Shown piece after piece: positions 1 to 64,000 of a DNA stretch of 64,000 nt. The notes under the pieces were generated by a model. The model had not been told where the DNA came from, did not search any database, and worked only from the letters and a program-made list of their open reading frames with translations. A program made the position numbers and the translations under genes. This DNA comes from Terasakiella sp. SH-1 (GTDB lineage Bacteria > Pseudomonadota > Alphaproteobacteria > Rhodospirillales > Terasakiellaceae), in assembly GCF_004564135.1 (NCBI RefSeq), contig NZ_CP038255.1, positions 962,501 through 1,026,500 on the forward strand, in the 5' to 3' direction. Each line of letters starts with the position of its first letter. The first letter of the stretch is position 1.

Positions 1-169
1 GCAGGGATAAGCCGCCCAGGTGGGGAAACACATCAGCCATGCGCATGCCAGCTTTTCGATCGGCTGTCATTGCGGCAATGTCCACATGGGGGTGATTGAT
101 CAAAAGGCGGACAAGTTCTGCACCTGTATATCCGCTGGCTCCGACAATGGCTGCTTTGATTGTGTTCAT
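1..169 (-). CDS. argC: N-acetyl-gamma-glutamyl-phosphate reductase, N-terminal part
   Basis: Only the first 56 or so codons are inside the window; the gene runs off the left edge. The N-terminus carries the NADP-binding Rossmann glycine motif [15 protein letters not shown] typical of ArgC, which reduces N-acetylglutamyl phosphate to the semialdehyde in arginine synthesis in the cytoplasm. The start is the ATG read from 169 downward, with a GAGAAAG ribosome-binding sequence about 4-10 bases upstream. Just before it lies a terminator hairpin and a short Arg-rich reading frame, so expression is probably controlled by attenuation (separate entries). Confidence 0.93.
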
Positions 170-190
170 TTTCTTTCTCGATTTTCAAAT

Positions 191-278
191 AAAAAAAGGA
201 CCCGAACGGGCCCTTATTTAAAGAGTCCAATACACCCGTTCAGTAAAATTAATTCGCTGTTCGTGTGTATCGTCGCAT
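191..278 (-). promoter_or_regulatory. argC transcription attenuator
   Basis: Read on the minus strand, four segments form exclusive pairs. Segment 1 (AUACAC, within the leader codons) pairs with GUGUAU at about 231-236. Segment 2 (CUGAACGGGU, 234-243) pairs over 10 bases, including two G-U pairs, with segment 3 (GCCCGUUCGG, 202-211), forming an antiterminator. Segment 3 otherwise forms an 8-bp hairpin (196-215) followed by a U-run at 191-195, a rho-independent terminator ending about 20 bases before the argC ATG. A ribosome reaching the leader stop would cover segment 2 and allow termination; a ribosome stalled at the Arg codons would leave segment 2 free. This is the trp/his attenuator logic applied to arginine. 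Confidence 0.68.
249..278 (-). CDS. argC leader peptide, 9 residues, Arg-rich
   Basis: A 10-codon frame reads MRRYTRTAN then TAA. Three of its nine codons are CGA (Arg 2, 3 and 6). It starts about 109 bases upstream of argC, has an AGGA sequence upstream, and ends just before a set of mutually exclusive helices that finish in a terminator. Short, biased toward the end-product amino acid and immediately ahead of the first arginine gene, it fits a classical attenuation leader peptide. Translation is inferred, not shown. Confidence 0.62.
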   Translation of the reverse strand: MRRYTRTAN

Positions 279-351
279 AGCTCTTGTTTCCTGATGGTCT
301 ATCCTAGAGCCATATTTATCATTTTTTTTGTCCGGAAATCCAGCCTTTATA

Positions 352-942
352 TTAATCAAAAAGGGTATAGATTTTGTCGCTATCCAATGTGTAGGTCCAG
401 GGCAGGCCGGAATTACGCCAGCCATTTTTGGCACGTACACCCATGGATTTCCCTTCTTTCAACTTACCACCTTCAAAACCATCAACCATGGTGTAGGCAT
501 TTTTGTATCCAAGTTCGAAAAACATGCTGGCAGCAGGGGCGCTACGGGTTGAACCGGAACGACACATGAAAATAAGGGTGGTGTCTTTTGTCGCCCCTTT
601 TTCAGCCAGTTTTTCTTCAATTTCGTTCATGAAAGTTTCATTGACCGGGAACTCAAAAGATTTTCCCGTAACACGAGTGCGATCCACAATGCGAAAGGGG
701 ACGTGAATGTCGGTGTCATTGGTCCAGCCTGTAAACATAATCTCTACAGGGTCACGAACATCAATGAGTAACGCCTTGGTATCTTTCTGTAAAATGTCAT
801 AGGCTTCCAGAGCGGTGACATAGAGCCCTGACTTGGTCAGTGCGGTTTCTTTTTTGGGTACATCAGCCGATTCGGCGCTGAGAGAAGTCAGCACACAAAG
901 GGTAAATGCAACTTTAAATAACCAAAAAGACTTAAGTTTCAT
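352..942 (-). CDS. Periplasmic rhodanese-domain protein
   Basis: A 196-residue protein with an N-terminal signal peptide (hydrophobic stretch through residues 8-24, then AESA) and one rhodanese domain. The active loop is CRSGSTRS with the catalytic cysteine, preceded by the family-typical LLIDVRDPVE strand. Such single-domain rhodaneses carry a sulfur or persulfide on the cysteine; the partner here is not known. It is transcribed toward argC, with about 75 bases between its stop and the argC leader peptide, so readthrough into the attenuator is possible. Family assignment is firm; substrate is not. Confidence 0.85.
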   Translation of the reverse strand: MKLKSFWLFKVAFTLCVLTSLSAESADVPKKETALTKSGLYVTALEAYDILQKDTKALLIDVRDPVEIMFTGWTNDTDIHVPFRIVDRTRVTGKSFEFPVNETFMNEIEEKLAEKGATKDTTLIFMCRSGSTRSAPAASMFFELGYKNAYTMVDGFEGGKLKEGKSMGVRAKNGWRNSGLPWTYTLDSDKIYTLFD

Positions 943-1148
943 GGTGCAGCGGCCTTCCTTAATATTAGTCTAAATTTATAAAATTAATGTCTAATGTTTA
1001 TAGCATATTTTTCATATTCATTGGGTTTTATCGCCATTTCATTCTATGTATGCTTTTTAAACGATTTTAGGATTGTACTTATTCTGTAAGAGCTACTATT
1101 CTTGGCTCCTTCAAAAGTATTAACCCTTTGTATGTTTTAGGTATCTTG

Positions 1149-2510
1149 ATGAGTGACGAATTAATCAAACAAGGTTGGCTTCCTCCACAGCGTGTTGATG
1201 AAGTGATTTCGCTGCTGGAAGCCGTGGGCCAAGGTACCTTTTTGTCTATTCCCAAGGGGGAGGATAAAATCGGTCAGGCCGTCCGCAAAATGGCTGTTAA
1301 TATTGGGCGTCTATCAGCCAGTGAGATGAAACATACCGTCGCCATTTCCATGGAATTGAATGAGGCTGTTATCGCCGCTGCAAGTTTGAGCCGCGCAACA
1401 ACGGTGACAGATACGAATGCGCAGGGGATGGCCTCTGCTACCGAAGAAATGTCGGCTTCTGTCGATACAATTGCCATGCAGGCACAGGAAACATCCAAGC
1501 TTGCTGATGGTGTGAAAAACTTGGCAGAAAAGGGGGAGGCCCACGCATCTTCGGCTGATGATGCCATGTCGGATATTGAAGTGTCCATGCGTGGGGTTGC
1601 TGAACGTAGTGACTCTTTAAGTGAATCCTCGCGAGATATCGGACAAATTGTTGATTTGATTTCGGAAATTGCCTTCCAGACTAACCTGTTGGCCCTAAAC
1701 GCAGCAACCGAGGCTGCACGCGCCGGTGAAGCGGGGAAAGGCTTCGGCGTGGTGGCAACTGAAATTCGCAACCTTGCAGAACGCACCCGTGAAGCGACCA
1801 AGGATATTCAGCGCAATATCACAAATTTCCAAAATGAAATTGGGGCAATTATTGAAGCTTTGGACCGCAGCGATAAAACGGTAAAAGACGGACATGATAT
1901 TATCAGTATGTCACGTGAATCTATGCAGGAAATTGTGGGGGCGATTGCCGATTTGACGCAGCGCAGCAGCGATATTTCTGAAACGGTGGGGCAGCAAAAG
2001 GTGGCTGCACGTGAAATTGCCCAAGGGATTACAGAAATTGCGGGTATGACCCGGAAAATTCAGGGGGCAACCCATCAGGTGCTGGATTCAATGGATGGGG
2101 CAGAAAAACATCTGACAGCGCAAATTGATGATATGGCAGACCTGGACTTGCCGAAAAAAGCACTGCATCTGGCAAAGTCAGACCATATTATCTGGAAGAA
2201 ACGTTTGGCTGCCATGGTGGTGGGGCGTGAGAGCCTTAACCCGGATGAGCTGGCTGATCATACCTGCTGTCGTTTGGGGAAATGGTATTATGCCTGTCAG
2301 GATCAACGCGTTAAATCGCTGAAATCCTACAAAGAAATTGAGGCACCTCATATTTTGGTGCACAAACACGGGATTGAAGCAGCACGGCGTTACAAAGCCG
2401 GGGATGTCGCAGGCGCCTTGGCTGAAATTGATCGGGTGCAAAAAGCATCGGTTCATGTGATCCATCATTTGAATGAACTGACCAGACCTGTCAAAAAACG
2501 AAAGTCATAA
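1149..2510 (+). CDS. Soluble methyl-accepting chemotaxis protein with C-terminal CZB domain
   Basis: A 453-residue chemoreceptor with no membrane segment, so it should sit in the cytoplasm. Residues about 80-330 form the MCP signalling coiled coil; the hairpin tip reads [20 protein letters not shown], the CheA/CheW contact region. The C-terminal 120 residues match the chemoreceptor zinc-binding (CZB) domain: a leading HIIWKKRL, a CRLGKW cysteine motif and a later HxxVHKHG. CZB domains bind zinc and have been linked to sensing of zinc or of oxidants such as hypochlorous acid. The start at 1149 is preferred over ATG 1128 because a TAGG sequence precedes it at suitable spacing. Confidence 0.9.
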
Positions 2511-2654
2511 CTGACACGTAAATTTCTTTTTCTTTTCGAAGGATGTTTTTGTTTTTCTAGGCTTTTTTCTGATTTCGACGTGCAATCTTTAATTTAATCC
2601 CTATAATAATATAGACTCTCGTTTATTAAAGGTTGCTGGGTTGAAGGTGTGACT

Positions 2655-3395
2655 GTGCGGTTCCTTGCATATATTCTTATTGCTATTGTATTGAGTGTGG
2701 GCAAAGCGTCTGCACGTGACATTACGATTGCTATGGGTAATATCGAACCCTATTTCATCCCAAAGCAGGATTCCGGTATTTTTACAGATTTGGTGTTGGC
2801 CACCTTTCGCCATATGCCGGGGCTTAAACCAAAGTTTCGTTTTGGCCTAACCAATAAAGTACGGTGGAACCTGTATGAGGTGGGTAAAGTCGATGCGGTT
2901 GCCAATATTTTTGATTCTGTAACGGCCGATGGGTGTCGTACAGATGAACTGTTCCGTTTCAGTGATGTGGCGATTACGCGAAAGGAGTCAAAGCTGAAAT
3001 TGGAAAGTGTTCAAGACCTTGCCGGGAAAGATATCATTTCTTTTGAGGGCGCGCGTGGCTTTTTTGGTGAAAGCTATAGCAAGCATTTGAGCGCTGATCG
3101 CTATTTTGAAACCAAGGTACAGGCATCTCAGGCGCGGATGTTGATTACCAAGCGTGTTGACGTCAGTGTCGGTGACTTGTTCATTTTTCTAAATGCCTTG
3201 CAGGACCCGCTCAATGTTGGGGTTTCCCCCGCAGACTTTGATTACCATCCCCTCTTTCCGCAAATTTCCACTCGTATGGCTTTTAAAGACACGTCTTTGT
3301 GTCAGCCCTTTAATGAGGCATTGGCAAAACTGCGAGCATCTGGGGAATATGAAAAAATCTATGACATGTATTTGAAGCGGTATAATTACAAATAG
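2655..3395 (+). CDS. Periplasmic amino-acid-type solute-binding protein (SBP family 3-like)
   Basis: About 246 residues. It begins with a clear signal peptide (MRFLAYILIAIVLSVGKASA, cleaved before RDITIAMG), followed by a two-lobe binding-protein fold of the SBP_bac_3 type. The GTG at 2655 is chosen over GTG 2649 because the GAAGG sequence at 2643-2647 lies only one base from the latter. No permease or ATPase gene is adjacent, so it may be an orphan receptor-type binding protein, perhaps serving a chemoreceptor or cyclase, rather than a transporter part. Ligand unknown. Confidence 0.75.
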   Translation: MRFLAYILIAIVLSVGKASARDITIAMGNIEPYFIPKQDSGIFTDLVLATFRHMPGLKPKFRFGLTNKVRWNLYEVGKVDAVANIFDSVTADGCRTDELFRFSDVAITRKESKLKLESVQDLAGKDIISFEGARGFFGESYSKHLSADRYFETKVQASQARMLITKRVDVSVGDLFIFLNALQDPLNVGVSPADFDYHPLFPQISTRMAFKDTSLCQPFNEALAKLRASGEYEKIYDMYLKRYNYK

Positions 3396-3401
3396 GCCGT
3401 T

Positions 3402-3689
3402 TTATTTGACCCGTTCGCCAATGTCAAATTCCACAGGGGCACATGTGCCTGATGTCAGTTCCTTGATTTTCACCTTATAGACTTGTGCAGGTTCCACATC
3501 ATCAGGGAAGGCATTGGGGGCGAGCTTTGCATTGGGGTATTTGGCATTGATGCTGACAATCACTTGATTGGGCACGCTCACAACATGAGCATAGCCGTCT
3601 GTCGTTTCGTACGTACAGTTATTTTCTATTTGTGCGCAAGCGGTCAAGCCAGTCAATGCGCCAATCCATATCAAGTTTTTCATCAACAT
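3402..3689 (-). CDS. Small lipoprotein of unknown function
   Basis: A 95-residue protein with a signal peptide ending in the lipobox LTAC, so Cys18 should be lipidated and the protein membrane-anchored. The mature part is about 78 residues with two more cysteines (in NNCTYET and SGTCAPV) that could form a disulfide. GGGA lies 8 bases before the ATG at 3689. It converges on the binding-protein gene with only six bases between the stops. I do not recognise the family. Confidence 0.7.
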   Translation of the reverse strand: MLMKNLIWIGALTGLTACAQIENNCTYETTDGYAHVVSVPNQVIVSINAKYPNAKLAPNAFPDDVEPAQVYKVKIKELTSGTCAPVEFDIGERVK

Positions 3690-3804
3690 TTATTTTTTCC
3701 CATTTGAGTATGGGGATGAATAACGCAAAAACAGGCCAAGCGTCTATTGGACCAAAGTTGTGAGCGTTAAGAGCCTTGTGTATTTAAAATTTGTTAGACT
3801 TATG

Positions 3805-3951
3805 CCCATAGTAGCCCTTGGCCAAGGGCTACTATGGGTGGAGTTTGCCGTTAGAGCCTTGAGGCTTAGACCTCGTTAGTCAGCAAGGTAACTCCACCTT
3901 CTTCATATCTCGAACAGTTGATTGGGACCTTGATCCCGGAGCACAAGAAGG
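3805..3951 (+). ncRNA. Candidate IS110 bridge RNA
   Basis: Three helices abut each other. First comes a perfect 34-base palindrome (3805-3838). Next is a stem GGTGGAGTT (3837-3845) with AACTCCACC (3890-3898), enclosing two large internal loops and a small inner hairpin AGCC-TTGA-GGCT. Last is a stem CCTTCTT (3897-3903) with AAGAAGG (3945-3951), enclosing internal loops and the inner hairpin GGGA (3924-3927)/TCCC (3934-3937). A 5' stem-loop followed by two looped domains is the published layout of IS110 bridge RNAs, in which the two loops recognise target and donor DNA. Assigning the guide bases needs the exact insertion border. Confidence 0.6.
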
Positions 3952-3961
3952 AGAAAGAAGT

Positions 3962-4903
3962 ATGGCACATTTCAATTATTTTGTCGGCATTGATGTTGGG
4001 AAATATGAATGCCTCGTTGCTTTTAGTCATTCCTCCAAAATTTTATCCATCCCCAACACAGCAATCGGATTGCAAGAGCTTATTGATGGCCTTGAGGAAA
4101 TCAAATCCAATACGCTCATTGCCATGGAAGCCACGGGAGGCTATGAAGTGGCCTTCTGGAAAGTTCTTCACAAAGCGGGTTTTCATGTTCGTCAAGTCCC
4201 TCCCGCTCAAGTAAGATCTTTTGCCCGTTCCAAAGCTCAAATTGCAAAAACAGATCGCATTGATGCCAAAATCATTTGCCGTTTTATACAGGAAAACCCA
4301 AATTCAGGCCGTTCCCTTCCATCTGATAATGTATTGAGGCTCAATAGGTTAATGGCAAAACGTTATCAACTCATTAAAGTAAGGGCTGCATTAAAATGCC
4401 AATCTCGACAACAGCAGGAAGAAGACCTTGAAGAATTGGACAAGGCTCATATCCAGTTTCTAAATAACCAGATTTCCAATTTAAACGCTATGATCACAAC
4501 GCTCATTCATGAGAATCATGACCTTGAAGAAAAGGATCGTATTTTGCAATCGATCCCCGGCGTTGGCCCTGTCCTCAGTGCAAGTTTTCTGGCCTTCCTT
4601 CCCGAACTTGGAACGGCCTCAGATAAACAAATTGCCTGTTTATGTGGTATCGCTCCTATCGCACGAGATAGCGGGAAATATAAAGGAAAGCGTTTTATAT
4701 CTGGCGGGCGAAAACAGGTTCGTGACGTTCTTTATCAAGCTGCATTAGTCGCTTCATGGCATAACCCGAAGATAAAAACCTTCTTTGCACGCCTTAAGTC
4801 TGCTGGAAAACCGCATAAAGTTTGCGTTATTGCAGCAGCTCGAAAGCTGGCAACAATTGCAAATGCCATGGTGCTTCAGAAATCAGAGTGGCAAACTGAT
4901 TAA
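3962..4903 (+). CDS. IS110-family transposase
   Basis: A 313-residue protein. The N-terminal RuvC-like DEDD domain begins FVGIDVGKYECLVAF (first Asp), with an E in AMEATGGYE and DRIDAKIICRF supplying the last Asp pair. The C-terminal Tnp_20 domain has the helix-hairpin-helix-like IPGVGPVLSASFLA and the conserved CGIAPIARDSGKYKGKR block that holds the catalytic serine. It is at the short end of the family range but shows no frameshift or stop. AAGGAGAAAGAAGT precedes the ATG. Works with the upstream RNA to recombine donor and target DNA. Confidence 0.93.
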   Translation: MAHFNYFVGIDVGKYECLVAFSHSSKILSIPNTAIGLQELIDGLEEIKSNTLIAMEATGGYEVAFWKVLHKAGFHVRQVPPAQVRSFARSKAQIAKTDRIDAKIICRFIQENPNSGRSLPSDNVLRLNRLMAKRYQLIKVRAALKCQSRQQQEEDLEELDKAHIQFLNNQISNLNAMITTLIHENHDLEEKDRILQSIPGVGPVLSASFLAFLPELGTASDKQIACLCGIAPIARDSGKYKGKRFISGGRKQVRDVLYQAALVASWHNPKIKTFFARLKSAGKPHKVCVIAAARKLATIANAMVLQKSEWQTD

Positions 4904-4927
4904 TACAGTTGCTGACCCTAAGGGATC

Positions 4928-7753
4928 CTATTTCAAATAGTCTTTGAGATATTTCGCCGTATAGCTTTCTTCTACCTTTGCAACTTGTTCCGGTGTGCCT
5001 GAGGCAACAATACGCCCACCTTTTGCCCCGCCTTCGGGGCCGATGTCGATGATGTGATCGGCGGTTTTGATGACTTCCAGATTATGTTCAATCACCACAA
5101 CCGTGTTGCCTTGTTCAACAAGAGCATGCAACACTTCCAGAAGTTTGCGTACATCATCAAAATGCAGTCCTGTGGTGGGTTCATCCAGAATATAGATGGT
5201 TTTCCCTGTGGCGCGACGTGATAGTTCCTTGGCCAGTTTGACCCGTTGGGCTTCCCCGCCTGAAAGGGTCGTGGCTTGTTGTCCAAGGTGGATGTAACCT
5301 AGACCAACCCGTTCCAGCGTCACCATTTTGTCGCGAATGCTGGGGACGGCCTTGAAAAAGTCAACGGCTTCTTCGACGGTCATATCCAAAACATCCGCGA
5401 TGGATTTACCGCGAAATTTCACTTCCAGCGTTTCCCGGTTATAGCGCTTGCCCTTACAGACATCACATTGCACATACACATCTGGCAGGAAGTGCATTTC
5501 GATCTTGATCACCCCATCGCCTTGACAGGCTTCACACCGCCCGCCTTTGACATTAAAGGAGAAACGTCCCGGCTTATAACCACGGGTTTTGGCTTCTGGC
5601 AGATTGGCAAACCATTCGCGGATGGGGGAAAAGGCCCCGGTGTAGGTTGCCGGGTTGGAGCGTGGGGTGCGCCCGATTGGGGACTGGTCAATATCAACGA
5701 TCTTGTCGATGAACTCGAGACCTTCGAGTTTTTTATGTTCACCGGGGTGCAGGCGTGCACCATGTAGCTTTTTCGCCAATGCCTTGTAAAGAGTTTCAAT
5801 CACCAAGGAGGATTTTCCCCCGCCAGAAACCCCGGTTACACAGGTAAAAGTGCCCAGTGGAATTTGTGCATTCACATTTTGCAGGTTGTTGACCTTGGCC
5901 CCTTTGACTTTAATAAACTGGCCTTTCTTGCCTTTGCGGCGCTTGGTGGGCAGGGGGATTTGTTCCAGCCCTGTAAGATATTGCCCTGTCAGGCTATCTG
6001 GGTTCGCCATGACTTCATCCGGTGTCCCGGCAGCCACAACTGTTCCACCATGAACACCCGCACGTGGTCCCATGTCAATGAGATGGTCAGCACTGCGAAT
6101 GGCATCTTCGTCATGTTCCACCACAATGACCGTATTATCGAGGTCGCGCAGACGCACAAGTGTTTCCAATAAACGGTCATTGTCGCGTTGGTGCAGGCCG
6201 ATGGACGGTTCATCAAGCACATAAAGCACCCCGGTCAGGCCCGACCCGATTTGGGAGGCAAGACGAATACGTTGACTTTCCCCACCGCTCAAGGTGCCGG
6301 AAGAGCGCGAAAGCGTGAGATACTCCAGGCCAACATTGACCAGAAAGCCAAGCCGTTCGTTAATTTCACGCAAGATGCGACGGGCAATTTCTTTTTCTTT
6401 TTCACCCAGCGTATCTTCCAAAGAACTATACCATTTTGCTGCCTCGTCAATGGAAAAGGCGGTGACTTCACTGACATGCAGACCGTTGATTTTTACAGCC
6501 AGAGCTTCGGGGCGCAGGCGGTGGCCTTTACAGTCCGAACATTGTGTGACGGTCTGATATTTTGATAGCTCATCACGCACCCAGGAACTGTCTGTTTCGC
6601 GCCAGCGTCTTTCCATGTTGGGGATGACGCCTTCAAAAGGCTTTGTGACCTGATAGGAGCGTTTACCATCATTATAGGAAATGGTGATTTCTTCATCGCC
6701 TGAGCCATAAAGAACAACATCGCGTACCTTTTTAGGCAGTTTGGCAAAGGCTGTTTCTAAACCCACGTCATAATGTGTGGCAATGGCTTGCAAGGTCTGA
6801 GCGTAATAGACACTGGAGGAATTGGCCCAAGGGGCAACGGCTTTTTCCAAAGCCTCCCCATCATTGGGGACGACCAGTTCCGGGTCAAAATACATTTCAG
6901 TCCCCAGGCCATCACAAGAAGGGCAAGCCCCAAAAGGATTGTTGAAGGAAAAGAGACGCGGTTCCACCTCATCAATGGTGAAGCCGGATACAGGGCAGGC
7001 AAATTTGGCTGAAAATGTGTGACGATCACCGGATTTGGCATCTTCGGCAAAGAGTAATCCATCAGCAAGGTCAAGGGCCGTTTCGATACTGTCAGCCAGA
7101 CGGGATTCGACCCCTTCACGTACCACAAGGCGATCAACCACGACTTCGATGTCATGCTTTATTTTTTTGTTGAGTTCCGGCACAGCATCGACATCATAAA
7201 GTTCACCGTCAACCTTGACCCGTTGAAAGCCCTTTTTCTGAAGCTCGATAAATTCTTTTTTATATTCACCTTTGCGCCCACGCACGATGGGGGCAAGCAG
7301 GTAGAGTCGGGTGCCGTCTTCCAGTGTCATAATCCGGTCTACCATTTGTGAAACCGTCTGGCTTTCAATGGGCAGGCCGGTGGCCGGGGAATGAGGTACC
7401 CCGACGCGTGCCCACAAAAGCCGCATATAGTCATAAATCTCTGTGACGGTCCCGACGGTGGAACGCGGGTTTTTTGAAGTGGTTTTCTGCTCAATGGAAA
7501 TGGCAGGCGACAGTCCCTCAATATGATCGACATCAGGCTTTTGCATCAGTTCAAGGAACTGGCGGGCATAAGCGGAAAGCGATTCGACGTAGCGGCGCTG
7601 ACCTTCGGCGTAGATGGTATCAAAGGCAAGGGATGACTTCCCTGAGCCTGAAAGCCCGGTGATGACGGTCAGGGAATTCTTGGGAATATCAACATCTACA
7701 TTACGCAGGTTATGTTCACGTGCGCCGCGGACCTGAATTTCATCAACACTCAT
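4928..7753 (-). CDS. uvrA: Excinuclease ABC subunit A
   Basis: 941 residues, almost the same length as E. coli UvrA. The order is the usual one: Walker [13 protein letters not shown] near residue 31, a zinc-finger/insertion region, the ABC signature [12 protein letters not shown] near residue 485, a second Walker [12 protein letters not shown], the second zinc module CEACQGDG...CDVCKGKR, and a second signature [12 protein letters not shown]. UvrA recognises DNA damage and loads UvrB in nucleotide excision repair. GGAAC lies 8 bases before the start. The 3' end abuts the IS110 element, and the last codons are intact. Confidence 0.97.
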
Positions 7754-7770
7754 ATCGCTTGTTCCAGATA

Positions 7771-7785
7771 GATCAAAAGGAGAAC
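7771..7785 (-). promoter_or_regulatory. Possible LexA (SOS) box upstream of uvrA
   Basis: Read toward uvrA the sequence is GTTC-N7-GATC, one base off the alphaproteobacterial LexA consensus GTTC-N7-GTTC, placed 18-32 bases before the ATG. uvrA is commonly SOS-controlled, which makes the position sensible, but one short imperfect match in this much sequence is weak evidence. Confidence 0.25.
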
Positions 7786-7829
7786 ATTTAAGTCATCACA
7801 GATAGTGCGATATGGCCGTAATGTAAAGC

Positions 7830-8576
7830 CTAAAAGCCGAAAAAGGTGCTTCTGATCTTGGCGTATCCCCCATTTGCCTTAAGGGCGGCAAGGCCCGTGT
7901 TAAATTCGCTGAGGAACTGTTCGCTTTTGGGGAGTTGGCGAGAAGCTGCGATATGCTGGTCATTAATGGAAATGGCGGGTTCCATCACAAGGGTTTTCAA
8001 CACATCATATTCATTCAGCTTGGCAATGGTGTTGTGGTATTGATCAATATTGACAGCGAACAGATCAATGCGTTTTTTAAAGAGAAGCTGGATGCCCTGT
8101 GCTTCGTCTTTCACCACATTTTTTCGAAGCTCGCTATTGCTTTCAAATGCCGGTGAATAGGCCCATTTGCGCCCGACACCAATCATATAGGGCTTCAGGT
8201 CATTGAGAGATTTATAACGGGCACCGACGAAATTTTCGCGCAACCCGACAAAGACCATTTTTGTTGTGTTAAGTGGGGCGGAAAAATGGAAAGAGCGGGC
8301 ACGTTCATCATTGTAAAAAGCACTGAGCAAGCCATCATATTTACCTTTTGCCGCTTCTGCCAGAGCGCGTGGCCAAGGGCGGTAATCTATGGTCAGTTCA
8401 TGCCCGCGTTGCTTCAGGGCTTGTCGGGCAACTTCAACAAGAAAGCCGCCTTTAACATGGTCAGGGTTTGTAAAAGGCTTAAAGGGGGCCGTAACCAGAT
8501 GAAAGGTATCGGCCTGAACCTGAGAGCTTATTAAAACCAAGGTTGTGACAGCAATGCCAATGGCGCGTTTCATCAT
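7830..8576 (-). CDS. Periplasmic solute-binding protein (SBP family 3-like)
   Basis: 248 residues with a signal peptide ending VQA-D at about residue 22. The mature start FHLVTAPFKPFTNPDHVKGG and a later IDYRPWPRALAEA resemble the family-3 amino-acid binding proteins often found without a transporter in alphaproteobacteria and in sensory contexts. No permease gene is nearby. It lies between uvrA and the oppositely directed ssb, in its own transcript. Ligand unknown. Confidence 0.78.
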   Translation of the reverse strand: MMKRAIGIAVTTLVLISSQVQADTFHLVTAPFKPFTNPDHVKGGFLVEVARQALKQRGHELTIDYRPWPRALAEAAKGKYDGLLSAFYNDERARSFHFSAPLNTTKMVFVGLRENFVGARYKSLNDLKPYMIGVGRKWAYSPAFESNSELRKNVVKDEAQGIQLLFKKRIDLFAVNIDQYHNTIAKLNEYDVLKTLVMEPAISINDQHIAASRQLPKSEQFLSEFNTGLAALKANGGYAKIRSTFFGF

Positions 8577-8750
8577 GACTCATGTCTTTCTATGAAAATC
8601 AATGAAAGGAGAAAATATGGTATCTGCATAAGGATGAAATGTTAAATGATTTTTCTAGGGTCATAACCTGATTTGGCTGGAAAGTTAATTTTATACCCTG
8701 TATGTTCGGCCCAGATTGAAAATAACTGCGAAAGACATGAAGGAGTTCCC

Positions 8751-9290
8751 ATGGCAGGTTCGGTAAACAAAGTGATTTTGGTCGGAAATCTCGGGCGTGA
8801 CCCAGAAGTACGATTTACCAATGATGGCGCTAAAATCGTTAATCTGTCCCTGGCAACGTCTGAAACCTGGAAAGATCGCCAAACAGGGGAACGTCGTGAC
8901 CGTACGGAATGGCACCGTGTTGTGATTTTTAATGAACGTTTGGCTGATGTTGCAGAACGTTTCTTGCGCAAAGGTTCGACTGTTTATTTAGAAGGGGCTT
9001 TGCAGACCCGTAAGTGGACAGACCAGCAAGGTATTGAAAAATATACCACGGAAGTTGTTTTGCAGCGTTATCGCGGCGAATTGACCATGCTGGGTAGTCG
9101 CTCTGGTGGTGGTGAAGGTGGTTATTCTTCCGGTGGTGGAGATGACTATGGGCAAGGTTCCGGTGGTTTTGGCGCTCAGGCCGACCCGCAAGGTGGCAGC
9201 ACAGGCCCTGAATGGAATTCCGGTGGTGGTTCCGCTGCTGGGGGTGGTGGTATTCCAGGTGGTGATCTGGATGATGAAATCCCGTTCTAA
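8751..9290 (+). CDS. ssb: Single-stranded DNA-binding protein
   Basis: 179 residues. The N-terminal OB fold begins [21 protein letters not shown], a classic SSB start; a Gly/Ser-rich flexible linker follows from residue about 115. The acidic tip DLDDEIPF binds partner repair and replication proteins. The ATG at 8751 is preferred to earlier in-frame starts because AAGGAG lies six bases ahead and orthologues begin here. It coats single-stranded DNA in replication, recombination and repair. A strong terminator follows. Confidence 0.96.
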
Positions 9291-9332
9291 GGTTAGAAAA
9301 CCCGTTCTAAGATTAAGTGTCTGACACTAAGA

Positions 9333-9357
9333 AAGCCTCCGGTTGGGGGCTTTTTTA
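9333..9357 (+). terminator. Terminator after ssb
   Basis: AAGCCTCC-GGTT-GGGGGCTT forms an 8-bp stem (one G-U pair) followed by TTTT, 42 bases after the ssb stop. Confidence 0.85.
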
Positions 9358-9460
9358 TTACCTATTTTATGCAAATTAAAATTATTTGAAATTATGTCGT
9401 AGGGGTATCATCTAACAGTATTAAGTACTTTCAACTAAGGGGGCACAGGTAAGGGAGTTC

Positions 9461-9495
9461 GTTTAAGGACAATAGTTTAAGGGAGATAGTTTAAG
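9461..9495 (+). repeat. Three GTTTAAG heptamers at 14-bp spacing
   Basis: GTTTAAG occurs at 9461, 9475 and 9489, exactly 14 bases apart, in the intergenic region upstream of the SDR gene. The spacing is about one and a third helical turns, so they could be iterated protein-binding sites, or a short slippage product. No gene is seen in 9358-9575. Confidence 0.4.
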
Positions 9496-9575
9496 TACGC
9501 GCACGGAATTTAATCTGATAATTAATTCCCATATATTCTTTATGAATTAAGAACAAAACCGAGAAGGATATATTG

Positions 9576-10304
9576 ATGAATCAGTTCGTAAATGTAATGG
9601 TTTTTGGTGCGTCTGGTGGTGTTGGAAGGGCATTACTTGACAAGATTTTAGAGTTCCCTTCCGTCGAACGAGTCTTTGCCGGGTCAAGAACTGAAGTGAC
9701 CCATCCCTCAAAAAAAGTGGTGTCCTTTTATTTTGATTTTGATGATGAAGAAAAGATCAAACAAGCCATTGAATTTGCTGCAATGGAAAAGCCCCTTGAT
9801 TTAATTGTCGTTGCAACAGGTATTTTGAGTGAGGCATACGGGATTGCCCCGGAAAAGAGCTTGAAAGAACTGGAGTGGGACCAGCTGTTACATTATTTTC
9901 ATGTCAACTCGGTTGGTCCTATGTTGGTGGCAAAACATGCAATCCCTTTGCTCAATCGAAAAAGTACCAGTGTTTTTGCTGCGATGACGGCTCGTGTGGG
10001 CAGTATTTCAGATAATAGTTTGGGGGGCTGGTATGGATACCGGGCTTCTAAGGCGGCATTAAATATGATGATTAAATGTGCGGCGATTGAAGCAGCGCGT
10101 AATAATGAACAGGCAACGGTGATTGGGTTGCACCCTGGCACCGTGGATACGGCCTTGTCCAAGCCTTTTTTATCCCATGTGCCGGAGGAAAGATTGTTTA
10201 CATCTGATTTTGCAGCTGAAAAATTGATGGATGTATTGACCAGCGTCAGGGCCAATGACAGTGGCCGGGTGTTAGCCTGGGATGGTCAGGAAATAGGGGC
10301 TTAG
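9576..10304 (+). CDS. Short-chain dehydrogenase/reductase (C-factor-like)
   Basis: 242 residues. The N-terminal Rossmann motif is GASGGVGRALL, the catalytic pair is in YGYRASK (YxxxK), and the conserved HPGTVDT follows, as in SDR proteins of the CsgA/C-factor type. The active-site Ser/Thr is probably in AAMTARVGSISDN. Cytoplasmic NAD(P)-linked oxidoreductase; substrate not predictable. The ATG at 9576 has AAGGAT about 10 bases upstream. Transcribed alone between two terminator-like regions; its stop codon overlaps a TTAGGGTC palindrome. Confidence 0.85.
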   Translation: MNQFVNVMVFGASGGVGRALLDKILEFPSVERVFAGSRTEVTHPSKKVVSFYFDFDDEEKIKQAIEFAAMEKPLDLIVVATGILSEAYGIAPEKSLKELEWDQLLHYFHVNSVGPMLVAKHAIPLLNRKSTSVFAAMTARVGSISDNSLGGWYGYRASKAALNMMIKCAAIEAARNNEQATVIGLHPGTVDTALSKPFLSHVPEERLFTSDFAAEKLMDVLTSVRANDSGRVLAWDGQEIGA

Positions 10305-10375
10305 GGTCAGGACCCTAACCATTTTTCTTGAACCTGATGTCTTGTATTGATCAAACGTGACCCAACATATCAAGA

Positions 10376-10768
10376 ATGAATGTAAAAATTAGACAAACAC
10401 TTTATCTGTCCGTTGGTTGGTTTTTCACCGGATTAGGCTTTATTGGAGCTTTTTTACCTGTGTTGCCGACAACGCCGTTCTTGCTTGTTGCCGTCTGGGC
10501 TTTCAGTAAAAGTTCACCAAAGCTCAAACGGTGGCTTTATACCCATCCACAGTTTGGCCCTCATATCAGAAACTGGTTTGATCATGGTGCAATTACGACA
10601 CGGGCAAAAATTTTTGCTGTGAGTTTGATGGGAGTGTCTGTCGGATTCTCTACACTTTTAAGTGAAAGTTTGTACTTGCCAATAGCACTTTCTTTGATAA
10701 TGGTTGCGGTTGCAACTTTTATTTTGACCCGACCAGCTCCTTCGACTGTTGTAATTAAGTCACACTGA
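10376..10768 (+). CDS. DUF454 (YbaN-type) inner-membrane protein
   Basis: 130 residues with three predicted membrane helices: one near residues 8-40, and two close together in 80-122. It carries the family signature GFIGAFLPVLPTTPFLLVAVWAFSKSSP split around a PVLPTTPF motif and a following WLYTHPQFGPHI. The DUF454 family is widespread and of unknown biochemical role. There is little ribosome-binding signal before the ATG at 10376, so translation may be weak. It follows the SDR gene by 71 bases. Confidence 0.85.
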   Translation: MNVKIRQTLYLSVGWFFTGLGFIGAFLPVLPTTPFLLVAVWAFSKSSPKLKRWLYTHPQFGPHIRNWFDHGAITTRAKIFAVSLMGVSVGFSTLLSESLYLPIALSLIMVAVATFILTRPAPSTVVIKSH

Positions 10769-11107
10769 TTCCTGCGAAGTTGTCATACCAGCTTGTTGCA
10801 GGGCAAAATAAAAACCCCTTAAATTCTGCGCTTTTTAGAATGTTTTGAAGGTTAATTGACTGTAAAACCAGCTTGTCAATATCAGTTTTTTGTAATGTTG
10901 CGTTGCGCAAAAAAATAACTGTATCGACAAATGTAGGACTTGCAGCCACTGGTATGACCAAGGCATAAAGGTAGGGCGAAAAGCGAATTCGGCGTGTGGT
11001 GCCGTTCTGTCGGGTCGGGCTGACGGAACGGCATCGTGCGCTCTAGCCGGGTGAGAAAAACATGAATGGATTACCTCAAATGACTGCAATGAAATACTGG
11101 AGGATTT
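10769..11107. other. Gene-free 5' region of pntAB with a GC-rich hairpin
   Basis: No coding region is supported. The main structure is a hairpin at 11001-11032 (GCCGTTCTGTC pairing with TGACGGAACGGC with one mismatch) that can be extended outward by further GC pairs. It lies 76-107 bases before the pntA ATG and is not followed by a T-run, so it looks like a structured leader or an operator rather than a terminator. TGGAGG precedes the pntA start. Confidence 0.45.
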
Positions 11108-12694
11108 ATGGATAACGGACAGATTATAGGCACGCCGAAGGAACTGTTTGAAGGCGAAGCACGCGTTGCGATGACACCTGACTCCGCTGCCCAACTTCAG
11201 AAACTTGGATACCAATGCGCTGTTGAAACCGGCGCGGGGGTGCAGGCAGGCTTTTCTGATGAAGCTTACGAAGCTGCTGGCGTCGAAGTGATCAAAACAG
11301 CCAAGGCCCTGTGGGAAAAAGCCGACATCGTAGCAAAGGTTCGCCAGCCAGAAGAGGCCGAGCTAAAGCATCTTGTCAAAGGCAAAACTCTGATTTCTTT
11401 CTTTAACCCTGCGGGGAACGAAGAAGGTATGGAAGCGGCAAAAGCTTCTGGTGCCAACGTGATTGCGATGGAAATGGTTCCACGTATTTCGCGTGCACAG
11501 AAAATGGACGCCTTGTCGTCCATGGCGAATATCGCAGGCTATCGCGCAGTGATTGAGGCAGGGAACAACTTCGGTCGTTTCTTTACAGGCCAAATTACAG
11601 CTGCGGGTAAAGTACCGCCTGCCAAAGTGATGGTCGTTGGTGCCGGTGTGGCCGGTCTGGCGGCAATCGGTGCCTCTGTTTCTCTTGGTGCGATTACTTA
11701 TGCATTTGACGTGCGCCCGGAAGTGGCCGAACAGGTTGAATCCATGGGCGCTGAGTTTGTCTACCTTGATTTTGAAGAAGAACAGGCAGACGGCGCGGCA
11801 ACTGGTGGGTATGCTTCTGTGTCCTCCCCTGAATTCCGCGAAGCGCAGCTGGCAAAATTCCGCGAGCTGGCACCGGAAATGGACATTGTCATCACAACGG
11901 CTTTGATCCCGAACCGTGATGCACCGAAACTGTGGCTGGAAGATATGGTTGCGGCCATGAAGACAGGCTCGGTCATTATTGACTTGGCAGCAGAACGTGG
12001 CGGTAACGTTGAAGGTACCGTTAAAGATGAGAAAGTCGTTTCTGATAATGGCGTGACCATCATCGGTTATACGGATTTCCCTTCACGTATGGCGACGCAA
12101 GCCTCTACGCTTTATTCCACAAACATTCGTCACATGATGACGGACCTGACACCGGAAAAAGACGGTCAGGTCAATCACAACATGGAAGACGATGTGATCC
12201 GTGGGGCAACCGTGACCTTTGAAGGTGATATTACCTTCCCGCCACCCCCACCGAAAGTTCAGGCCATTGCAGCTCAAAAGAAAACCGAGCCTGTAAAGGA
12301 AGAAACACCGGAAGAACGCCGTGAGCGTGAGGTTGCTGAATTCAAGAAAGCAACGCGCAATCAGGTTCTGATGCTGGGCGTGGGTGGTTTGTTGATGTTG
12401 CTTGTGGGTGCCTTTGCGCCAGCCAGCTTCATGAATCACTTTATCGTTTTCGTGCTGTCTTGTTTCGTCGGTTATCAGGTGATCTGGAATGTATCCCACG
12501 CGCTGCACACGCCATTGATGGCGGTGACAAACGCTATTTCAGGGATCGTTATTTTGGGGGCGGTCTTGCAGATCGGTTCCAGCAGCCCACTGGTTGTCAT
12601 TATGGCAACAATCTCGGTATTGATTGCAACCATTAACATTGTCGGTGGCTTCTTTGTCACACGCCGCATGCTTGCGATGTTTGAGAAGTCCTAA
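11108..12694 (+). CDS. pntA: NAD(P) transhydrogenase subunit alpha, fused form
   Basis: 528 residues. Domain I (NAD-binding, alanine-dehydrogenase-like) starts [18 protein letters not shown] and contains the nucleotide-binding [14 protein letters not shown] near residue 180. After a Pro/Lys/Glu linker at about 375-415 come three to four membrane helices (about 425-525). Many alphaproteobacteria split this into PntAA and PntAB; here it is a single E. coli-like chain. With PntB it forms the proton-translocating transhydrogenase that drives NADPH formation in the inner membrane. TGGAGG precedes the start. Confidence 0.95.
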
Positions 12695-12708
12695 GGAGAA
12701 AAGAAACA

Positions 12709-14142
12709 ATGGTTTATGGTATTATGACTGCTGCATATATTGCAGCCTCGGTATTGTTCATCCTTTCTCTGGGGGGGTTGTCTAACCAAGAAAAAGCAAA
12801 ACGTGCCGTTTGGTACGGTATTGTCGGTATGGCAGTGGCTGTGTTGGTGACTGTTATTAACCAGACAGCGTTCAGCTTTATCTGGTTGATCCCGGCGATT
12901 TTGATCGGTTCTGTGATCGGTTATTTTGTGGCCGCACGTGTGCAGATGACAGAAATGCCGCAACTGGTGGCAGCTCTGCACTCTTTCGTTGGTTTGGCTG
13001 CAGTCTTTATTGGCCTCAATGCCGAGTTGGAACTGCAAGTGGTTCTGGCCATGGAAGAAGAAGCCCGCAAGGCCCTTCAAGGCTTTGCCCTGAAGCTGGC
13101 TCATAAAACAAGTACTGAGATTGCCATCTTGAAAGTGGAAGTATTCCTGGGGATCTTTATCGGTGCTGTGACCTTCACGGGCTCTGTTGTGGCCTTTGGT
13201 AAGCTGGCAGGTAAAATCGACGGCAAGCCGTTCAAGTTGCCCGGTGGTCACATCTGGAATGCGATGACAGCTCTGACCTGTTTGGTGCTGGGTATCCTGT
13301 TCTGCAATGACTTTGGTATCTGGACGATGGTTCTGGTGACAATTATTGCAGGCTTCATCGGCTGGCACCTGATCATGGGCATCGGTGGTGCAGACATGCC
13401 GGTTGTGGTTTCCATGTTGAACTCCTATTCCGGTTGGGCGGCATCTGCCATCGGTTTCACACTGGGCAACGACCTGTTGATCGTGACCGGTGCGCTGGTT
13501 GGTTCAAGTGGTGCGATCCTATCCTACATCATGTGTAAGGCGATGAACCGTCACTTCGTTTCTGTAATCCTTGGTGGTTTCGGTGGTGAAACTGGTCCAG
13601 CGATGGAAGTGGAAGGTGAAATGCTTCCGGTTGAAGCCGACGGTGTTGTGGCTGCACTTGAAGATGCAGACAGTGTGATCATCGTTCCCGGTTACGGTAT
13701 GGCGGTTGCGCAGGCACAGAATTCCGTGTCTGAGCTGACAAAACGCCTGCGTGGTCAGGGTAAAGAAGTTCGCTTTGCCATCCACCCGGTCGCAGGTCGT
13801 CTGCCTGGCCATATGAACGTTCTGCTGGCCGAAGCCAAGGTGCCTTATGATATCGTAATGGAAATGGACGAAATCAATGATGACTTCCCGGATACGGATG
13901 TGGTGATCGTGATTGGGTCCAACGACATTGTGAACCCGGCGGCGCAAGAAGACCCGAACTCTCCAATCGCAGGCATGCCTGTTCTGGAAGTTTGGAAAGC
14001 CAAGCAGGTGTTTGTCTCCAAGCGTGGTCAAGGTACGGGCTATTCCGGTATCGAGAACCCGCTGTTCTATAAAGAGAACACGCGCATGTTCTACGGTGAT
14101 GCCAAGCAGTCCCTGGATATCTTGCTGGAGAACATCCACTAA
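12709..14142 (+). CDS. pntB: NAD(P) transhydrogenase subunit beta
   Basis: 477 residues. About eight to nine membrane helices occupy residues 1-270; the C-terminal 200 residues are the NADP-binding domain III with [12 protein letters not shown] and the later [14 protein letters not shown] block. It begins 14 bases after the pntA stop with AAGGAGAAAAGAAAC upstream, so the two subunits are co-transcribed. Together they form the membrane part of the proton channel and the NADP site. Ends [12 protein letters not shown], as in other PntB proteins. A terminator follows. Confidence 0.96.
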
Positions 14143-14188
14143 ACACAGGGCTGAGATTGCACTCGCAATTTAACCTGACTATAGTAAG

Positions 14189-14219
14189 AGGCCGCTTCCA
14201 AATGGAGGCGGCCTTTTCT
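14189..14219 (+). terminator. Terminator of pntAB
   Basis: AGGCCGCTTCC pairs with GGAGGCGGCCT around an AAAT loop and is followed by TTTCTTTT, 47 bases after the pntB stop. Confidence 0.88.
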
Positions 14220-14239
14220 TTTGGTGATGGGGAATAAGA

Positions 14240-14797
14240 ATGGAATTATCTGAGAAAACGGCCCTCGTGATTGTGGATGCGCAACAAGCGCTGTATGAGC
14301 CGGATATGGGAGCCTTAAGTAATCCTGATTTTGAGATGCAAATTCTTGATCTTCTAACCCTGTGGCGGGCACGTCACTGGCCTGTTTTCCACGTTAAACA
14401 TACATCTCATGAGCCAGCATCTCCGTATTTCAGCCTGTCGCCTTCCTGTGAGTTTATTGAAAAAACAGCTCCTGTGGCAGGGGAACCCGTGGTTGGGAAA
14501 GAATATGCCAGTGCCTTTTTAAATTCGGCGCTGGGGTCCATGTTGCGCATGGATGGGTGTGAACAACTGGTTATTTGTGGGGCACATACCCATAAGGCCG
14601 TGGATGCAACCGTGCGTCATGCCTCAGGTCTTAAATTTGAAACCTATGTGGTGAGTGATGCCTGTGCAGCGGCGGATCAGACAGATTTAAGCGGGCGTTT
14701 ATGGAATGGCGAAGATGTGCACCTGTTGGCCTTGGGGGTGTTGAATGAAGATTATGCCAAGGTTATTTCCATGCAGGATATCTTTTCTTCAATCTGA
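14240..14797 (+). CDS. Isochorismatase-family cysteine hydrolase
   Basis: 185 residues. The family triad can be placed: Asp in VIVDAQQALYEP (about residue 13), a Lys in the middle region (VVGKEYASAF), and the nucleophile Cys in ICGAHTHKAVDATVRHA. Such proteins hydrolyse amides or vinyl ethers (nicotinamidase, N-carbamoylsarcosine amidase, isochorismatase); which one cannot be told. It starts 20 bases beyond the pntAB terminator. The stop codon lies inside the left arm of a foldback repeat, so that element marks the end of the transcript. Confidence 0.85.
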   Translation: MELSEKTALVIVDAQQALYEPDMGALSNPDFEMQILDLLTLWRARHWPVFHVKHTSHEPASPYFSLSPSCEFIEKTAPVAGEPVVGKEYASAFLNSALGSMLRMDGCEQLVICGAHTHKAVDATVRHASGLKFETYVVSDACAAADQTDLSGRLWNGEDVHLLALGVLNEDYAKVISMQDIFSSI

Positions 14798-14950
14798 GAG
14801 TCTGACCCAAAGGGTAGCCTTATGTTCGCCCATCAGGGCGTCAAGGTTTGCTTATGATGCCTCCAGCATCACCGCACAAATCTTTTCTACTGACGAACAA
14901 ACATAAGGCTATGAAAAGCAATAAATACTTTCGGGTCAGGCTCTGAGCTT
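14791..14950 (+). repeat. Foldback element E3, short member of the family
   Basis: Outer arms (CTGAGAGTCTGACCC from 14794 and GGGTCAGGCTCTGAG to 14947) pair with two mismatches or wobbles. Inner arms pair TAGCCTTATGTT (14815-14826) with AACATAAGGCTA (14900-14911). The loop contains GCGTCAA, TTTGCTTA, a GATGC-CTCCA-GCATC hairpin (14856-14870) and GCACAA, in the same order as the B loop of elements E1 and E2, so it is homologous. It lacks the second stem-loop (C) those carry. It overlaps the isochorismatase stop codon. Confidence 0.6.
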
Positions 14951-15023
14951 GAGCAGTATCAAGGATGTGCTCTTTGGAGAGTGGTATAGATATTCTGGAA
15001 GAAAAACAATCTGAGGGATATGT

Positions 15024-15425
15024 ATGACCCGCTTAAAATGGCAGGAGAGTTATAGTGTTGGTGATGCTGAAATTGATCGCCAGCACCAGAATTTGTTTAG
15101 CCTGATTGATCGTCTTGAAGACCGGGATTTGGATGTGAGTACGGTCAGCGTTATTTTTGAAAAACTGGACACTTATGTGGAAGAACATTTCTCTGATGAG
15201 GAAGATAAGCTGGCAGAAAATGCTTACCCTGATCTAGAGCCTCATATTCGCCAGCATCATGAATTTCGCGACTGGCTGGAGGCTGCGAAAGAAAGCTTTC
15301 AGCAAGAAAGCAGCAATCACCATGCGATCAGCCAGAATGTCCATGATTTTTTACGAGACTGGTTACTGAATCACATTCTCACAGCAGATCAGGCGTATAA
15401 GGAATGGATGACATCCGATACGTAA
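15024..15425 (+). CDS. Bacteriohemerythrin
   Basis: 133 residues forming a four-helix bundle with the diiron ligand pattern of the family: His in DRQHQNLF, HFSDEED (HxxxE), HIRQHHEF, and the last helix LNHILTADQAYKEW with His and Asp. Such single-domain proteins bind oxygen, and possibly nitric oxide, in the cytoplasm, and are frequent in microaerophiles and magnetotactic bacteria. It is monocistronic, with a terminator 20 bases downstream. Two further hemerythrin domains occur at 57-58 kb. Confidence 0.92.
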   Translation: MTRLKWQESYSVGDAEIDRQHQNLFSLIDRLEDRDLDVSTVSVIFEKLDTYVEEHFSDEEDKLAENAYPDLEPHIRQHHEFRDWLEAAKESFQQESSNHHAISQNVHDFLRDWLLNHILTADQAYKEWMTSDT

Positions 15426-15442
15426 TTTCAATATTGAGAAAA

Positions 15443-15484
15443 TAAAAAAGGCGAAGCCGCTGTTTCAAGCGCTTCACCTTTTTT
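15443..15484. terminator. Bidirectional terminator between hemerythrin and rpsU
   Basis: AAAAAAGGCGAAGC-CGCT pairs with AGCGCTTCACC and TTTTTT; A- and T-runs flank both sides, so it can stop transcription from the hemerythrin gene and from rpsU. Confidence 0.8.
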
Positions 15485-15612
15485 GAAGGGTATATGAGGT
15501 GCGATTCGAAATTCGAACCACAAACGCCCACATCACCACCTTTCAAGTAGTATATATCAAACAACCCATCAGGCATTGCGGATTGTTTGTGAAAAAAAAG
15601 TCAAATACACAT

Positions 15613-15631
15613 CCCGACAAAGAAGGTCGGG
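15613..15631 (-). terminator. Hairpin 3' of rpsU, weak terminator candidate
   Basis: CCCGAC and GTCGGG form a 6-bp stem ten bases after the rpsU stop; a U-run follows only 13 bases later (minus strand), so it may be an RNA-stability hairpin instead. The stretch 15485-15612 shows no gene. Confidence 0.35.
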
Positions 15632-15640
15632 CAGGGGTAT

Positions 15641-15847
15641 TTAGAAGCCTTCACGCTCCAGACGCTTGCGCTCAAGCTTACGTGCGCGACGTACAGCTTC
15701 AGCGTCTTCACGTGCTTTTTTCTCAGACGGCTTTTCATAGTGACGGCGAAGTTTCATTTCACGGAATACGCCTTCACGCTGCATTTTCTTTTTCAGTGCT
15801 TTCAGTGCCTGGTCGACATTATTGTCGCGAACTACTACCTGTACGAT
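15641..15847 (-). CDS. rpsU: Small ribosomal subunit protein bS21, non-canonical start
   Basis: A 68-codon frame encodes an unmistakable bS21: [20 protein letters not shown], then [17 protein letters not shown], ending [11 protein letters not shown]. There is no ATG, GTG or TTG ahead of the conserved N-terminus. An in-frame TAG lies at 15863-15865, and between it and the first conserved residues are only AAG GAG GCC CTG ACC ATC GTA CAG. The strong AAGGAGG (15856-15862) is 8 bases from ATC (15845-15847), 2 from CTG and 11 from GTA. ATC is therefore the best start, like the AUU of infC, which is discriminated by IF3. bS21 assists mRNA initiation on the 30S subunit. Confidence 0.9.
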
Positions 15848-16013
15848 GGTCAGGGCCTCCTTCTAAAAAAACATAACTGGGCCATATGCCCATTCCTTTT
15901 CACTTTTGTGAAAGGGAAACGGTCCATACCATATGATTCAAAATCGGTAAAGGGGATTCAATCAATCCTGTTGTTATTTTGTAATTATCGCGGGTTTCGT
16001 CAATAATTTCTGC

Positions 16014-16019
16014 TATAAT
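16014..16019 (+). promoter_or_regulatory. Probable -10 element of the hybrid kinase gene
   Basis: A perfect TATAAT 32 bases before the ATG at 16052, in an AT-rich stretch; no good -35 hexamer is seen. The intergenic region 15848-16051 otherwise holds the rpsU leader and the divergent promoter. Confidence 0.4.
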
Positions 16020-16051
16020 TTTATTTAGGATTTAACCAAGGGCATTCTTAT

Positions 16052-18655
16052 ATGGAATTATCCCAGGAAGATATTGAAAGCTTGCAACGCTACTGTGATC
16101 AGCTGTGTGCAGCTTTTGGGGTGGATATTCTTCTTAGCGACAAACAGCAGCGAGATATTGTTGTGAGCAAGGGGGCCACGCTGGATGAGGCGCAGCAATC
16201 GGCAACCTATAAGATGGAAAGTTACTGGCAGGGGGAGTTGATCATTTCCGGCAGGCCCCAAGCCATTGAAGATTTCGCATCTTTACTGCATTCAAAGATA
16301 CAGGACCAAATTTCCAAAATTGGGGATAAAACCCGGATTGAACGCTATGAAAGCTTTCTTGATATTGCTGCGGACTGGTTCTGGGAAACGGACCGTGAGC
16401 ATCGCTTTACCTATTTAAGTGGAAAGTTGGAAGAAATTTTGGGCTTGCGACCCGATGAAATTTTGGGTCAGACCCGCAAGGAACTTTATGGGGGCAGTCA
16501 CGATACCAATAATGATTATTGGCAGGCGCATTTGTCCGCCTTGGATGCTCATCGTCCCTTTTATGCTTTTGAAGTGATGTGGTTACGGCCCGATACGGGA
16601 GTGCGTTATTTACGTTTGAATGGATCGCCTTTTTTCAGTGAGGAAGGGGAATTCCTTGGCTATCGCGGGACCGGGCAGGATATCACGGATCATAGACGGG
16701 CTGAGCTGAATTTCAAAAATCTGGTCGAAGGGTCCATTCAGGGGATTTATATCCATACCAATCAGCAAATTCTTTTTGCCAATGAGGCCATGGCGCGGAT
16801 GTTTGGCTATCGCACCGCCAATGAGTTTTTACGCCATAACAATGTGGACAGCCTGTTGCTGCCCCAAGAGGTTGAGCGCGTTCATGGATTATGGGCCAAT
16901 CACGCAGATGAATATGAAGCCGATTACCGTAAAAAAGATGGCACTGTTCTGACGCTACACTCCTTGAACCGCGAGATCGAATGGAATGGTCAAGCCGCCA
17001 TTCAAAGTGTGGTGATTGATATCACGCAAAAAAGAAAGGCCGAAGAAAAGCTGCAACGCCATCATGTTCAGTTGCAGGAACTGGTGGACGAACGCACCGC
17101 TGAATTGAAAAAAAGCGAAGAACGTTTTCGTAAAATTGCAGAAAGTGCCTCTGACTGGTTTTGGGAAACCGATAAAGACCATCGTTTTACTTTTTTGTCA
17201 GACCGTTTTCTGGATGTAACGGGGATTGATTCTGGCAAAGTGATCGGGAAAAGCCGAATTCAATTTGCCGAAGAGCAAGTCAGGCTGAATGAAGATGGTG
17301 AAAAATGGAAAAAACATCGCGAAGATTTGGAAAATCATCGCCCATTTGAAATCCGCTATTGGGTGTCTGCCCCCACGCAAGGGGATACATGTTTGGAAAT
17401 TAAGGGAAAACCCATCTTCAATGGGGATGGTGAATTTGAAGGCTACCTCGGTGCCGGGGCAAATGTGACCGATAAGGTCAAGGCACAGGAAACTCTACAG
17501 AAAGCCAAGGATATGGCGGAAAAAGCCAATCAGGCGAAATCTGACTTTCTATCCAGCATGAGTCATGAACTACGCACCCCCTTGAACGCCATTTTGGGCT
17601 TTACCCAGTTGTTGGAAGGAAATGTTGAGGGGAATTTGATGGATGTGCAGCTTAAGCATCTTCATCATATTCGCAAAGGGGGGGAGCATCTGCTTCAATT
17701 GATTAATGAAATTCTCGACCTTGCGAAGATTGAGGCTGGTAAGTTGACCTTTAGCATGGAAAAAATCAGTCCTCGCAGCTTAATTGAGGATTGCTTGCCC
17801 TATGCCAAGGCGTTTGCGTCTAAATATGATGTCACCATTGTTGATCGTAGCGAAGGTGATTTGCCCTTGGTGCGTGTGGATGCCTTGCGGGTGAAGCAGG
17901 CTTTGTTAAATCTGTTATCCAATGCCAGCAAATATAATCGGGCTGAAGGGATGGTCTGGATTGATGTCAGCTACCCCCGTGATACACTTATCCGCATCAG
18001 CGTGCGTGACACCGGAATGGGTATTGCCAAGGAAGACCAGCGTTTGTTGTTTCAACCCTTTCAACGCTTGGGGGGGACGGATAATAAAGTGGAAGGCACA
18101 GGCATTGGTCTCGTTTTTACCAAGAAGCTGATTGAAGAAATGGGCGGGACTGTCGGTTTTGAAAGCGAATATAAAAAAGGCAGTACGTTCTGGATTGATT
18201 TGCCTCTGGTTTCACGCCAGCCTTCCCCCGTTTCGATTTTACCGACAGCCCAGCCGGTGGAAGGGATGCCTGTGTGTGCTCCAGCTGGAAAACACACGCT
18301 TCTTTATGTGGAAGATAATCCATCCAATTTGTCTTTGATGGAAAGTATTGTCGATTGCATTCCCAGTCTTGATATGATTTCTGCTCATACTGCTGAAATT
18401 GGCCTGTCGCTGGCTGAAGAAAATATTCCGGACTTGATCTTGCTGGATATTAATTTGCCGGGAATGAGTGGAAGCGAAGCATTACAGCACCTGAAAAAGA
18501 ATGAAAAAACCAGACATGTCCCGGTTTTAGCGATTAGCGCAGATGCCATGCCTGCATCCATTAAGGGAGGGATGGAAGCCGGGTTTGACCGCTATTTGAC
18601 CAAACCGATTGATATTCCCAATTTGATGCAGGTGTTGGACGAGTTTCTGGATTGA
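16052..18655 (+). CDS. Cytoplasmic multi-PAS hybrid histidine kinase
   Basis: 867 residues, no membrane helix. Three PAS domains: about 100-220 (DIAADWFWETDREHRFTYLS), 225-335 and 358-480 (the first and third share the SDWFWETD-HRFT opening, suggesting internal duplication). A coiled coil leads to HisKA with the phospho-acceptor in FLSSMSHELRTPLN at about 510. HATPase_c follows with DTGMGIAKED and GTGIGLVFTKKLI, then a C-terminal REC domain (VEDNPSNL; phospho-Asp in LLDINLPGMSG; TKPID). The REC output has no DNA-binding domain, so a phosphotransfer partner elsewhere is expected. It is divergent from rpsU. Confidence 0.92.
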   Translation: MELSQEDIESLQRYCDQLCAAFGVDILLSDKQQRDIVVSKGATLDEAQQSATYKMESYWQGELIISGRPQAIEDFASLLHSKIQDQISKIGDKTRIERYESFLDIAADWFWETDREHRFTYLSGKLEEILGLRPDEILGQTRKELYGGSHDTNNDYWQAHLSALDAHRPFYAFEVMWLRPDTGVRYLRLNGSPFFSEEGEFLGYRGTGQDITDHRRAELNFKNLVEGSIQGIYIHTNQQILFANEAMARMFGYRTANEFLRHNNVDSLLLPQEVERVHGLWANHADEYEADYRKKDGTVLTLHSLNREIEWNGQAAIQSVVIDITQKRKAEEKLQRHHVQLQELVDERTAELKKSEERFRKIAESASDWFWETDKDHRFTFLSDRFLDVTGIDSGKVIGKSRIQFAEEQVRLNEDGEKWKKHREDLENHRPFEIRYWVSAPTQGDTCLEIKGKPIFNGDGEFEGYLGAGANVTDKVKAQETLQKAKDMAEKANQAKSDFLSSMSHELRTPLNAILGFTQLLEGNVEGNLMDVQLKHLHHIRKGGEHLLQLINEILDLAKIEAGKLTFSMEKISPRSLIEDCLPYAKAFASKYDVTIVDRSEGDLPLVRVDALRVKQALLNLLSNASKYNRAEGMVWIDVSYPRDTLIRISVRDTGMGIAKEDQRLLFQPFQRLGGTDNKVEGTGIGLVFTKKLIEEMGGTVGFESEYKKGSTFWIDLPLVSRQPSPVSILPTAQPVEGMPVCAPAGKHTLLYVEDNPSNLSLMESIVDCIPSLDMISAHTAEIGLSLAEENIPDLILLDINLPGMSGSEALQHLKKNEKTRHVPVLAISADAMPASIKGGMEAGFDRYLTKPIDIPNLMQVLDEFLD

Positions 18656-18754
18656 TCCCGCTTTCAAGGGCTGATATCAAGCAGCTAGAGATGGGCTAAA
18701 TAAATTAATAGGTCCTGACCCTAACAAGACATTATTAACAAGCAGGTTGTTCTC

Positions 18755-19276
18755 ATGATCCTGAAAATTGCCCGTATGGGCCATCCGGTCTTGCGCCAAT
18801 ATGCCGAACCTGTTGCAGACCCGCAAGCGCTGGAGATCAAAGTTTTAGTAGAAGACATGATTGAAACCATGAAAGATGCCAATGGTGCCGGATTGGCCGC
18901 CCCGCAAGTGCATGTGCCTTTGCGTGTGGTGATCTTCCATGTGCCACGCGGGCGTGATGCACAGGATCAGGAAATTGGCCTGACCGTGTTGATTAACCCG
19001 GAAGTTGAAGTACTCGGCCCTGAAATAGAAGAAGCTTTTGAGGGGTGCCTGTCCCTGCCTGAGATGACGGGAAAAGTCAAACGCCCTGCTCATATTCGCT
19101 ATCGTGGTGTTGGTCTGGATGGTGAAATCATTGAACGCGAAGCCACAGGATTTCATGCCCGTGTCGTACAGCATGAATGTGATCATTTGGACGGAATTCT
19201 CTATCCGCAACGTATGGACGATCTCGCTACATTCGGTTATGTTGAAGAAATGCAAAAAGCGATGAAACAGGAATAA
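18755..19276 (+). CDS. def: Peptide deformylase
   Basis: 173 residues with all three deformylase motifs: GAGLAAPQVHV (motif 1), EGCLSLPEM (motif 2, metal-binding Cys) and QHECDHLDGIL (motif 3, HExxH). It removes the formyl group from new polypeptides in the cytoplasm. Motif 1 reads GAG rather than the commoner GIG, a tolerated change. It starts a two-gene unit with the COQ9-like gene four bases downstream; most genomes pair def with fmt, which is not here, so this may be a second deformylase. Confidence 0.94.
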   Translation: MILKIARMGHPVLRQYAEPVADPQALEIKVLVEDMIETMKDANGAGLAAPQVHVPLRVVIFHVPRGRDAQDQEIGLTVLINPEVEVLGPEIEEAFEGCLSLPEMTGKVKRPAHIRYRGVGLDGEIIEREATGFHARVVQHECDHLDGILYPQRMDDLATFGYVEEMQKAMKQE

Positions 19277-19280
19277 GCGC

Positions 19281-19925
19281 ATGCAGGATATCAAGATTAA
19301 AGACGAAATTCTTTTGGCAACATTGCCCAATGTTGTGTTTGATGGCTGGACAGATCGTGCGCTTGAAGATGGTGCTGTTGAGGCCGGGTATGATGCATCT
19401 ATGGCTGTGCGTGCATTTCCCTATGGGATGAATGATGTGCTGGCCCATTTTGCCACATATATCAATCGTCAGATGGCTGAAAAACTGGAAGGTATCGATC
19501 TTGAAAATATGGGGATCGGTCATCGCCTTGAAACAGCCATGCGCATTCGTCTGGAGATTGAGGCCCCTTATCGCGAAGCTGTGCGCAAGGCCATGTCTCA
19601 CTATGCCTTACCACAACATGCCCCGGAAGGGATCAAGGTCGTTTGGGATGCGGTGGATGAAATGTGGTGGTGCTGTGGTGATGAGTCAGTGGATTTTAAC
19701 TTCTATACCAAACGGGCATCGCTGGCCGCAGTCTATTCTGCAACGATGGTCTATTGGCTCAATGATGAGTCTGACGGGGCAGAAGAGACTATCCTGTTTT
19801 ATCGTCGTCGTTTGATGGATGTGATTTCAGCGGTGAAAACCCGCAAGAATATTTTCGGTAAAATTGAGGATATGGTCTGTAAACTGACCGGGCACGGTCA
19901 TTCTGTTGGCCTGATGAAAAGATAA
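19281..19925 (+). CDS. COQ9-family ubiquinone biosynthesis protein
   Basis: 214 residues matching the COQ9 / COG5590 family, whose old description is rpsU-divergently transcribed protein. The conserved helix block RLEIEAPYREAVRKAMSHYA and the C-terminal DEMWWCCGDESVDFNFYTKR...YSATMVYWL are present. COQ9 has a TetR-like fold and binds lipid, helping the hydroxylation steps of ubiquinone synthesis at the membrane. Here it follows def rather than standing opposite rpsU, which lies 3.4 kb upstream with the kinase between them. Confidence 0.85.
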   Translation: MQDIKIKDEILLATLPNVVFDGWTDRALEDGAVEAGYDASMAVRAFPYGMNDVLAHFATYINRQMAEKLEGIDLENMGIGHRLETAMRIRLEIEAPYREAVRKAMSHYALPQHAPEGIKVVWDAVDEMWWCCGDESVDFNFYTKRASLAAVYSATMVYWLNDESDGAEETILFYRRRLMDVISAVKTRKNIFGKIEDMVCKLTGHGHSVGLMKR

Positions 19926-19950
19926 CGGATGATTATCAAAGGGGGCTGAA

Positions 19951-21024
19951 ATGGTGATGGGACAGAAAACATTTGGCTCTCTGCTCTTTGTTTTGGCGGC
20001 TTCACTGTTGAGTGGAGAGGCGTCTGCCTTTTTTAAAAAAGACCGGGTAAAACGTGATTTTCGCCATATGGATGCAAATCGCGATGACCAAATCAGCCGT
20101 GAAGAATGGAAACGTCGCGGCAATTTTGAAAAGCTGGATCAAAATGGCGATGGGTACCTCACAATTGATGAGGTTCGGGGCATTTATCAAGGTCATCAAA
20201 ATCGCGATTATGACTGGCCACCAGAAAATATGACGCCTTATAGCTCAAAGATTGATCCTTCCATTGCAACTGACCGGGTGTCGCGTGATGAGTTAGGTGC
20301 AGATGTGATCTGTGGTCTTGGGCGCGCCAAACATTGTGGAACGGCTGAACAAATCCGGCGGGGGTTACTGGAAACAGGGACAGGACCGGTATTCCCCAAA
20401 GGTGTTGATTGCCCCGGCGTTGATGATTATTGGGCGATGAATTACAGCTATAAACGTAATCGTGACTCGTTTCATGGCGGTATTGATATTCCTGTTCCGT
20501 GGGGGGAGCCGATGCGGGTGGTGGCCTCAGGGGCTGTGGTCAATATGTATCAGGCCCACCAGTCCAAACGGGGCTATGAGGTCATTGTGCGTCATAGTCC
20601 GGAAGATACCGGACTCCCTATGTGGACCTACAGTGCTTATGGACATTTGGACCGTTTGCCGGATTTTAAGCCCGGTCAGCGCCTTGCCATGGGGGATATT
20701 ATTGGTCCGACGGGAAATAGCGGGATCAGTGCACGAGGGAAAAAAGGCAGTGGGGCACAATCAAAATCACGCCGACCAGCCATTCATCTGGCCATGTTCT
20801 ATAGTGCTCACCGTCAGTTTGGGGAAGAAAACGATACGATCTTGCCCAAAGAAGGCTATTGGCTGGACCCTTATGCCTTTTACAGGCAGAAAGAACCGTT
20901 TCTTTCTGCTGAGGTGAAGGCCCTGCCAGAGGATGAAAAAGCCGTTATGATCCCGGTGCTGTTGGAGGGGGGAAGGACTATTCCCGCCAATACGAAAATC
21001 ATTTGGCCCTATAGCTGTAGGTGA
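19951..21024 (+). CDS. Secreted EF-hand plus degenerate M23 peptidase-like protein
   Basis: 357 residues with a signal peptide ending EASA. Two EF-hand loops follow at about 40-75: DANRDDQISREE and DQNGDGYLTIDE, both with good calcium-binding Asp positions. The C-terminal half is an M23 (LytM) fold with the first zinc motif HGGID and the core YGHLDRL. The final HxH pair expected of active enzymes reads IHLAMF, so the second zinc His is replaced by Ala and activity is doubtful. It may bind peptidoglycan or regulate an amidase, as EnvC does. The start may be ATG 19951 or 19957. Confidence 0.78.
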   Translation: MVMGQKTFGSLLFVLAASLLSGEASAFFKKDRVKRDFRHMDANRDDQISREEWKRRGNFEKLDQNGDGYLTIDEVRGIYQGHQNRDYDWPPENMTPYSSKIDPSIATDRVSRDELGADVICGLGRAKHCGTAEQIRRGLLETGTGPVFPKGVDCPGVDDYWAMNYSYKRNRDSFHGGIDIPVPWGEPMRVVASGAVVNMYQAHQSKRGYEVIVRHSPEDTGLPMWTYSAYGHLDRLPDFKPGQRLAMGDIIGPTGNSGISARGKKGSGAQSKSRRPAIHLAMFYSAHRQFGEENDTILPKEGYWLDPYAFYRQKEPFLSAEVKALPEDEKAVMIPVLLEGGRTIPANTKIIWPYSCR

Positions 21025-21094
21025 ACTGTTTCACAGTCTGTGCATGAAGAGACATGTATATAAGCCTTATATCAATCCTGAAAGGCGTGAAATC

Positions 21095-22291
21095 ATGAAC
21101 CAAACACAGCAAAAAACTGGTGAATTTATTGCTTTGATGGCGTTTCTTATGTCGTTGGTCGCATTGGCGATTGATGCCATTTTGCCTGCCTTTTTGGCGA
21201 TTGGTGATGCCTTTGCCATTGAAGACCCTAATCAGGTACAGCTGATTATCGGTGTATTGTTTTTAGGCATGGCGGTTGGGCAATTGTTTTATGGGCCGTT
21301 ATCTGATTCTATCGGGCGTAAACCAGCGACCTATATTGGCTTGGTCTTGTTTATCATCGGCTCGTTGATTTCTGCTTTTGCAGCGGATTTTGAAACCATG
21401 TTGGCGGGGCGGTTTTTGCAAGGGTTTGGTGTGGCGGGGCCACGAACCATTTCCATTGCGTTTGTGCGGGATCAATATAGCGGACGGGCGATGGCACGGA
21501 TTATGTCCTTTGTCATTACCATCTTCATTTTAATGCCGGCATTGGCCCCAAGTTTTGGGGCTGGGATGTTGATCTATGCGGATTGGCAGAGCATCTTTTA
21601 CCTGTTTGCCTTGTTGGCTTGTGTGAATTTGGTCTGGCTGTATTTGCGACAGCCAGAAACCCTGCCCAAGGACAGGCGTATTCCTTTTTCTTTCGCCAAT
21701 ATCTTGCGTGGGGCTTTAGAGGTTTTAAAAAATAGAATATCTGTGGGCTATATGATTGTGGGGGGGCTGGCGTTTGCGGCGCTGGTTTCTTACCTCAATA
21801 TGGCGAAGCAGGTTTACCTTGATGTGTATGGCATTGATGAGATGTTTCCGCTTTATTTCGCTATTCTCGCTTTGGCCGTGGGGGCATCTTCTTTGGTGAA
21901 CGGCAAGATCGTAATGAAATATGGCATGCGGCCTTTAATGCAAGGGGCTTTGGCCTTGATGATTGCCGCAAGCGGGTCCTTTTTGACTTACCTGCTGATG
22001 TTTGATGGTCATGCACCCTTTGTTTTATTTATGGGGGCAATGATGGTGATCTTTTTCTTTATGGGCATTTTGTTTGGTAATGCCAACGCGATGGCTATGG
22101 AGCCCATGGGGCATATTGCCGGGATTGCGTCTTCCATCATTGGGGCTGGGACGACTTTTATTTCCATGAGTTTGGGGACTGTCATTGGGCAGTTCTATGA
22201 TCAGACGCTGATGCCCATGATTGCAGGCTTCACTGTGCTGGCAATGACGGCTTATGTGTTGATGATGTGGATTGAAAAAGGGCAGAAATGA
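21095..22291 (+). CDS. Bcr/CflA-type MFS drug exporter
   Basis: 398 residues with twelve predicted membrane helices. It carries the MFS motif A variant GPLSDSIGRKPATYIG between helices 2 and 3 and the helix-5 GPRTISIAFVRDQYSG typical of the Bcr/CflA proton-coupled drug exporter group (DHA1 family). The ATG at 21095 (MNQTQQKTGEF) with AAAGG upstream is preferred over 21044, which would add a hydrophilic extension. It is in the inner membrane. It converges on purK, with one shared terminator hairpin between the two genes. Confidence 0.88.
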   Translation: MNQTQQKTGEFIALMAFLMSLVALAIDAILPAFLAIGDAFAIEDPNQVQLIIGVLFLGMAVGQLFYGPLSDSIGRKPATYIGLVLFIIGSLISAFAADFETMLAGRFLQGFGVAGPRTISIAFVRDQYSGRAMARIMSFVITIFILMPALAPSFGAGMLIYADWQSIFYLFALLACVNLVWLYLRQPETLPKDRRIPFSFANILRGALEVLKNRISVGYMIVGGLAFAALVSYLNMAKQVYLDVYGIDEMFPLYFAILALAVGASSLVNGKIVMKYGMRPLMQGALALMIAASGSFLTYLLMFDGHAPFVLFMGAMMVIFFFMGILFGNANAMAMEPMGHIAGIASSIIGAGTTFISMSLGTVIGQFYDQTLMPMIAGFTVLAMTAYVLMMWIEKGQK

Positions 22292-22293
22292 AA

Positions 22294-22318
22294 AGGCCCC
22301 TGTTTTTTACAGGGGCGC
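22294..22318. terminator. Shared terminator of the MFS gene and purK
   Basis: GCCCCTGT and ACAGGGGC form an 8-bp stem, with CCTTTT on the purK (minus) side and a looser T-rich tract on the plus side; only 36 bases separate the two convergent genes. Confidence 0.75.
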
Positions 22319-22327
22319 ATTTTCGTT

Positions 22328-23425
22328 TTATTTTTTGGGTAGCTCACCAAGTGGGTAGACCAAATTGACATGGCCCATTTTACGCCCCCGTCGCGTGGAG
22401 GCTTTACCATAGAGGTGAAGTTTGGCATTGGGCTCGTTGAGGTAATCGGGCCATTTTTCCACGTCAAAACCAATGAGGTTTTTCATCACCAGATCATTGC
22501 GCCGTTCAACAGAGCCAAGTGGTAGGCCGCAGACGGCACGTACAAACTGTTCAAACTGATCAGAATAACAGGCATCCTGTGTCCAGTGACCAGAGTTATG
22601 CGGGCGCGGGGCAACTTCATTGACGACCAGCTGGTCATCGCGTGTGTGGAACATTTCAACGGCGAGCAAGCCAATGATTTCCATTTTTTCTGCCAGGGTG
22701 ACTGCAATACGCACTGCTTCTTCAATCAGCCCATCAGGGATATGGGCAGGGACGCTAGAGGTATCCAGAATACCATCCACATGGACGTTTTCAGCAGGTT
22801 CAAACGCCGTCCATTGGCCGCAGGCACTGCGCGCGACAATGACGGAAATCTCGCGTTGGAAATCAACAAAGCCTTCCAGAACAGACGGTGCCCCGGCCAT
22901 GGAATCATAAGCGGTTGCTAAATCCGTTTCCGGGCGGATCAGGGCCTGACCTTTCCCGTCATAGCCCATGCGGGTTGTTTTCAAAATGCTGGGACGGCCC
23001 AGTTCTTCAACAGCTTTTTCCAGATCAGCCAGCGAGTTCACTGCCTTAAACGGTGCTGTGGCAATACCGCATTCATTAATGAAGGTCTTTTCAATGAGGC
23101 GGTCTTGCGAGATATGCAGGCAGTTCCAGCCCGGACGAACGTCCACATGTTCGGTCAGCAGCTGTACGCTTTCATGGGGGATGTTTTCAAATTCAAACGT
23201 CACCACATCACAGGCATCGGCAAAAGCAATCAGGGCTTCACGATCATCATATTCTGCCACAGTGGCCTTATGGGCGACCTGTTCAGCTGGGCTGTCTTCG
23301 CAGGGACCAAAGACATGACACATATAGCCCAGACGGGCTGCTGCCAGTGCAGTCATGCGACCCAGCTGGCCGTTTCCGATAATTCCGATGGTGCTGCCCG
23401 GTGGCAGTTGTTTAGGTGCGTTCAT
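22328..23425 (-). CDS. purK: N5-carboxyaminoimidazole ribonucleotide synthase
   Basis: 365 residues with an ATP-grasp fold. The N-terminal GIIGNGQLGRMTALAAARLG is the PurK signature, and the ATP-grasp middle domain includes ILKTTRMGYDGKGQ; VNEVAPRPHNSGHWTQDAC is the conserved C-terminal active-site block. It makes N5-CAIR from AIR, bicarbonate and ATP in purine synthesis. It begins 17 bases after the purE stop, so the pair is one operon whose products act in succession. Confidence 0.96.
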   Translation of the reverse strand: MNAPKQLPPGSTIGIIGNGQLGRMTALAAARLGYMCHVFGPCEDSPAEQVAHKATVAEYDDREALIAFADACDVVTFEFENIPHESVQLLTEHVDVRPGWNCLHISQDRLIEKTFINECGIATAPFKAVNSLADLEKAVEELGRPSILKTTRMGYDGKGQALIRPETDLATAYDSMAGAPSVLEGFVDFQREISVIVARSACGQWTAFEPAENVHVDGILDTSSVPAHIPDGLIEEAVRIAVTLAEKMEIIGLLAVEMFHTRDDQLVVNEVAPRPHNSGHWTQDACYSDQFEQFVRAVCGLPLGSVERRNDLVMKNLIGFDVEKWPDYLNEPNAKLHLYGKASTRRGRKMGHVNLVYPLGELPKK

Positions 23426-23442
23426 GGTTTTTACCCCAATCC

Positions 23443-23937
23443 TTATTGGTCAACAGGCTCTTCTGCAACAGAGGCTGTCTGGCGGGCGCGGAAATCATCG
23501 AGTTTGGCGGCAACCCCTTCATCTTGTAAGGCGATGATGCTGGCGGCCATGATGCCTGCGTTTTTCGCCCCGGCATCGCCAATAGCCAATGTCCCAACCG
23601 GAACACCGCCCGGCATTTGTGCGATGGAATAGAGGCTGTCAATGCCGTTTAAGGCACGGCTTTTAACCGGAACACCCAGTACGGGCAGCGGCGTCATGGC
23701 TGCGGCCATACCCGGCAGATGCGCAGCCCCACCAGCACCGGCGATAATTACTTGAATACCGCGTGCTTTGGCGTTGGTGGCATAATCATAAAGACGTTGT
23801 GGTGTGCGGTGTGCAGAAACAATGCGCTTTTCATAAGAAACGCCCATTTCTTCCAACATGTCAGCGGCAAGTTTCATTGTCGGCCAATCTGATTGGCTGC
23901 CCATAATAATCCCGACACAAGGTGTTGCACTGTCCAT
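23443..23937 (-). CDS. purE: N5-carboxyaminoimidazole ribonucleotide mutase
   Basis: 164 residues of class I PurE. The nucleotide-binding start [14 protein letters not shown], the VSAHRTP loop with the catalytic His, and [11 protein letters not shown] are all present. It shifts the carboxyl group of N5-CAIR to give CAIR, immediately after PurK. First gene of the purEK operon; the 148-base gap to the divergent GGDEF gene must hold both promoters. No PUR riboswitch or clear operator was found. Confidence 0.96.
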
Positions 23938-24085
23938 CGCTTTTTCCTTCGATTACGACCTTAAAAAAGGGGCGTATTATATGGATATAGTAGAGAATCG
24001 CAAGTTTTTTGCTTTGAGTTAGGAAAAGGTCAATCTTTACAGTATACTATAAAGGTACTGGATAAAGAATGGTTGTGAGGCGGTC

Positions 24086-24838
24086 ATGCCTGTAGACGAT
24101 ATTAAACCAACCGATGCACTGCGCCATTATATTGGGAACGAGCAAGACCAAAGCAAGCATCGCCCCTCTTATGGTGGTGGTCGCTTTACAGGGAAGCGCA
24201 AATACCCCGCACCCAAGCGCAATATCAATGATGTGACCAGCTTTATGAATATTCCGCAGGATGAACTGACACCGGCGGTGACAGAAGCCATTAGTTCCTT
24301 GATGGAAGAAGTGGAAGAGCTGCGTGAAGAGCTTTCCATGACCCAACATTTTGAACAAAAACTGTCAGCCACCTTGGATAAGCACATGGATTTACCAGTG
24401 TTGACGCGTCATGCTCTGATGCGCGAGGTTGCGGTGATTGCAGCGCAAACCCAACGCAGTGGGGCGCAGGCGACGTTCATTTATTTTCAGATCAGAAATT
24501 TTGCGGAAATCAAAAAACGCTTTGGTTTGCTGGCCGGGGAAACGGTTATTCGCGAAACTGCCCAAATTTTGCAGCCTCAGTTGCGTGAAACCGATCGAGT
24601 TGGGACACTTGGCGGGGATGGGTTTGGGATTGTGATGGCTCTTAGTGATGTGAAACATGCACTGGAAAAAGTCCGTCATTTAGAAAATCTGGTGAAACGT
24701 GGTCCAATTATGCATGGAGCCCATATTCTGGATGTGGAGGTCGCTTATGGGCTTCACAGTCTGCATCTGACAGAAGAAATTGACACAATCTTACATGAGA
24801 CCGACAAGGATCTGCATCGCCGTTTTGTCAGGCTATGA
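24086..24838 (+). CDS. Degenerate GGDEF-domain protein
   Basis: 250 residues, no signal or membrane segment. A basic N-terminal 50 residues and a coiled coil (about 65-95, MEEVEELREELS) precede a GGDEF-like domain at about 105-245. The signature reads GGDGF instead of GGDEF, with the Glu that binds metal and substrate changed to Gly, so cyclase activity is unlikely; it may bind GTP or c-di-GMP, or act through partners. Its last 11 bases overlap the convergent DUF465 gene. Confidence 0.75.
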   Translation: MPVDDIKPTDALRHYIGNEQDQSKHRPSYGGGRFTGKRKYPAPKRNINDVTSFMNIPQDELTPAVTEAISSLMEEVEELREELSMTQHFEQKLSATLDKHMDLPVLTRHALMREVAVIAAQTQRSGAQATFIYFQIRNFAEIKKRFGLLAGETVIRETAQILQPQLRETDRVGTLGGDGFGIVMALSDVKHALEKVRHLENLVKRGPIMHGAHILDVEVAYGLHSLHLTEEIDTILHETDKDLHRRFVRL

Positions 24839-25028
24839 TATCTGGGACCAGTAATGCTTCTATTTTGGCAATCTGATCTTTCAGTGTCAGCTTTTTCTTT
24901 TTTAAGCGTTGGAGCTGTAACTGGTCATAAGGTGGATTTTCAATGAGGCGACTGATCACATCATCTAGGTCGCGGTGTTCAGTTTGCAAGACAGCGAGTT
25001 TGATTTCCAGTTCACGGTTTTCGGGCAT
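24828..25028 (-). CDS. DUF465 (YdcH-type) small protein, copy 1
   Basis: 66 residues, nearly all helix: an acidic first helix (ELEIKLAVLQTEHRDLDDVI), a short turn NPPYDQLQLQRL, and a basic second helix LKKKKLTLKDQIAKIE. This is the DUF465/YdcH hairpin family, common in alphaproteobacteria and without a known function. It overlaps the GGDEF gene 3' end by 11 bases and is divergent from pfkA. A second DUF465 gene lies just beyond pfkA. Confidence 0.85.
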   Translation of the reverse strand: MPENRELEIKLAVLQTEHRDLDDVISRLIENPPYDQLQLQRLKKKKLTLKDQIAKIEALLVPDIIA

Positions 25029-25117
25029 GGTTTTCCCAGCTTGTTATGATCTTATTGAAACTCAGTGGCTGGGATCATACCATAGAAACGGCTCTAAAGA
25101 ACAAAAAAGGAAACAAG

Positions 25118-26203
25118 ATGAGTAAAAAACGTATTGGCATTCTCACCAGCGGGGGGGACTGTGCCGGGTTGAATGCTGCTATTCGTGCAGTGACGCGTCG
25201 GGCCATTGATGGATACGACTGGGAAGTCGTCGGAATACGTAACGGAACGCTGGGTCTGATTTCTGAACCCGTTGAAGCTGAAATTCTGGATAAACAGACC
25301 TTTGGTGGGATTTTGTTGCGTCAGGGGGGAACTTTTCTCGGGGCTTCGACCAAGGGGAATCCCTTTGCCTTTAAAATGCCCGACGGGCAGGTGAAAGATC
25401 GTTCGGCAGAATTTGTTGCAGGCTTTAAAAGTTTGAATCTGGATGGGTTGATCGGTATTGGCGGTGACGGGTCAATGAAGATTCTTAATCGTTTGTGTGA
25501 GCTTGGCGATATACCTTTTATCGGCATTCCCAAGACGATTGATAATGATGTGGCCTGTACGGAATTTACCATCGGCTTTACCACGGCGGTCAATGTTGCC
25601 GTCGATGCGCTGGACCGGTTATTGCCAACCGCAGCCAGCCACCATCGCGTTATGGTGTTGGAGGTCATGGGCCGCGATGCCGGCCATATTGCGCTTCATG
25701 CCGGGATTGCAGGGGGGGCTGATGTGATTTTGGTGCCGGAAATTCCTCATGATATGGAAATGGTCGCAGAAAAAATCCGTCAGGTTTATGAAGGAGAACA
25801 ACGCACCCATGCCTTGGTTGTTGTTTCAGAAGCGATTAAGACGCCGGAAGGTAAAAAGGTGATGCATGCCAATGAAGAAGGCAAGATGAATTACGGCGGT
25901 GTGGGCCATGTGATTGGCGATCAAATTGCTCAACTGACAGGGGCAGATACTCGCGTCACGGTTTTGGGGCATTTACAACGCGGTGGTACGCCAGCCATGC
26001 GCGATCGGGTCATTGCTTCTGCCTTTGGGGTGAGTGCCGTTGACTTGATGGCACAAGGCAAGACCAATCGGATGGTTGCCTGGCAACATCGCGAGGTGGT
26101 GGATGTGGCACTGGATGATGTGGTGACGCGCTATAATAATATTGATGTTGCAGGTACGATGGTTCACACCGCGCGCGGGCTTGGGATTTGTCTTGGAGAT
26201 TGA
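25118..26203 (+). CDS. pfkA: 6-phosphofructokinase
   Basis: 361 residues. The PFK-A fold motifs are clear: GILTSGGDCAGLNAAIRA (nucleotide loop), GIGGDGSMK, and the catalytic PKTIDNDVACTEFTIGF with the base Asp. The GGDGS form favours ATP as donor, but this long type is related to the group III enzymes, some of which use pyrophosphate, so the donor is not certain. The ATG at 25118 has AAAGGAAACAAG before it. It phosphorylates fructose 6-phosphate in glycolysis. It sits between two DUF465 genes. Confidence 0.92.
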   Translation: MSKKRIGILTSGGDCAGLNAAIRAVTRRAIDGYDWEVVGIRNGTLGLISEPVEAEILDKQTFGGILLRQGGTFLGASTKGNPFAFKMPDGQVKDRSAEFVAGFKSLNLDGLIGIGGDGSMKILNRLCELGDIPFIGIPKTIDNDVACTEFTIGFTTAVNVAVDALDRLLPTAASHHRVMVLEVMGRDAGHIALHAGIAGGADVILVPEIPHDMEMVAEKIRQVYEGEQRTHALVVVSEAIKTPEGKKVMHANEEGKMNYGGVGHVIGDQIAQLTGADTRVTVLGHLQRGGTPAMRDRVIASAFGVSAVDLMAQGKTNRMVAWQHREVVDVALDDVVTRYNNIDVAGTMVHTARGLGICLGD

Positions 26204-26293
26204 AATAATATTATCCAAGTGAGTAGTGGAATTTTCCATTAATTTTATGTATCATAAAAACTTCTAAAAACTGACATAAGGGAGGTTGTTCGC

Positions 26294-26461
26294 ATGAGCG
26301 TAATAGACCGTATCGAATCTCTTAAAACCAAGCACGCAGAACTTGCAGGAAAAATTGAAAAAGAGGAGGTCAGACCTCACCCCGACGACGCGCTCATACA
26401 CGATCTCAAACGACAGAAATTGAAAGTCAAAGACGAAATCAGCACTTTGGCTACACAATAA
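26294..26461 (+). CDS. DUF465 (YdcH-type) small protein, copy 2
   Basis: A 55-codon frame starting MSVIDRIESLKTKHAELAGK and ending LKVKDEISTLATQ. It has the same helix-turn-helix hairpin layout as the DUF465 protein at 24.8 kb (a basic Lys/Arg-rich second helix after a HPDD turn). GGGAGG lies about 10 bases before the ATG. It is 90 bases downstream of pfkA in the same direction and is followed 8 bases later by foldback element E1. Confidence 0.8.
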   Translation: MSVIDRIESLKTKHAELAGKIEKEEVRPHPDDALIHDLKRQKLKVKDEISTLATQ

Positions 26462-26469
26462 TACTGCGT

Positions 26470-26736
26470 TAGAGCGTGTCGCGTATAGGTAGGTTCATTT
26501 CATGATGTGAATTTTTGTCTTGAGTTAGGAAACTTGTGCAGAGCGATGCGGGGCATCGGTCAAACAATTTGACGCGACACAAGACAAAAAGACACATCAC
26601 CGAAGGCGCTTCATAGAAAAGGTATGGAGGGCGGCACCTTCCATTTGCGGTGAATGACACCGCCGCATGTAAGGTTTCTACCCATACCTTTTCTATGAAG
26701 CGTGAAAGTGAACCTACCTATACGCGACACGCTCTA
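26470..26736 (-). repeat. Foldback element E1 (three-arm palindromic repeat)
   Basis: Outer arms 26470-26497 and 26709-26736 are perfect 28-bp inverted repeats beginning and ending in TA. Inside are two stem-loops. One (B) has arms TTTTTGTCTTG (26512-26522) and CAAGACAAAAA (26580-26590), plus GATGTG/CACATC outside them. The other (C) has 17-bp arms at 26609-26625 and 26684-26700. The loops contain a CGATGC-CCC-GCATCG hairpin and a GCGGTG-TCATT-CACCGC type hairpin. The two core loops are about 90-95 percent identical to those of E2, in inverse orientation, while none of the arms match. No credible protein is encoded. Confidence 0.85.
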
Positions 26737-26764
26737 GTGCGCAAAACAGATTTCATAACTGTTG

Positions 26765-26850
26765 AATTATAGAATCCTTTTATCTATGAGGATTGAGACG
26801 AAAAGTCGTCAATAAGCCCCTGACTCTTCTTAAGAGCAGGGGCTTTTTAT
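26765..26850 (+). ncRNA. Candidate small RNA
   Basis: After a TATAGAAT sequence come a hairpin (AATCC 26773-26777 with GGATT 26790-26794), a short GACG-AAAA-GTCGTC hairpin and a strong terminator, with no ribosome-binding site or frame. This could be an independent sRNA, or simply the trailing end of the DUF465 transcript. Confidence 0.3.
26814..26850 (+). terminator. Rho-independent terminator
   Basis: AAGCCCCTG pairs with CAGGGGCTT around an inner CTCTT/AAGAG pairing and is followed by TTTTTAT. Confidence 0.9.
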
Positions 26851-27067
26851 ATACTTCCTTCTTATTTATTAAGCGATTAAGAATTATTATCAATATTTTT
26901 ATAATTCTAAAGTATGTACATTTTATACTTTTGTAGTAATGCGAATGCTTTTTGTATTTATGATCTTATGAGTTGAAAAAAAGAAAAATAGTTTCTAAGA
27001 AACGGGCTGAAATCAGTAGAAGTACCTAGGTTCTGGCTCCTGGGGCACTTTGAAGGGGTAGATTAAT

Positions 27068-28804
27068 ATGAACAGTTTAAGATGGAAGCTTGTGCTTCCT
27101 GTGCCTGTCTTCACGCTTATTGCGGTTATCGGTATCTGGTTTTACACAACCAGTCTGGTTGAAGAGACGGCTGTAAGTGATGCGGTTGAACATGCAGAAT
27201 CAACCGTCAAAGAATTTAAGACCATTCGGGCGTATTATACGCAAAATGTCATTAAAAAAGTACTGGGAAGCGGTGCTTTAAAGCCGTCTATTGACCATGC
27301 TGGTGTTGAGGGCAAGGTCCCATTGCCTGCGACCATGATCCATGATTTGGCAAAACGTTTGAAAAAGGAAGGGTTGTATATCAACCTTTATTCCAAATAC
27401 CCGTTTCCAAACCGATCTTCTCGTCAGCTTGATGCGTTTCAGGCCCGTGCCTGGGATGAACTGTCGAAAAACCCTGATCAGGTCATGCATCAGATCAAAA
27501 GGGTGGGGGATAAAGATTTCGTACAGGTTGCCATTGCCGATAAAATGGTGGCTCAGGCATGTGTGACTTGTCACAACAAACGTGCGGACACCCCTAAAAA
27601 TGACTGGAAGCTGGGAGATGTACGCGGGATTTTGCAGGTTGATGTGGATATTTCAAATTCACTTGGCCGTTGGTCCGATTTTTCTGTGATCCTGACAACC
27701 TTGATTATTTTACTTGGTGCTGTTCTGTCCTTTATTGCCTTTTACATGGGGAATAATGTGGCGACACCCATTCGCCGTTTGACACGTTCTATGTCCAGCC
27801 TTGCCAATGGGGATTTGGATGTTGATGTGCCTGCACAGGACCGTCAGGATGAAATCGGTGATTTGTCACGCGGTGTGCAATATTGGAAAGAGGCTGCCAC
27901 AGATCGTCGTCGATTGGCACAGCAGGAACATGCCGAAGTTGCCAAGCGTCAGGAACGTCAGGAAAAGATTGCACAGCTGACGACTTCCTTTGATAATCAG
28001 GTTTCCCATGTTTTGGGTAAGGTGACGAATGCGGTCAGTACTTTAAACGGGTCTTCAACCAATTTGATGGCAAATGCTGAACAGACCAAGCAACAAAGTA
28101 CATCTGTTGCCAGTGTCGCCCAGCAGGCATCCTCTAATGTGGAGACGGTTTCTGCGGCCAGTGAACAGCTCTCGGCCTCTATTCAGGAAATTGCCCATCA
28201 GGTGACACAGTCTTCGACTTTGTTGACGTCAGCGGTTGAAGAAGTGAATGAAGCCAATCAAAAAGTGGTCGGTCTTGCCGATAGCGCGACAAAAATTGGT
28301 GAAGTTTTGAAATTGATCAACGATATTGCCGATCAGACCAACTTGTTGGCCTTGAACGCCACGATTGAATCTGCGCGTGCTGGTGAAGCGGGCAAAGGTT
28401 TTGCCGTTGTTGCCAGCGAGGTGAAAAACCTGGCCGGGCAGACCGGGCGGGCCACCGAAGAAATTGCTGCACAAATTCAGGCAATCCAGAATGAAACATC
28501 TGGTGCAGTACATGCTATTCAAGGAATTGCTGGTACGATGGAACGTGTCAATGAACTGGCAACAACCATTGCCAGTGCCGTTGAAGAACAAAGTGCTGCC
28601 ACAGGTGAGATTGCCCAGAATATCTATCAGGTTTCTGAAGGCGCGAGCGAGATTTCTGGTAATATTACCTCTGTCACCACTGCGGCAGGCCATACTGGCC
28701 AGACGGCACAGGAACTACTGGATGCCGCAGCATCGCTGACGGAAGAAAGTGATAACCTGAAAAACAGTGTTGATACGTTCTTGTCCAGTGTGCGTGATGC
28801 ATAA
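27068..28804 (+). CDS. Chemoreceptor with periplasmic heme-binding (Tll0287/DUF3365-like) domain
   Basis: 578 residues. A membrane helix at about 8-28, a periplasmic domain to about 205, a second helix ([20 protein letters not shown]), HAMP, then the MCP signalling domain with tip [20 protein letters not shown]. The periplasmic domain has one c-type heme motif, CVTCH (in [20 protein letters not shown]), followed by [15 protein letters not shown] as in Tll0287-like heme sensors. The heme suggests sensing of redox state or of a diatomic gas. The gene stands alone with a terminator downstream. Confidence 0.9.
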
Positions 28805-28862
28805 GTGACGATTTGTCATCCTCCTCTTCATGTAGGAGGAGGATGCGAAAGACACAATAAGA

Positions 28863-28897
28863 AAAGCCCCGCTGAAATTTATCAGCGGGGCTTTCTG
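28863..28897. terminator. Bidirectional terminator
   Basis: AAAGCCCCGCTGA and TCAGCGGGGCTTT form a 13-bp perfect stem with a six-base loop between the convergent chemoreceptor and acyl-CoA ligase genes. Confidence 0.9.
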
Positions 28898-28918
28898 TTT
28901 GGTGAGGGTCGGTGAGAC

Positions 28919-30553
28919 TTACATCTCGCCTGCTTCTTTTCTCAAACCATCGCGCAGGATGAATTTCTGGATTTTACCTGTCGATGTTTTCGGCAGTTCC
29001 TGGAAGATCACGGTGCGTGGGCATTTGTAGTGGGCCAGATTGTCACGACAGTGCTTGATAATATCTTCTTCTGTTGTGGTTGTGCCCGGTTTCAGCTCGA
29101 TAAAGGCTGCGGGCGTTTCCCCCCATTTTTCATCCGGTTTGGCAACCACAGCTGCGGCAGAGACATCCGGGTGACGATAAAGCGTATCTTCCACTTCGAT
29201 GGAAGAGATGTTTTCCCCACCGGAAATGATGATGTCTTTAGAGCGGTCTTTCAGCTGAATATAGCCATCAGGGTGTTTGACGCCCAAGTCACCGGAATGG
29301 AACCAGCCGCCTTTGAAAGATTCATCTGTCGCCGTCGGGTTTTTCAGATACCCCTTCATGACAATGTTCCCACGGAAGCAAACTTCGCCCATGGTTTCGC
29401 CATCCCAAGGCAGTTCCGTTGTGGTTTCAGAATCTGCAATCATCAGACCTTCTTCCAGCGTATAGCGCACGCCTTGGCGGGCTTTCTGGTAAGCTTGGCG
29501 TTCAATCGGCAGTTCGTTCCATTCTTCTTTCCATGCACAGAAGACAGCCGGACCATATGTCTCTGTCAGGCCGTAAGCATGGGTCACATCAAAGCCTTCG
29601 TCCTGAATCGCTTTCAAAACAGACGCTGGCGGTGGGGCCGCTGCTGTCATGATGGAACATTTATGATCAAACGGTTTCTTTTCTTCTTCGCTCGCATTGA
29701 TAACAAAAGACAGCACGATTGGGGCACCACAGAAATTGGTGACTTTATGTTCATCAATGGCGGCATAGATGTTTTTCGCATTGACTTTACGCAGGCAGAT
29801 GTTTGTCCCGGCCTTGGCGGCCAGTGTCCAGGCAAAGCACCAGCCGTTGCAGTGGAACATGGGCAGGGTCCACAGGTAAACCGGATGTTGTTGCATATTC
29901 CAGTCAAGGGCATTGCCAATGGCGTTCAGATAGGCACCTCGGTGGTGGTACACAACGCCTTTCGGGTTGCCTGTCGTACCGGATGTGTAGTTCAGCGAAA
30001 TCGCATCCCATTCATCGGCCGGGCCGGACCAGTCATATTCAATGTCGCCTTTGGAAATGAAATGTTCGTAATCTTCCTGACCGATCAGCTCGCCGCCTTC
30101 GGCCAGCGGGTCGTCAATGTCAATGACGATGGGCTTGCGCTCAAGGCGTGCCACGGCTGCCTTGGTGATATCGGAAAATTCGCGATCTGTGAACAGAACC
30201 TTGGCTTCACCATGTTGCAGGATAAAGGCAATGGCTTCGGCATCCAGGCGGATATTCAAGGTGTTGAGAACAGCCCCGCACATGGGCACACCAAAATGTG
30301 CTTCGTATGTTTCTGGTGTGTTGTTGCCCATGATGGCAACGGTGTCGCCTTTCTCAATGCCCAGTTTGGACAGGGCAGAAGCCAGACGAACAGAGCGTTC
30401 ATATGTTTCTTTCCAGGTGAAAGTCTTGTCACCATGGATCACTGAGGGGCGATCAGGGTAAACCATCGCGGTACGTTTGATGAAAGAAAGTGGAGAAAGC
30501 GGCTCATAATTGGCTGCATTTTTCTCCAGATGCATATCATAGATGTTTTCCAT
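28919..30553 (-). CDS. Acyl-CoA synthetase (AMP-forming)
   Basis: About 544 residues of the ANL superfamily. Motifs are the P-loop-like YTSGTTGNPKGVVYHH, the adenine motif HAYGLTETYGP, the hinge region DRSKDIIISGGENISS and the C-terminal catalytic lysine in PKTSTGKIQKFILR. It belongs to the medium- or branched-chain AAE-type group, close to plant acetate/butyrate ligases (NTLNIRLDAEAIAFIL), so the substrate is likely a short or medium acid. The ATG at 30553 is chosen over 30583 because AGGGA lies 10 bases ahead. Confidence 0.88.
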   Translation of the reverse strand: MENIYDMHLEKNAANYEPLSPLSFIKRTAMVYPDRPSVIHGDKTFTWKETYERSVRLASALSKLGIEKGDTVAIMGNNTPETYEAHFGVPMCGAVLNTLNIRLDAEAIAFILQHGEAKVLFTDREFSDITKAAVARLERKPIVIDIDDPLAEGGELIGQEDYEHFISKGDIEYDWSGPADEWDAISLNYTSGTTGNPKGVVYHHRGAYLNAIGNALDWNMQQHPVYLWTLPMFHCNGWCFAWTLAAKAGTNICLRKVNAKNIYAAIDEHKVTNFCGAPIVLSFVINASEEEKKPFDHKCSIMTAAAPPPASVLKAIQDEGFDVTHAYGLTETYGPAVFCAWKEEWNELPIERQAYQKARQGVRYTLEEGLMIADSETTTELPWDGETMGEVCFRGNIVMKGYLKNPTATDESFKGGWFHSGDLGVKHPDGYIQLKDRSKDIIISGGENISSIEVEDTLYRHPDVSAAAVVAKPDEKWGETPAAFIELKPGTTTTEEDIIKHCRDNLAHYKCPRTVIFQELPKTSTGKIQKFILRDGLRKEAGEM

Positions 30554-30852
30554 GGTGTCAAAGTCCCTAGTGTCAAAATTCATTGAGACGATTCATACCA
30601 GCAAGCGTGCGCGCACGAAATACCAAAATGCGCGTAGGAATGTAAAAAAAAGTAAGTAAGGCCCTTTTTTTTTGAAATTTTTATGCTTTGGAACATGTTG
30701 AAAGATCATAAAGAATACATAAATCGGTAAAGTAATACCAAATTAACACTTTTATTTTTTCACATTTTCAGGCAGACTTTCTCCCCAGTTTGAAGGAGAG
30801 GGAATTTCCTCAGGCTCACATTTGGGAAAATCGCTTGGAAATTGGGGACGTT
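30554..30852. other. Divergent promoter region between the two acyl-CoA ligase genes
   Basis: AT-rich 299-base gap with long T-runs at 30666-30676 and about 30752-30758. No gene, hairpin or recognised operator stands out. An in-frame ATG at 30790 exists but lacks a convincing ribosome-binding site. Confidence 0.5.
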
Positions 30853-32754
30853 ATGACCAATCGGTACGAAGAAGCATATAAAGAATCTATGGAAAACCCG
30901 GAAGAGTTCTGGGCAAAAGCTGCTGAAGAAATCAAATGGGATAAAAAGTGGGATAAAGTATTGGATGAGTCCAATGCACCGCTTTATCGCTGGTTTGCGG
31001 GTGCAGAATGTAACACCTGTTACAACGCTGTTGACCGTCATGTTGAAGAAGGTCGCGGTGAACAAGACGCGATTATTTATGACAGCCCGATCACGGGGCG
31101 TAAAAGCAAGCTGACATATAATGAACTGAAAGACAAAGTCTCTCGTTTCGCAGGTGTGTTGAAAGCACGTGGCGTGACCAAAGGCGACCGTGTGATCATC
31201 TATATGCCGATGATTACAGAAGCAGCCATTGCCATGTTGGCCGTTGCACGTTTGGGTGCGGTTCACTCTGTTGTATTTGGTGGTTTTGCCTCTAACGAAT
31301 TGGCTGTACGTATCAATGATGCCAAGCCAAAGGTAATTGTTTCAGCCTCTTGCGGGATCGAGCCTGGCCGCGTGATTGCTTATAAACCGCTTTTGGATGG
31401 TGCGATTGAACTGTCTGATCACAAGCCGGTGGCAACAGTGATCGTAGCGCGTGAAGAAGCTGAAGCCGAGCTGAAAGACGGCTACGACTTCGATTACGAA
31501 ACAGAAATGGCTAAAGCAGAACCTGCTGATTGTGTGCCTGTTGCTGCAACTGACCCGCTTTATATCCTTTATACATCAGGCACAACAGGACAGCCCAAAG
31601 GTGTTGTTCGTGATAATGGCGGACACATGGTTGCATTGAAATACAACATGAGCGCCCTTTATAATGTAGAGCCGGGGGATGTCTACTGGGCAGCCTCTGA
31701 CGTGGGGTGGGTTGTTGGTCACTCTTACATCGTATACGGTCCGCTGCTGCATGGGTGTACAACAGTCATCTTCGAAGGTAAGCCTGTGGGTACACCGGAT
31801 GCGGGTACATTCTGGCGTATGATCGAAGAATACAATATTCGTGTTCTGTTTACTGCACCGACGGCTTTCCGTGCGATCAAGCGTGATGACCCGAATGCGG
31901 AATTCCTCAAGAAATATGACACATCCTGTCTGAAAGCCCTGTATCTGGCAGGTGAACGTACAGACCCGGATACCCTGCAATGGGCACAAGATATCCTGAA
32001 AAAGCCGGTTGTCGATCACTGGTGGCAGACAGAAACTGGCTGGGCGATTTGTGCCAACCCGCTGGGTCTGCATGAATTTGAAGTCAAGCCGGGCTCACCG
32101 ACCAAGCCGATGCCGGGGTGGGACGTACAGGTTCTTGATGATGCCGGTCACCCGGTTGGGGCCAACACCATTGGTGCGATCGTTTGTAAGCTGCCTTTGC
32201 CACCAGGCACACTGCCGACACTGTGGGAAAAAGACGACCTTTATAAGTCTAAATATCTGGAAGAATTCCCGGGTTTCTACGCAACGGCTGATGCGGGTAT
32301 CATTGATGAAGACGGTTATGTGTCCATCATGGCGCGTACCGACGATATCATTAACGTGGCGGGCCACCGTCTTTCCACAGGTGGCATGGAAGAAGTTCTT
32401 TCTGCACACCCGGATGTAGCTGAATGTGCGGTTATCGGGGCTGATGACAAGCTTAAGGGTCAAAACCCGGTTGGCTTTATCGTTCTGAAGTCCGGTGTTG
32501 AAAAAGCGCATGATGACATTGTTGCTGAAGTTGTAAAAATGGTACGCGAGAAAATCGGTGCTGTTGCAGCCTTCAAAAAATGTGTTGTGGTTGAACGTTT
32601 GCCGAAAACACGGTCTGGTAAAATCCTGCGTGGCACCATGCAAGCGATTGCGGACTGTAAAGAGTACAAAATGCCTGCAACAATCGACGACCCGGCGATC
32701 CTGCCGGAAATCGACGAAGCCTTGCAGACCATCGGTTATTCTTCTGCGCGTTAA
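30853..32754 (+). CDS. prpE: Propionyl-CoA synthetase
   Basis: 633 residues, colinear with PrpE-type ligases from the N-terminal AYKESMENPEEFWAKAA onward. Key motifs are ILYTSGTTGQPKGVVRDNGG, DVGWVVGHSYIVYGPLL, WWQTETGW, and the acetylatable catalytic lysine in TRSGKILRGTM. It joins propionate to CoA by way of propionyl-AMP in the cytoplasm. The ATG at 30853 has TTGGGGACGTT before it; earlier ATGs lack a site. Divergent from the preceding acyl-CoA synthetase across about 300 bases. Acetyl-CoA synthetase is the alternative but less likely. Confidence 0.87.
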   Translation: MTNRYEEAYKESMENPEEFWAKAAEEIKWDKKWDKVLDESNAPLYRWFAGAECNTCYNAVDRHVEEGRGEQDAIIYDSPITGRKSKLTYNELKDKVSRFAGVLKARGVTKGDRVIIYMPMITEAAIAMLAVARLGAVHSVVFGGFASNELAVRINDAKPKVIVSASCGIEPGRVIAYKPLLDGAIELSDHKPVATVIVAREEAEAELKDGYDFDYETEMAKAEPADCVPVAATDPLYILYTSGTTGQPKGVVRDNGGHMVALKYNMSALYNVEPGDVYWAASDVGWVVGHSYIVYGPLLHGCTTVIFEGKPVGTPDAGTFWRMIEEYNIRVLFTAPTAFRAIKRDDPNAEFLKKYDTSCLKALYLAGERTDPDTLQWAQDILKKPVVDHWWQTETGWAICANPLGLHEFEVKPGSPTKPMPGWDVQVLDDAGHPVGANTIGAIVCKLPLPPGTLPTLWEKDDLYKSKYLEEFPGFYATADAGIIDEDGYVSIMARTDDIINVAGHRLSTGGMEEVLSAHPDVAECAVIGADDKLKGQNPVGFIVLKSGVEKAHDDIVAEVVKMVREKIGAVAAFKKCVVVERLPKTRSGKILRGTMQAIADCKEYKMPATIDDPAILPEIDEALQTIGYSSAR

Positions 32755-32775
32755 GGCAAAGTTGATAGCAAATGA

Positions 32776-32810
32776 AAAGGGTGAGCGGTTAATCTGCTCA
32801 CCCTTTTTTA
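32776..32810 (+). terminator. Terminator of prpE
   Basis: AAAGGGTGAGC pairs with GCTCACCCTTT (loop GGTTAATCT) and continues into TTTTTT. Confidence 0.92.
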
Positions 32811-32838
32811 TGGTCGGTGTGTGACAAAATAGAGGTTC

Positions 32839-33915
32839 TTAGCTTGCGCGTGAAATATCTTTTGTCTCTTCTTCAAGGGTAGGGCCAAACAAAGCAATTT
32901 CAGCATTTCCAATCCCTTTTAAAGCGACTTCAAGGGTTTCTGTGTTTTTAGGTGGGGTTTCAAGCTGATTTAAAAGTTCTTTTGGAAGGGCGAGCATGCC
33001 CGGTTTTGATGCGCTGCAGAGACGCGCAGCCATATTAACCGTATCGCCCCAGACATCAAATTGAATGCGTGTTGCGCCAATGATACCACCAACGATGGGG
33101 CCTGCGGCTAAGCCAATTTTGACTTCCCAGCCGATTTCCAATTCGCGGGTTTCTCGGATCATTTGGAAGCAGGCTTCAATAACCTTTTCAAGCTCGTAAC
33201 TCTCTTCCAAGACGCCACCGACCGCCATATAGGCATCACCAATTGTTTTAATTTTTTCAAGCCCGTAGCGTTGGGTAATGCCTTCAAAACGGTTGATAAG
33301 TCGGTTTAGATTCTTTACCAGCTTTGCAGCCGTATGATCTGTTGTATAGCGTGTAAAATCACAGACATCTGCAAAAATAATGACTGAGTTTTCCGTTATA
33401 ATGGGGCGGAAACGGTCTGTTTGAATGAGTTCAGAATATACTTTTTCAGGCAAGGTATTTGCCAGCAGGTTTTCCTGCTTATTCTTTAAAGCACTTAGTT
33501 CAGATATAAGGTCACGGCGGCGTTTTTGGATGGTGTAAATTTCAATCGCACGCAGCAATCGGGCTTCCATGATTAAGGGTTGTAATTTCTTTTGCAAAAA
33601 ATCATGGGCATTCTCCCGTAGATAATAGCTGACCAGTTCGTCGTCATATTCCTCACCTGTCATGACGAGGGTTGGAATGAGCTTGAAATTCTCAAAACTG
33701 TTTTTTTCTTTGAGGAAATCAAGCCCTGTTTCGTCGGCGAGTTGATGGTCCAACATGATCAAACCGACTTCATGTTTATGTAGTAAGTCCATCCCCTGTG
33801 CGCGGTTTTCAGCCTCCAGGATTGGGTGGTCCGGTAGAACGCGACGAATGACTTTCGTTAAAAATAATCGTGCGGTCCGACTATCATCTAATATGACAAT
33901 ATAGGGGAGGGACAT
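32839..33915 (-). CDS. Response regulator with class III adenylate cyclase output
   Basis: 358 residues. The N-terminal REC domain (about 1-120) starts YIVILDDSRTARLFL and carries the phospho-Asp in LIMLDHQLADETG. A coiled coil (ELSALKNKQENLLANTLPEK) joins it to a class III cyclase domain with IIFADVCDFTRYT (metal Asp), the substrate-type Lys in KIKTIGDAYMAVGG and FDVWGDTVNMAARL, a pattern pointing to ATP rather than GTP. It should turn a phosphorelay signal into cAMP. It lies just before the Tad pilus genes, whose promoters carry CRP-like sites. No kinase gene is adjacent. Confidence 0.9.
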   Translation of the reverse strand: MSLPYIVILDDSRTARLFLTKVIRRVLPDHPILEAENRAQGMDLLHKHEVGLIMLDHQLADETGLDFLKEKNSFENFKLIPTLVMTGEEYDDELVSYYLRENAHDFLQKKLQPLIMEARLLRAIEIYTIQKRRRDLISELSALKNKQENLLANTLPEKVYSELIQTDRFRPIITENSVIIFADVCDFTRYTTDHTAAKLVKNLNRLINRFEGITQRYGLEKIKTIGDAYMAVGGVLEESYELEKVIEACFQMIRETRELEIGWEVKIGLAAGPIVGGIIGATRIQFDVWGDTVNMAARLCSASKPGMLALPKELLNQLETPPKNTETLEVALKGIGNAEIALFGPTLEEETKDISRAS

Positions 33916-34030
33916 GCCTAATTTTACAACTCTTCACAGTTCAACTCGTAGTTATTTAGCAGAACTTGGCTTTTCTTTGAAGGAGCTTTTTGTAGTAAGA
34001 GGCAGCCAGAGGGAAAGTAAATGACAGGTT

Positions 34031-34573
34031 TTACTGCGTAATCGCTTTTTTTAGCGCGATTTTTGCTTTGTCCGTGTCCCATTTGGTCATGCCGATGACG
34101 CCGCCACGCATGCGCCCTTCTTTATCAATGATAAAGGTGACGGGCAGGCTGTTAATTTCCATCATACGCAGAAAATTCTGTTTTGGGTCATGTAGGGAAA
34201 TCATATCGGTCAGGTTGCGTTTTTCCAGAAATGCATCGGGCTTTTCACGGCCTTGGCGTCCGGTTGCCACTGCAAGTACAACAAAATCATGGTCCTTGAA
34301 TTCTTTGGCAAGGGCATTGAGGGCAGGCATTTCACGAATACAGGGCGGGCACCATGTTGCCCACAGGTTTAGAAGAATGGTCTTGCCCTTGAAATCGGCA
34401 AGGCTGACGGTTTGGCCATCCTGTGTGGTGAATTCAACATCCGGGGCTGTAGGTGTATTGGTCAGGTTACGATAGGCACGAATATTGTCGGACAGGTCAT
34501 TGTAGCTATCGGCCAGGGCCGGGGTGCTGAGCGTCAGGGCGATGAAAAAGCTACAAAGGCGGGCAAGGCGCAT
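34031..34573 (-). CDS. TlpA/ResA-like periplasmic thioredoxin
   Basis: 180 residues with a signal peptide (ends PALA-D) and a thioredoxin fold. The active site is WCPPC in LLNLWATWCPPCIREMP, with the cis-Pro loop SLPVTFIIDKEG. Such proteins reduce disulfides in the periplasm, for example on apocytochromes or copper-site proteins. It lies between the cyclase and the Tad locus, divergent from tadG; a role in folding pilus secretins or heme-receptor maturation is possible but not shown. Confidence 0.88.
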   Translation of the reverse strand: MRLARLCSFFIALTLSTPALADSYNDLSDNIRAYRNLTNTPTAPDVEFTTQDGQTVSLADFKGKTILLNLWATWCPPCIREMPALNALAKEFKDHDFVVLAVATGRQGREKPDAFLEKRNLTDMISLHDPKQNFLRMMEINSLPVTFIIDKEGRMRGGVIGMTKWDTDKAKIALKKAITQ

Positions 34574-34640
34574 GAGACTTCCTTTTATTAATCATTTATT
34601 GTGCCCAAGCTTAGCGGTGAAAAAGGTCAAGAATGGGGCA

Positions 34641-34656
34641 AGTGATAGCAATCACA
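34641..34656 (+). promoter_or_regulatory. CRP-like site upstream of tadG
   Basis: AGTGA-TAGCAA-TCACA, one base from the TGTGA-N6-TCACA consensus, 78 bases before the tadG ATG. The same half-sites recur in front of other Tad transcription units. Confidence 0.6.
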
Positions 34657-34734
34657 GCATTTGAGACTTTTTTAACATACCCTTTAAATAGACGGAGTCC
34701 TAAACCGGGACTTTTGTTGAAAGGGAAGAAAGCC

Positions 34735-36111
34735 ATGTCAAAGATGCAAAACATATTTGATCATTTGACCCGCTGTGTGCTCAGGGATGAACGGGGCAGT
34801 GTTTCTGTGTATATGGCTGGCTTTTGCGTTATTGCACTGGGATTAGGGGCGTTGGTGATTGATACGGGGCGGGCCACAGTTTTAAAGACACAATTGCAAA
34901 ATCGGGCGGATGCGGGGGCCTTGGCTGGTGCCGCGCAGCTAGATGGGCGTGAGGGCGCACGTGATCGCGCAACACAGATGGCGATGAATGCCATTTCCCA
35001 ATCTTCAAACTTAACGCAAAGCCGTGGTGAATTAAATGTCCAGTCCGTGGCTTTCTATCAGGAAGTCAGTCCTTCCTATGTGTTGGCCGATACGGATGAA
35101 AATGCAAAATTCATTCATGTCACCATGGCCCCGCAATCTATTGAGAATATGTTTTTTACGGCGGCATCAACCTCTTTATCAGGAACAAGCAGCTATGATG
35201 CACAGGCGGTGGCCCAGCCCGATCCTTTTATGTGTCATGCGCCGCCTTTGATGATTTGTGACCTGGGGGAAAATGATCCCTCCATTAACCTGTCTTCTAA
35301 TGATGTAATTGGTCGTCAGGTTGTGTTGAAGCCTGCCCAGGGTGGGGATGCCTGGGCACCTGGGAATTATGGTTTGCTGGCCTTGCCCGATGGGTCTATC
35401 GGTGCCAATTCCTTGGAGGCTGCTCTGGCTGCTATCCAGCCACAAGATTGTTATGGTCTGGAATTGGGTACGGCACCGGGGGTGAAAACCAATAAAATTC
35501 AAAGTGGGATGAATGCCCGTTTTGAATATGAAACCAAATGGGATTTTCCAGCCCCAAACGTTATTAGCTATCCACAAGATGAAGATGTTTTATCTGGTGT
35601 TGAGACACGAATGGGCGATGGGGTATGGGATTTGGCAACTTACTGGAATGAGAAACACGCAACGCCTTTACCTGATGAGCTGCTGAATGCTACACGCTAT
35701 CAGGTTTATTTGTATGAAATTGGGGTGAGTTATGCCAAAAACGGGGCGCAAACCCTTTATCCGTTAGATGGTTCACCGTTGCCCAGTGGATTTGAACAGA
35801 TTGATCCACCCGCTGCGGCTATCCCTGTTTCTGAAACACACCCAAATGATCCAGCTTATGATGGTGTGCCCTCAGGGACGGTGGCATCAAATGGTGCGCT
35901 TCGTCGGGTTGTACAGGTGGCAATCTTGCAATGTATTGCAGAAGGGGTGCGTGGATCTCATAACTATCCGTCCCAAGGCAAGTATTTGGAAATGTTTATC
36001 ACTGAGGCCGTGCCAGATGCTCCGGCCGGGGCTATTTATGGTGAAATTGTGCGACCTTTATCACTCACTGTAACACCGGATTTTCATGCAAATGTTCGAC
36101 TTGTTAAATAA
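34735..36111 (+). CDS. TadG-like pilus assembly protein
   Basis: 458 residues. After a short cytoplasmic segment (RDERGSVSVYM) there is one N-terminal membrane helix (AGFCVIALGLGALVIDTG), followed by the Tad-like motif LKTQLQNRADAGALAGAAQLDG; the remaining 390 residues should be periplasmic. It has paired cysteines (CHAPPLMICDLGEN). AAGGGAAGAAAGCC precedes the ATG at 34735. It opens a unit with two TadE-like genes; these pseudopilin-type proteins are needed for Flp pilus assembly. The large C-terminal domain lacks a clear von Willebrand motif. Confidence 0.82.
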   Translation: MSKMQNIFDHLTRCVLRDERGSVSVYMAGFCVIALGLGALVIDTGRATVLKTQLQNRADAGALAGAAQLDGREGARDRATQMAMNAISQSSNLTQSRGELNVQSVAFYQEVSPSYVLADTDENAKFIHVTMAPQSIENMFFTAASTSLSGTSSYDAQAVAQPDPFMCHAPPLMICDLGENDPSINLSSNDVIGRQVVLKPAQGGDAWAPGNYGLLALPDGSIGANSLEAALAAIQPQDCYGLELGTAPGVKTNKIQSGMNARFEYETKWDFPAPNVISYPQDEDVLSGVETRMGDGVWDLATYWNEKHATPLPDELLNATRYQVYLYEIGVSYAKNGAQTLYPLDGSPLPSGFEQIDPPAAAIPVSETHPNDPAYDGVPSGTVASNGALRRVVQVAILQCIAEGVRGSHNYPSQGKYLEMFITEAVPDAPAGAIYGEIVRPLSLTVTPDFHANVRLVK

Positions 36112-36556
36112 ATTCAGACGCTCAGAAAAAGGAGATACGGTGGTAGAATTTGCCGCCATCATTCCCTTTATGCTGCTGTTGTTTATTGGCTTGACGGAAA
36201 TGGGGCGCGCCTTTGTACAGGCCAATGCGGTGGAAAAAGCCATGCGTGCTGCTGCTGTTTATGCCGCACGCGTTGAAAACCCGACAGCGCTTGATACGGT
36301 GGCTGTAATTGAAAATCTGGTTAAGACCGGGACAGCTGATGGCACCGGGCATTACCTTGTATCGGGTTGGGCGCAGGAGTCTTCACGCCTTGATATTGCG
36401 CAGTCTTATTTTGATCTGGGTGAGGCATCTATTCCTGTGATCCGCCTAACGGCCAGCGTTCCATTTAATCCTATGATCCCTGAACTTGCCACAATGGTCG
36501 GGCTGGATGATTTCAACATCGTTCTCAGTCATGAGCAAGCTTATGTGGATAATTAA
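36086..36556 (+). CDS. TadE-like pseudopilin
   Basis: 156 residues with the TadE N-terminus: FRRSEKGDTVVEFAAIIPFM, a prepilin-type site (E in VVEF) leading into a hydrophobic helix. The rest is a small periplasmic domain. It overlaps the tadG 3' end by 26 bases and has no strong ribosome-binding site, so translational coupling is likely. CpaA may process it at the Gly before Asp-Thr. Confidence 0.85.
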   Translation: MQMFDLLNKFRRSEKGDTVVEFAAIIPFMLLLFIGLTEMGRAFVQANAVEKAMRAAAVYAARVENPTALDTVAVIENLVKTGTADGTGHYLVSGWAQESSRLDIAQSYFDLGEASIPVIRLTASVPFNPMIPELATMVGLDDFNIVLSHEQAYVDN

Positions 36557-37091
36557 ACGACATATGTTGAGGGATGAGAACGGGGCGATGGTGCCAGCCT
36601 TTGCCCTGCTTTTGCCTTTTCTGGTGTTGATATCTCTTGGTGTCGTTGAGGTTTCGACCTTGCTTTTTGAATGGCACCGAACAGGGGAGGCAACGCGGCG
36701 GGCGACACGACATATTGCCATCGAACAACCTGTTGCGGATTTATCTGCTTTTCAAAGGGGCTCTGTTGTAAATTGTAGTGCAAATGCAGGTGCTGTGGTC
36801 AGTTGTTCCAGTGGTACTGGGGCAAATGTGGGGGCCTTTGCGACAATGCTGGATTTGATGCAGGCGATCCAGCCTGCAATCCTGCCTGAGCATGTTCGTA
36901 TAATCTATAGTGATAGCGGGCTTGGGGATCCAACGACGCCGGGGGGAATCATTCCTTTGGTCAAGCTTGAGGTCAGTGGCTTGACACGCCCTTTAATGGT
37001 CGTCGGAGGCTTCTTAGGGATGCCGTCTGAATTTACCTTTCCGTCTTTTATGGCGACTCAGATGTCAAACGGTCTTGGTCCCACAAATTAA
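36543..37091 (+). CDS. Second TadE/TadF-like pseudopilin
   Basis: 182 residues. The start reads LRDENGAMVPAFALLLPFLV, a variant of the TadE pattern with a membrane helix, in which the usual EF pair is replaced by PAF. It begins at ATG 36543, inside the previous gene (14-base overlap); ATG 36564 is an alternative. A cysteine pair lies at VNCSANAGAVVSC. Probably the TadF counterpart of the TadE encoded just upstream. Confidence 0.78.
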   Translation: MWIIKRHMLRDENGAMVPAFALLLPFLVLISLGVVEVSTLLFEWHRTGEATRRATRHIAIEQPVADLSAFQRGSVVNCSANAGAVVSCSSGTGANVGAFATMLDLMQAIQPAILPEHVRIIYSDSGLGDPTTPGGIIPLVKLEVSGLTRPLMVVGGFLGMPSEFTFPSFMATQMSNGLGPTN

Positions 37092-37154
37092 ATCCCGAAA
37101 ATATGATTTTTTTGTTTTTCTAACCTGTTGAGAAGGTTAGGTAAATACACGTAG

Positions 37155-37170
37155 TGTGATGGTAGTCACA
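37155..37170 (+). promoter_or_regulatory. CRP-like site 1 upstream of flp
   Basis: TGTGATGGTAGTCACA, a perfect TGTGA-N6-TCACA match, 120-135 bases before the pilin ATG. Confidence 0.7.
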
Positions 37171-37196
37171 AATAAAGTTTAAATAAATTTAATGCA

Positions 37197-37212
37197 TGTG
37201 ATTGTTGTCACA
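37197..37212 (+). promoter_or_regulatory. CRP-like site 2 upstream of flp
   Basis: TGTGATTGTTGTCACA, again a perfect TGTGA-N6-TCACA, 42 bp (four helical turns) downstream of site 1 and identical over 16 bases to the site before cpaA. Confidence 0.72.
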
Positions 37213-37289
37213 GAATAAATAATCAAATAGGTGCTTAATATAAACAGTTGATTAAAACATTTTATGAGTATTCACCAAGGAGAAAAGTC

Positions 37290-37535
37290 ATGTTTACAAC
37301 TGTTAAAAATATCTGGAACGACGAGTCTGGTGCAACTGCAATCGAATATGGCTTGATTGCCGCTTTGATCTCCGTTATCGCAATTACAGCGATGCAGTTA
37401 ACAGGGCAAAGTCTAAGTGGTGCATTTACAAGGGTTTCTACAGACCTTAATAATGCAATCGGGACATCCGATACAACGTCAACAGATTCAACATCTACTG
37501 ATACAACAACATCAACCGATACATCTGGCGGTTAA
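37290..37535 (+). CDS. flp: Flp-type major pilin with Thr/Ser/Asp tail
   Basis: 81 residues. After a 13-residue leader comes the Flp motif GATAIEYGLIAALISVIAI, with Glu at +5 of the mature protein and the EY pair of the Flp family. The last 25 residues are almost only Thr, Ser and Asp (DTTSTDSTSTDTTTSTDTSGG is split here as repeats of STD/TDT), a tail not usual in this family. AAGGAGA lies six bases before the ATG at 37290. Monocistronic: two CRP-like sites in front, a terminator behind, fitting high expression of the pilus subunit. Confidence 0.92.
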   Translation: MFTTVKNIWNDESGATAIEYGLIAALISVIAITAMQLTGQSLSGAFTRVSTDLNNAIGTSDTTSTDSTSTDTTTSTDTSGG

Positions 37536-37560
37536 GTTGGATTTGTAATGTAAGTAAAGC

Positions 37561-37587
37561 AAAGGGCGCATTTAGCGCCCTTTTTTA
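37561..37587 (+). terminator. Terminator of flp
   Basis: GGGCGC-ATTTA-GCGCCC followed by TTTTTT, 28 bases after the pilin stop. Confidence 0.92.
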
Positions 37588-37607
37588 TTGTTTAATATTT
37601 ATAATGT

Positions 37608-37623
37608 TGTGATTGTTGTCACA
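37608..37623 (+). promoter_or_regulatory. CRP-like site upstream of cpaA
   Basis: TGTGATTGTTGTCACA, identical to flp site 2; 54 bases before the first possible cpaA start. Confidence 0.72.
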
Positions 37624-37677
37624 TGAATACATGTAGTTATATGTTTTAATATAATTAAGATTTAAAAATACCTTTTT

Positions 37678-38193
37678 ATGGGTGTCGTTATGAGCTTGGT
37701 TATCTTAAATAATTTATTTGTTTCGGCTTTTGTCGCACTTCTTCTCGTCGCAGCGATTGAGGATCTCGATGATTACCGTATTCCGAACTTTATTTCACTG
37801 GCTCTGATAGGGCTCTACCCTCTGTATGTTTTGACTGCTCCGTTTGAGGTTTATCTGGGGTGGAGTTTCGGCATTGCCAGCCTGTTTTTTCTGATGGGTC
37901 TGGGGCTGTTCAGCCTTGGCATTATGGGCGGGGGGGATGTGAAACTTATCACGTTAACAGCCTTGTGGGTTGGCCCTGTGGGGTTGATCCCGTTTTTGCT
38001 GGGGATGGCTTTGGTGGGCGGGGCTATGTCCCTTTTCATGCTGTCGGCCCCTGTTCGTCACAGTACCGCTTATGTCTGTGTGCATATGGGCTTGATGCGT
38101 GCACAGGAAAAAATCCTGACCGATAAGCTGCCGTATGGGGTGGCGATTTGTGCAGGTGGTGTTTTTGCCGCTTATCGAATGTTCATGCTGTAA
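37678..38193 (+). CDS. cpaA: Prepilin peptidase CpaA/TadV
   Basis: 171 residues, about five to six membrane helices. The two catalytic aspartates of the type IV prepilin peptidase family are in EDLDDYRIPN and GGGDVKLIT (the G-x-GD motif). It lacks the methylase domain, as usual for TadV. It cleaves the Flp and TadE leaders at the inner membrane. The start may instead be ATG 37690. First gene of the long cpaABCDE unit. Confidence 0.9.
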   Translation: MGVVMSLVILNNLFVSAFVALLLVAAIEDLDDYRIPNFISLALIGLYPLYVLTAPFEVYLGWSFGIASLFFLMGLGLFSLGIMGGGDVKLITLTALWVGPVGLIPFLLGMALVGGAMSLFMLSAPVRHSTAYVCVHMGLMRAQEKILTDKLPYGVAICAGGVFAAYRMFML

Positions 38194-38211
38194 GGCAGAA
38201 GGAGGTTTGCC

Positions 38212-39123
38212 ATGTCTATTCGCATCATCATTTTACTGATTATGGCCCTGAGCACCGCAGCTGGTACCGCGATGATGGCGCAGAACTGGCTGGCTTCTGA
38301 ACGTGCAGAAATTATGGCTTCCGTTCCCAAGACAACGCCTGTCAAAAAAGTTGGGCACAAAAAAGTTCTGGTTGCCAAAACCGACCTGTTGGCCGGGACC
38401 TTTGTCTTGAAAGAAAAACTCACTTGGCAAGACTGGCCCGATAATGCCCTTGGGGAGCGGATGTTGCAAAAAGGCGCGGTATCTATGGATGATCTGGTTG
38501 GTTCTGTTATTCGCACCCGTATTCCTGCAGGCCAGCCCGTATTGCCCGCAGCCTTGGTCCGTAAAGGGGAACAAGGCTTTATGGCTGCTGTTCTGGCTCC
38601 GGGCATGCGGGCGGTGACTGTGCCATTAAGTGCAATATCCGGGGTTGGTGGCTTTATCTTTCCCGGTGATCAGGTGGACTTATTGCTGACCATTACGCAA
38701 AAAGTTGGCGAAGGCAAAATGCGCTTTACCGAAACCTTGCTGAAAGATGTACGTGTGATTGGCAAGGACCAGTCTGCTGTGCAGGCCGAAGGTCAGGCTC
38801 GTGTTGCCAAAAGCGCCACTTTGGAAGTGACACCTAAGCAGGCGGAGATTGTCTCATTAGCAACCCAGATGGGCAAACTGTCTTTAAGTTTGCGAAGTTT
38901 GGCTGATGAAGAGCTGGTCTTGGCTGAGGTTCAACCATCCGGTTTTGACCACAAAATTGCCTTTACACAGCCTATGGAAATCAAAGAGCAACTCAGCCTG
39001 ACCACCGATAAACAGTTGAACTTCTATTTACAAAAAATGGCACAAAAACGCAAAAAACAAGGTGGCGCGTCCCGCAGTGTTCAAGTCCTGCGTGGTGGGT
39101 CAGCCAGCGTTAAAAAGTTTTAG
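38212..39123 (+). CDS. cpaB: Pilus assembly protein CpaB/RcpC
   Basis: 303 residues with an N-terminal signal anchor, then a SAF domain (VLVAKTDLLAGTFVLKEKLTWQDWP) and the CpaB core GMRAVTVPLSAISGVGGFIFPGDQVDLLLT. It works in the periplasm with the CpaC secretin, probably as a gate or stabiliser. AGAAGGAGG lies six bases before the ATG. The C-terminal 40 residues are rich in Lys and Gln. Confidence 0.92.
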   Translation: MSIRIIILLIMALSTAAGTAMMAQNWLASERAEIMASVPKTTPVKKVGHKKVLVAKTDLLAGTFVLKEKLTWQDWPDNALGERMLQKGAVSMDDLVGSVIRTRIPAGQPVLPAALVRKGEQGFMAAVLAPGMRAVTVPLSAISGVGGFIFPGDQVDLLLTITQKVGEGKMRFTETLLKDVRVIGKDQSAVQAEGQARVAKSATLEVTPKQAEIVSLATQMGKLSLSLRSLADEELVLAEVQPSGFDHKIAFTQPMEIKEQLSLTTDKQLNFYLQKMAQKRKKQGGASRSVQVLRGGSASVKKF

Positions 39124-39132
39124 GAGGCGATG

Positions 39133-40482
39133 ATGAAATACGTCCTGTACATGATGATTGGTCTGATGGCTCTTTTCAGTCTTCTCCCCTTTTCAGCCGA
39201 AGCCGTGGAAATTGTTCCCCAAGCCCACCAGTCGTTGAATGTGGAACATCATAAAAGCCGTTTGATCCGCCTGCCGCGTGCCGCCTCTTCCGTCTTTATT
39301 GCAAACCCGGATATCGCCGATGTGCAGGTCAAGTCTCCAACCTTGATTTATCTGTTTGGTAAGGCGGTTGGCACCACAACCCTTTATGCGGTTGATGGGC
39401 GCGATCAGGTGATTGCCAATATGGATGTGGATGTCACCCATAATCTCAAAAACCTGAAACAAGCTGTGTTTCAGGCTGTTCCCGGTGCTGATGTACATTT
39501 TTCCAGTATCAATGGGGCACTTGTCATGGATGGCACGCTTCATTCTGCCCGTGAAGTCGAAGAGGTGCGCCAAATCGCAACACGTTTTAGCCCGGCCTCA
39601 TCTGGTTTAATCAACCGTTTGCGTGTCGATGCGCTTAATCAGGTGAATTTGCGGGTGCGTATTGCGGAAGTGTCACGCGATGTGGATAAACGTCTGGGCT
39701 TTGATTGGTCTGCCATGGGGACGTTTGGCAGTATTGCTTCTTTTACCTTGGCTTCAACCAACCCCTTTGCTCAAGCTGTGAGCACCTTAAGTGTCAGCAG
39801 CAACGATATCAGCGGGGTGATTGATGCCATGGAAGATGAAGGGCTGGTGACGATTTTATCTGAACCTAACTTAACCGCGATGAGTGGCGAAGAAGCCAGC
39901 TTCCTTGCCGGTGGTGAATTCCCCATTCTGGTTCCCGGTGACAGTGGGCCAACCATTTCTTTTCGTGAATATGGCGTGCGCCTGTCTTTTAAGCCGGTGA
40001 TTCTGGATGACGGGCGGATTAATCTTCAGGTTGAACCGGAAGTGAGCTCTCTTTCTGAAAGTAATTCGGTTTCTTTAAACGGGTATGTCATCCCGGCCCT
40101 GACCACGCGTAAGACAAAAACGACTGTGGAACTTGCCAGTGGGCAAAGCTTTGCAGTAGCTGGGCTATTGCAAAATAAAACAGGTCATAATCTGAATAAA
40201 TTTCCGGGCCTTGGTGATCTACCAATTTTAGGTACATTGTTTCGTTCCGACAGTTTTCAACGCGAAGAAAGTGAACTGGTGATCATCATTACCCCTTATT
40301 TGGTGAAACCGATCACCCATGCCAAGGCGGTTGCGCCAACTGATGGCTTTACACCGCCCCATGATATGGAAAGGATTTTTGTAGGTGGGGCATACCATCA
40401 ACAGTCCAAGCAGGGGGCTGGCCTTCAACTGGATGACCAAGGGCGCAAACTTATTGGCCCGGTCGGCTTTACCCTGAATTAA
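39133..40482 (+). CDS. cpaC: Outer-membrane secretin CpaC/RcpA
   Basis: 449 residues. A signal peptide, the N-terminal BON-like/N0 domain (SRLIRLPRAASSVFIANPDIADVQV), a second domain around residues 110-150, and the secretin core with LVTILSEPNLTAMSGEEASFLAGGEFP and the C-terminal SELVIIITPYLVKP. It forms the outer-membrane ring through which the pilus leaves. AGGAGG is two bases from ATG 39130 and five from ATG 39133, so the latter is preferred. Confidence 0.94.
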   Translation: MKYVLYMMIGLMALFSLLPFSAEAVEIVPQAHQSLNVEHHKSRLIRLPRAASSVFIANPDIADVQVKSPTLIYLFGKAVGTTTLYAVDGRDQVIANMDVDVTHNLKNLKQAVFQAVPGADVHFSSINGALVMDGTLHSAREVEEVRQIATRFSPASSGLINRLRVDALNQVNLRVRIAEVSRDVDKRLGFDWSAMGTFGSIASFTLASTNPFAQAVSTLSVSSNDISGVIDAMEDEGLVTILSEPNLTAMSGEEASFLAGGEFPILVPGDSGPTISFREYGVRLSFKPVILDDGRINLQVEPEVSSLSESNSVSLNGYVIPALTTRKTKTTVELASGQSFAVAGLLQNKTGHNLNKFPGLGDLPILGTLFRSDSFQREESELVIIITPYLVKPITHAKAVAPTDGFTPPHDMERIFVGGAYHQQSKQGAGLQLDDQGRKLIGPVGFTLN

Positions 40483-40499
40483 GGATGAGGAGAAAGATC

Positions 40500-41129
40500 A
40501 TGAAAACAGTATTTACCGCCCTGTCTTTGTCCATTCTGTTCTTATCAGGCTGTCAGACCGTACAGGATATGCAGGTCACACGCAGTGTGCCTCAGCCAGT
40601 GGTGCATCAAAGTGATAATCGTCTTGAAGTCCAGTTTGATGATGACACCAGTTTGCTCAGCCATGAGGAACGTCGTGCCTTGGATCAATTTATTATGAAA
40701 CATGAAATCAAACATAATGATGAACTGGTGATCAACGTGGCGTTACAAGGTGGAACCCTGGCGGAAAAACGGGCTGAAAAAGTAGCTGCCTATTTCCGCA
40801 GTTTTGGTCTGAAACCTCAATTTAAAGGATTGGAGGCTGCGCAGGGTTTACAAAAGATTGGCGTTAGCCTGAGGCGGTATCGTGTATCCGTACCAAACTG
40901 CCCGAATTGGACGGACGATCCGAATGCGACCTATCACAATCAGCCCCATTCCAATTTCGGCTGTGCGACAGCGGCCAATCTGGCCTTGATGATTGGCAAC
41001 CCCCGTGATTTGGTGCGTGGGCGTGATTTATCAGCCGCTGATGGGGCTGTGCTATCTAATAGCCTGATCCAATATCGTCAACCGCGCAGCACGAGCACCA
41101 CCCAAACCACAGGAGGAGGGACCAAGTGA
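40500..41129 (+). CDS. cpaD: Pilus lipoprotein CpaD
   Basis: 209 residues with a lipobox LSGC, so lipidated at Cys18. The conserved CpaD block NCPNWTDDPNATYHNQPHSN and FGCATAANLALMIGNPRDLV is present. It assists CpaC at the outer membrane. GAGGAGAAAGATC precedes the ATG at 40500, chosen over 40485, which would put charged residues ahead of the signal peptide. Its stop shares one base with the cpaE start. Confidence 0.92.
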   Translation: MKTVFTALSLSILFLSGCQTVQDMQVTRSVPQPVVHQSDNRLEVQFDDDTSLLSHEERRALDQFIMKHEIKHNDELVINVALQGGTLAEKRAEKVAAYFRSFGLKPQFKGLEAAQGLQKIGVSLRRYRVSVPNCPNWTDDPNATYHNQPHSNFGCATAANLALMIGNPRDLVRGRDLSAADGAVLSNSLIQYRQPRSTSTTQTTGGGTK

Positions 41130-42340
41130 TGAGCGCTCTTATACAACAAAGTGGGACTGAGCCTTTCATGGCTTTTGTACAGGATGATATCACCACGCAT
41201 TCCCTTGGCGATATTGTGTCCTTGCAGGGGTGGAACAGAAATCGCATCTTTGATGGCGGGATTGACCTTGCCATTGCGACCTTGGGCGATATCCATACGC
41301 CTGAGCTGTTGGTTATTGATCTGACAGGCTGTCAGGACCCGCTGGGGAAAATTAATCAACTGGCATCTGTATGCGAAGCAGGTGTGCGCCTTGTCTGTCT
41401 GGGCACCACCAATGATGTGGCCCTCTATCGTGATTTGCTGGATATGGGGGTGGAGGATTATCTGCTCAAACCCATTGATCGCGAGACTTTGGAACATGCC
41501 CTGCAACGCGCGATGGAAAAACCGGAAGAAAACCCGCAGGTTGAAGCTGGTTGTGAGGGCGAAGTCATTTCTGTTTTGGGGGCTTTAGGTGGGGTTGGGG
41601 CGTCCAGTATTGCACTGAATATGGCTTGGGCCTTATCTGGGCGTTATAGCCAGAAAGTCGCCTTGGTCGATATGGATCTCCATTTTGGCACTATCGCCTT
41701 GTCTCTGGATCTGGAGCCGGGAAAAGGTTTTCGTGAAGCCTTGGAAAACCCTAGCCGGATTGATTCTCTTTTTTTAGAACGCGCTATGGTTAAGGTGAAT
41801 GAGAATTTAAGCATTCTGGCCTGTGAAACAGATTTGGCTATGACGTGTCAATTTGAAACGGAGGCGTTGGATTTACTGATTGAACGCTTACGCCAAAAAT
41901 TTGATTTGGTGATTTTGGATATTCCACGCATGTTGCTACCCCAATGCGGGGAGCTATTGGCCGGTTTGGGCAAGATGCTGGTGGTAAGTGACTTATCTCT
42001 GGCCGGTATGCGTGATTGCTTGCGTATATCGCGTTATGCCAAAGATTATATGGTGGACGATAACCTGATGGTTCTTGCCAATCGGGTCGGGGAAAATAAA
42101 GAGCGTGAACTCAGCCCCAAGGAATTTGAAAAAGGGGTGGAACGTTCCTTGTCTGCCCATCTGCCTTTTGATGCCAAAGGGTTTGCTGCGGCGGAAATGC
42201 AGGGAAGCCCGCTTTTGGAGGTTGCAGCAAAGTCAAAGGCTGGACAGTCTCTTTCTCCGTTTATTCGTAGTTTGGTCGATCACGGTGAGGATGTTGAAAA
42301 AAGCCCCTCTTTTTGGCGAAAATTGTTTAAATCCAAGTGA
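41129..42340 (+). CDS. cpaE: Pilus localisation ATPase-like protein CpaE/TadZ
   Basis: 403 residues. An atypical receiver-like N-terminal domain (about 1-130, GVEDYLLKPIDRETLEHAL) is followed by a ParA/MinD-like ATPase domain: the P-loop region is GALGGVGASSIALNMA, lacking the standard GKT lysine, then VALVDMDLHFGTIALSL. TadZ proteins place the pilus machine at the pole. The gene starts within the cpaD stop (TGATG), so translation is coupled. Confidence 0.92.
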   Translation: MSALIQQSGTEPFMAFVQDDITTHSLGDIVSLQGWNRNRIFDGGIDLAIATLGDIHTPELLVIDLTGCQDPLGKINQLASVCEAGVRLVCLGTTNDVALYRDLLDMGVEDYLLKPIDRETLEHALQRAMEKPEENPQVEAGCEGEVISVLGALGGVGASSIALNMAWALSGRYSQKVALVDMDLHFGTIALSLDLEPGKGFREALENPSRIDSLFLERAMVKVNENLSILACETDLAMTCQFETEALDLLIERLRQKFDLVILDIPRMLLPQCGELLAGLGKMLVVSDLSLAGMRDCLRISRYAKDYMVDDNLMVLANRVGENKERELSPKEFEKGVERSLSAHLPFDAKGFAAAEMQGSPLLEVAAKSKAGQSLSPFIRSLVDHGEDVEKSPSFWRKLFKSK

Positions 42341-42351
42341 TTGCTATCACA
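42336..42351 (+). promoter_or_regulatory. CRP-like site upstream of cpaF
   Basis: AGTGA-TTGCTA-TCACA; with the bases that follow (GCATT) it nearly repeats, in inverted core form, the site before tadG. It overlaps the cpaE stop and lies 75 bases before the cpaF ATG. Confidence 0.62.
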
Positions 42352-42425
42352 GCATTGATGGCCCCCCTGTCATATAGTTAAGAGACTAAGAACGTATCTG
42401 TGAGGATAAAACAGGAGGCCGGATC

Positions 42426-43841
42426 ATGCCACTGGGTGAAACAGGACAACAACGCGTCACATTTGGATCACGTGGCAATGCGGCCTTGCAACGCAAACCT
42501 CAACGTCGCCTTGAACCGTCTGTGGATGGGAAAACAACGGATCAATCTTCTGAACAAGATGAACTGAGCCAAGCCAGTCGCGATAGTGTGGAACGGGCCA
42601 AACTTGTTGTTCAGCCGGAAATTCTGAAACGTATTGATGCAGGTAAAGCCGCCAAAATGCCGCGGGGTGAATTGGCGGATCAGCTTGGTGAAATTGTTTC
42701 TGAAATCCTGATTGAAGAAGGTCAGCAGCTTAATCTGGTTGAACAACGTGACCTGATTACCATGTTGCTTAATGATATGTTGGGTTTGGGGCCACTAGAA
42801 CCACTTTTGGCTGATGAGGCTGTGACGGATATTATGGTCAATGGGCCGAAACAGGTCTACGTGGAACGCGGAGGCAAGCTGGAAGTGTCCGGTGTGACTT
42901 TTCGCGATAATGCCCATGTGATGAATATCGCCAATCGAATTGTATCGCGCATTGGCCGTCGGGTGGATGAAAGCTCGCCCTTATGTGATGCTCGCCTTGA
43001 AGATGGTTCGCGGGTTAACATCATCATTCCCCCTTTGGCGATTGATGGGCCAAGTATTTCTATTCGTAAATTTCCCAAGATGCGCATCACATTGGACCGC
43101 ATGGTAGAAACGCAAAATATGTCGGATGCCATGTGTCGGGTCTTGAAAATTGCCGGGCGTGCACGGTTGAATATTTTGATTTCCGGGGGCACAGGGTCGG
43201 GGAAAACAACGCTTTTAAATGCCATGAGCCAAATGATTGATCATGGTGAGCGTATTGTCACGATTGAAGATGCTGCTGAACTGCAATTACAACAGCCCCA
43301 TGTGGTGCGCCTTGAAACCCGGCCAGCCAATCTGGAAGGGGACGGGGCAATTAGTCAGACAGAACTGGTGAAAAATGCCCTGCGTATGCGCCCGGACCGA
43401 ATTATTCTGGGCGAAATTCGTGGATCAGAAGCGCTGGATATGTTGCAGGCGATGAATACGGGGCATGATGGCTCGCTTGGCACATTGCACGCCAACCGTC
43501 CACGCGAAGCCCTGACCCGGATGGAAAATATGGTGGCTATGTCGGGTGTGAAATTGCCCAATGAAGCTGTGCGGGCGCAAATTTCAAACGCGCTGGATTT
43601 AATTGTACAGATTTCACGTATGCGCGATGGCGTGCGCCGGATCACCCATATTACCGAAGTGATCGGTATGGAAGGTGAGATCATCACCACGCAGGATTTA
43701 TTCAAATATCAATTTGAAGGCGAAGATGCCAACGGCAAGCTGATGGGGCGTTATGTTTCCACAGGTTTGCGGCCTAACTTTATGGATCGGGCAGATTATT
43801 TCGGTCTGGGCCGGGCCTTGATGGAAGCAATGGCGCAATAG
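42426..43841 (+). CDS. cpaF: Pilus secretion ATPase CpaF/TadA
   Basis: 471 residues. The N-terminal region is variable; then comes the type II/IV secretion ATPase core: VTDIMVNGPKQVYVERGG, Walker A SGGTGSGKTTLLNAM, the Asp box and Walker B region PDRIILGEIRGSEALDML, and the His box GHDGSLGTLHANRP. A hexameric ATPase on the cytoplasmic face that drives Flp pilus extension. GGAGGCCGGATC precedes the ATG. It starts the third transcription unit, with tadB and tadC behind it. Confidence 0.95.
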   Translation: MPLGETGQQRVTFGSRGNAALQRKPQRRLEPSVDGKTTDQSSEQDELSQASRDSVERAKLVVQPEILKRIDAGKAAKMPRGELADQLGEIVSEILIEEGQQLNLVEQRDLITMLLNDMLGLGPLEPLLADEAVTDIMVNGPKQVYVERGGKLEVSGVTFRDNAHVMNIANRIVSRIGRRVDESSPLCDARLEDGSRVNIIIPPLAIDGPSISIRKFPKMRITLDRMVETQNMSDAMCRVLKIAGRARLNILISGGTGSGKTTLLNAMSQMIDHGERIVTIEDAAELQLQQPHVVRLETRPANLEGDGAISQTELVKNALRMRPDRIILGEIRGSEALDMLQAMNTGHDGSLGTLHANRPREALTRMENMVAMSGVKLPNEAVRAQISNALDLIVQISRMRDGVRRITHITEVIGMEGEIITTQDLFKYQFEGEDANGKLMGRYVSTGLRPNFMDRADYFGLGRALMEAMAQ

Positions 43842-43853
43842 GAGGCAATGATC

Positions 43854-44834
43854 ATGTCACAAGAATTGATCCTGTTTTCGGCTTTGGGTATCAGCGTCTT
43901 GCTGGCTTTATTAGCGATGGCAGAACTGGTGTTGGGTAAAAACAGGCAGCTGCAAAAACGGTTGAAAAAAATGCGCCAACGCATGGGCGATGAACTCCCC
44001 GATGTCGATGTGCAGGCATCTGTTTTGCGTGAAGATAAAACCAAAGCACCCGGACTGGATAAACTTGTCAAAAGACTGTTGCCCAGTGCACAAGTCTTAA
44101 GCCAGCGGCTTGCCCGCGCAGGGCTGGAACTGGGGCCGGGTAGTTTTGTTGGATTGTCGGTCTTGGCCGGGATTGGCGGGGCAGGGGGCTTGTACCTGTT
44201 TGGGGAACTTTCCTTGCTTGTGTCGGTCTTTGGCGGGATTGGTCTTGGGGTTGGGGGGGCGCATATAGTGATTGACCTGTTTATTGCCCGACGCAATATG
44301 GTTTTTACCAAGTCCTTTCCTGATGCGATTGATCTGATTGTACGTGCGGTCAAATCCGGCCTGCCTGTAACAGAAGGTATCAGTATCGTTTCAAGCGAAA
44401 TGGACGGCCCGGTCGCCCATGAATTCAAACGCATTTCAGAGGCCATGAAAATTGGTGAAACCATGGAGGATGCCCTGTGGTCAGCAGCCAAGCGATTGGA
44501 GAATGCCGAGTTCAATTTTTTTGTGATTTCTTTGGTCGTTCAATCAGAAACCGGGGGCAATTTGGCAGAAACTCTGGAAAATCTCAGCGATATTTTACGC
44601 CAACGTCAGACCATGAAGCTTAAGGTCAAGGCTATGGCGTCAGAAGCACGCGCATCTGCTTATATTCTGGGGGGCTTGCCTTTTGCGATGTTCGCCATTC
44701 TGGAAATCCTCAGCCCCGGTTACACCAGCCCGCTTTATGGCAACCCCACCGGGACCGTCTTGTCTATTGGGGCGCTGGTGTCAATCGGGATGGGGGCCTT
44801 TGTCATGTTTAAGATGGTGAGGTTTGAGATATGA
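43854..44834 (+). CDS. tadB: Pilus inner-membrane platform protein TadB
   Basis: 326 residues with a T2SSF domain: SFPDAIDLIVRAVKSGLPVTEGI and the VQSETGGNLAETLENLSDILRQR block, plus four membrane helices (one N-terminal, one at about 95-130, two C-terminal). AGGAGG is two bases from ATG 43848 and eight from ATG 43854; the latter is preferred. It forms, with TadC, the inner-membrane base of the pilus. It starts just after the cpaF stop. Confidence 0.93.
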   Translation: MSQELILFSALGISVLLALLAMAELVLGKNRQLQKRLKKMRQRMGDELPDVDVQASVLREDKTKAPGLDKLVKRLLPSAQVLSQRLARAGLELGPGSFVGLSVLAGIGGAGGLYLFGELSLLVSVFGGIGLGVGGAHIVIDLFIARRNMVFTKSFPDAIDLIVRAVKSGLPVTEGISIVSSEMDGPVAHEFKRISEAMKIGETMEDALWSAAKRLENAEFNFFVISLVVQSETGGNLAETLENLSDILRQRQTMKLKVKAMASEARASAYILGGLPFAMFAILEILSPGYTSPLYGNPTGTVLSIGALVSIGMGAFVMFKMVRFEI

Positions 44835-45796
44835 GTATGTTCACATCTATCCCTGTGGAAACCCTCATTGTTTGGGGGGCTGGCTTGCAGGCGTTTTTTG
44901 TCGTGTTGTTTGTCTGGCAAGCCTTGTTGGTACGTGACCTGAAATCCAAACGATTAAAGTCGATCCAACGCCAGCAGCAGGAATTGCAACATCAATCCTT
45001 AAGTGCCAGCAAGCACAGTTTAAAGCGCCCACAATTGATGAGTGTTGTGAATAAGGTGGTAGCGAAATTGAATGTTTTGCGTTCGCGTGAGGCAGAAAAG
45101 GTGGCTGATGATCTGGCGCGTGCAGGTTATCGTTCCAAGGAAGCCTTAAGTATTTATTTTTTCTTCCGCTTTTCTCTTCCCTTTGCTTTTGGCGGTATTG
45201 CCGTGGTCTGGCTGTATGTATTGGGCATGGGAGATATGCAGCCTATGGGCCGTATGTTGGTGGCGGTGGTGGCTGTATTGATCGGGGCCTATGTCCCAAA
45301 ACTTTATATCACCAATCAGGCACAAAAACGTGCCGAAGCGCTGCAAAAAGCCTTGCCTGATGCACTCGATTTGATGGTGGTTTGTGCCGAGGCTGGTTTA
45401 AGTCTGGATATGGCATTGAAACGGGTGGCAAAAGAAATGATGGGACCAAACCCACAAATGGCCGAAGAATTGAGCCTGACAGCCATGGAGTTGGGCTTTC
45501 TGCCCAATCGGGCTGATGCGCTGAACAACCTGAATAAACGCACAGACATGCCATCTTTGCGCGCTGTTGTGGGGACGCTGCAACAGACAGAACGTTATGG
45601 CACACCACTGGCACAAAGCCTGCGGGTGCTATCACAGGAATTTCGCACTGAACGGATGTTAAAGGCAGAAGAAAAGGCGGCAAAATTGCCTGCAACATTA
45701 ACTGTGCCGATGATTTTATTTATCATGCCAGCGTTATTTATTGTGCTGCTGGGGCCTGCGATCATTCGGGCAATCGCGGTGTTTCCCGATTTTTAA
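44831..45796 (+). CDS. tadC: Pilus inner-membrane platform protein TadC
   Basis: 321 residues, T2SSF domain with ALPDALDLMVVCAEAGLSLDMAL and LQQTERYGTPLAQSLRVLSQEFRTER, and C-terminal membrane helices. It begins inside the tadB stop (ATGA overlap), so translation is coupled. Its last four bases overlap the convergent tadD-like gene. Confidence 0.93.
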   Translation: MSMFTSIPVETLIVWGAGLQAFFVVLFVWQALLVRDLKSKRLKSIQRQQQELQHQSLSASKHSLKRPQLMSVVNKVVAKLNVLRSREAEKVADDLARAGYRSKEALSIYFFFRFSLPFAFGGIAVVWLYVLGMGDMQPMGRMLVAVVAVLIGAYVPKLYITNQAQKRAEALQKALPDALDLMVVCAEAGLSLDMALKRVAKEMMGPNPQMAEELSLTAMELGFLPNRADALNNLNKRTDMPSLRAVVGTLQQTERYGTPLAQSLRVLSQEFRTERMLKAEEKAAKLPATLTVPMILFIMPALFIVLLGPAIIRAIAVFPDF

Positions 45797-46572
45797 TTCC
45801 CAAAGACAGCTTTTGTGCGCTGGGCTTGTGTCATTGTGCGCAATCTTTCATAGACTTGCAGGTTATGTTTGACAGTCTCGCGATCCAGAATTTGTCCGGC
45901 AATCTGGGCTGCTGTTTCTGCATCTCCCTTAAGCCCGTAAAAAAGGGCTAAATTCAGGCGCAGGCGTTTGGGGGCTGTGCTGTCGTGACTATGGGGGCTG
46001 AGCATCTCAATCGCTTTGTCCAGATGACCGGACAGGGCCAAAGACAGGGCATAGTTGCTTTTTGCATCCAGAGAGGGAGCGTTGTGATTCAGAGCATTTC
46101 GGTATTGGGCCTGTGCGGCCTCATGCTGTCCCGTCATATCCAACGCCACGCCCAGGCTGTTCAGTAACATGGCATCATTGGGGGCAAGGGCAAGGCCGTT
46201 TTTAAACTGTATAATGGCTTGCGGCAATTTGTTGCGTTCAACCAGCACATTGCCATAAAGGCGGATCACTTCAACATTATCAGGCACATATTGAAGACCA
46301 TTGGCATAAATTTGTTCCGCTTTGTGCAAATCCCCTTCACGGCGGGCCATATCAGCCATGACGATCAATAGGTCCGGGTTTTGCGTGTCCAGACTATAGG
46401 CGCGTTGATAAAAGCCAAGGGCATTGGCGTGATCACCTGCTTTGGCTGTTCGTTCCCCAAGGCGCGTGAGTTGCTCGATTTGTTGTTGGACAGCCCCGCT
46501 TGTCTGAGGGGCAGGTGCGGGGGCACAGGCGGGAAGGACAAGCAGGGTGCCTAAAACAAGAAGGGATTTCAT
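45793..46572 (-). CDS. TadD-like TPR lipoprotein
   Basis: 259 residues. The signal peptide ends in the lipobox LPAC, followed by a Pro/Ala stretch and about five tetratricopeptide repeats (for example AGDHANALGFYQRAYSLDTQNPDLL). This is the layout of TadD/pilotin-like proteins that help the secretin reach the outer membrane. It is encoded opposite the rest of the locus and overlaps tadC by four bases, so it needs its own promoter, in 46573-46650. Confidence 0.85.
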   Translation of the reverse strand: MKSLLVLGTLLVLPACAPAPAPQTSGAVQQQIEQLTRLGERTAKAGDHANALGFYQRAYSLDTQNPDLLIVMADMARREGDLHKAEQIYANGLQYVPDNVEVIRLYGNVLVERNKLPQAIIQFKNGLALAPNDAMLLNSLGVALDMTGQHEAAQAQYRNALNHNAPSLDAKSNYALSLALSGHLDKAIEMLSPHSHDSTAPKRLRLNLALFYGLKGDAETAAQIAGQILDRETVKHNLQVYERLRTMTQAQRTKAVFGN

Positions 46573-46643
46573 GATATATCACCCGTATTGGTCAAGGGGA
46601 GGTTTCATCAAGTGTATCGGGTTGGCAGGGGCCATGCAAAACA

Positions 46644-46680
46644 TAAAAAAAGTCGTGTGCCATAATGAAGACACACGACT
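46644..46680 (-). terminator. Terminator downstream of the chemoreceptor gene at 47-48.7 kb
   Basis: AGTCGTGTG and CACACGACT form a 9-bp stem with a U-run on the minus strand. It lies beyond element E2, so a chemoreceptor transcript would run through the whole foldback element before stopping. Confidence 0.85.
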
Positions 46681-46945
46681 ACAGCTCTTTTCTCTAAATC
46701 TGACCCGCTTTCACGTTTATCTCAAACAATGTGGGTAGAAACCTTGCATGTGGCGGTGTTATTCACCGCAAATGGAAGGTGCCGCCCTCCACATTGTTTG
46801 AGATAAACGCCTCTGGTGGGCCTTATCTGTGCTTGTGTCGCGTCAATTTGCTTAACCGATGCCCCGCATCGCTTTGCACAATTTTCCTAACTCAAGCACA
46901 GATAAGGCTCCATGAAACGGGTCAGATTTAGAGAAAAGAGCTGTA
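46680..46945 (+). repeat. Foldback element E2 (three-arm palindromic repeat)
   Basis: Perfect 28-bp outer arms at 46680-46707 and 46918-46945, beginning and ending in TA. Stem-loop C has 17-bp arms (46716-46732 and 46791-46807) around a 58-base core that differs from E1 at three positions. Stem-loop B has arms of 16 bp (46820-46835 and 46893-46908) around a 57-base loop close to that of E1. CTTTCACG and CATGAAA next to the outer arms are also shared. All arm sequences differ wholly from those of E1. Confidence 0.87.
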
Positions 46946-46977
46946 AGGTTGCGGATTGGTAATTTCGTCAAAGAGGA

Positions 46978-48720
46978 TTAAGACGCTGTACGGTTCATTT
47001 CAATTTCCTGTGTGGCAGAGCGCACAACGTCATTGAGGTGATCAACAAGATATTGGATGCCCTGAGAGATCGAGCTGGCCCCTTCTGTAACGACTGTGGC
47101 TTTGTTGGCCGCAGCAAGTGACTTGCCGGAAACTTCAGAAATTTGATCGGCTACCTGTTTGGAAGCATGTGTATTTTCCTGAACGTTGGAGCTGATCTCA
47201 ATCGTTGCCTGAGATTGTGAATCAATTGTATCACGCACTGCCTGAGTGGTTTCAGTCATCTGTTTCAGGATATTTGCGATTTTGCTGATTTCCTGTACGC
47301 TGCGAGTACTGTCTTGTTGAATGGCACTGACTTGCGCAGAAATCTCTTCGGTGGCCCGGCTGGTTTGAACGGCCAGATTTTTCACTTCGGAAGCCACAAC
47401 GGCAAAGCCTTTGCCAGCTTCCCCAGCACGGGCGGCTTCGATGGTGGCGTTGAGGGCCAGAAGGTTGGTTTGTGCTGCAATATCCTGAATCAGGGTGACA
47501 ATATCACCGATGCTCACAGCAGCTTCGTCCAGTCCTGAAATGGTACGTGCAGATTGTTCAGCTTGGGTGCTTGCTTCGTTGGCAATGGCAAACTGATTTT
47601 CAACCTGTTGTAAAATGGCGTTGATGGAGCTGCTGAGTTCTTCGGTTGCAGCCCCCACACTTTGTGAATTGCTTAAAGAATCTTCTGCTGCAACGGCAAC
47701 GGACTGGGAATAGTCAGTTGTTTCTGTTGCTGAAAGATGCATGTCACTGACAGCAGATTGCATTTTGGAGACTTCTGCTGTGACTTTTTCCAAAGCAGAA
47801 CGGGATTCTTCCTGCACCTTGTTAGCCATGTTGGAAAGGGCAAAACGACGCTCTTCGGCTGATTTCTCATCTTGAAGGCGCTGTTGTCTTTTCAGTTCTT
47901 CATTTTCGGTGGTTTGTTGTTTGAACACATCCAGTGCACGGCCCATGCTGCCCAGTTCATCCTTGCGGCTGGCTTCTGGCACGTCAAAGTCAAGAATACC
48001 CTTGGCAAGCATGGTCATTTTTTCGGTCATGCGCGCAATGTTGCGGCTGATCCCATTGGCTGTGAAAAAGGCAAATAGCCCCAAAATGATGGCAAGAAGA
48101 GCAGGGATAAAGGAAAGGGACTTAGCTTGTGACAGGATGTCTTCTGTTTCCTGTGCATTCTTTTGTGCATCCAGTGCCAGCTGTTTGACATCTTTATCAA
48201 TGATGGCCTGAAACTTATCCATTGTTTCCTGAATGGCGGCAGCAACCTCGTCAAAGGCGGCCATGGTTTTATTACCCGCAGCTGGCCCCCCGGCAATATA
48301 GGCTTTTGCCATCACGACCCCTGTTTCGTAATAGGGATCAAAAACATCGTTCAGGCTGTTAATGATTGTGTTGAGTTCGCTGTTGTTGAAAGGCTGGGCA
48401 AGCTTTTTGATCTTTTCCACATTCTGTTTAAACAACTGGGCATTGGCTTCGGCTTCGTCAAAGCCATCGTTGAGCCCATCCAGCCCACGTGTGGCAGAAA
48501 TATCGGTCAGCCATTGCTGCACCTGCACGGTATTGAGCTTCAAATCTTTGGCAGAAGAAACCAGGGGGAGAATATTATGGGAAATCTTCTCGCTATTATG
48601 TTTAAGTTGATTCGCATTGTGATACACAGAATCAAATTGCGTAAGTGTAAAACCAATGGAGGCAATCACCATTATGGTTAGGGAAAGCGCCGAAAGCAGC
48701 AGCTTTTGCTTGATAGACAT
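46978..48720 (-). CDS. Methyl-accepting chemotaxis protein with long helical periplasmic domain
   Basis: 580 residues. One membrane helix at about 8-28, a periplasmic all-helical domain of about 150 residues (4HB/HBM-like, with [20 protein letters not shown] near its middle), a second helix ([20 protein letters not shown]), HAMP, and the signalling domain with [20 protein letters not shown]. The start is the ATG at 48720; upstream in-frame codons include only TTG and GTG. Ligand unknown. The transcript continues into foldback element E2. Confidence 0.9.
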
Positions 48721-48882
48721 CTTATTCACCAATCTCAAATTTTTATGATTTAAAGAAAGAGCGTATATAACTTGAAATGGAAAATAAAGTTTAAATTACG
48801 TATTTTTACTGTTATATAATAAGTCTTAAAATTATTATAATTTAAGTTTTTGCTAAATGGTAGATAAGGATTTTGAGCTGTT

Positions 48883-51171
48883 TTACTTGGAGGTCATAAC
48901 CCAGACTCCATCCCATGTTTCCGGATCAACCGTTTCCTTGAGATGTTCACAGCGTTCAATATAGATTTCTGACGCTTTGTCTTTGGGGTTCAGTTCCAGA
49001 ACCTTGCGGAACTTGTCAATGCCATCGTCAAATTTGCCTGTACGATAACAATCAATACCATCGCGGAAATAGGCAAGGGCCTCTACCATATTGGGGAAGG
49101 TTTCTTCGGTATGGTAATCCAGAACTTCGTAAATACCGACCGGTTCGGTCTTCCCTTTGACCACCACATGGTCCATGGCACGGGTGCGGTAGGTGCTTTT
49201 CAGTTCCTTGAAGGTAAATTCAGAAATTAGGATATGGGCACCATATTGTTTGGTGCCACTTTCAAGGCGAGCGGCCAGGTTCACCCCATCACCGATAACG
49301 GTATAATCCATCCGTTTGGGGGAACCGATGTTACCGGACACCACGTTATCGGTATTCAGGCCAATCCCGATATCAATTTCCATCAAGCCCTTGGCGGCGC
49401 GTTGCTGGTTGAATTCACGCAGTTTGACCATCATGTCAATGGCACAACGTACCGCACGGTCCGGGTCATCTTCATGGGGGAATGGCGTGCCAAAGATCGC
49501 CATGATGGCATCACCGATAAATTTATCCAGCATGCCGCCTTCTTCATTCAGGCAATCGACCATGACGGTGAAATAGTCATTGAGCAGGCTTACAATCCCC
49601 TGTGCACCCAGTTCTTCCGACAAGGTTGTAAAGCTGCGCACATCAGAAAACAGAACGGTGGCGACGCTACTTTGCCCGCCAAGAATTTCTTCCCCACCAC
49701 CCATGAGCTTGTCGGCAAGGCCAGGGTCCATATAGCGCGACATGGTGGATTTCATGCGTTTTTCAGAACTGATGTCTTCCATCATGATCATGGTACCAAT
49801 TGCCTTGGAATCTTTATCCAACAGCGGCAGGGTCGTGATGTTGACGGACGTTTCTTCCTTGTCTTCGCCGACCAGCAAGACGGCATCAAGGAAGATATCA
49901 GCCTCATTTTCATCACGCACGGTGCGCAGGCGTTCCACAACAAAGACATTTTCTTCGGTGAAGAAATCGGCATCTTTTTTACCGATGATCTCTTCGGCCT
50001 TGACCTGAAGAATACGCAAGCCTGCGGCGTTACAAGTCACGATGTTGCCTTCTTCATCAAAGGTAACAACGGCGTTACTCATACTTTCCAGCATGCTTTC
50101 GTTATAGTTTTTCATCTGTTGCACGTCGGCAAAGAGCTGGGCGTTTTCCAGCCCGACGGCAATTTGTGAGGTAAAGGCTTTCAGGCGCTGTTCATCTTCA
50201 TCGCTGAATGGCCCTCCTTTTTTATTAAGAACCTGTGTCACCCCGATGACCTTGCCGTCTTTGTTCAGTACCGGACAGCACAGGATAGAACGTGTGAAAT
50301 AACCCGTTTGCTTGTCAAAGGCCGGGTTAAAGCGCAGGTCGGCATAGGCATAAGGAATATTGACGGTCTTGCCAGAGGTAAAGACCGTGCCTGCAATCCC
50401 CAGATGATTGGGCAGGCGAATGTTGGTGGCACCCAGCCCCTGACCAATCTGCGTATAAAGCTCACTGGTTTTTTCATCGTTAAGAAACAGGGTGGAACGA
50501 TCAGCCTGCAACATTTTAGTGATGGCATTCATGATCATCTGGAGCAAGGGGCCAAGATTGATCTCGGACGATACATCGGACACCACATTGAGGAATTCGG
50601 CTTCCTGTTCGCGCAGTTTTTCCATGCGCTCCACAAACAGGGTGCCTTGCAGAGCGATGGAAGCTTGCGTGGTGATCGCCTGCATGATGGCAAGGTCATC
50701 ATCGCTGAATTCGGCCTCATCATTTTTATTCAGGGTCTGGGCAACCCCTAAAATATCGCCTTTAACCGTGCGCACAGGGGCACAAAGAATGTTGCGTGTT
50801 TTATAGCCGGTGGCATGGTCAACACTGTGATTAAAGCGTTTATCGGCATAGGCATCAGGCACAATCTCGGGCTCACCACTGGTATAAACGGCACCTGCAA
50901 TACCAGAATTATTCAGGATACGGATTTCGCGCTTGATATCGCCCAAAGCAATGCGCGAATAGAGTTCGTTGGTGGCATGGTCATTCAAAAATAATGTACC
51001 GCGATCAGAATCGGTGGCTTCGGTCACGGCTTCCATAATAATGCGCAGTTGTTCATCAAGGGTTTCTGCCTTGGCAACATCATGAGAGACCTTTAAGACC
51101 AGTTCTGCCGTACTGGGGGTGACGTGAAGTTCGTTTTTGATCACGTCTTGTGTTGTATTACTTTCCGGCAT
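48883..51171 (-). CDS. GAF-GAF-PAS class III adenylate cyclase with C-terminal TPR
   Basis: 762 residues, cytoplasmic. Two GAF domains (about 20-180 and 200-360; both contain SDRGTLFLND- or ADRSTLFLNDE-type cores, indicating duplication), a PAS domain (about 365-490, MSNAVVTFDEEGNIVTCNAAG), the catalytic domain (about 525-700) with VLFSDVRSFTTLSEELG, substrate Lys in LDKFIGDAIMAIFG and MDYTVIGDGVNLAARLES, then a TPR-like tail. The layout resembles cyanobacterial CyaB1, whose GAF domains bind cyclic nucleotide. Its start overlaps the coiled-coil gene by 14 bases, so the two are coupled. Confidence 0.92.
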   Translation of the reverse strand: MPESNTTQDVIKNELHVTPSTAELVLKVSHDVAKAETLDEQLRIIMEAVTEATDSDRGTLFLNDHATNELYSRIALGDIKREIRILNNSGIAGAVYTSGEPEIVPDAYADKRFNHSVDHATGYKTRNILCAPVRTVKGDILGVAQTLNKNDEAEFSDDDLAIMQAITTQASIALQGTLFVERMEKLREQEAEFLNVVSDVSSEINLGPLLQMIMNAITKMLQADRSTLFLNDEKTSELYTQIGQGLGATNIRLPNHLGIAGTVFTSGKTVNIPYAYADLRFNPAFDKQTGYFTRSILCCPVLNKDGKVIGVTQVLNKKGGPFSDEDEQRLKAFTSQIAVGLENAQLFADVQQMKNYNESMLESMSNAVVTFDEEGNIVTCNAAGLRILQVKAEEIIGKKDADFFTEENVFVVERLRTVRDENEADIFLDAVLLVGEDKEETSVNITTLPLLDKDSKAIGTMIMMEDISSEKRMKSTMSRYMDPGLADKLMGGGEEILGGQSSVATVLFSDVRSFTTLSEELGAQGIVSLLNDYFTVMVDCLNEEGGMLDKFIGDAIMAIFGTPFPHEDDPDRAVRCAIDMMVKLREFNQQRAAKGLMEIDIGIGLNTDNVVSGNIGSPKRMDYTVIGDGVNLAARLESGTKQYGAHILISEFTFKELKSTYRTRAMDHVVVKGKTEPVGIYEVLDYHTEETFPNMVEALAYFRDGIDCYRTGKFDDGIDKFRKVLELNPKDKASEIYIERCEHLKETVDPETWDGVWVMTSK

Positions 51172-51811
51172 GTTGCGCCTCCAACGCTTCCCTCATTGAG
51201 GTGATTGTATCACGTAATTGTTGGTTTTCATCGCGAAAGCTGCTTTCCATCTGCGTGCGTTCTTCATCATAACGGTGCTTCATCAGCTCCATTTCATCGC
51301 GCAGGCTGGAAATTGTACGTTGCAATTGCAAGGCTTCCCCATGGCCATCGGCCTTGGTTTTTTGCACGCTTTCGTCTTTGTCTTGTCTCAGGTTTTCCAG
51401 CTCATCACGCAAGGCTTGCGCGGTGTTGATCAGGGTACCTGCCTCTTGCTTGCCATCGGCCAGCGTGCGCTGAATTTCCGCATCTTTATTCAGGCGCAGG
51501 TTTTCCAGTTCGTCGCGCAGGGCTTGCGCGGTTTTGGTCAGCTGAACAATTTCACCATGAGCATCGGCTTTGGCCTTTTGTACCGCATCTTCCATTTCGC
51601 GGCGTTTGTCTTCCAGTTCGTCGCGCAAGGCAGAAACCGTTTTCTGCAGTTGAAGATGTTCCTGATGGGCATCGGCCACAGCCTTTTGTACGGCCTCGGT
51701 TTTTGATGCGTTGAGGCTGTCCATCTCATCGCGCAAGGCTGCGATGGTGTTTTTCAGATGTCGGATTTCGATTTGAGCCTTGTAAAGCTCGCTTTCCGCT
51801 TCAGTTGTCAT
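51158..51811 (-). CDS. Coiled-coil protein built of 36-residue repeats
   Basis: 217 residues, almost wholly coiled coil. Five and a half repeats of exactly 36 residues begin T-x-x-A-LRDEL/ME and end in xxLQK (for example TVSALRDELEDKRREME, TAQALRDELENLRLNKD, TAQALRDELENLRQDKD). The 108-bp repeats are visible in the DNA. Thirty-six is 7+7+11+11, so a mixed heptad/hendecad, nearly straight coil is likely. AGGGCGGGTC precedes the ATG at 51811. It overlaps the cyclase gene by 14 bases and probably acts with it as scaffold or length spacer. No family recognised. Confidence 0.75.
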   Translation of the reverse strand: MTTEAESELYKAQIEIRHLKNTIAALRDEMDSLNASKTEAVQKAVADAHQEHLQLQKTVSALRDELEDKRREMEDAVQKAKADAHGEIVQLTKTAQALRDELENLRLNKDAEIQRTLADGKQEAGTLINTAQALRDELENLRQDKDESVQKTKADGHGEALQLQRTISSLRDEMELMKHRYDEERTQMESSFRDENQQLRDTITSMREALEAQHAGK

Positions 51812-51881
51812 GACCCGCCCTGTTAGACTCAAAAGTGATTTAGTGTAATATGTTGAGTCTTAACAACACTTTAACCCATAA

Positions 51882-52568
51882 TTATTCGACAACAAAGACA
51901 TCTTCCAAATCTTCAAACGATCCGTCGGTATTTTCCGGGGTGATCAGGGCCAGACCGTCCAGAATAATAACGGCATTTAAGGCTGCATCGCGTTCCACCC
52001 CATCACGTAAACGTTCGGCCAAAAAACCATTGACGATGGAAAGCTGGGCGTAATTTCTGTTGAGTTCATCAAAATTCAGCGGCTTTTGTCCACCATTGTG
52101 GGAATTTTCAACAAACTGGCGCAGCAAGTTCGCCGCAAGGGAGCGAAAGACCGTTTCCTGTTCATTGGCAAAGGGCAGGTGGAAGCGGGCCAGCGGGCGC
52201 AGGAATTTGGTGTGCGGGCAACCCGATGTGGCACACACCAGCCCCAGAAGCGAGGCAATACCCGTTTGAAAAGTCGATTTTGTAATGATGGTGCGCTGTG
52301 GGGTTTCAACCTCAATCACGGTTTTTTCATAAGAAAACTTTTCTGTGAAATGGGGCAGAAAATCAGCCACAGCCACAGCAGTTGGGCACCATTCAACATC
52401 ATCGCCAAGGGGGCAGTTGGAACATTTTTGATGGGATAGTTTGGCCCAACCTGGTTTTTCCATATCCTTACGAGGTTGAATTTGAAAGGTCTGTTCATCA
52501 AAATCCAGCTCGATATGAACAACTTCTTCCTTGGCTGCGAAAAACTTATAAATAATTTGTTGGGTCAT
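51882..52568 (-). CDS. Unknown protein with two cysteine motifs
   Basis: 228 residues, no signal or membrane helix. Conserved-looking cysteines are C49-x2-C52-x8-C61 (in KCSNCPLGDDVEWCP) and C112-x4-C117-x-H119 (CATSGCPHT), which could hold zinc or an iron-sulfur cluster. The rest looks like an alpha/beta domain followed by helices. It is 50-70 bases upstream of the coiled-coil gene on the same strand, so it heads an apparent three-gene operon with the adenylate cyclase, and may be a redox- or metal-sensitive partner. Function not known to me. Confidence 0.65.
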   Translation of the reverse strand: MTQQIIYKFFAAKEEVVHIELDFDEQTFQIQPRKDMEKPGWAKLSHQKCSNCPLGDDVEWCPTAVAVADFLPHFTEKFSYEKTVIEVETPQRTIITKSTFQTGIASLLGLVCATSGCPHTKFLRPLARFHLPFANEQETVFRSLAANLLRQFVENSHNGGQKPLNFDELNRNYAQLSIVNGFLAERLRDGVERDAALNAVIILDGLALITPENTDGSFEDLEDVFVVE

Positions 52569-52740
52569 TGTTTGAATGTGCCTCTAGTTTTCGGAAATCA
52601 AGCTGTTGTTTTCTTTATTTTTACACAGTATGCGAAGTTTTTGGCGTGAGCTTCATCAAATTGGGTGAGAAAAAGCATATTTACATGATTTCAGGATAAG
52701 AAAAAGAGAAAAGGGCTGTGACATAAACCCGTGATCCTTG
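52569..52740. other. Promoter region, divergent
   Basis: AT-rich interval between the Cys-motif protein gene (minus) and the structured leader (plus). No hairpin or recognised operator; it should contain both promoters. Confidence 0.4.
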
Positions 52741-52799
52741 CGCAGGTTTTGATGTTTCTCAATCTCCCCTTGTTCCTCACGATTTTTCGCCTTATGGTG

Positions 52800-53026
52800 C
52801 AAGGTGACGTTTAGCGACGTTTAAAAAGCGGTTTACTGCCCCCGACTGGGCGGTCTTTGTGTGCCTGTAAAACGGCATGCAAGGCTTTTCCTATGGTCGG
52901 GAGTGGGCTGAATATAACACCCTCGGGAAATAGGTCCGCATGTCTTTTTACATGTCGCTAAACTCCCGGTCACCAGAAAAAACTCTGGTGACCAGAGATG
53001 GAGTTTTAAAAAGGAAAAGCGACATG
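52800..53026 (+). promoter_or_regulatory. Structured 5' leader able to hide or free the start codon
   Basis: State 1: one long strand, CATGTCGCT (52951-52959), AAACTCC (52960-52966) and GGTCACCAGA (52968-52977), pairs in order with TCTGGTGACC (52984-52993), GGAGTTT (53000-53006) and AGCGACATG (53018-53026), so the AUG at 53024 is in a helix while AAGGAAA bulges out. State 2: GTTTAGCGAC (52809-52818) pairs perfectly with GTCGCTAAAC (52954-52963), and CGGGAGT (52898-52904) can pair with ACTCCCG (52962-52968); both break state 1 and free the AUG. This is the logic of a riboswitch or a translation-controlled leader; the signal is unknown. Confidence 0.55.
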
Positions 53027-53341
53027 CATCTGGACCAAAACAACGATTACGACATCTTCATTAACCGTATCATCGACGCCCTGCGCGACCATACGGACCC
53101 CACCAAATCCACCGCAGATGAACGCAAAAGCGGGGCCAGCCTGTGGCGCACAACCACACCGCAGGATTATCTGGCAACACTCAGTCAAACGTACGGGGAT
53201 AATCTGGATGCAGCCTTGCGCAAGCAAATCCATCATGCCCTGGATGATCAGGAAGTCGATGTGGCGTTTTTCCTGATTTTAACCCTGTCACGCCTGCCAC
53301 TCTATAGCTTGAATGAAACAGAGCGCAGGCCGTGGGGATGA
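53024..53341 (+). CDS. Small protein of unknown function behind a structured leader
   Basis: 105 residues, acidic, with no signal or membrane helix: begins MHLDQNNDYDIFINRIIDAL, then a loop DPTKSTADERKSGASLWRTT and helices ending VDVAFFLILTLSRLPLYSL. AAGGAAAAGCGAC precedes the ATG at 53024. No family recognised. A strong terminator follows, so it is a single-gene transcript under its own long leader. Confidence 0.6.
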   Translation: MHLDQNNDYDIFINRIIDALRDHTDPTKSTADERKSGASLWRTTTPQDYLATLSQTYGDNLDAALRKQIHHALDDQEVDVAFFLILTLSRLPLYSLNETERRPWG

Positions 53342-53361
53342 GGTAACAGGTGTTGAGCATT

Positions 53362-53400
53362 AAAAAACCGCCTTGGTTGTTATTCCAAGGCGGTTTTCAA
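53362..53400. terminator. Bidirectional terminator
   Basis: AAAACCGCCTTGG and CCAAGGCGGTTTT form a 13-bp perfect stem between the small-protein gene (plus) and the porin gene (minus). Confidence 0.92.
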
Positions 53401-53421
53401 TACCATGATATGGTGAAGGGA

Positions 53422-54534
53422 TTAGAAGGCAACTTCCATGCCCAGAACGACCCCTTTACTGATATTGTCTACAATCGTGCTGGATGAAATATCATTGACG
53501 CCATAGCCGTTGACATCATAGCGGAAGACCGACCCTCTGAAAGTGACGCCTGCGCCAAGGTCATAAGCCCCTGAGATCATAGCGATGTTCAAGTCGGATT
53601 TGGCTCCTGAAACAGTTGAATTGGCATCATAAATCCCTGAAAGATAGGCGGCTGTGACACTATACGGCCCTGTTTCATACCCAAGACCTGCTTCCCATGT
53701 TTGACCATCAAAGATGGAGGCCGCATATCCTGTCGTGGCGTTGCGATCTTCAAGGTTAGAGGTCCGTTTATAGGAACCGCTCAGGCTGAAGCCTTCATAT
53801 TCCAGATCAAGACCGGCACGATAGAAATTGCGATCGCTCACGTAGCGTTTTTGTACTTTTGAAAGGTCTGCCCCGATTTTAAGATCGTTCCACTCACCAC
53901 TATAGCTTAAGGCAAACGCTTGAGCTGAACGTTTCGGGCTGTAGCTGCCCTCTTGACTTTCTGTTGCGCTAATCAAATGGCTGAACCCAAATTGAAAACC
54001 ATTGAAGACGGGGGAGTAATAATGAATGCCGGGGGGCTGTATTTCTAAAGAGCTTCCAACCAAAGCTGTTGTGTAGGCAACATCAGTTGCAAATTGTGCG
54101 CTTGGGCGCCATTCTTCAACATCACCTTTGTTCAGGCCGATGCCGACATCTCTGGCCTTATAGGCCATTTCGGTGCTGACGTTGTCTGTGCGTCCCACCT
54201 GAATTTTACCGTAGCTATCAGAGGAAATCCAGCCATAGGATTCATCGGTATTGCCATCGCTGGTTCCGCCACTGCGTTCTGTTTCCATCATGACACCAAC
54301 AGACAAACCGTTATCCAGTTTTGTCGACCCGCTGAAATAGATTTCAGCATCTGAATAGGTGCCGACGTTGGAATAGTTCCAGCGTGAAAGTTTATTGATG
54401 GAATGTTCGGTGTAACCAACCCATTGTTTCATAAAACCGGAAATATTCAGTTCGATCGGGTCAGCAGCTTGTGCCGACAATGCGCCGAGGCAGAGTGCGC
54501 TTATTGCGGTTGTGCGCAGGATGACTTTTTTCAT
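53422..54534 (-). CDS. Outer-membrane porin (Gram-negative porin family)
   Basis: 370 residues with a signal peptide ending AQA-A. The mature protein alternates polar and hydrophobic residues as in a 16-stranded barrel, starts IELNISGFMKQWVGY, contains ETERSGGTSDGNTDESYGWI and the porin-typical GKIQVGRTD loop, and ends with a C-terminal aromatic strand ..GVVLGMEVAF (terminal Phe, the Bam signal). A general diffusion porin; selectivity not predictable. Divergent from the aldehyde oxidoreductase unit across 263 AT-rich bases. Confidence 0.9.
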   Translation of the reverse strand: MKKVILRTTAISALCLGALSAQAADPIELNISGFMKQWVGYTEHSINKLSRWNYSNVGTYSDAEIYFSGSTKLDNGLSVGVMMETERSGGTSDGNTDESYGWISSDSYGKIQVGRTDNVSTEMAYKARDVGIGLNKGDVEEWRPSAQFATDVAYTTALVGSSLEIQPPGIHYYSPVFNGFQFGFSHLISATESQEGSYSPKRSAQAFALSYSGEWNDLKIGADLSKVQKRYVSDRNFYRAGLDLEYEGFSLSGSYKRTSNLEDRNATTGYAASIFDGQTWEAGLGYETGPYSVTAAYLSGIYDANSTVSGAKSDLNIAMISGAYDLGAGVTFRGSVFRYDVNGYGVNDISSSTIVDNISKGVVLGMEVAF

Positions 54535-54797
54535 GATACCCCAAAAATGTATTTACATACGTTTCGTTATAGTAAGAGATTCGAAATCTGGGCGCAGGGT
54601 AATGGATGGGGGCGTCAAAAGCAACCTGTGCCTGATAAAAAAACTCGTTCTGTTAATGTCTTGTTTACATGGCTGGAATTTACCATCGACAGCTTTGGGT
54701 GTTGGATATACACTCTTTACTGATTATTCACTTTTGAAAACATAAAGGTTCTAAACGTTTTAATAAAAAGCGAATGGGCCAACAGGGAATGTGAGAG

Positions 54798-55277
54798 ATG
54801 CAAAAAGCGCTGAATATCAGTCCGGATAAATGTACCGGATGTCTACAATGTGAGGTCGCCTGTTCATTTGAACATACAGGGGCGTTTAACCCTTCAAAAT
54901 CACGTATCAAAGTTTTTAAGTTCCATGATGAAGGACGCTTTGTTCCTTATACCTGCACACAATGTAGCGAGGCATGGTGCATGCAGTCCTGCCCGACAGG
55001 TGCCATTACTCAGGATGGGGGAACAGGGGCCAAGGTTGTGGCTGATTCCGCCTGTGTCGGCTGTAAGGTCTGCACCATTTCCTGCCCGTTTGGGACGGTG
55101 AATTATGTACCCGATACGGGCAAGGTTGCCAAATGTGATTTATGTGGGGGGGATCCCAAATGTGCATCGGCCTGCCCAACAGGGGCGATTACATTTATTG
55201 ATGCCGAAGCCACCGGCCTTGATAAAATGCGCGCCTGGGCGGCCAAAACCGATAATGCTGCACAAGCTGAAAGTTAA
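54798..55277 (+). CDS. Multi-cluster 4Fe-4S ferredoxin subunit of aldehyde oxidoreductase
   Basis: 159 residues with four cysteine groups: CTGCLQCEVAC, CTQCSEAWCMQSCP, CVGCKVCTISCP and CDLCGGDPKCASACP, enough for four [4Fe-4S] clusters. It resembles AorA/HycB-like electron-transfer subunits found beside tungsten aldehyde oxidoreductases. It begins 14 bases before the large-subunit gene. It should pass electrons from the tungsten enzyme to an acceptor. GTGAGAG lies just before the ATG. Confidence 0.9.
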   Translation: MQKALNISPDKCTGCLQCEVACSFEHTGAFNPSKSRIKVFKFHDEGRFVPYTCTQCSEAWCMQSCPTGAITQDGGTGAKVVADSACVGCKVCTISCPFGTVNYVPDTGKVAKCDLCGGDPKCASACPTGAITFIDAEATGLDKMRAWAAKTDNAAQAES

Positions 55278-55291
55278 GAGGAGGATATCAC

Positions 55292-57139
55292 ATGTCATGG
55301 ACACGTAAACTTTTGCGGGTGAACCTCTCAAACGGGGCCTGCACATCAGAAGATCTGAATATGGACTGGGCCAAGCAATATCTTGGTTCACGCGGTCTGG
55401 CGACCAAGTATTTTATTGAAGAAACCGATCCAAAGGTTGATCCTTTATCAGCGGATAACAAACTGATTATGGCGACAGGGCCGTTAACAGGCACTTGCGC
55501 CTCCACTGCCGGGCGTTACACGGTTGTGACCAAGGGGGCCTTAACAGGGGCGATTGCCTGTTCTAATTCCGGTGGGTTCTTTGGTAATGAAATGAAAAAT
55601 GCCGGATGGGATATGGTGATCTTTGAAGGCAAGGCGGATAAGCCGGTTTATTTGCTCATTGAAAATGAAGATGCTCGTTTGGTCGATGCTTCCAACTATT
55701 GGGGTAAATCCTGTTGGGATACGGAAGAAGGGATCAAGGCTGATCATCAGGACCCGCAAATCCGTGTGGCCTCCATCGGTGTGTCCGGTGAAAAGGGCGT
55801 GATGTATGCCTGTGTGGTCAATGATATGGACCGTGCGGCAGGACGTTCCGGTGTGGGTACGGTTATGGGGTCAAAGAACCTGAAAGCCGTTGCCATTCGC
55901 GGCACCCGTGGTGTGCGTGTGGATGATCCGGCCGCTTTCCTTGAAACCACGAATGCAGGCAAGCAGGTACTGGCGGAAAATCCGGTGACAGGGCAGGGCT
56001 TGCCGACCTATGGTACGCAGGTGTTGATGAATGTGATCAATGAACTGGGTTCATTGCCGACGCGTAATTTCCGAGATGTGCAGTTTGAAGGGGCGGCTAA
56101 TATTTCCGGTGAAAAAATGCACGAGGTTCGCGCCGATGGGACCAAGAACTTAGTGACCAATGCGGCCTGTTATGGCTGTACCATTGCGTGTCAGCGGGTA
56201 TCTACGGTGGAGCGCACCCATTATACGGTCAAAGATCGCCCGGAATATCAAAAGGCATCCGGCGGGCTGGAATATGAGGCAGCCTGGGCACTGGGCGCAG
56301 CCACTGGTGTGGATGATCTGGAAGCGCTGACTTTTGCCAATTTCATCTGTAACGAACAAGGCTATGACCCGATTTCCTTTGGGGCCACCGTTGGTGCGGC
56401 CATGGAACTGTTTGATATGGGGCTGATCACCACCGAACAGACGGGCGGTATTGAGTTTAACTTCGGCAATGCCAAGGCGTTGACTGAGGCTTGTGAACTG
56501 GTGGGCCGTGGTGAAGGTTTTGGTGCTGAGCTGGGCTTGGGTTCTGCACGGCTGTGTGAGAAATATGGTCAGCCGGACTTGTCCATGTCGGTGAAGAAGC
56601 AGGAATTCCCAGCCTATGATGCACGTGGGATTCAAGGCATGGGGCTGACGTATGCGACCTCAAACCGTGGGGCGTGTCATTTGCGTTCTTATACGGTGGC
56701 CTCAGAAGTTTTGGGCATTCCGGAAAAGACCGACCCCTTGGTGACAGAAGGCAAGGCCGGATTGGTCATGGCCTTTCAGGATGCAACCGCTGCGGTAGAC
56801 TCATCTGGCCTGTGTATCTTCACGACCTTTGCCTGGTCCCTGGAAGATATCGCCCCGCAGGTCAATGCGGCTTGTGAAGGGGACTGGACAGTGGACAGCA
56901 TGCTGGAAGTCGGTGAACGTGTCTGGAATATGGAACGTCAGTATAATATTGCTGCGGGCTTTACGGGTAAGGACGATACATTGCCCAAGCGTCTGTTGAA
57001 AGATGCCGCCAAGACCGGCCCAGCCAAAGGCAAGGTCAATGAGCTGGATAAGATGCTGCCGGAATATTACCAGATCCGGGGCTGGGATGGGGATGGCATT
57101 CCCACAGCTGAAACCTTAAAACGTCTTGGTTTAGGCTAA
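55292..57139 (+). CDS. Aldehyde:ferredoxin oxidoreductase, tungsten pterin subunit
   Basis: 615 residues of the AOR family. The N-terminal domain reads KLLRVNLSNGACTSEDL and GPLTGTCASTAGRYTVVTKG; the cluster motif CYGCTIAC with a distal Cys in DSSGLCIFTTF binds the [4Fe-4S] centre; the pterin sites lie around GMGLTYATSNRGACHLR. It oxidises aldehydes to acids, usually with two tungstopterin units and low-potential electron carriers. Bacterial AOR operons often add a FAD subunit (AorC); none follows here. GAGGAGGATATCAC precedes the ATG. A terminator follows directly. Confidence 0.92.
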   Translation: MSWTRKLLRVNLSNGACTSEDLNMDWAKQYLGSRGLATKYFIEETDPKVDPLSADNKLIMATGPLTGTCASTAGRYTVVTKGALTGAIACSNSGGFFGNEMKNAGWDMVIFEGKADKPVYLLIENEDARLVDASNYWGKSCWDTEEGIKADHQDPQIRVASIGVSGEKGVMYACVVNDMDRAAGRSGVGTVMGSKNLKAVAIRGTRGVRVDDPAAFLETTNAGKQVLAENPVTGQGLPTYGTQVLMNVINELGSLPTRNFRDVQFEGAANISGEKMHEVRADGTKNLVTNAACYGCTIACQRVSTVERTHYTVKDRPEYQKASGGLEYEAAWALGAATGVDDLEALTFANFICNEQGYDPISFGATVGAAMELFDMGLITTEQTGGIEFNFGNAKALTEACELVGRGEGFGAELGLGSARLCEKYGQPDLSMSVKKQEFPAYDARGIQGMGLTYATSNRGACHLRSYTVASEVLGIPEKTDPLVTEGKAGLVMAFQDATAAVDSSGLCIFTTFAWSLEDIAPQVNAACEGDWTVDSMLEVGERVWNMERQYNIAAGFTGKDDTLPKRLLKDAAKTGPAKGKVNELDKMLPEYYQIRGWDGDGIPTAETLKRLGLG

Positions 57140-57160
57140 GGCTTTTCCAGAAGAAACGAA

Positions 57161-57194
57161 AAAGCGGCTGCCAGAGGGGAGCCGCTTTTTTTTT
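57161..57194 (+). terminator. Terminator of the aldehyde oxidoreductase unit
   Basis: AAAGCGGCT and AGCCGCTTT (loop of ten bases) with a run of eight Ts, touching the stop of the convergent hemerythrin gene. Confidence 0.9.
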
Positions 57195-57606
57195 ATCTGC
57201 TTAAAATCTGATGCTGTTGATAGGTTTCAAGGAATTTTGAATCTTCTTCAATAATGTGGTGGAAAAACTGCATGATCATCCCTTCCACAAATTCTTTGAT
57301 TTCTTCACCCGTTTTCAGAGACAGGGCCTGTTGAATGCCGTCTTCCATCAGCAGACAGAGTTTTTGATGTTCGTTCATATGTTCAAGCAATCCGTCAAAG
57401 CTGCATTTGCGCATGAGTTCTTCTTCACTGGCGAAATGTTCATGAACGGATTTAATCACTTGATTGGCAGATGCTTTGATCAGGACATTATCTTGATGGA
57501 GGATGCTGTTAAAACAGCTGTTGATGACCTCAACCAGTTGTTTGTGTTCTTCATCGACACATTCAATACCAAGGTGGTATTTTTCATTCCATCTGATTTG
57601 CAACAT
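57193..57606 (-). CDS. Bacteriohemerythrin
   Basis: 137 residues: start LQIRWNEKYHLGIECVDEEHKQL, then HFASEEELM (HxxxE), HMNEHQKL and the last-helix HHIIEEDSKF, giving the diiron ligand set. It begins four bases after the stop of the MBL-hemerythrin fusion gene, so the two are one operon and probably share an oxygen- or NO-related job. Confidence 0.9.
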   Translation of the reverse strand: MLQIRWNEKYHLGIECVDEEHKQLVEVINSCFNSILHQDNVLIKASANQVIKSVHEHFASEEELMRKCSFDGLLEHMNEHQKLCLLMEDGIQQALSLKTGEEIKEFVEGMIMQFFHHIIEEDSKFLETYQQHQILSR

Positions 57607-57609
57607 AAC

Positions 57610-60231
57610 CTAGAAAATCTCACTACTCAGAATATATGACGCATATTTGCGATCTTCCAGCAGGATATGTAGCAGAACCCAGCGTTTAAGAAAGTTATAA
57701 ATTTGTTCGGCTTCTTTTTTATTCAGGCGTTTGGCGCAGCGTTCTGTTAAGGCATCAAGCTGGGTTGCGAGCTTTCTGTGTTTTTCGATATGAGAGGTTG
57801 CTTCTGAATAGCCAGCTTCGTTGAAGATTTCTTCTTCTTTTTCAAAGTGGAAGCGGGTGTAATCTGCCAGTTCCTGGGCAATTTTCTGAATTTTGGGCAG
57901 GGCTGTTTGCTGTTTGATGGCGCTGATCAGGTCTTTTGTAAGAGACAAGAGCTGTTTGTGGTGCTCATCAATGATATCCAGGCCGACGTTATATTCTGTG
58001 CGCCAGCCAAGCAGGGAATCATCCCATATATGAGAATTCGCCAGTGCCCGCATTTGTTTGGAGACTTTTTCAAGCAGCTTCCATTGTACGATGGGAATTT
58101 CCTTAATCACTGCCAGCGGGATCAGGGCGATGGCACAATCTTGTGAAAATTTCAGTTTGAAGATGCTTTCCATGCCGTAAACCGCATGGTCTTCAAACAG
58201 GGTGTCCCCCACGCAAAGTTCCTGAAAGACATGATCGCCCAGCATTAGGGTGACACTGCCTTCTTTAATCAGGCCGATATAATCATGTGTACTACCAAAA
58301 TCCTGAAACGCTTTCAGGTCATCGGTAATATGCATGCTGGCGGAAATGGCATTTTTGATCCCGTCAGAAATAGACCCGCCAAACAACCAGGATTTTTGCA
58401 GCAATTCCCGTTTTTCTGCCAACATGGACAGGGCAGAAAACATGTTATTGCGTTTGACAAATTCCATATACATATTCATGGGGAATTTTAAGGCTTTGAC
58501 AAAGCTTAAGGCGCGGTAGGTCTCGCTTGCTTTTTCCCCGCACAGGCCATGCATATCCGCAATAAAACTGCCAGCCGACATGCGGTGGATTTTATGAGCT
58601 TGCGGGTTCAGGATTTCCACTGCTCCGCTCAAAACGAAATAGATGTTATGAATATCATCGCCTGCCTTGACGATGATTTCTTCGGGGTTGAAGTCGATGA
58701 TTTCGTGGTTCAGCAGCAGTTTGAACTGGTCACGGGGTAAATCGGGGAAGAAAGACCGCAAGTAGCCGTGAGCCTTGGAAAAGAGGAAGTCATTACTGCC
58801 CGGAATGAGAATATCTTCGGTCCCAAAGGGGGCACCACTGCCGATTTGACGTTCCTTTTCGTTTAAGGAGCGTGCGGTGTGGGCAAAAATAATTTTTTCT
58901 GAGCGATCTTCTGTAAAGTCACTCGCAACCCCGTGGATCAGTCCACCGCCATTATCCAGTTTTTTTAAATCGCAGGGCTCCAAATACTGTTGTTTGACCT
59001 GCTCGCAATAGGCTTGTGAAATGCCGGGCTGGCCTTCATCTTCGCAGACCATCCCATCCAAAACCTGAAAAGAAGCAATGTCAGCCAGATGACCATATGT
59101 CTTATAACCATCCCCCCATTGGGTGCGGAAATACATGATGGTTGTTTCCATAGGGTGGGGGGAATTGATGGGTTTGACTTCCAGTCCCTCCACATTATTC
59201 CAGTCATTTTCTTTCAGATCAAAGACATCAAAGAACTGGGTGAACCGGCTTTCTTCCATCGCCAGCAGGGCGGAAAGTTTTTTGATTGTGGCATGGCGCA
59301 CCAGACGGGTGGAGAAAAACTTGATCCGGTGATCAGACCGGATCAGGGTGGGCAGGCCCGCAAAATGGTCATCATGACAATGGGTCAGGAAAATGCCTTC
59401 AATCTCGCTGATATCAATGCCAAGTGACTGCAAGGTGGTTTCAATATTCGGTCCGGCATCAATCAGATAGGTCTTGCCCTGAAAGACCAGAATGCTTGCC
59501 ATGGACGGGCGCTCAATATCCCAGCCATCACCTTCACCGGAATGGATGATGCTGAAATAGGGACGTTCCACCTGATATTGGCCGAGCTTGTAGGGGGGGA
59601 GATATTGTTCATCTTCATCCAGGTTTAAATCAACCGTGATTGTTTCATCCTGATAGCAGAATGTGAAGATATTCACGGCTGTACGTTCAATGGTTACGCC
59701 ATTGCGAATGGGGGTAGCTTCTGGTTCAATGACCAAACTGTCAAGAAGTTCGCTCGGGTCCGCAATTTTGCCAAAGGCAAACTTTAGCTTCAGGCGCATC
59801 AACTGCTTGGCATCTGCAGCTGTGGCTCCAGCCTGCATCAATTCATCTTCTGATGTGAGGCCGTAGTTGCCCCGGTGGATGTAATGAATTTGTGCGGTCA
59901 ACTGGTCCGGATTGCCAATAAGAAGGGGCTTTACCCCCGTGTTGCCGGGGTGATTTGGCAGGATCATTCCCTGACGATAGAGCATCTGTAAAACAGGGAA
60001 TTCGCTCAGGTTGGAGAAATTACTTTTCTGGACACTCAGGTCAGATAATAAAATGGCATTGGGGCCTGTCTCATGAAAAACGGGGCTGGCTTCGTTTGTG
60101 AAGATCACCCCGCGTTTCATCATATGTTTAACGGCGTCTGCCGGACAGCCACATAGAATGCGTAAATCCGCATCGGGGAAATCAAGCCAATAGACACCGT
60201 TTGCCAATTTGGTTTTGATGATTTTCCCCAT
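57610..60231 (-). CDS. Metallo-beta-lactamase / double cyclic-nucleotide-binding / hemerythrin fusion
   Basis: 873 residues, no membrane helix. Residues 1-240 are an uncharacterised N-terminal region (YWLDFPDADLRILCGCP, a Cys pair). Residues about 240-480 are an MBL domain with the metal motif LTHCHDDHFAGL (HxHDDH) and a later YGHLADIASF. Two cNMP-binding-like domains follow: about 505-605 (GDDIHNIYFVLSGAVEIL) and about 630-735 (more diverged, GLIKEGSVTLMLGD). The last 120 residues are a bacteriohemerythrin domain (EYNVGLDIIDEHHKQLL, HFEKEEE). The combination could link cyclic nucleotide and oxygen or NO state to a hydrolase. It heads a two-gene operon. Confidence 0.85.
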   Translation of the reverse strand: MGKIIKTKLANGVYWLDFPDADLRILCGCPADAVKHMMKRGVIFTNEASPVFHETGPNAILLSDLSVQKSNFSNLSEFPVLQMLYRQGMILPNHPGNTGVKPLLIGNPDQLTAQIHYIHRGNYGLTSEDELMQAGATAADAKQLMRLKLKFAFGKIADPSELLDSLVIEPEATPIRNGVTIERTAVNIFTFCYQDETITVDLNLDEDEQYLPPYKLGQYQVERPYFSIIHSGEGDGWDIERPSMASILVFQGKTYLIDAGPNIETTLQSLGIDISEIEGIFLTHCHDDHFAGLPTLIRSDHRIKFFSTRLVRHATIKKLSALLAMEESRFTQFFDVFDLKENDWNNVEGLEVKPINSPHPMETTIMYFRTQWGDGYKTYGHLADIASFQVLDGMVCEDEGQPGISQAYCEQVKQQYLEPCDLKKLDNGGGLIHGVASDFTEDRSEKIIFAHTARSLNEKERQIGSGAPFGTEDILIPGSNDFLFSKAHGYLRSFFPDLPRDQFKLLLNHEIIDFNPEEIIVKAGDDIHNIYFVLSGAVEILNPQAHKIHRMSAGSFIADMHGLCGEKASETYRALSFVKALKFPMNMYMEFVKRNNMFSALSMLAEKRELLQKSWLFGGSISDGIKNAISASMHITDDLKAFQDFGSTHDYIGLIKEGSVTLMLGDHVFQELCVGDTLFEDHAVYGMESIFKLKFSQDCAIALIPLAVIKEIPIVQWKLLEKVSKQMRALANSHIWDDSLLGWRTEYNVGLDIIDEHHKQLLSLTKDLISAIKQQTALPKIQKIAQELADYTRFHFEKEEEIFNEAGYSEATSHIEKHRKLATQLDALTERCAKRLNKKEAEQIYNFLKRWVLLHILLEDRKYASYILSSEIF

Positions 60232-60287
60232 GGGCCTGCCTTTTGTCTGCCTGTTTTATAAGCTATATTCTGGCATATGTTGTGGAA

Positions 60288-60773
60288 CTATGCACCACAG
60301 CATTTTTTATATTTTTTACCAGAACCACACGTGCAAGGGTCATTGCGCCCCACTTTGTTGGCGACAATGCGTTGTTCCTGTGCCGGGTTGATCACACCGT
60401 CTTCATAATACCAGCGGCCTTCAACTTTTTTGAAAGAGCTACGCTCGTGATGAACCTGCTGCTGGCCGTTCATTTTAAAATAGGCACGAAACTCAACAAT
60501 TCCAGTCTCATCTGTTTCCTGACCTGCTTCGGTCTTGACGATTTCCAGCTTGTTCCATTTGGCAGAACTCGCCCATTGTTCAGTTTCTGTCGCGTCATAG
60601 TCTTTTTTGCTGGCTTCTGTCAGCGTGTCGGACAAATAAGCCATTTTCCCTTTTTCAAAGGCGCAGTAGCGCGAGCGCATCAGCTTTTCTGCGGTTGGTG
60701 CGGCTTCGCCGTCATGGAAAGGCTCACAGCAGTTGGCATATTCAATTTTTGATCCGCAAGGGCACAGTGACAT
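60288..60773 (-). CDS. YchJ-family SEC-C motif protein
   Basis: 161 residues. SEC-C zinc motifs stand at both ends: [13 protein letters not shown] at the start and [13 protein letters not shown] at the end, flanking the YchJ middle domain ([17 protein letters not shown], an NTF2-like fold). This is the UPF0225/YchJ family, of unknown function; SEC-C motifs bind zinc and may contact ribosomes or SecB. Single gene, 57 bases from the fusion gene. Confidence 0.92.
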
Positions 60774-60847
60774 GGTTTAATCGTCCTATATGTGAAAGTT
60801 ATGTTGAACAGGTGATCTCATTTGAAGGACAGCTTGTCAATACGAGA

Positions 60848-60876
60848 AAAGCCCTTCACACAGGGTAAAGGGCTTT
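60848..60876 (-). terminator. Terminator of the RTX adhesin gene
   Basis: AAAGCCCTT and AAGGGCTTT form a 9-bp stem (loop of 11) followed on the minus strand by TCTC, 24 bases after the RTX stop; a weak U-run limits certainty. Confidence 0.6.
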
Positions 60877-60899
60877 CTGTCAGTTTTTGGGTCAGGCTC

Positions 60900-63800
60900 T
60901 TACCATTCGAAACGTTCAATCCCGTCAAAGGTAAGTTCACTGCCATCAGAGAAAGTGATCGTCCCGTCTGAATCTTGTGATAGTTCGATATAGCCATCAG
61001 CCTGATTTTCGATAGAGCCGCTGTTTAAGGTCAGGGTCCATTCATTTTCAGCTACAGCGGTGCCGTCTTCGTTGACCAGCTCAACCGTATCCATCCAGCT
61101 GCCGCCATCGCCACCAGAGATGATGTCATCGCCCGATCCGCCGCCAAAGTGGAACAGGTCGGTGCCATCACCGCCATCAATAACATCATCGCCGGCCCCA
61201 CCTGTGATGTCGTCATCGCCATCACCGCCAACGATGATATCGTCACCAGTCCCACCGCTAAGGGTGTCATTTCCATCATTCCCGGAGATCACATCATCAT
61301 TGCTGGTGCCAGTTACAGTTCCTGCCTCGTCATTATCGCTGAGTGTCACCGTGGCATCTTGGACCCATTCATTATTGATATCCTGATAATCGCCATTGGC
61401 TTGCATAGCAGCCGTATCAAGCACCTGTTCAGATGATGTATCATAAATCAGTGTGCTATCGCCTGTGCTTCCATCGGCAAATTTAACGGCTTCAAAATTA
61501 TTCAGGGTGACATTCATGTTGCCGGGGCCTGTGATTTGTCCCCCCAGTATTCCTGAGTTATCTGTCAGCCCCGATAGGTCATAATCGGCTTGATTACCCG
61601 GCAGGGATAGAACATCGCCTCCGCTTCCCCCTGTGATATTAACGTTGTCGCCGGGGTCTTTTTCAAAGATAACGACATTATTGCCGTCACCAACATTTAA
61701 CGTCAGGTCACTGGCATTGTTTTTCACGACAAAAATATCATCGGTGTTATCCAGATCAAAGGTCGACTTGTTGATGTTCATAAAGACCATGTCACCAGTT
61801 GTATGGTTATTGCCGTTGGCAGCTTCAATGGCTTCGGCTGTGGAATTAACATCCAGATTGTTGGCGTTACGCCCGCCACCACTATAGGACCAGTCTTTGG
61901 CTGTCTGGGTGGTCACGGTTTTATAAATTGGGGTGGCGGAAACGGTGACTGTATCGCCCACATTATCCAGTTCATTTACGGCAATTGTTCCGGTGCCCGG
62001 TGTTGTGGTCGTGCCATCAGAGACATCATAAGTCAGGTTGATATCGCCGCTGAAATCCGCACTTGGCTGGAAGGTCCATGTGCCATCATTGTTATTGGTC
62101 AGGGAACCACCACTGGCTTGCAGGTTTTGCACGGACAGACTGTCGCCATCTACATCGCTTGCTTTGGCGAGGAGCTGGGCTTCGGTGATGGTGAGGGATG
62201 AATCTTCATCTGTGTTAAAAGACGTTGCGCCAGAAACAACGGGAGCATCATTTACCGCATTAACGGTGACAGTTGCATTGGCTGTATTTGTTGTTGTGCC
62301 GTCAGAAACAGTATACTGGAATGTCTCAGACCCATTATAATCAGCATCTCCGGTAAAGCTGACAGTTCCATCTGCATTCAGTGTCACCTGCCCATTGCCG
62401 ACATCCACCGTATCACCTGCGGAGACATTTTGTCCGTCAATCTGTGTAATCGTTAGGCTGTCCCCGTCAATATCGCTATCGTTGGAGGTGAGGTTCATTT
62501 TAACTGAACTATCCTCATTGACGCTGGCGCTATCGTTCACCGCCGTCGGCCCATCATTCACCGCAGAAACCGTGACGGTGGCATCAGCTGTTGTGGTCGC
62601 GGTGCCGTCAGAGACGGTATATTGGAAAGTCTCAGACCCATTATAGTTGGCATCCGGTGTAAAGGTGACGGTGCCATTGGCGTTCAGGGTGACAGAGCCA
62701 TTATCCACATTGACCGATCCACCAACCGAGATATTCTGCCCATCAATCTGTGTGATGGTCAGGCTATCGCCGTCGATATCGCTGTCGTTGGTCAGCAGGT
62801 TGAGGGTAACGGCATTATCTTCTGTGGTGGTGCCTGTATCATTGACCGCCGTCGGCCCATCATTCACAGCGGAGACTGTGACCGTAGCATCGGCTGTTGT
62901 GGTGGCCGTGCCGTCAGAGACGGTATATTGGAAGGTCTCGGATCCATTATAGTTGGCATCTGGTGTAAAGGTGACGGTGCCATTGGCGTTCAGGGTGACA
63001 GAGCCATTATCCACATTGACCGATCCACCAATCGAGATATTCTGCCCATCAATCTGGGTGATGGTCAGGCTGTCGCCGTCGATATCGCTGTCGTTGGTCA
63101 GCAGGTTGAGGGTAACGGCATTATCTTCTGTGGTGGTGCCTGTATCATTGACCGCCGTCGGCCCATCATTCACCGCAGAAACGGTGACCGTGGCATCGGC
63201 TGTTGTGGTGGCCGTGCCGTCAGAGACGGTATATTGGAAGGTCTCAGACCCATTATAGTTGGCATCCGGCGTAAAGGTCACAGTGCCATTGGCGTTCAGG
63301 GTAACAGAGCCATTATCCACATTGACCGATCCACCAACCGAGATGTTCTGCCCATCAATCTGGGTGATGGTCAGGCTGTCACCGTCGATATCGCTGTCAT
63401 TGGCAAGCAGGTTGAGGGTGACAGCGTTGTCTTCTGTTGTCGAGCCTGTATCATTTGTGGTGTCTGGTGCATCATTGACGGCACCCACAGAGATATTGCC
63501 TGTGGCCGCTGTTGTGGTTGTGCCATCAGACACATCATAAGACAGGCTGATTTGACCGTTAAAGCCACTGGCAGGCTGGAAGGTCCATGTGCCGTCATTA
63601 TTATCTGTTAGATTGCCGCCGCTGGCAGACAGGTTTTGTACGGAAAGACTATCGCCATCTACGTCAGAAGAATTGGCAAGTAATTGTGCTTCTGTGATGG
63701 TCAGTGAGCCGTCTTCATTCACGCGGAAGCCTGTAGCGCCAGAGACATCTGGAGCATCGTTGACGGCCGTGACATCAATGACGCCTGCCGCCGTATCGCT

Positions 63801-64000
63801 CAGGCTACCATCGGTGACATCGTAACTGAGGTTGATATCACCGTTGAAGTCGGCAGCAGGGGTAAAGGTCCATGTACCATCGTTATTATCGACCAGTGTG
63901 CCGCCATCAACACTGAGATTTGAAACGCTTAGGTTATCGCCATCTACATCAGAAGAATTGGCAAGTAATTGGGCCTGTGTAATGGTGATGGTGCCGTCTT
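60900..64000 (-). CDS. Giant RTX/VCBS-type repeat adhesin, C-terminal part
   Basis: The frame is open to the right edge, so at least 1,033 residues and the C-terminus are seen; the start is outside. It is a chain of about 100-residue Ig/cadherin-like repeats (DVDGDSLSVQNLSASGG and NDSDIDGDSLTITQIDG types), of which three successive ones are almost identical in DNA. Near the C-terminus come RTX calcium-binding nonapeptides (GNDGNDTLSGGTGDD, GGDGDDDITGGAGDD) and a final FDGIERFEW, typical of type I secretion substrates. It should be exported unfolded and act as a surface or biofilm adhesin. Confidence 0.9.
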   Translation of the reverse strand, partial: DGTITITQAQLLANSSDVDGDNLSVSNLSVDGGTLVDNNDGTWTFTPAADFNGDINLSYDVTDGSLSDTAAGVIDVTAVNDAPDVSGATGFRVNEDGSLTITEAQLLANSSDVDGDSLSVQNLSASGGNLTDNNDGTWTFQPASGFNGQISLSYDVSDGTTTTAATGNISVGAVNDAPDTTNDTGSTTEDNAVTLNLLANDSDIDGDSLTITQIDGQNISVGGSVNVDNGSVTLNANGTVTFTPDANYNGSETFQYTVSDGTATTTADATVTVSAVNDGPTAVNDTGTTTEDNAVTLNLLTNDSDIDGDSLTITQIDGQNISIGGSVNVDNGSVTLNANGTVTFTPDANYNGSETFQYTVSDGTATTTADATVTVSAVNDGPTAVNDTGTTTEDNAVTLNLLTNDSDIDGDSLTITQIDGQNISVGGSVNVDNGSVTLNANGTVTFTPDANYNGSETFQYTVSDGTATTTADATVTVSAVNDGPTAVNDSASVNEDSSVKMNLTSNDSDIDGDSLTITQIDGQNVSAGDTVDVGNGQVTLNADGTVSFTGDADYNGSETFQYTVSDGTTTNTANATVTVNAVNDAPVVSGATSFNTDEDSSLTITEAQLLAKASDVDGDSLSVQNLQASGGSLTNNNDGTWTFQPSADFSGDINLTYDVSDGTTTTPGTGTIAVNELDNVGDTVTVSATPIYKTVTTQTAKDWSYSGGGRNANNLDVNSTAEAIEAANGNNHTTGDMVFMNINKSTFDLDNTDDIFVVKNNASDLTLNVGDGNNVVIFEKDPGDNVNITGGSGGDVLSLPGNQADYDLSGLTDNSGILGGQITGPGNMNVTLNNFEAVKFADGSTGDSTLIYDTSSEQVLDTAAMQANGDYQDINNEWVQDATVTLSDNDEAGTVTGTSNDDVISGNDGNDTLSGGTGDDIIVGGDGDDDITGGAGDDVIDGGDGTDLFHFGGGSGDDIISGGDGGSWMDTVELVNEDGTAVAENEWTLTLNSGSIENQADGYIELSQDSDGTITFSDGSELTFDGIERFEW
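62647..63558. repeat. Tandem 306-bp repeat units in the RTX adhesin gene
   Basis: Three copies at about 62647-62952, 62953-63258 and 63259-63558 repeat every 306 bp (102 codons) and differ at only a few positions, mostly silent; the third diverges at its end. Units outside this block are much more diverged. This indicates recent unit duplication or gene conversion. Confidence 0.85.

Follow-up and report, generated by a model that had tools for sequence, protein, structure and literature searches.

How can a DNA element keep its hairpin cores nearly unchanged while both sides of its helices become unrelated? This question is raised by two elements, E1 and E2, in a stretch of 64,000 nucleotides from Terasakiella sp. 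SH-1 (contig NZ_CP038255.1, positions 962,501 to 1,026,500), hereafter the window, which is the whole stretch of DNA that was analysed; the genome itself (G000) is one contig of 3.83 Mb. The original prediction was that E1 and E2 share two hairpin cores within unrelated, self-paired arms, and this has been borne out. The two elements belong to a family that is large in proteobacteria and apparently undescribed, as none of the papers listed in searches of open-licence PubMed Central looked to be about it. In our best reading, which we consider fairly probable, the family is structure-conserved, non-autonomous mobile DNA of the MITE type, a reading that includes a transposase acting in trans and core exchange.

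Anatomy of E1 and E2

E1 occupies positions 26470..26736 on the plus strand (267 bp, the TA at both ends included). The 5' side of its outer arm, a terminal inverted repeat starting with TA, lies at 26470..26497, and all 28 of its 28 bases are paired with the 3' side at 26709..26736, which ends in TA. Inside this helix, the fold on the same strand contains a B hairpin (arm and core, 26503..26599) and a C hairpin (arm and core, 26606..26703), separated by a linker at 26600..26605 that is part of CCGAAGG. The B core at 26518..26585 is a 68-nt module scoring 83.5 bits with the covariance model R1 described below, and the C core covers 58 nt at 26626..26683. E2 lies on the minus strand at 46680..46945 (266 bp, with TA at both ends) and has its B core at 46830..46897 (82.2 bits) and its 58-nt C core at 46733..46790. 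Each element folds into an outer helix around two hairpins. The predicted fold of E1 has an energy of -150 kcal/mol on the plus strand and -146 kcal/mol on the other strand, the latter with z = -18 relative to 100 dinucleotide shuffles.

Both elements are intergenic. E1 is flanked by a small ORF whose stop was read at 26459-26461 and by an ORF at 27068 that appears, by reading, to be chemoreceptor-like; E2 is flanked by minus-strand ORFs at 46978-48738 and 45793-46572.

The C cores were predicted to be 58 bases long with three differences, and exactly three of the 58 bases differ (95% identity over 60 in BLAST). The B cores, expected to be about as close, are a little less so (92% identity over 65). 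The helices were predicted to be unrelated between the copies and paired within each copy. This stands for the outer arms, as the left outer arm of E1 matches the right arm of E2 at 36%, whereas arms match their own partners at 100% in both elements. The 17-nt B arms match their own partners at 88% in E1 and 94% in E2 and are therefore imperfectly paired. Homology between E1 and E2 is limited to the cores and junctions.

A 68-nt module with covarying helices

The covariance model R1 describes the 68-nt B core and was built on a gap-free alignment of 24 sequences and 68 columns (E1, E2-type, F, G009 and g29). The rows are B cores plus reverse-complemented C cores of genus g29 elements, and neither E1 nor E2 contributed its C core. 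Standard pairs make up 90.6% of the 576 pair cells, and 18 of the 24 pairs change on both sides. Such two-sided changes number 128 cells, where shuffles average 45 and slid controls give 10-35, with the reservations that related rows inflate these counts and that the structure, which was read from the fold of one aligned sequence, is favoured in the slid control. The excess over shuffles agrees with the prediction that the helices change on both sides.

In the window, R1 with default filters finds the two B cores only (E<=1). Run unfiltered on 401 bases, it matches the E1 C core weakly on the minus strand at 26620..26688, as a diverged module in reverse orientation (8.5 bits, E 0.052). Because this match extends end to end but scores so low, the second hairpin of E1 and E2 is likely, rather than proven, to be a second copy of the module. 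In g29-type elements both modules are clear, the second being offset by about 103 bases and lying on the opposite strand. Among 100 distinct elements, the second module is clear as one of an inverted pair in 69, has the same orientation in 4 (4 of the 73 with a clear second module) and is undecided in 27.

Short motifs were counted in 33 representatives, defined by outer arms less than 75% alike. GTAG is present at the 5' side of 4/33 best modules and 7/33 second modules, and the latter include the C cores of both E1 and E2. CGTC stands beside none of the 33 best modules. GANTC has 9 sites in the 33 representatives, compared with about 34 expected from length alone; it occurs somewhere in 7/33 elements. 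At locus L281, around 1390-1430, the hairpin tip is enlarged into a run of GATGCGGCGGCATCC-like units.

Range and size of the family

How widely is this module distributed? R1 matches were found in 127 of 297 genomes and 55 of 111 genera in the order (E<=0.01), in 42 of 385 genomes and 35 of 277 genera in the class (E<=0.0001), and in 24 of 398 genomes and 19 of 213 genera in the phylum (E<=0.0001). Eleven of these last 24 genomes are labelled outside the class, and the full design is found outside the class at L325, L332 and L333 (264, 269 and 270 bp). Named matches include records from Thalassospira, Rhodobiaceae, Tepidamorphus and Emcibacter. BLAST with E1 reached 23 of the 297 genomes of the order, against the 127 reached by the covariance model; since the ends vary and the inner fold is what unites the elements, plain sequence searches miss most of them. 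An exact 22-base pattern from B gave 39 stretches in genome contigs, and an exact-pattern scan with 25 bases of the C core gave nothing in viral or genome contigs.

In the usual design, two facing hairpins lie within a terminal inverted repeat that begins with TA and measures about 28 bp. The 100 elements were assembled with lengths of about 200-325 allowed, and 95 of them measure 263-274 bp. Of 15 loci inspected among the matches from the phylum, five lack a long outer arm and one did not have the length needed for a judgement. At L327 and L328 (outside the class) and at L321 (inside it), a single module lies within an outer helix; these forms measure 154-162 bp, a size near that of a 161-bp deletion form in G000, L029. 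At L222, L225 and L050, a lone element end stands without the remainder. The family is biased towards intergenic DNA: among 78 elements with 1-kb flanks, 11 lie inside an ORF of at least 150 aa, as do 823 of 1190 positions drawn at random from these loci. An origin from plasmids or phages was considered and rejected, as E2 has no match in the plasmid and phage collections at E<=1e-5 and the 65-nt module gave one match in a Thalassospira plasmid and one short match in Burkholderia.

Copies in the Terasakiella genome

Within G000, full E1 arms are found in E1 only, and C1:1196267 has a solo copy of the outer arm's first 22 nt. The arms of E2 are common to five near-full copies, E2 counted, and the four copies of type F (L030-L033) share arms of their own around a related B core. 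The arms are thus a property of the subfamily and not of the single copy. The original prediction had named shared arms in other copies as evidence against itself, and such sharing is found in part, in the five E2-type and four F copies. A borrowing of E1 arms from elsewhere in the genome was also examined and rejected. Outside the family, searches with the halves (E<=10) gave only matches of 14-24 nt with E 0.2 or worse, and the search with whole E1 (E<=0.001) gave one solo outer end of 22 nt.

Shortened forms include L006, which lacks the B core, L029, which lacks the C core, and the truncated E2-type element L034, which is directly adjoined by further sequence beginning TAGAGCGTGTCATCCTCGCGCAAGC. 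A mini form, L223 (G000 C1:3126197), reads TACAGCTCTTTTCTCTAAATCTGAAAAGAGCTGTA and consists of the element ends with nearly all between them lost. Some copies lack the TA on one side. Among five congeners, R1 matches were found in G002 only (2 at E<=0.1), and a BLAST search with E1 (E<=0.001) matched none of the five.

Insertion at TA and inheritance of the arms

Movement of the family is best seen in G181, inferred to be a Thalassospira. Its terminal repeat is present 55 times: 20 pairs have a spacing of exactly 240, three pairs are closer and nine sites are single; 20 of 21 copies of 255-280 bp are 267 bp long, and shorter forms measure 72, 148 and 231 bp. For L121, the empty site in three genomes has one TA and the filled site has two. 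For L128, whose first alignment was poor, the empty L266 site aligns gap-free at the junction, and for L131 this holds for one of three compared sites. Insertion at TA with duplication of TA is thereby shown at two Thalassospira-type sites, which supports the suggestion that the TA ends are a target duplication, and from these two empty sites it follows that the element works like a MITE. The terminal inverted repeats with TA ends are present as well, within the MITE range of 4-30 bp.

The 19 full-length G181 copies form two subfamilies (I with 13 copies and II with 6; one further copy is unassigned) with the same arms, inherited arm mismatches included. At position 9, subfamily I has a G-T mispair in 9/13 copies, A-C in 2/13 and A-T in 2/13. 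Other new arm changes in the 19 copies comprise eight one-sided changes, by our own count, and one two-sided change (L130, positions 7 and 261). As most new changes are one-sided, copying between the arms is at best occasional. These copies also bear on the proposal that arms are made anew with each mobilisation, by fold-back synthesis on a template or by taking up target sequence. Such rewriting would account for E1 and E2, whose arms are near the random level and whose cores are close. However, subfamily copies in new sites keep their arms and even the mismatches in them, and the E2-type and F-type copies likewise keep theirs, so the arms are not rewritten at each move and the proposal has become very improbable.

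The hairpins can also turn around. Compared with its sister L121, L122 has 31 differences, which fall to 2 after one segment containing the C hairpin is inverted. The sister copies are otherwise nearly identical, and the inversion is recent. In L063, L109 and L114, too, the second hairpin is turned around from its usual orientation. Together with the modules of same orientation, the L122 inversion indicates that inverted arms recombine or switch template, and it is suggested that they also keep each other matched in this way.

Divergence of arms and cores

Across the 33 representatives, the outer arms match at 93% within an element and at 41% between elements. The inner arms match at 0.68 and 0.75 within and at 0.37 and 0.38 between, the within-values being low estimates because these arms were cut at fixed places. 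A covariance-model search thus retrieved what had been forecast, namely many copies with conserved loops and fixed lengths and with arms that are unrelated but paired.

Does this pattern exceed ordinary drift, as originally asserted? For the family as a whole, the assertion is too strong. Over 4,950 element pairs, arm distance increases with core distance, with a median arm distance of 0.17 at cores 5-8% apart and 0.24 at cores 8-11% apart, and in the whole set the arms reach the random level earlier than the cores. It holds better for E1 and E2, which are the exception. When cores differ by 5-11%, the arm distance is under about 0.33 in 90% of pairs. E1 and the five E2-type elements, a comparison that represents one event seen five times, have core distances of 0.09-0.11 (B) and 0.05-0.09 (C) and arm distances of 0.60-0.62 (outer), 0.47-0.56 (B) and 0.47-0.53 (C), the random level being about 0.65 and 0.63. 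The E1-E2 pair is therefore a true outlier, with close cores and arms near the random level, and the impression that its arms had been replaced wholesale has held. When single hairpins were compared, the E1 B hairpin again stood out; the C cores of E1 and E2 fell under the score limit and were left out of this comparison. Outliers involving L133 (outer distance 1.00 or 0.73) were taken to be extraction faults, and those involving L094 to reflect a shift of a shared TTTTGGCG. The pair L074-L140 has a first core distance of 0.02 and a second of 0.23.

Two accounts of the outlier have to be weighed. In the first, E1 and E2 are simply old subfamilies whose cores are under purifying selection and whose arms are held by pairing alone, with no exchange. 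That arms become random before cores over the whole set speaks for it, as does the conservation of many core positions across genera. On the other hand, E1-E2 is a clear exception to the arm distances usual at such core distances, and the two elements also have the C-core stems in common, a similarity beyond what pairing alone would maintain. We regard this account as possible but lean against it. In the second, subfamilies with different arms would have exchanged or homogenised similar cores, so that in E1 the cores would look young and the arms old. The restriction of E1-E2 homology to cores and junctions favours it. Core exchange or homogenisation between subfamilies is probably the cause of the E1-E2 pattern, a reading drawn from one event, with selection on the cores nearly as likely.

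DNA or RNA

Strong covariation and constant core length would also be expected if the outer helix and the two hairpin modules formed a structured RNA that acts in cis, as in a 3' UTR, or in trans, with mobility being secondary. By eye, several copies lie close behind stop codons. The B-C junction reads CCTNCGG, the form of an RNA tetraloop, in 69 of 88 elements oriented by that same pattern (12 of 100 could not be oriented), and since the orientation relied on it, the C(TNCG)G appearance is in part a product of the method. In the outer arms, G-T mispairs exceed A-C mispairs on the B-first strand (60 vs 25 in 71 elements), and after orientation by the junction loop, uncollapsed, the counts are 86 vs 52. 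However, once collapsed by arm cluster, they become 47 vs 39, with 13 clusters against 11 and 9 ties, and RNA folding energies split the clusters 16 to 17 between the two strands. The family tolerates inverted C hairpins, and Rfam gave no match, either for the window at gathering score or for three loci at E<=1. An RNA read from one strand was therefore set aside, as the early G-T excess shrank after orientation and collapse and the energies show no side. The strand data fit a DNA structure and give little support to a one-strand RNA; a structured RNA of any kind is doubtful in our judgement.

Search for a mobilising partner

If the family is moved in trans, what moves it? TA duplication and terminal repeats recall IS630/Tc1-type insertion sequences, and the elements could be derivatives of a particular one, in which the inner hairpins are incidental. 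G260, a genome with R1 elements, has one open DDE_3 (IS630-type) gene, and G000 has one broken copy. The latter, at C1:3586552-3586971, is broken by a TAG and is the only DDE_3 match of its genome. Against such a derivation, the inner modules are the conserved part of the family and the terminal repeats the variable part; G181, with its many young copies, has no DDE_3 match, nor does G103; and a scan around the G000 and G260 genes, the two DDE_3 genes found, revealed no TA-ended inverted ends. We consider it quite unlikely. Six terminal repeats were also compared with plasmids. Five had no match at E<=1, and the sixth matched weakly in a Catenovulum record (E 0.3) with no feature beneath; no insertion sequence was found. 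These searches, for DDE_3 in four genomes and for terminal repeats in plasmids, yielded neither a transposase partner nor a long element sharing the ends.

Proposed mechanism

In the favoured reading of MITE-type mobile DNA, each element of about 267 bp consists of a terminal repeat of about 28 bp that begins with TA and two facing imperfect hairpins, which in most elements examined are recognisable as copies of one 68-nt module in opposite orientation, clearly so in E1 and E2 for B only. A transposase acting in trans would move the element. In relatives, it has been shown that elements insert at TA with duplication, spread as copies with unchanged arms and occasionally have a hairpin inverted, and that over longer times the helices change on both sides, with core positions and lengths kept. 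Some protein may recognise the folded single strand or cruciform and not the helix sequence, and the inverted arms may recombine or copy one another, which would produce hairpin inversions and help the arms to stay matched.

Integron attC sites, for comparison, carry R and L boxes that IntI recognises on the folded bottom strand. More tentatively, the family may exemplify a widespread class of elements recognised by shape, in which hairpin modules in single-stranded or cruciform DNA are the enzyme substrate, the arms are free to change and are copied to stay matched, and the cores can be swapped. If the fold is indeed recognised, it would offer a new handle on the movement of MITEs and on why palindromes stay matched, and the series of compensated arms would provide natural test material.

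Comparison with known repeats

The family shows most of the MITE features examined. REP sequences are palindromes of 20-40 bp with a GTAG or CGTC tag beside the hairpin and are associated with a RAYT transposase. The E1 family resembles REP/BIME in its inverted pairs of imperfect hairpins between genes and in the GTAG 5' of some modules, but its module is 68 nt long and lies inside a terminal repeat with TA duplication. According to a review, the CIR repeats known from Caulobacter and Brucella are about 110 bp long with unpaired ends and GANTC in a loop (PMC2229807). They are like the E1 family in being alphaproteobacterial and intergenic and in having two hairpin arms and a linker; going by that description, they differ from it in that E1 family elements are about 267 bp long, have an outer helix and contain GANTC in 0/33 module cores. 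In the same review, RUP, Correia/NEMIS and ERIC are given a length of about 100-200 bp, and their transcripts are said to form long stem-loops (PMC2229807). They share with the E1 family a small size, non-coding and intergenic nature, terminal inverted repeats, TA ends and a high degree of folding, whereas the E1 family conserves its inner modules and has a terminal repeat that differs among subfamilies and genera. The Coxiella QMITEs are also long palindromic MITEs, with small-RNA transcripts, and the portion of their description used here mentions no twin module (PMC5896051).

Sequence, mostly that of the ends, is the common basis for distinguishing mobile repeats; here, elements of many genera, in more than one class, are united by an inner fold. 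The family is unusual in conserving this inner fold and not its ends, and E1 and E2 are unusual in combining young-looking cores with old-looking arms.
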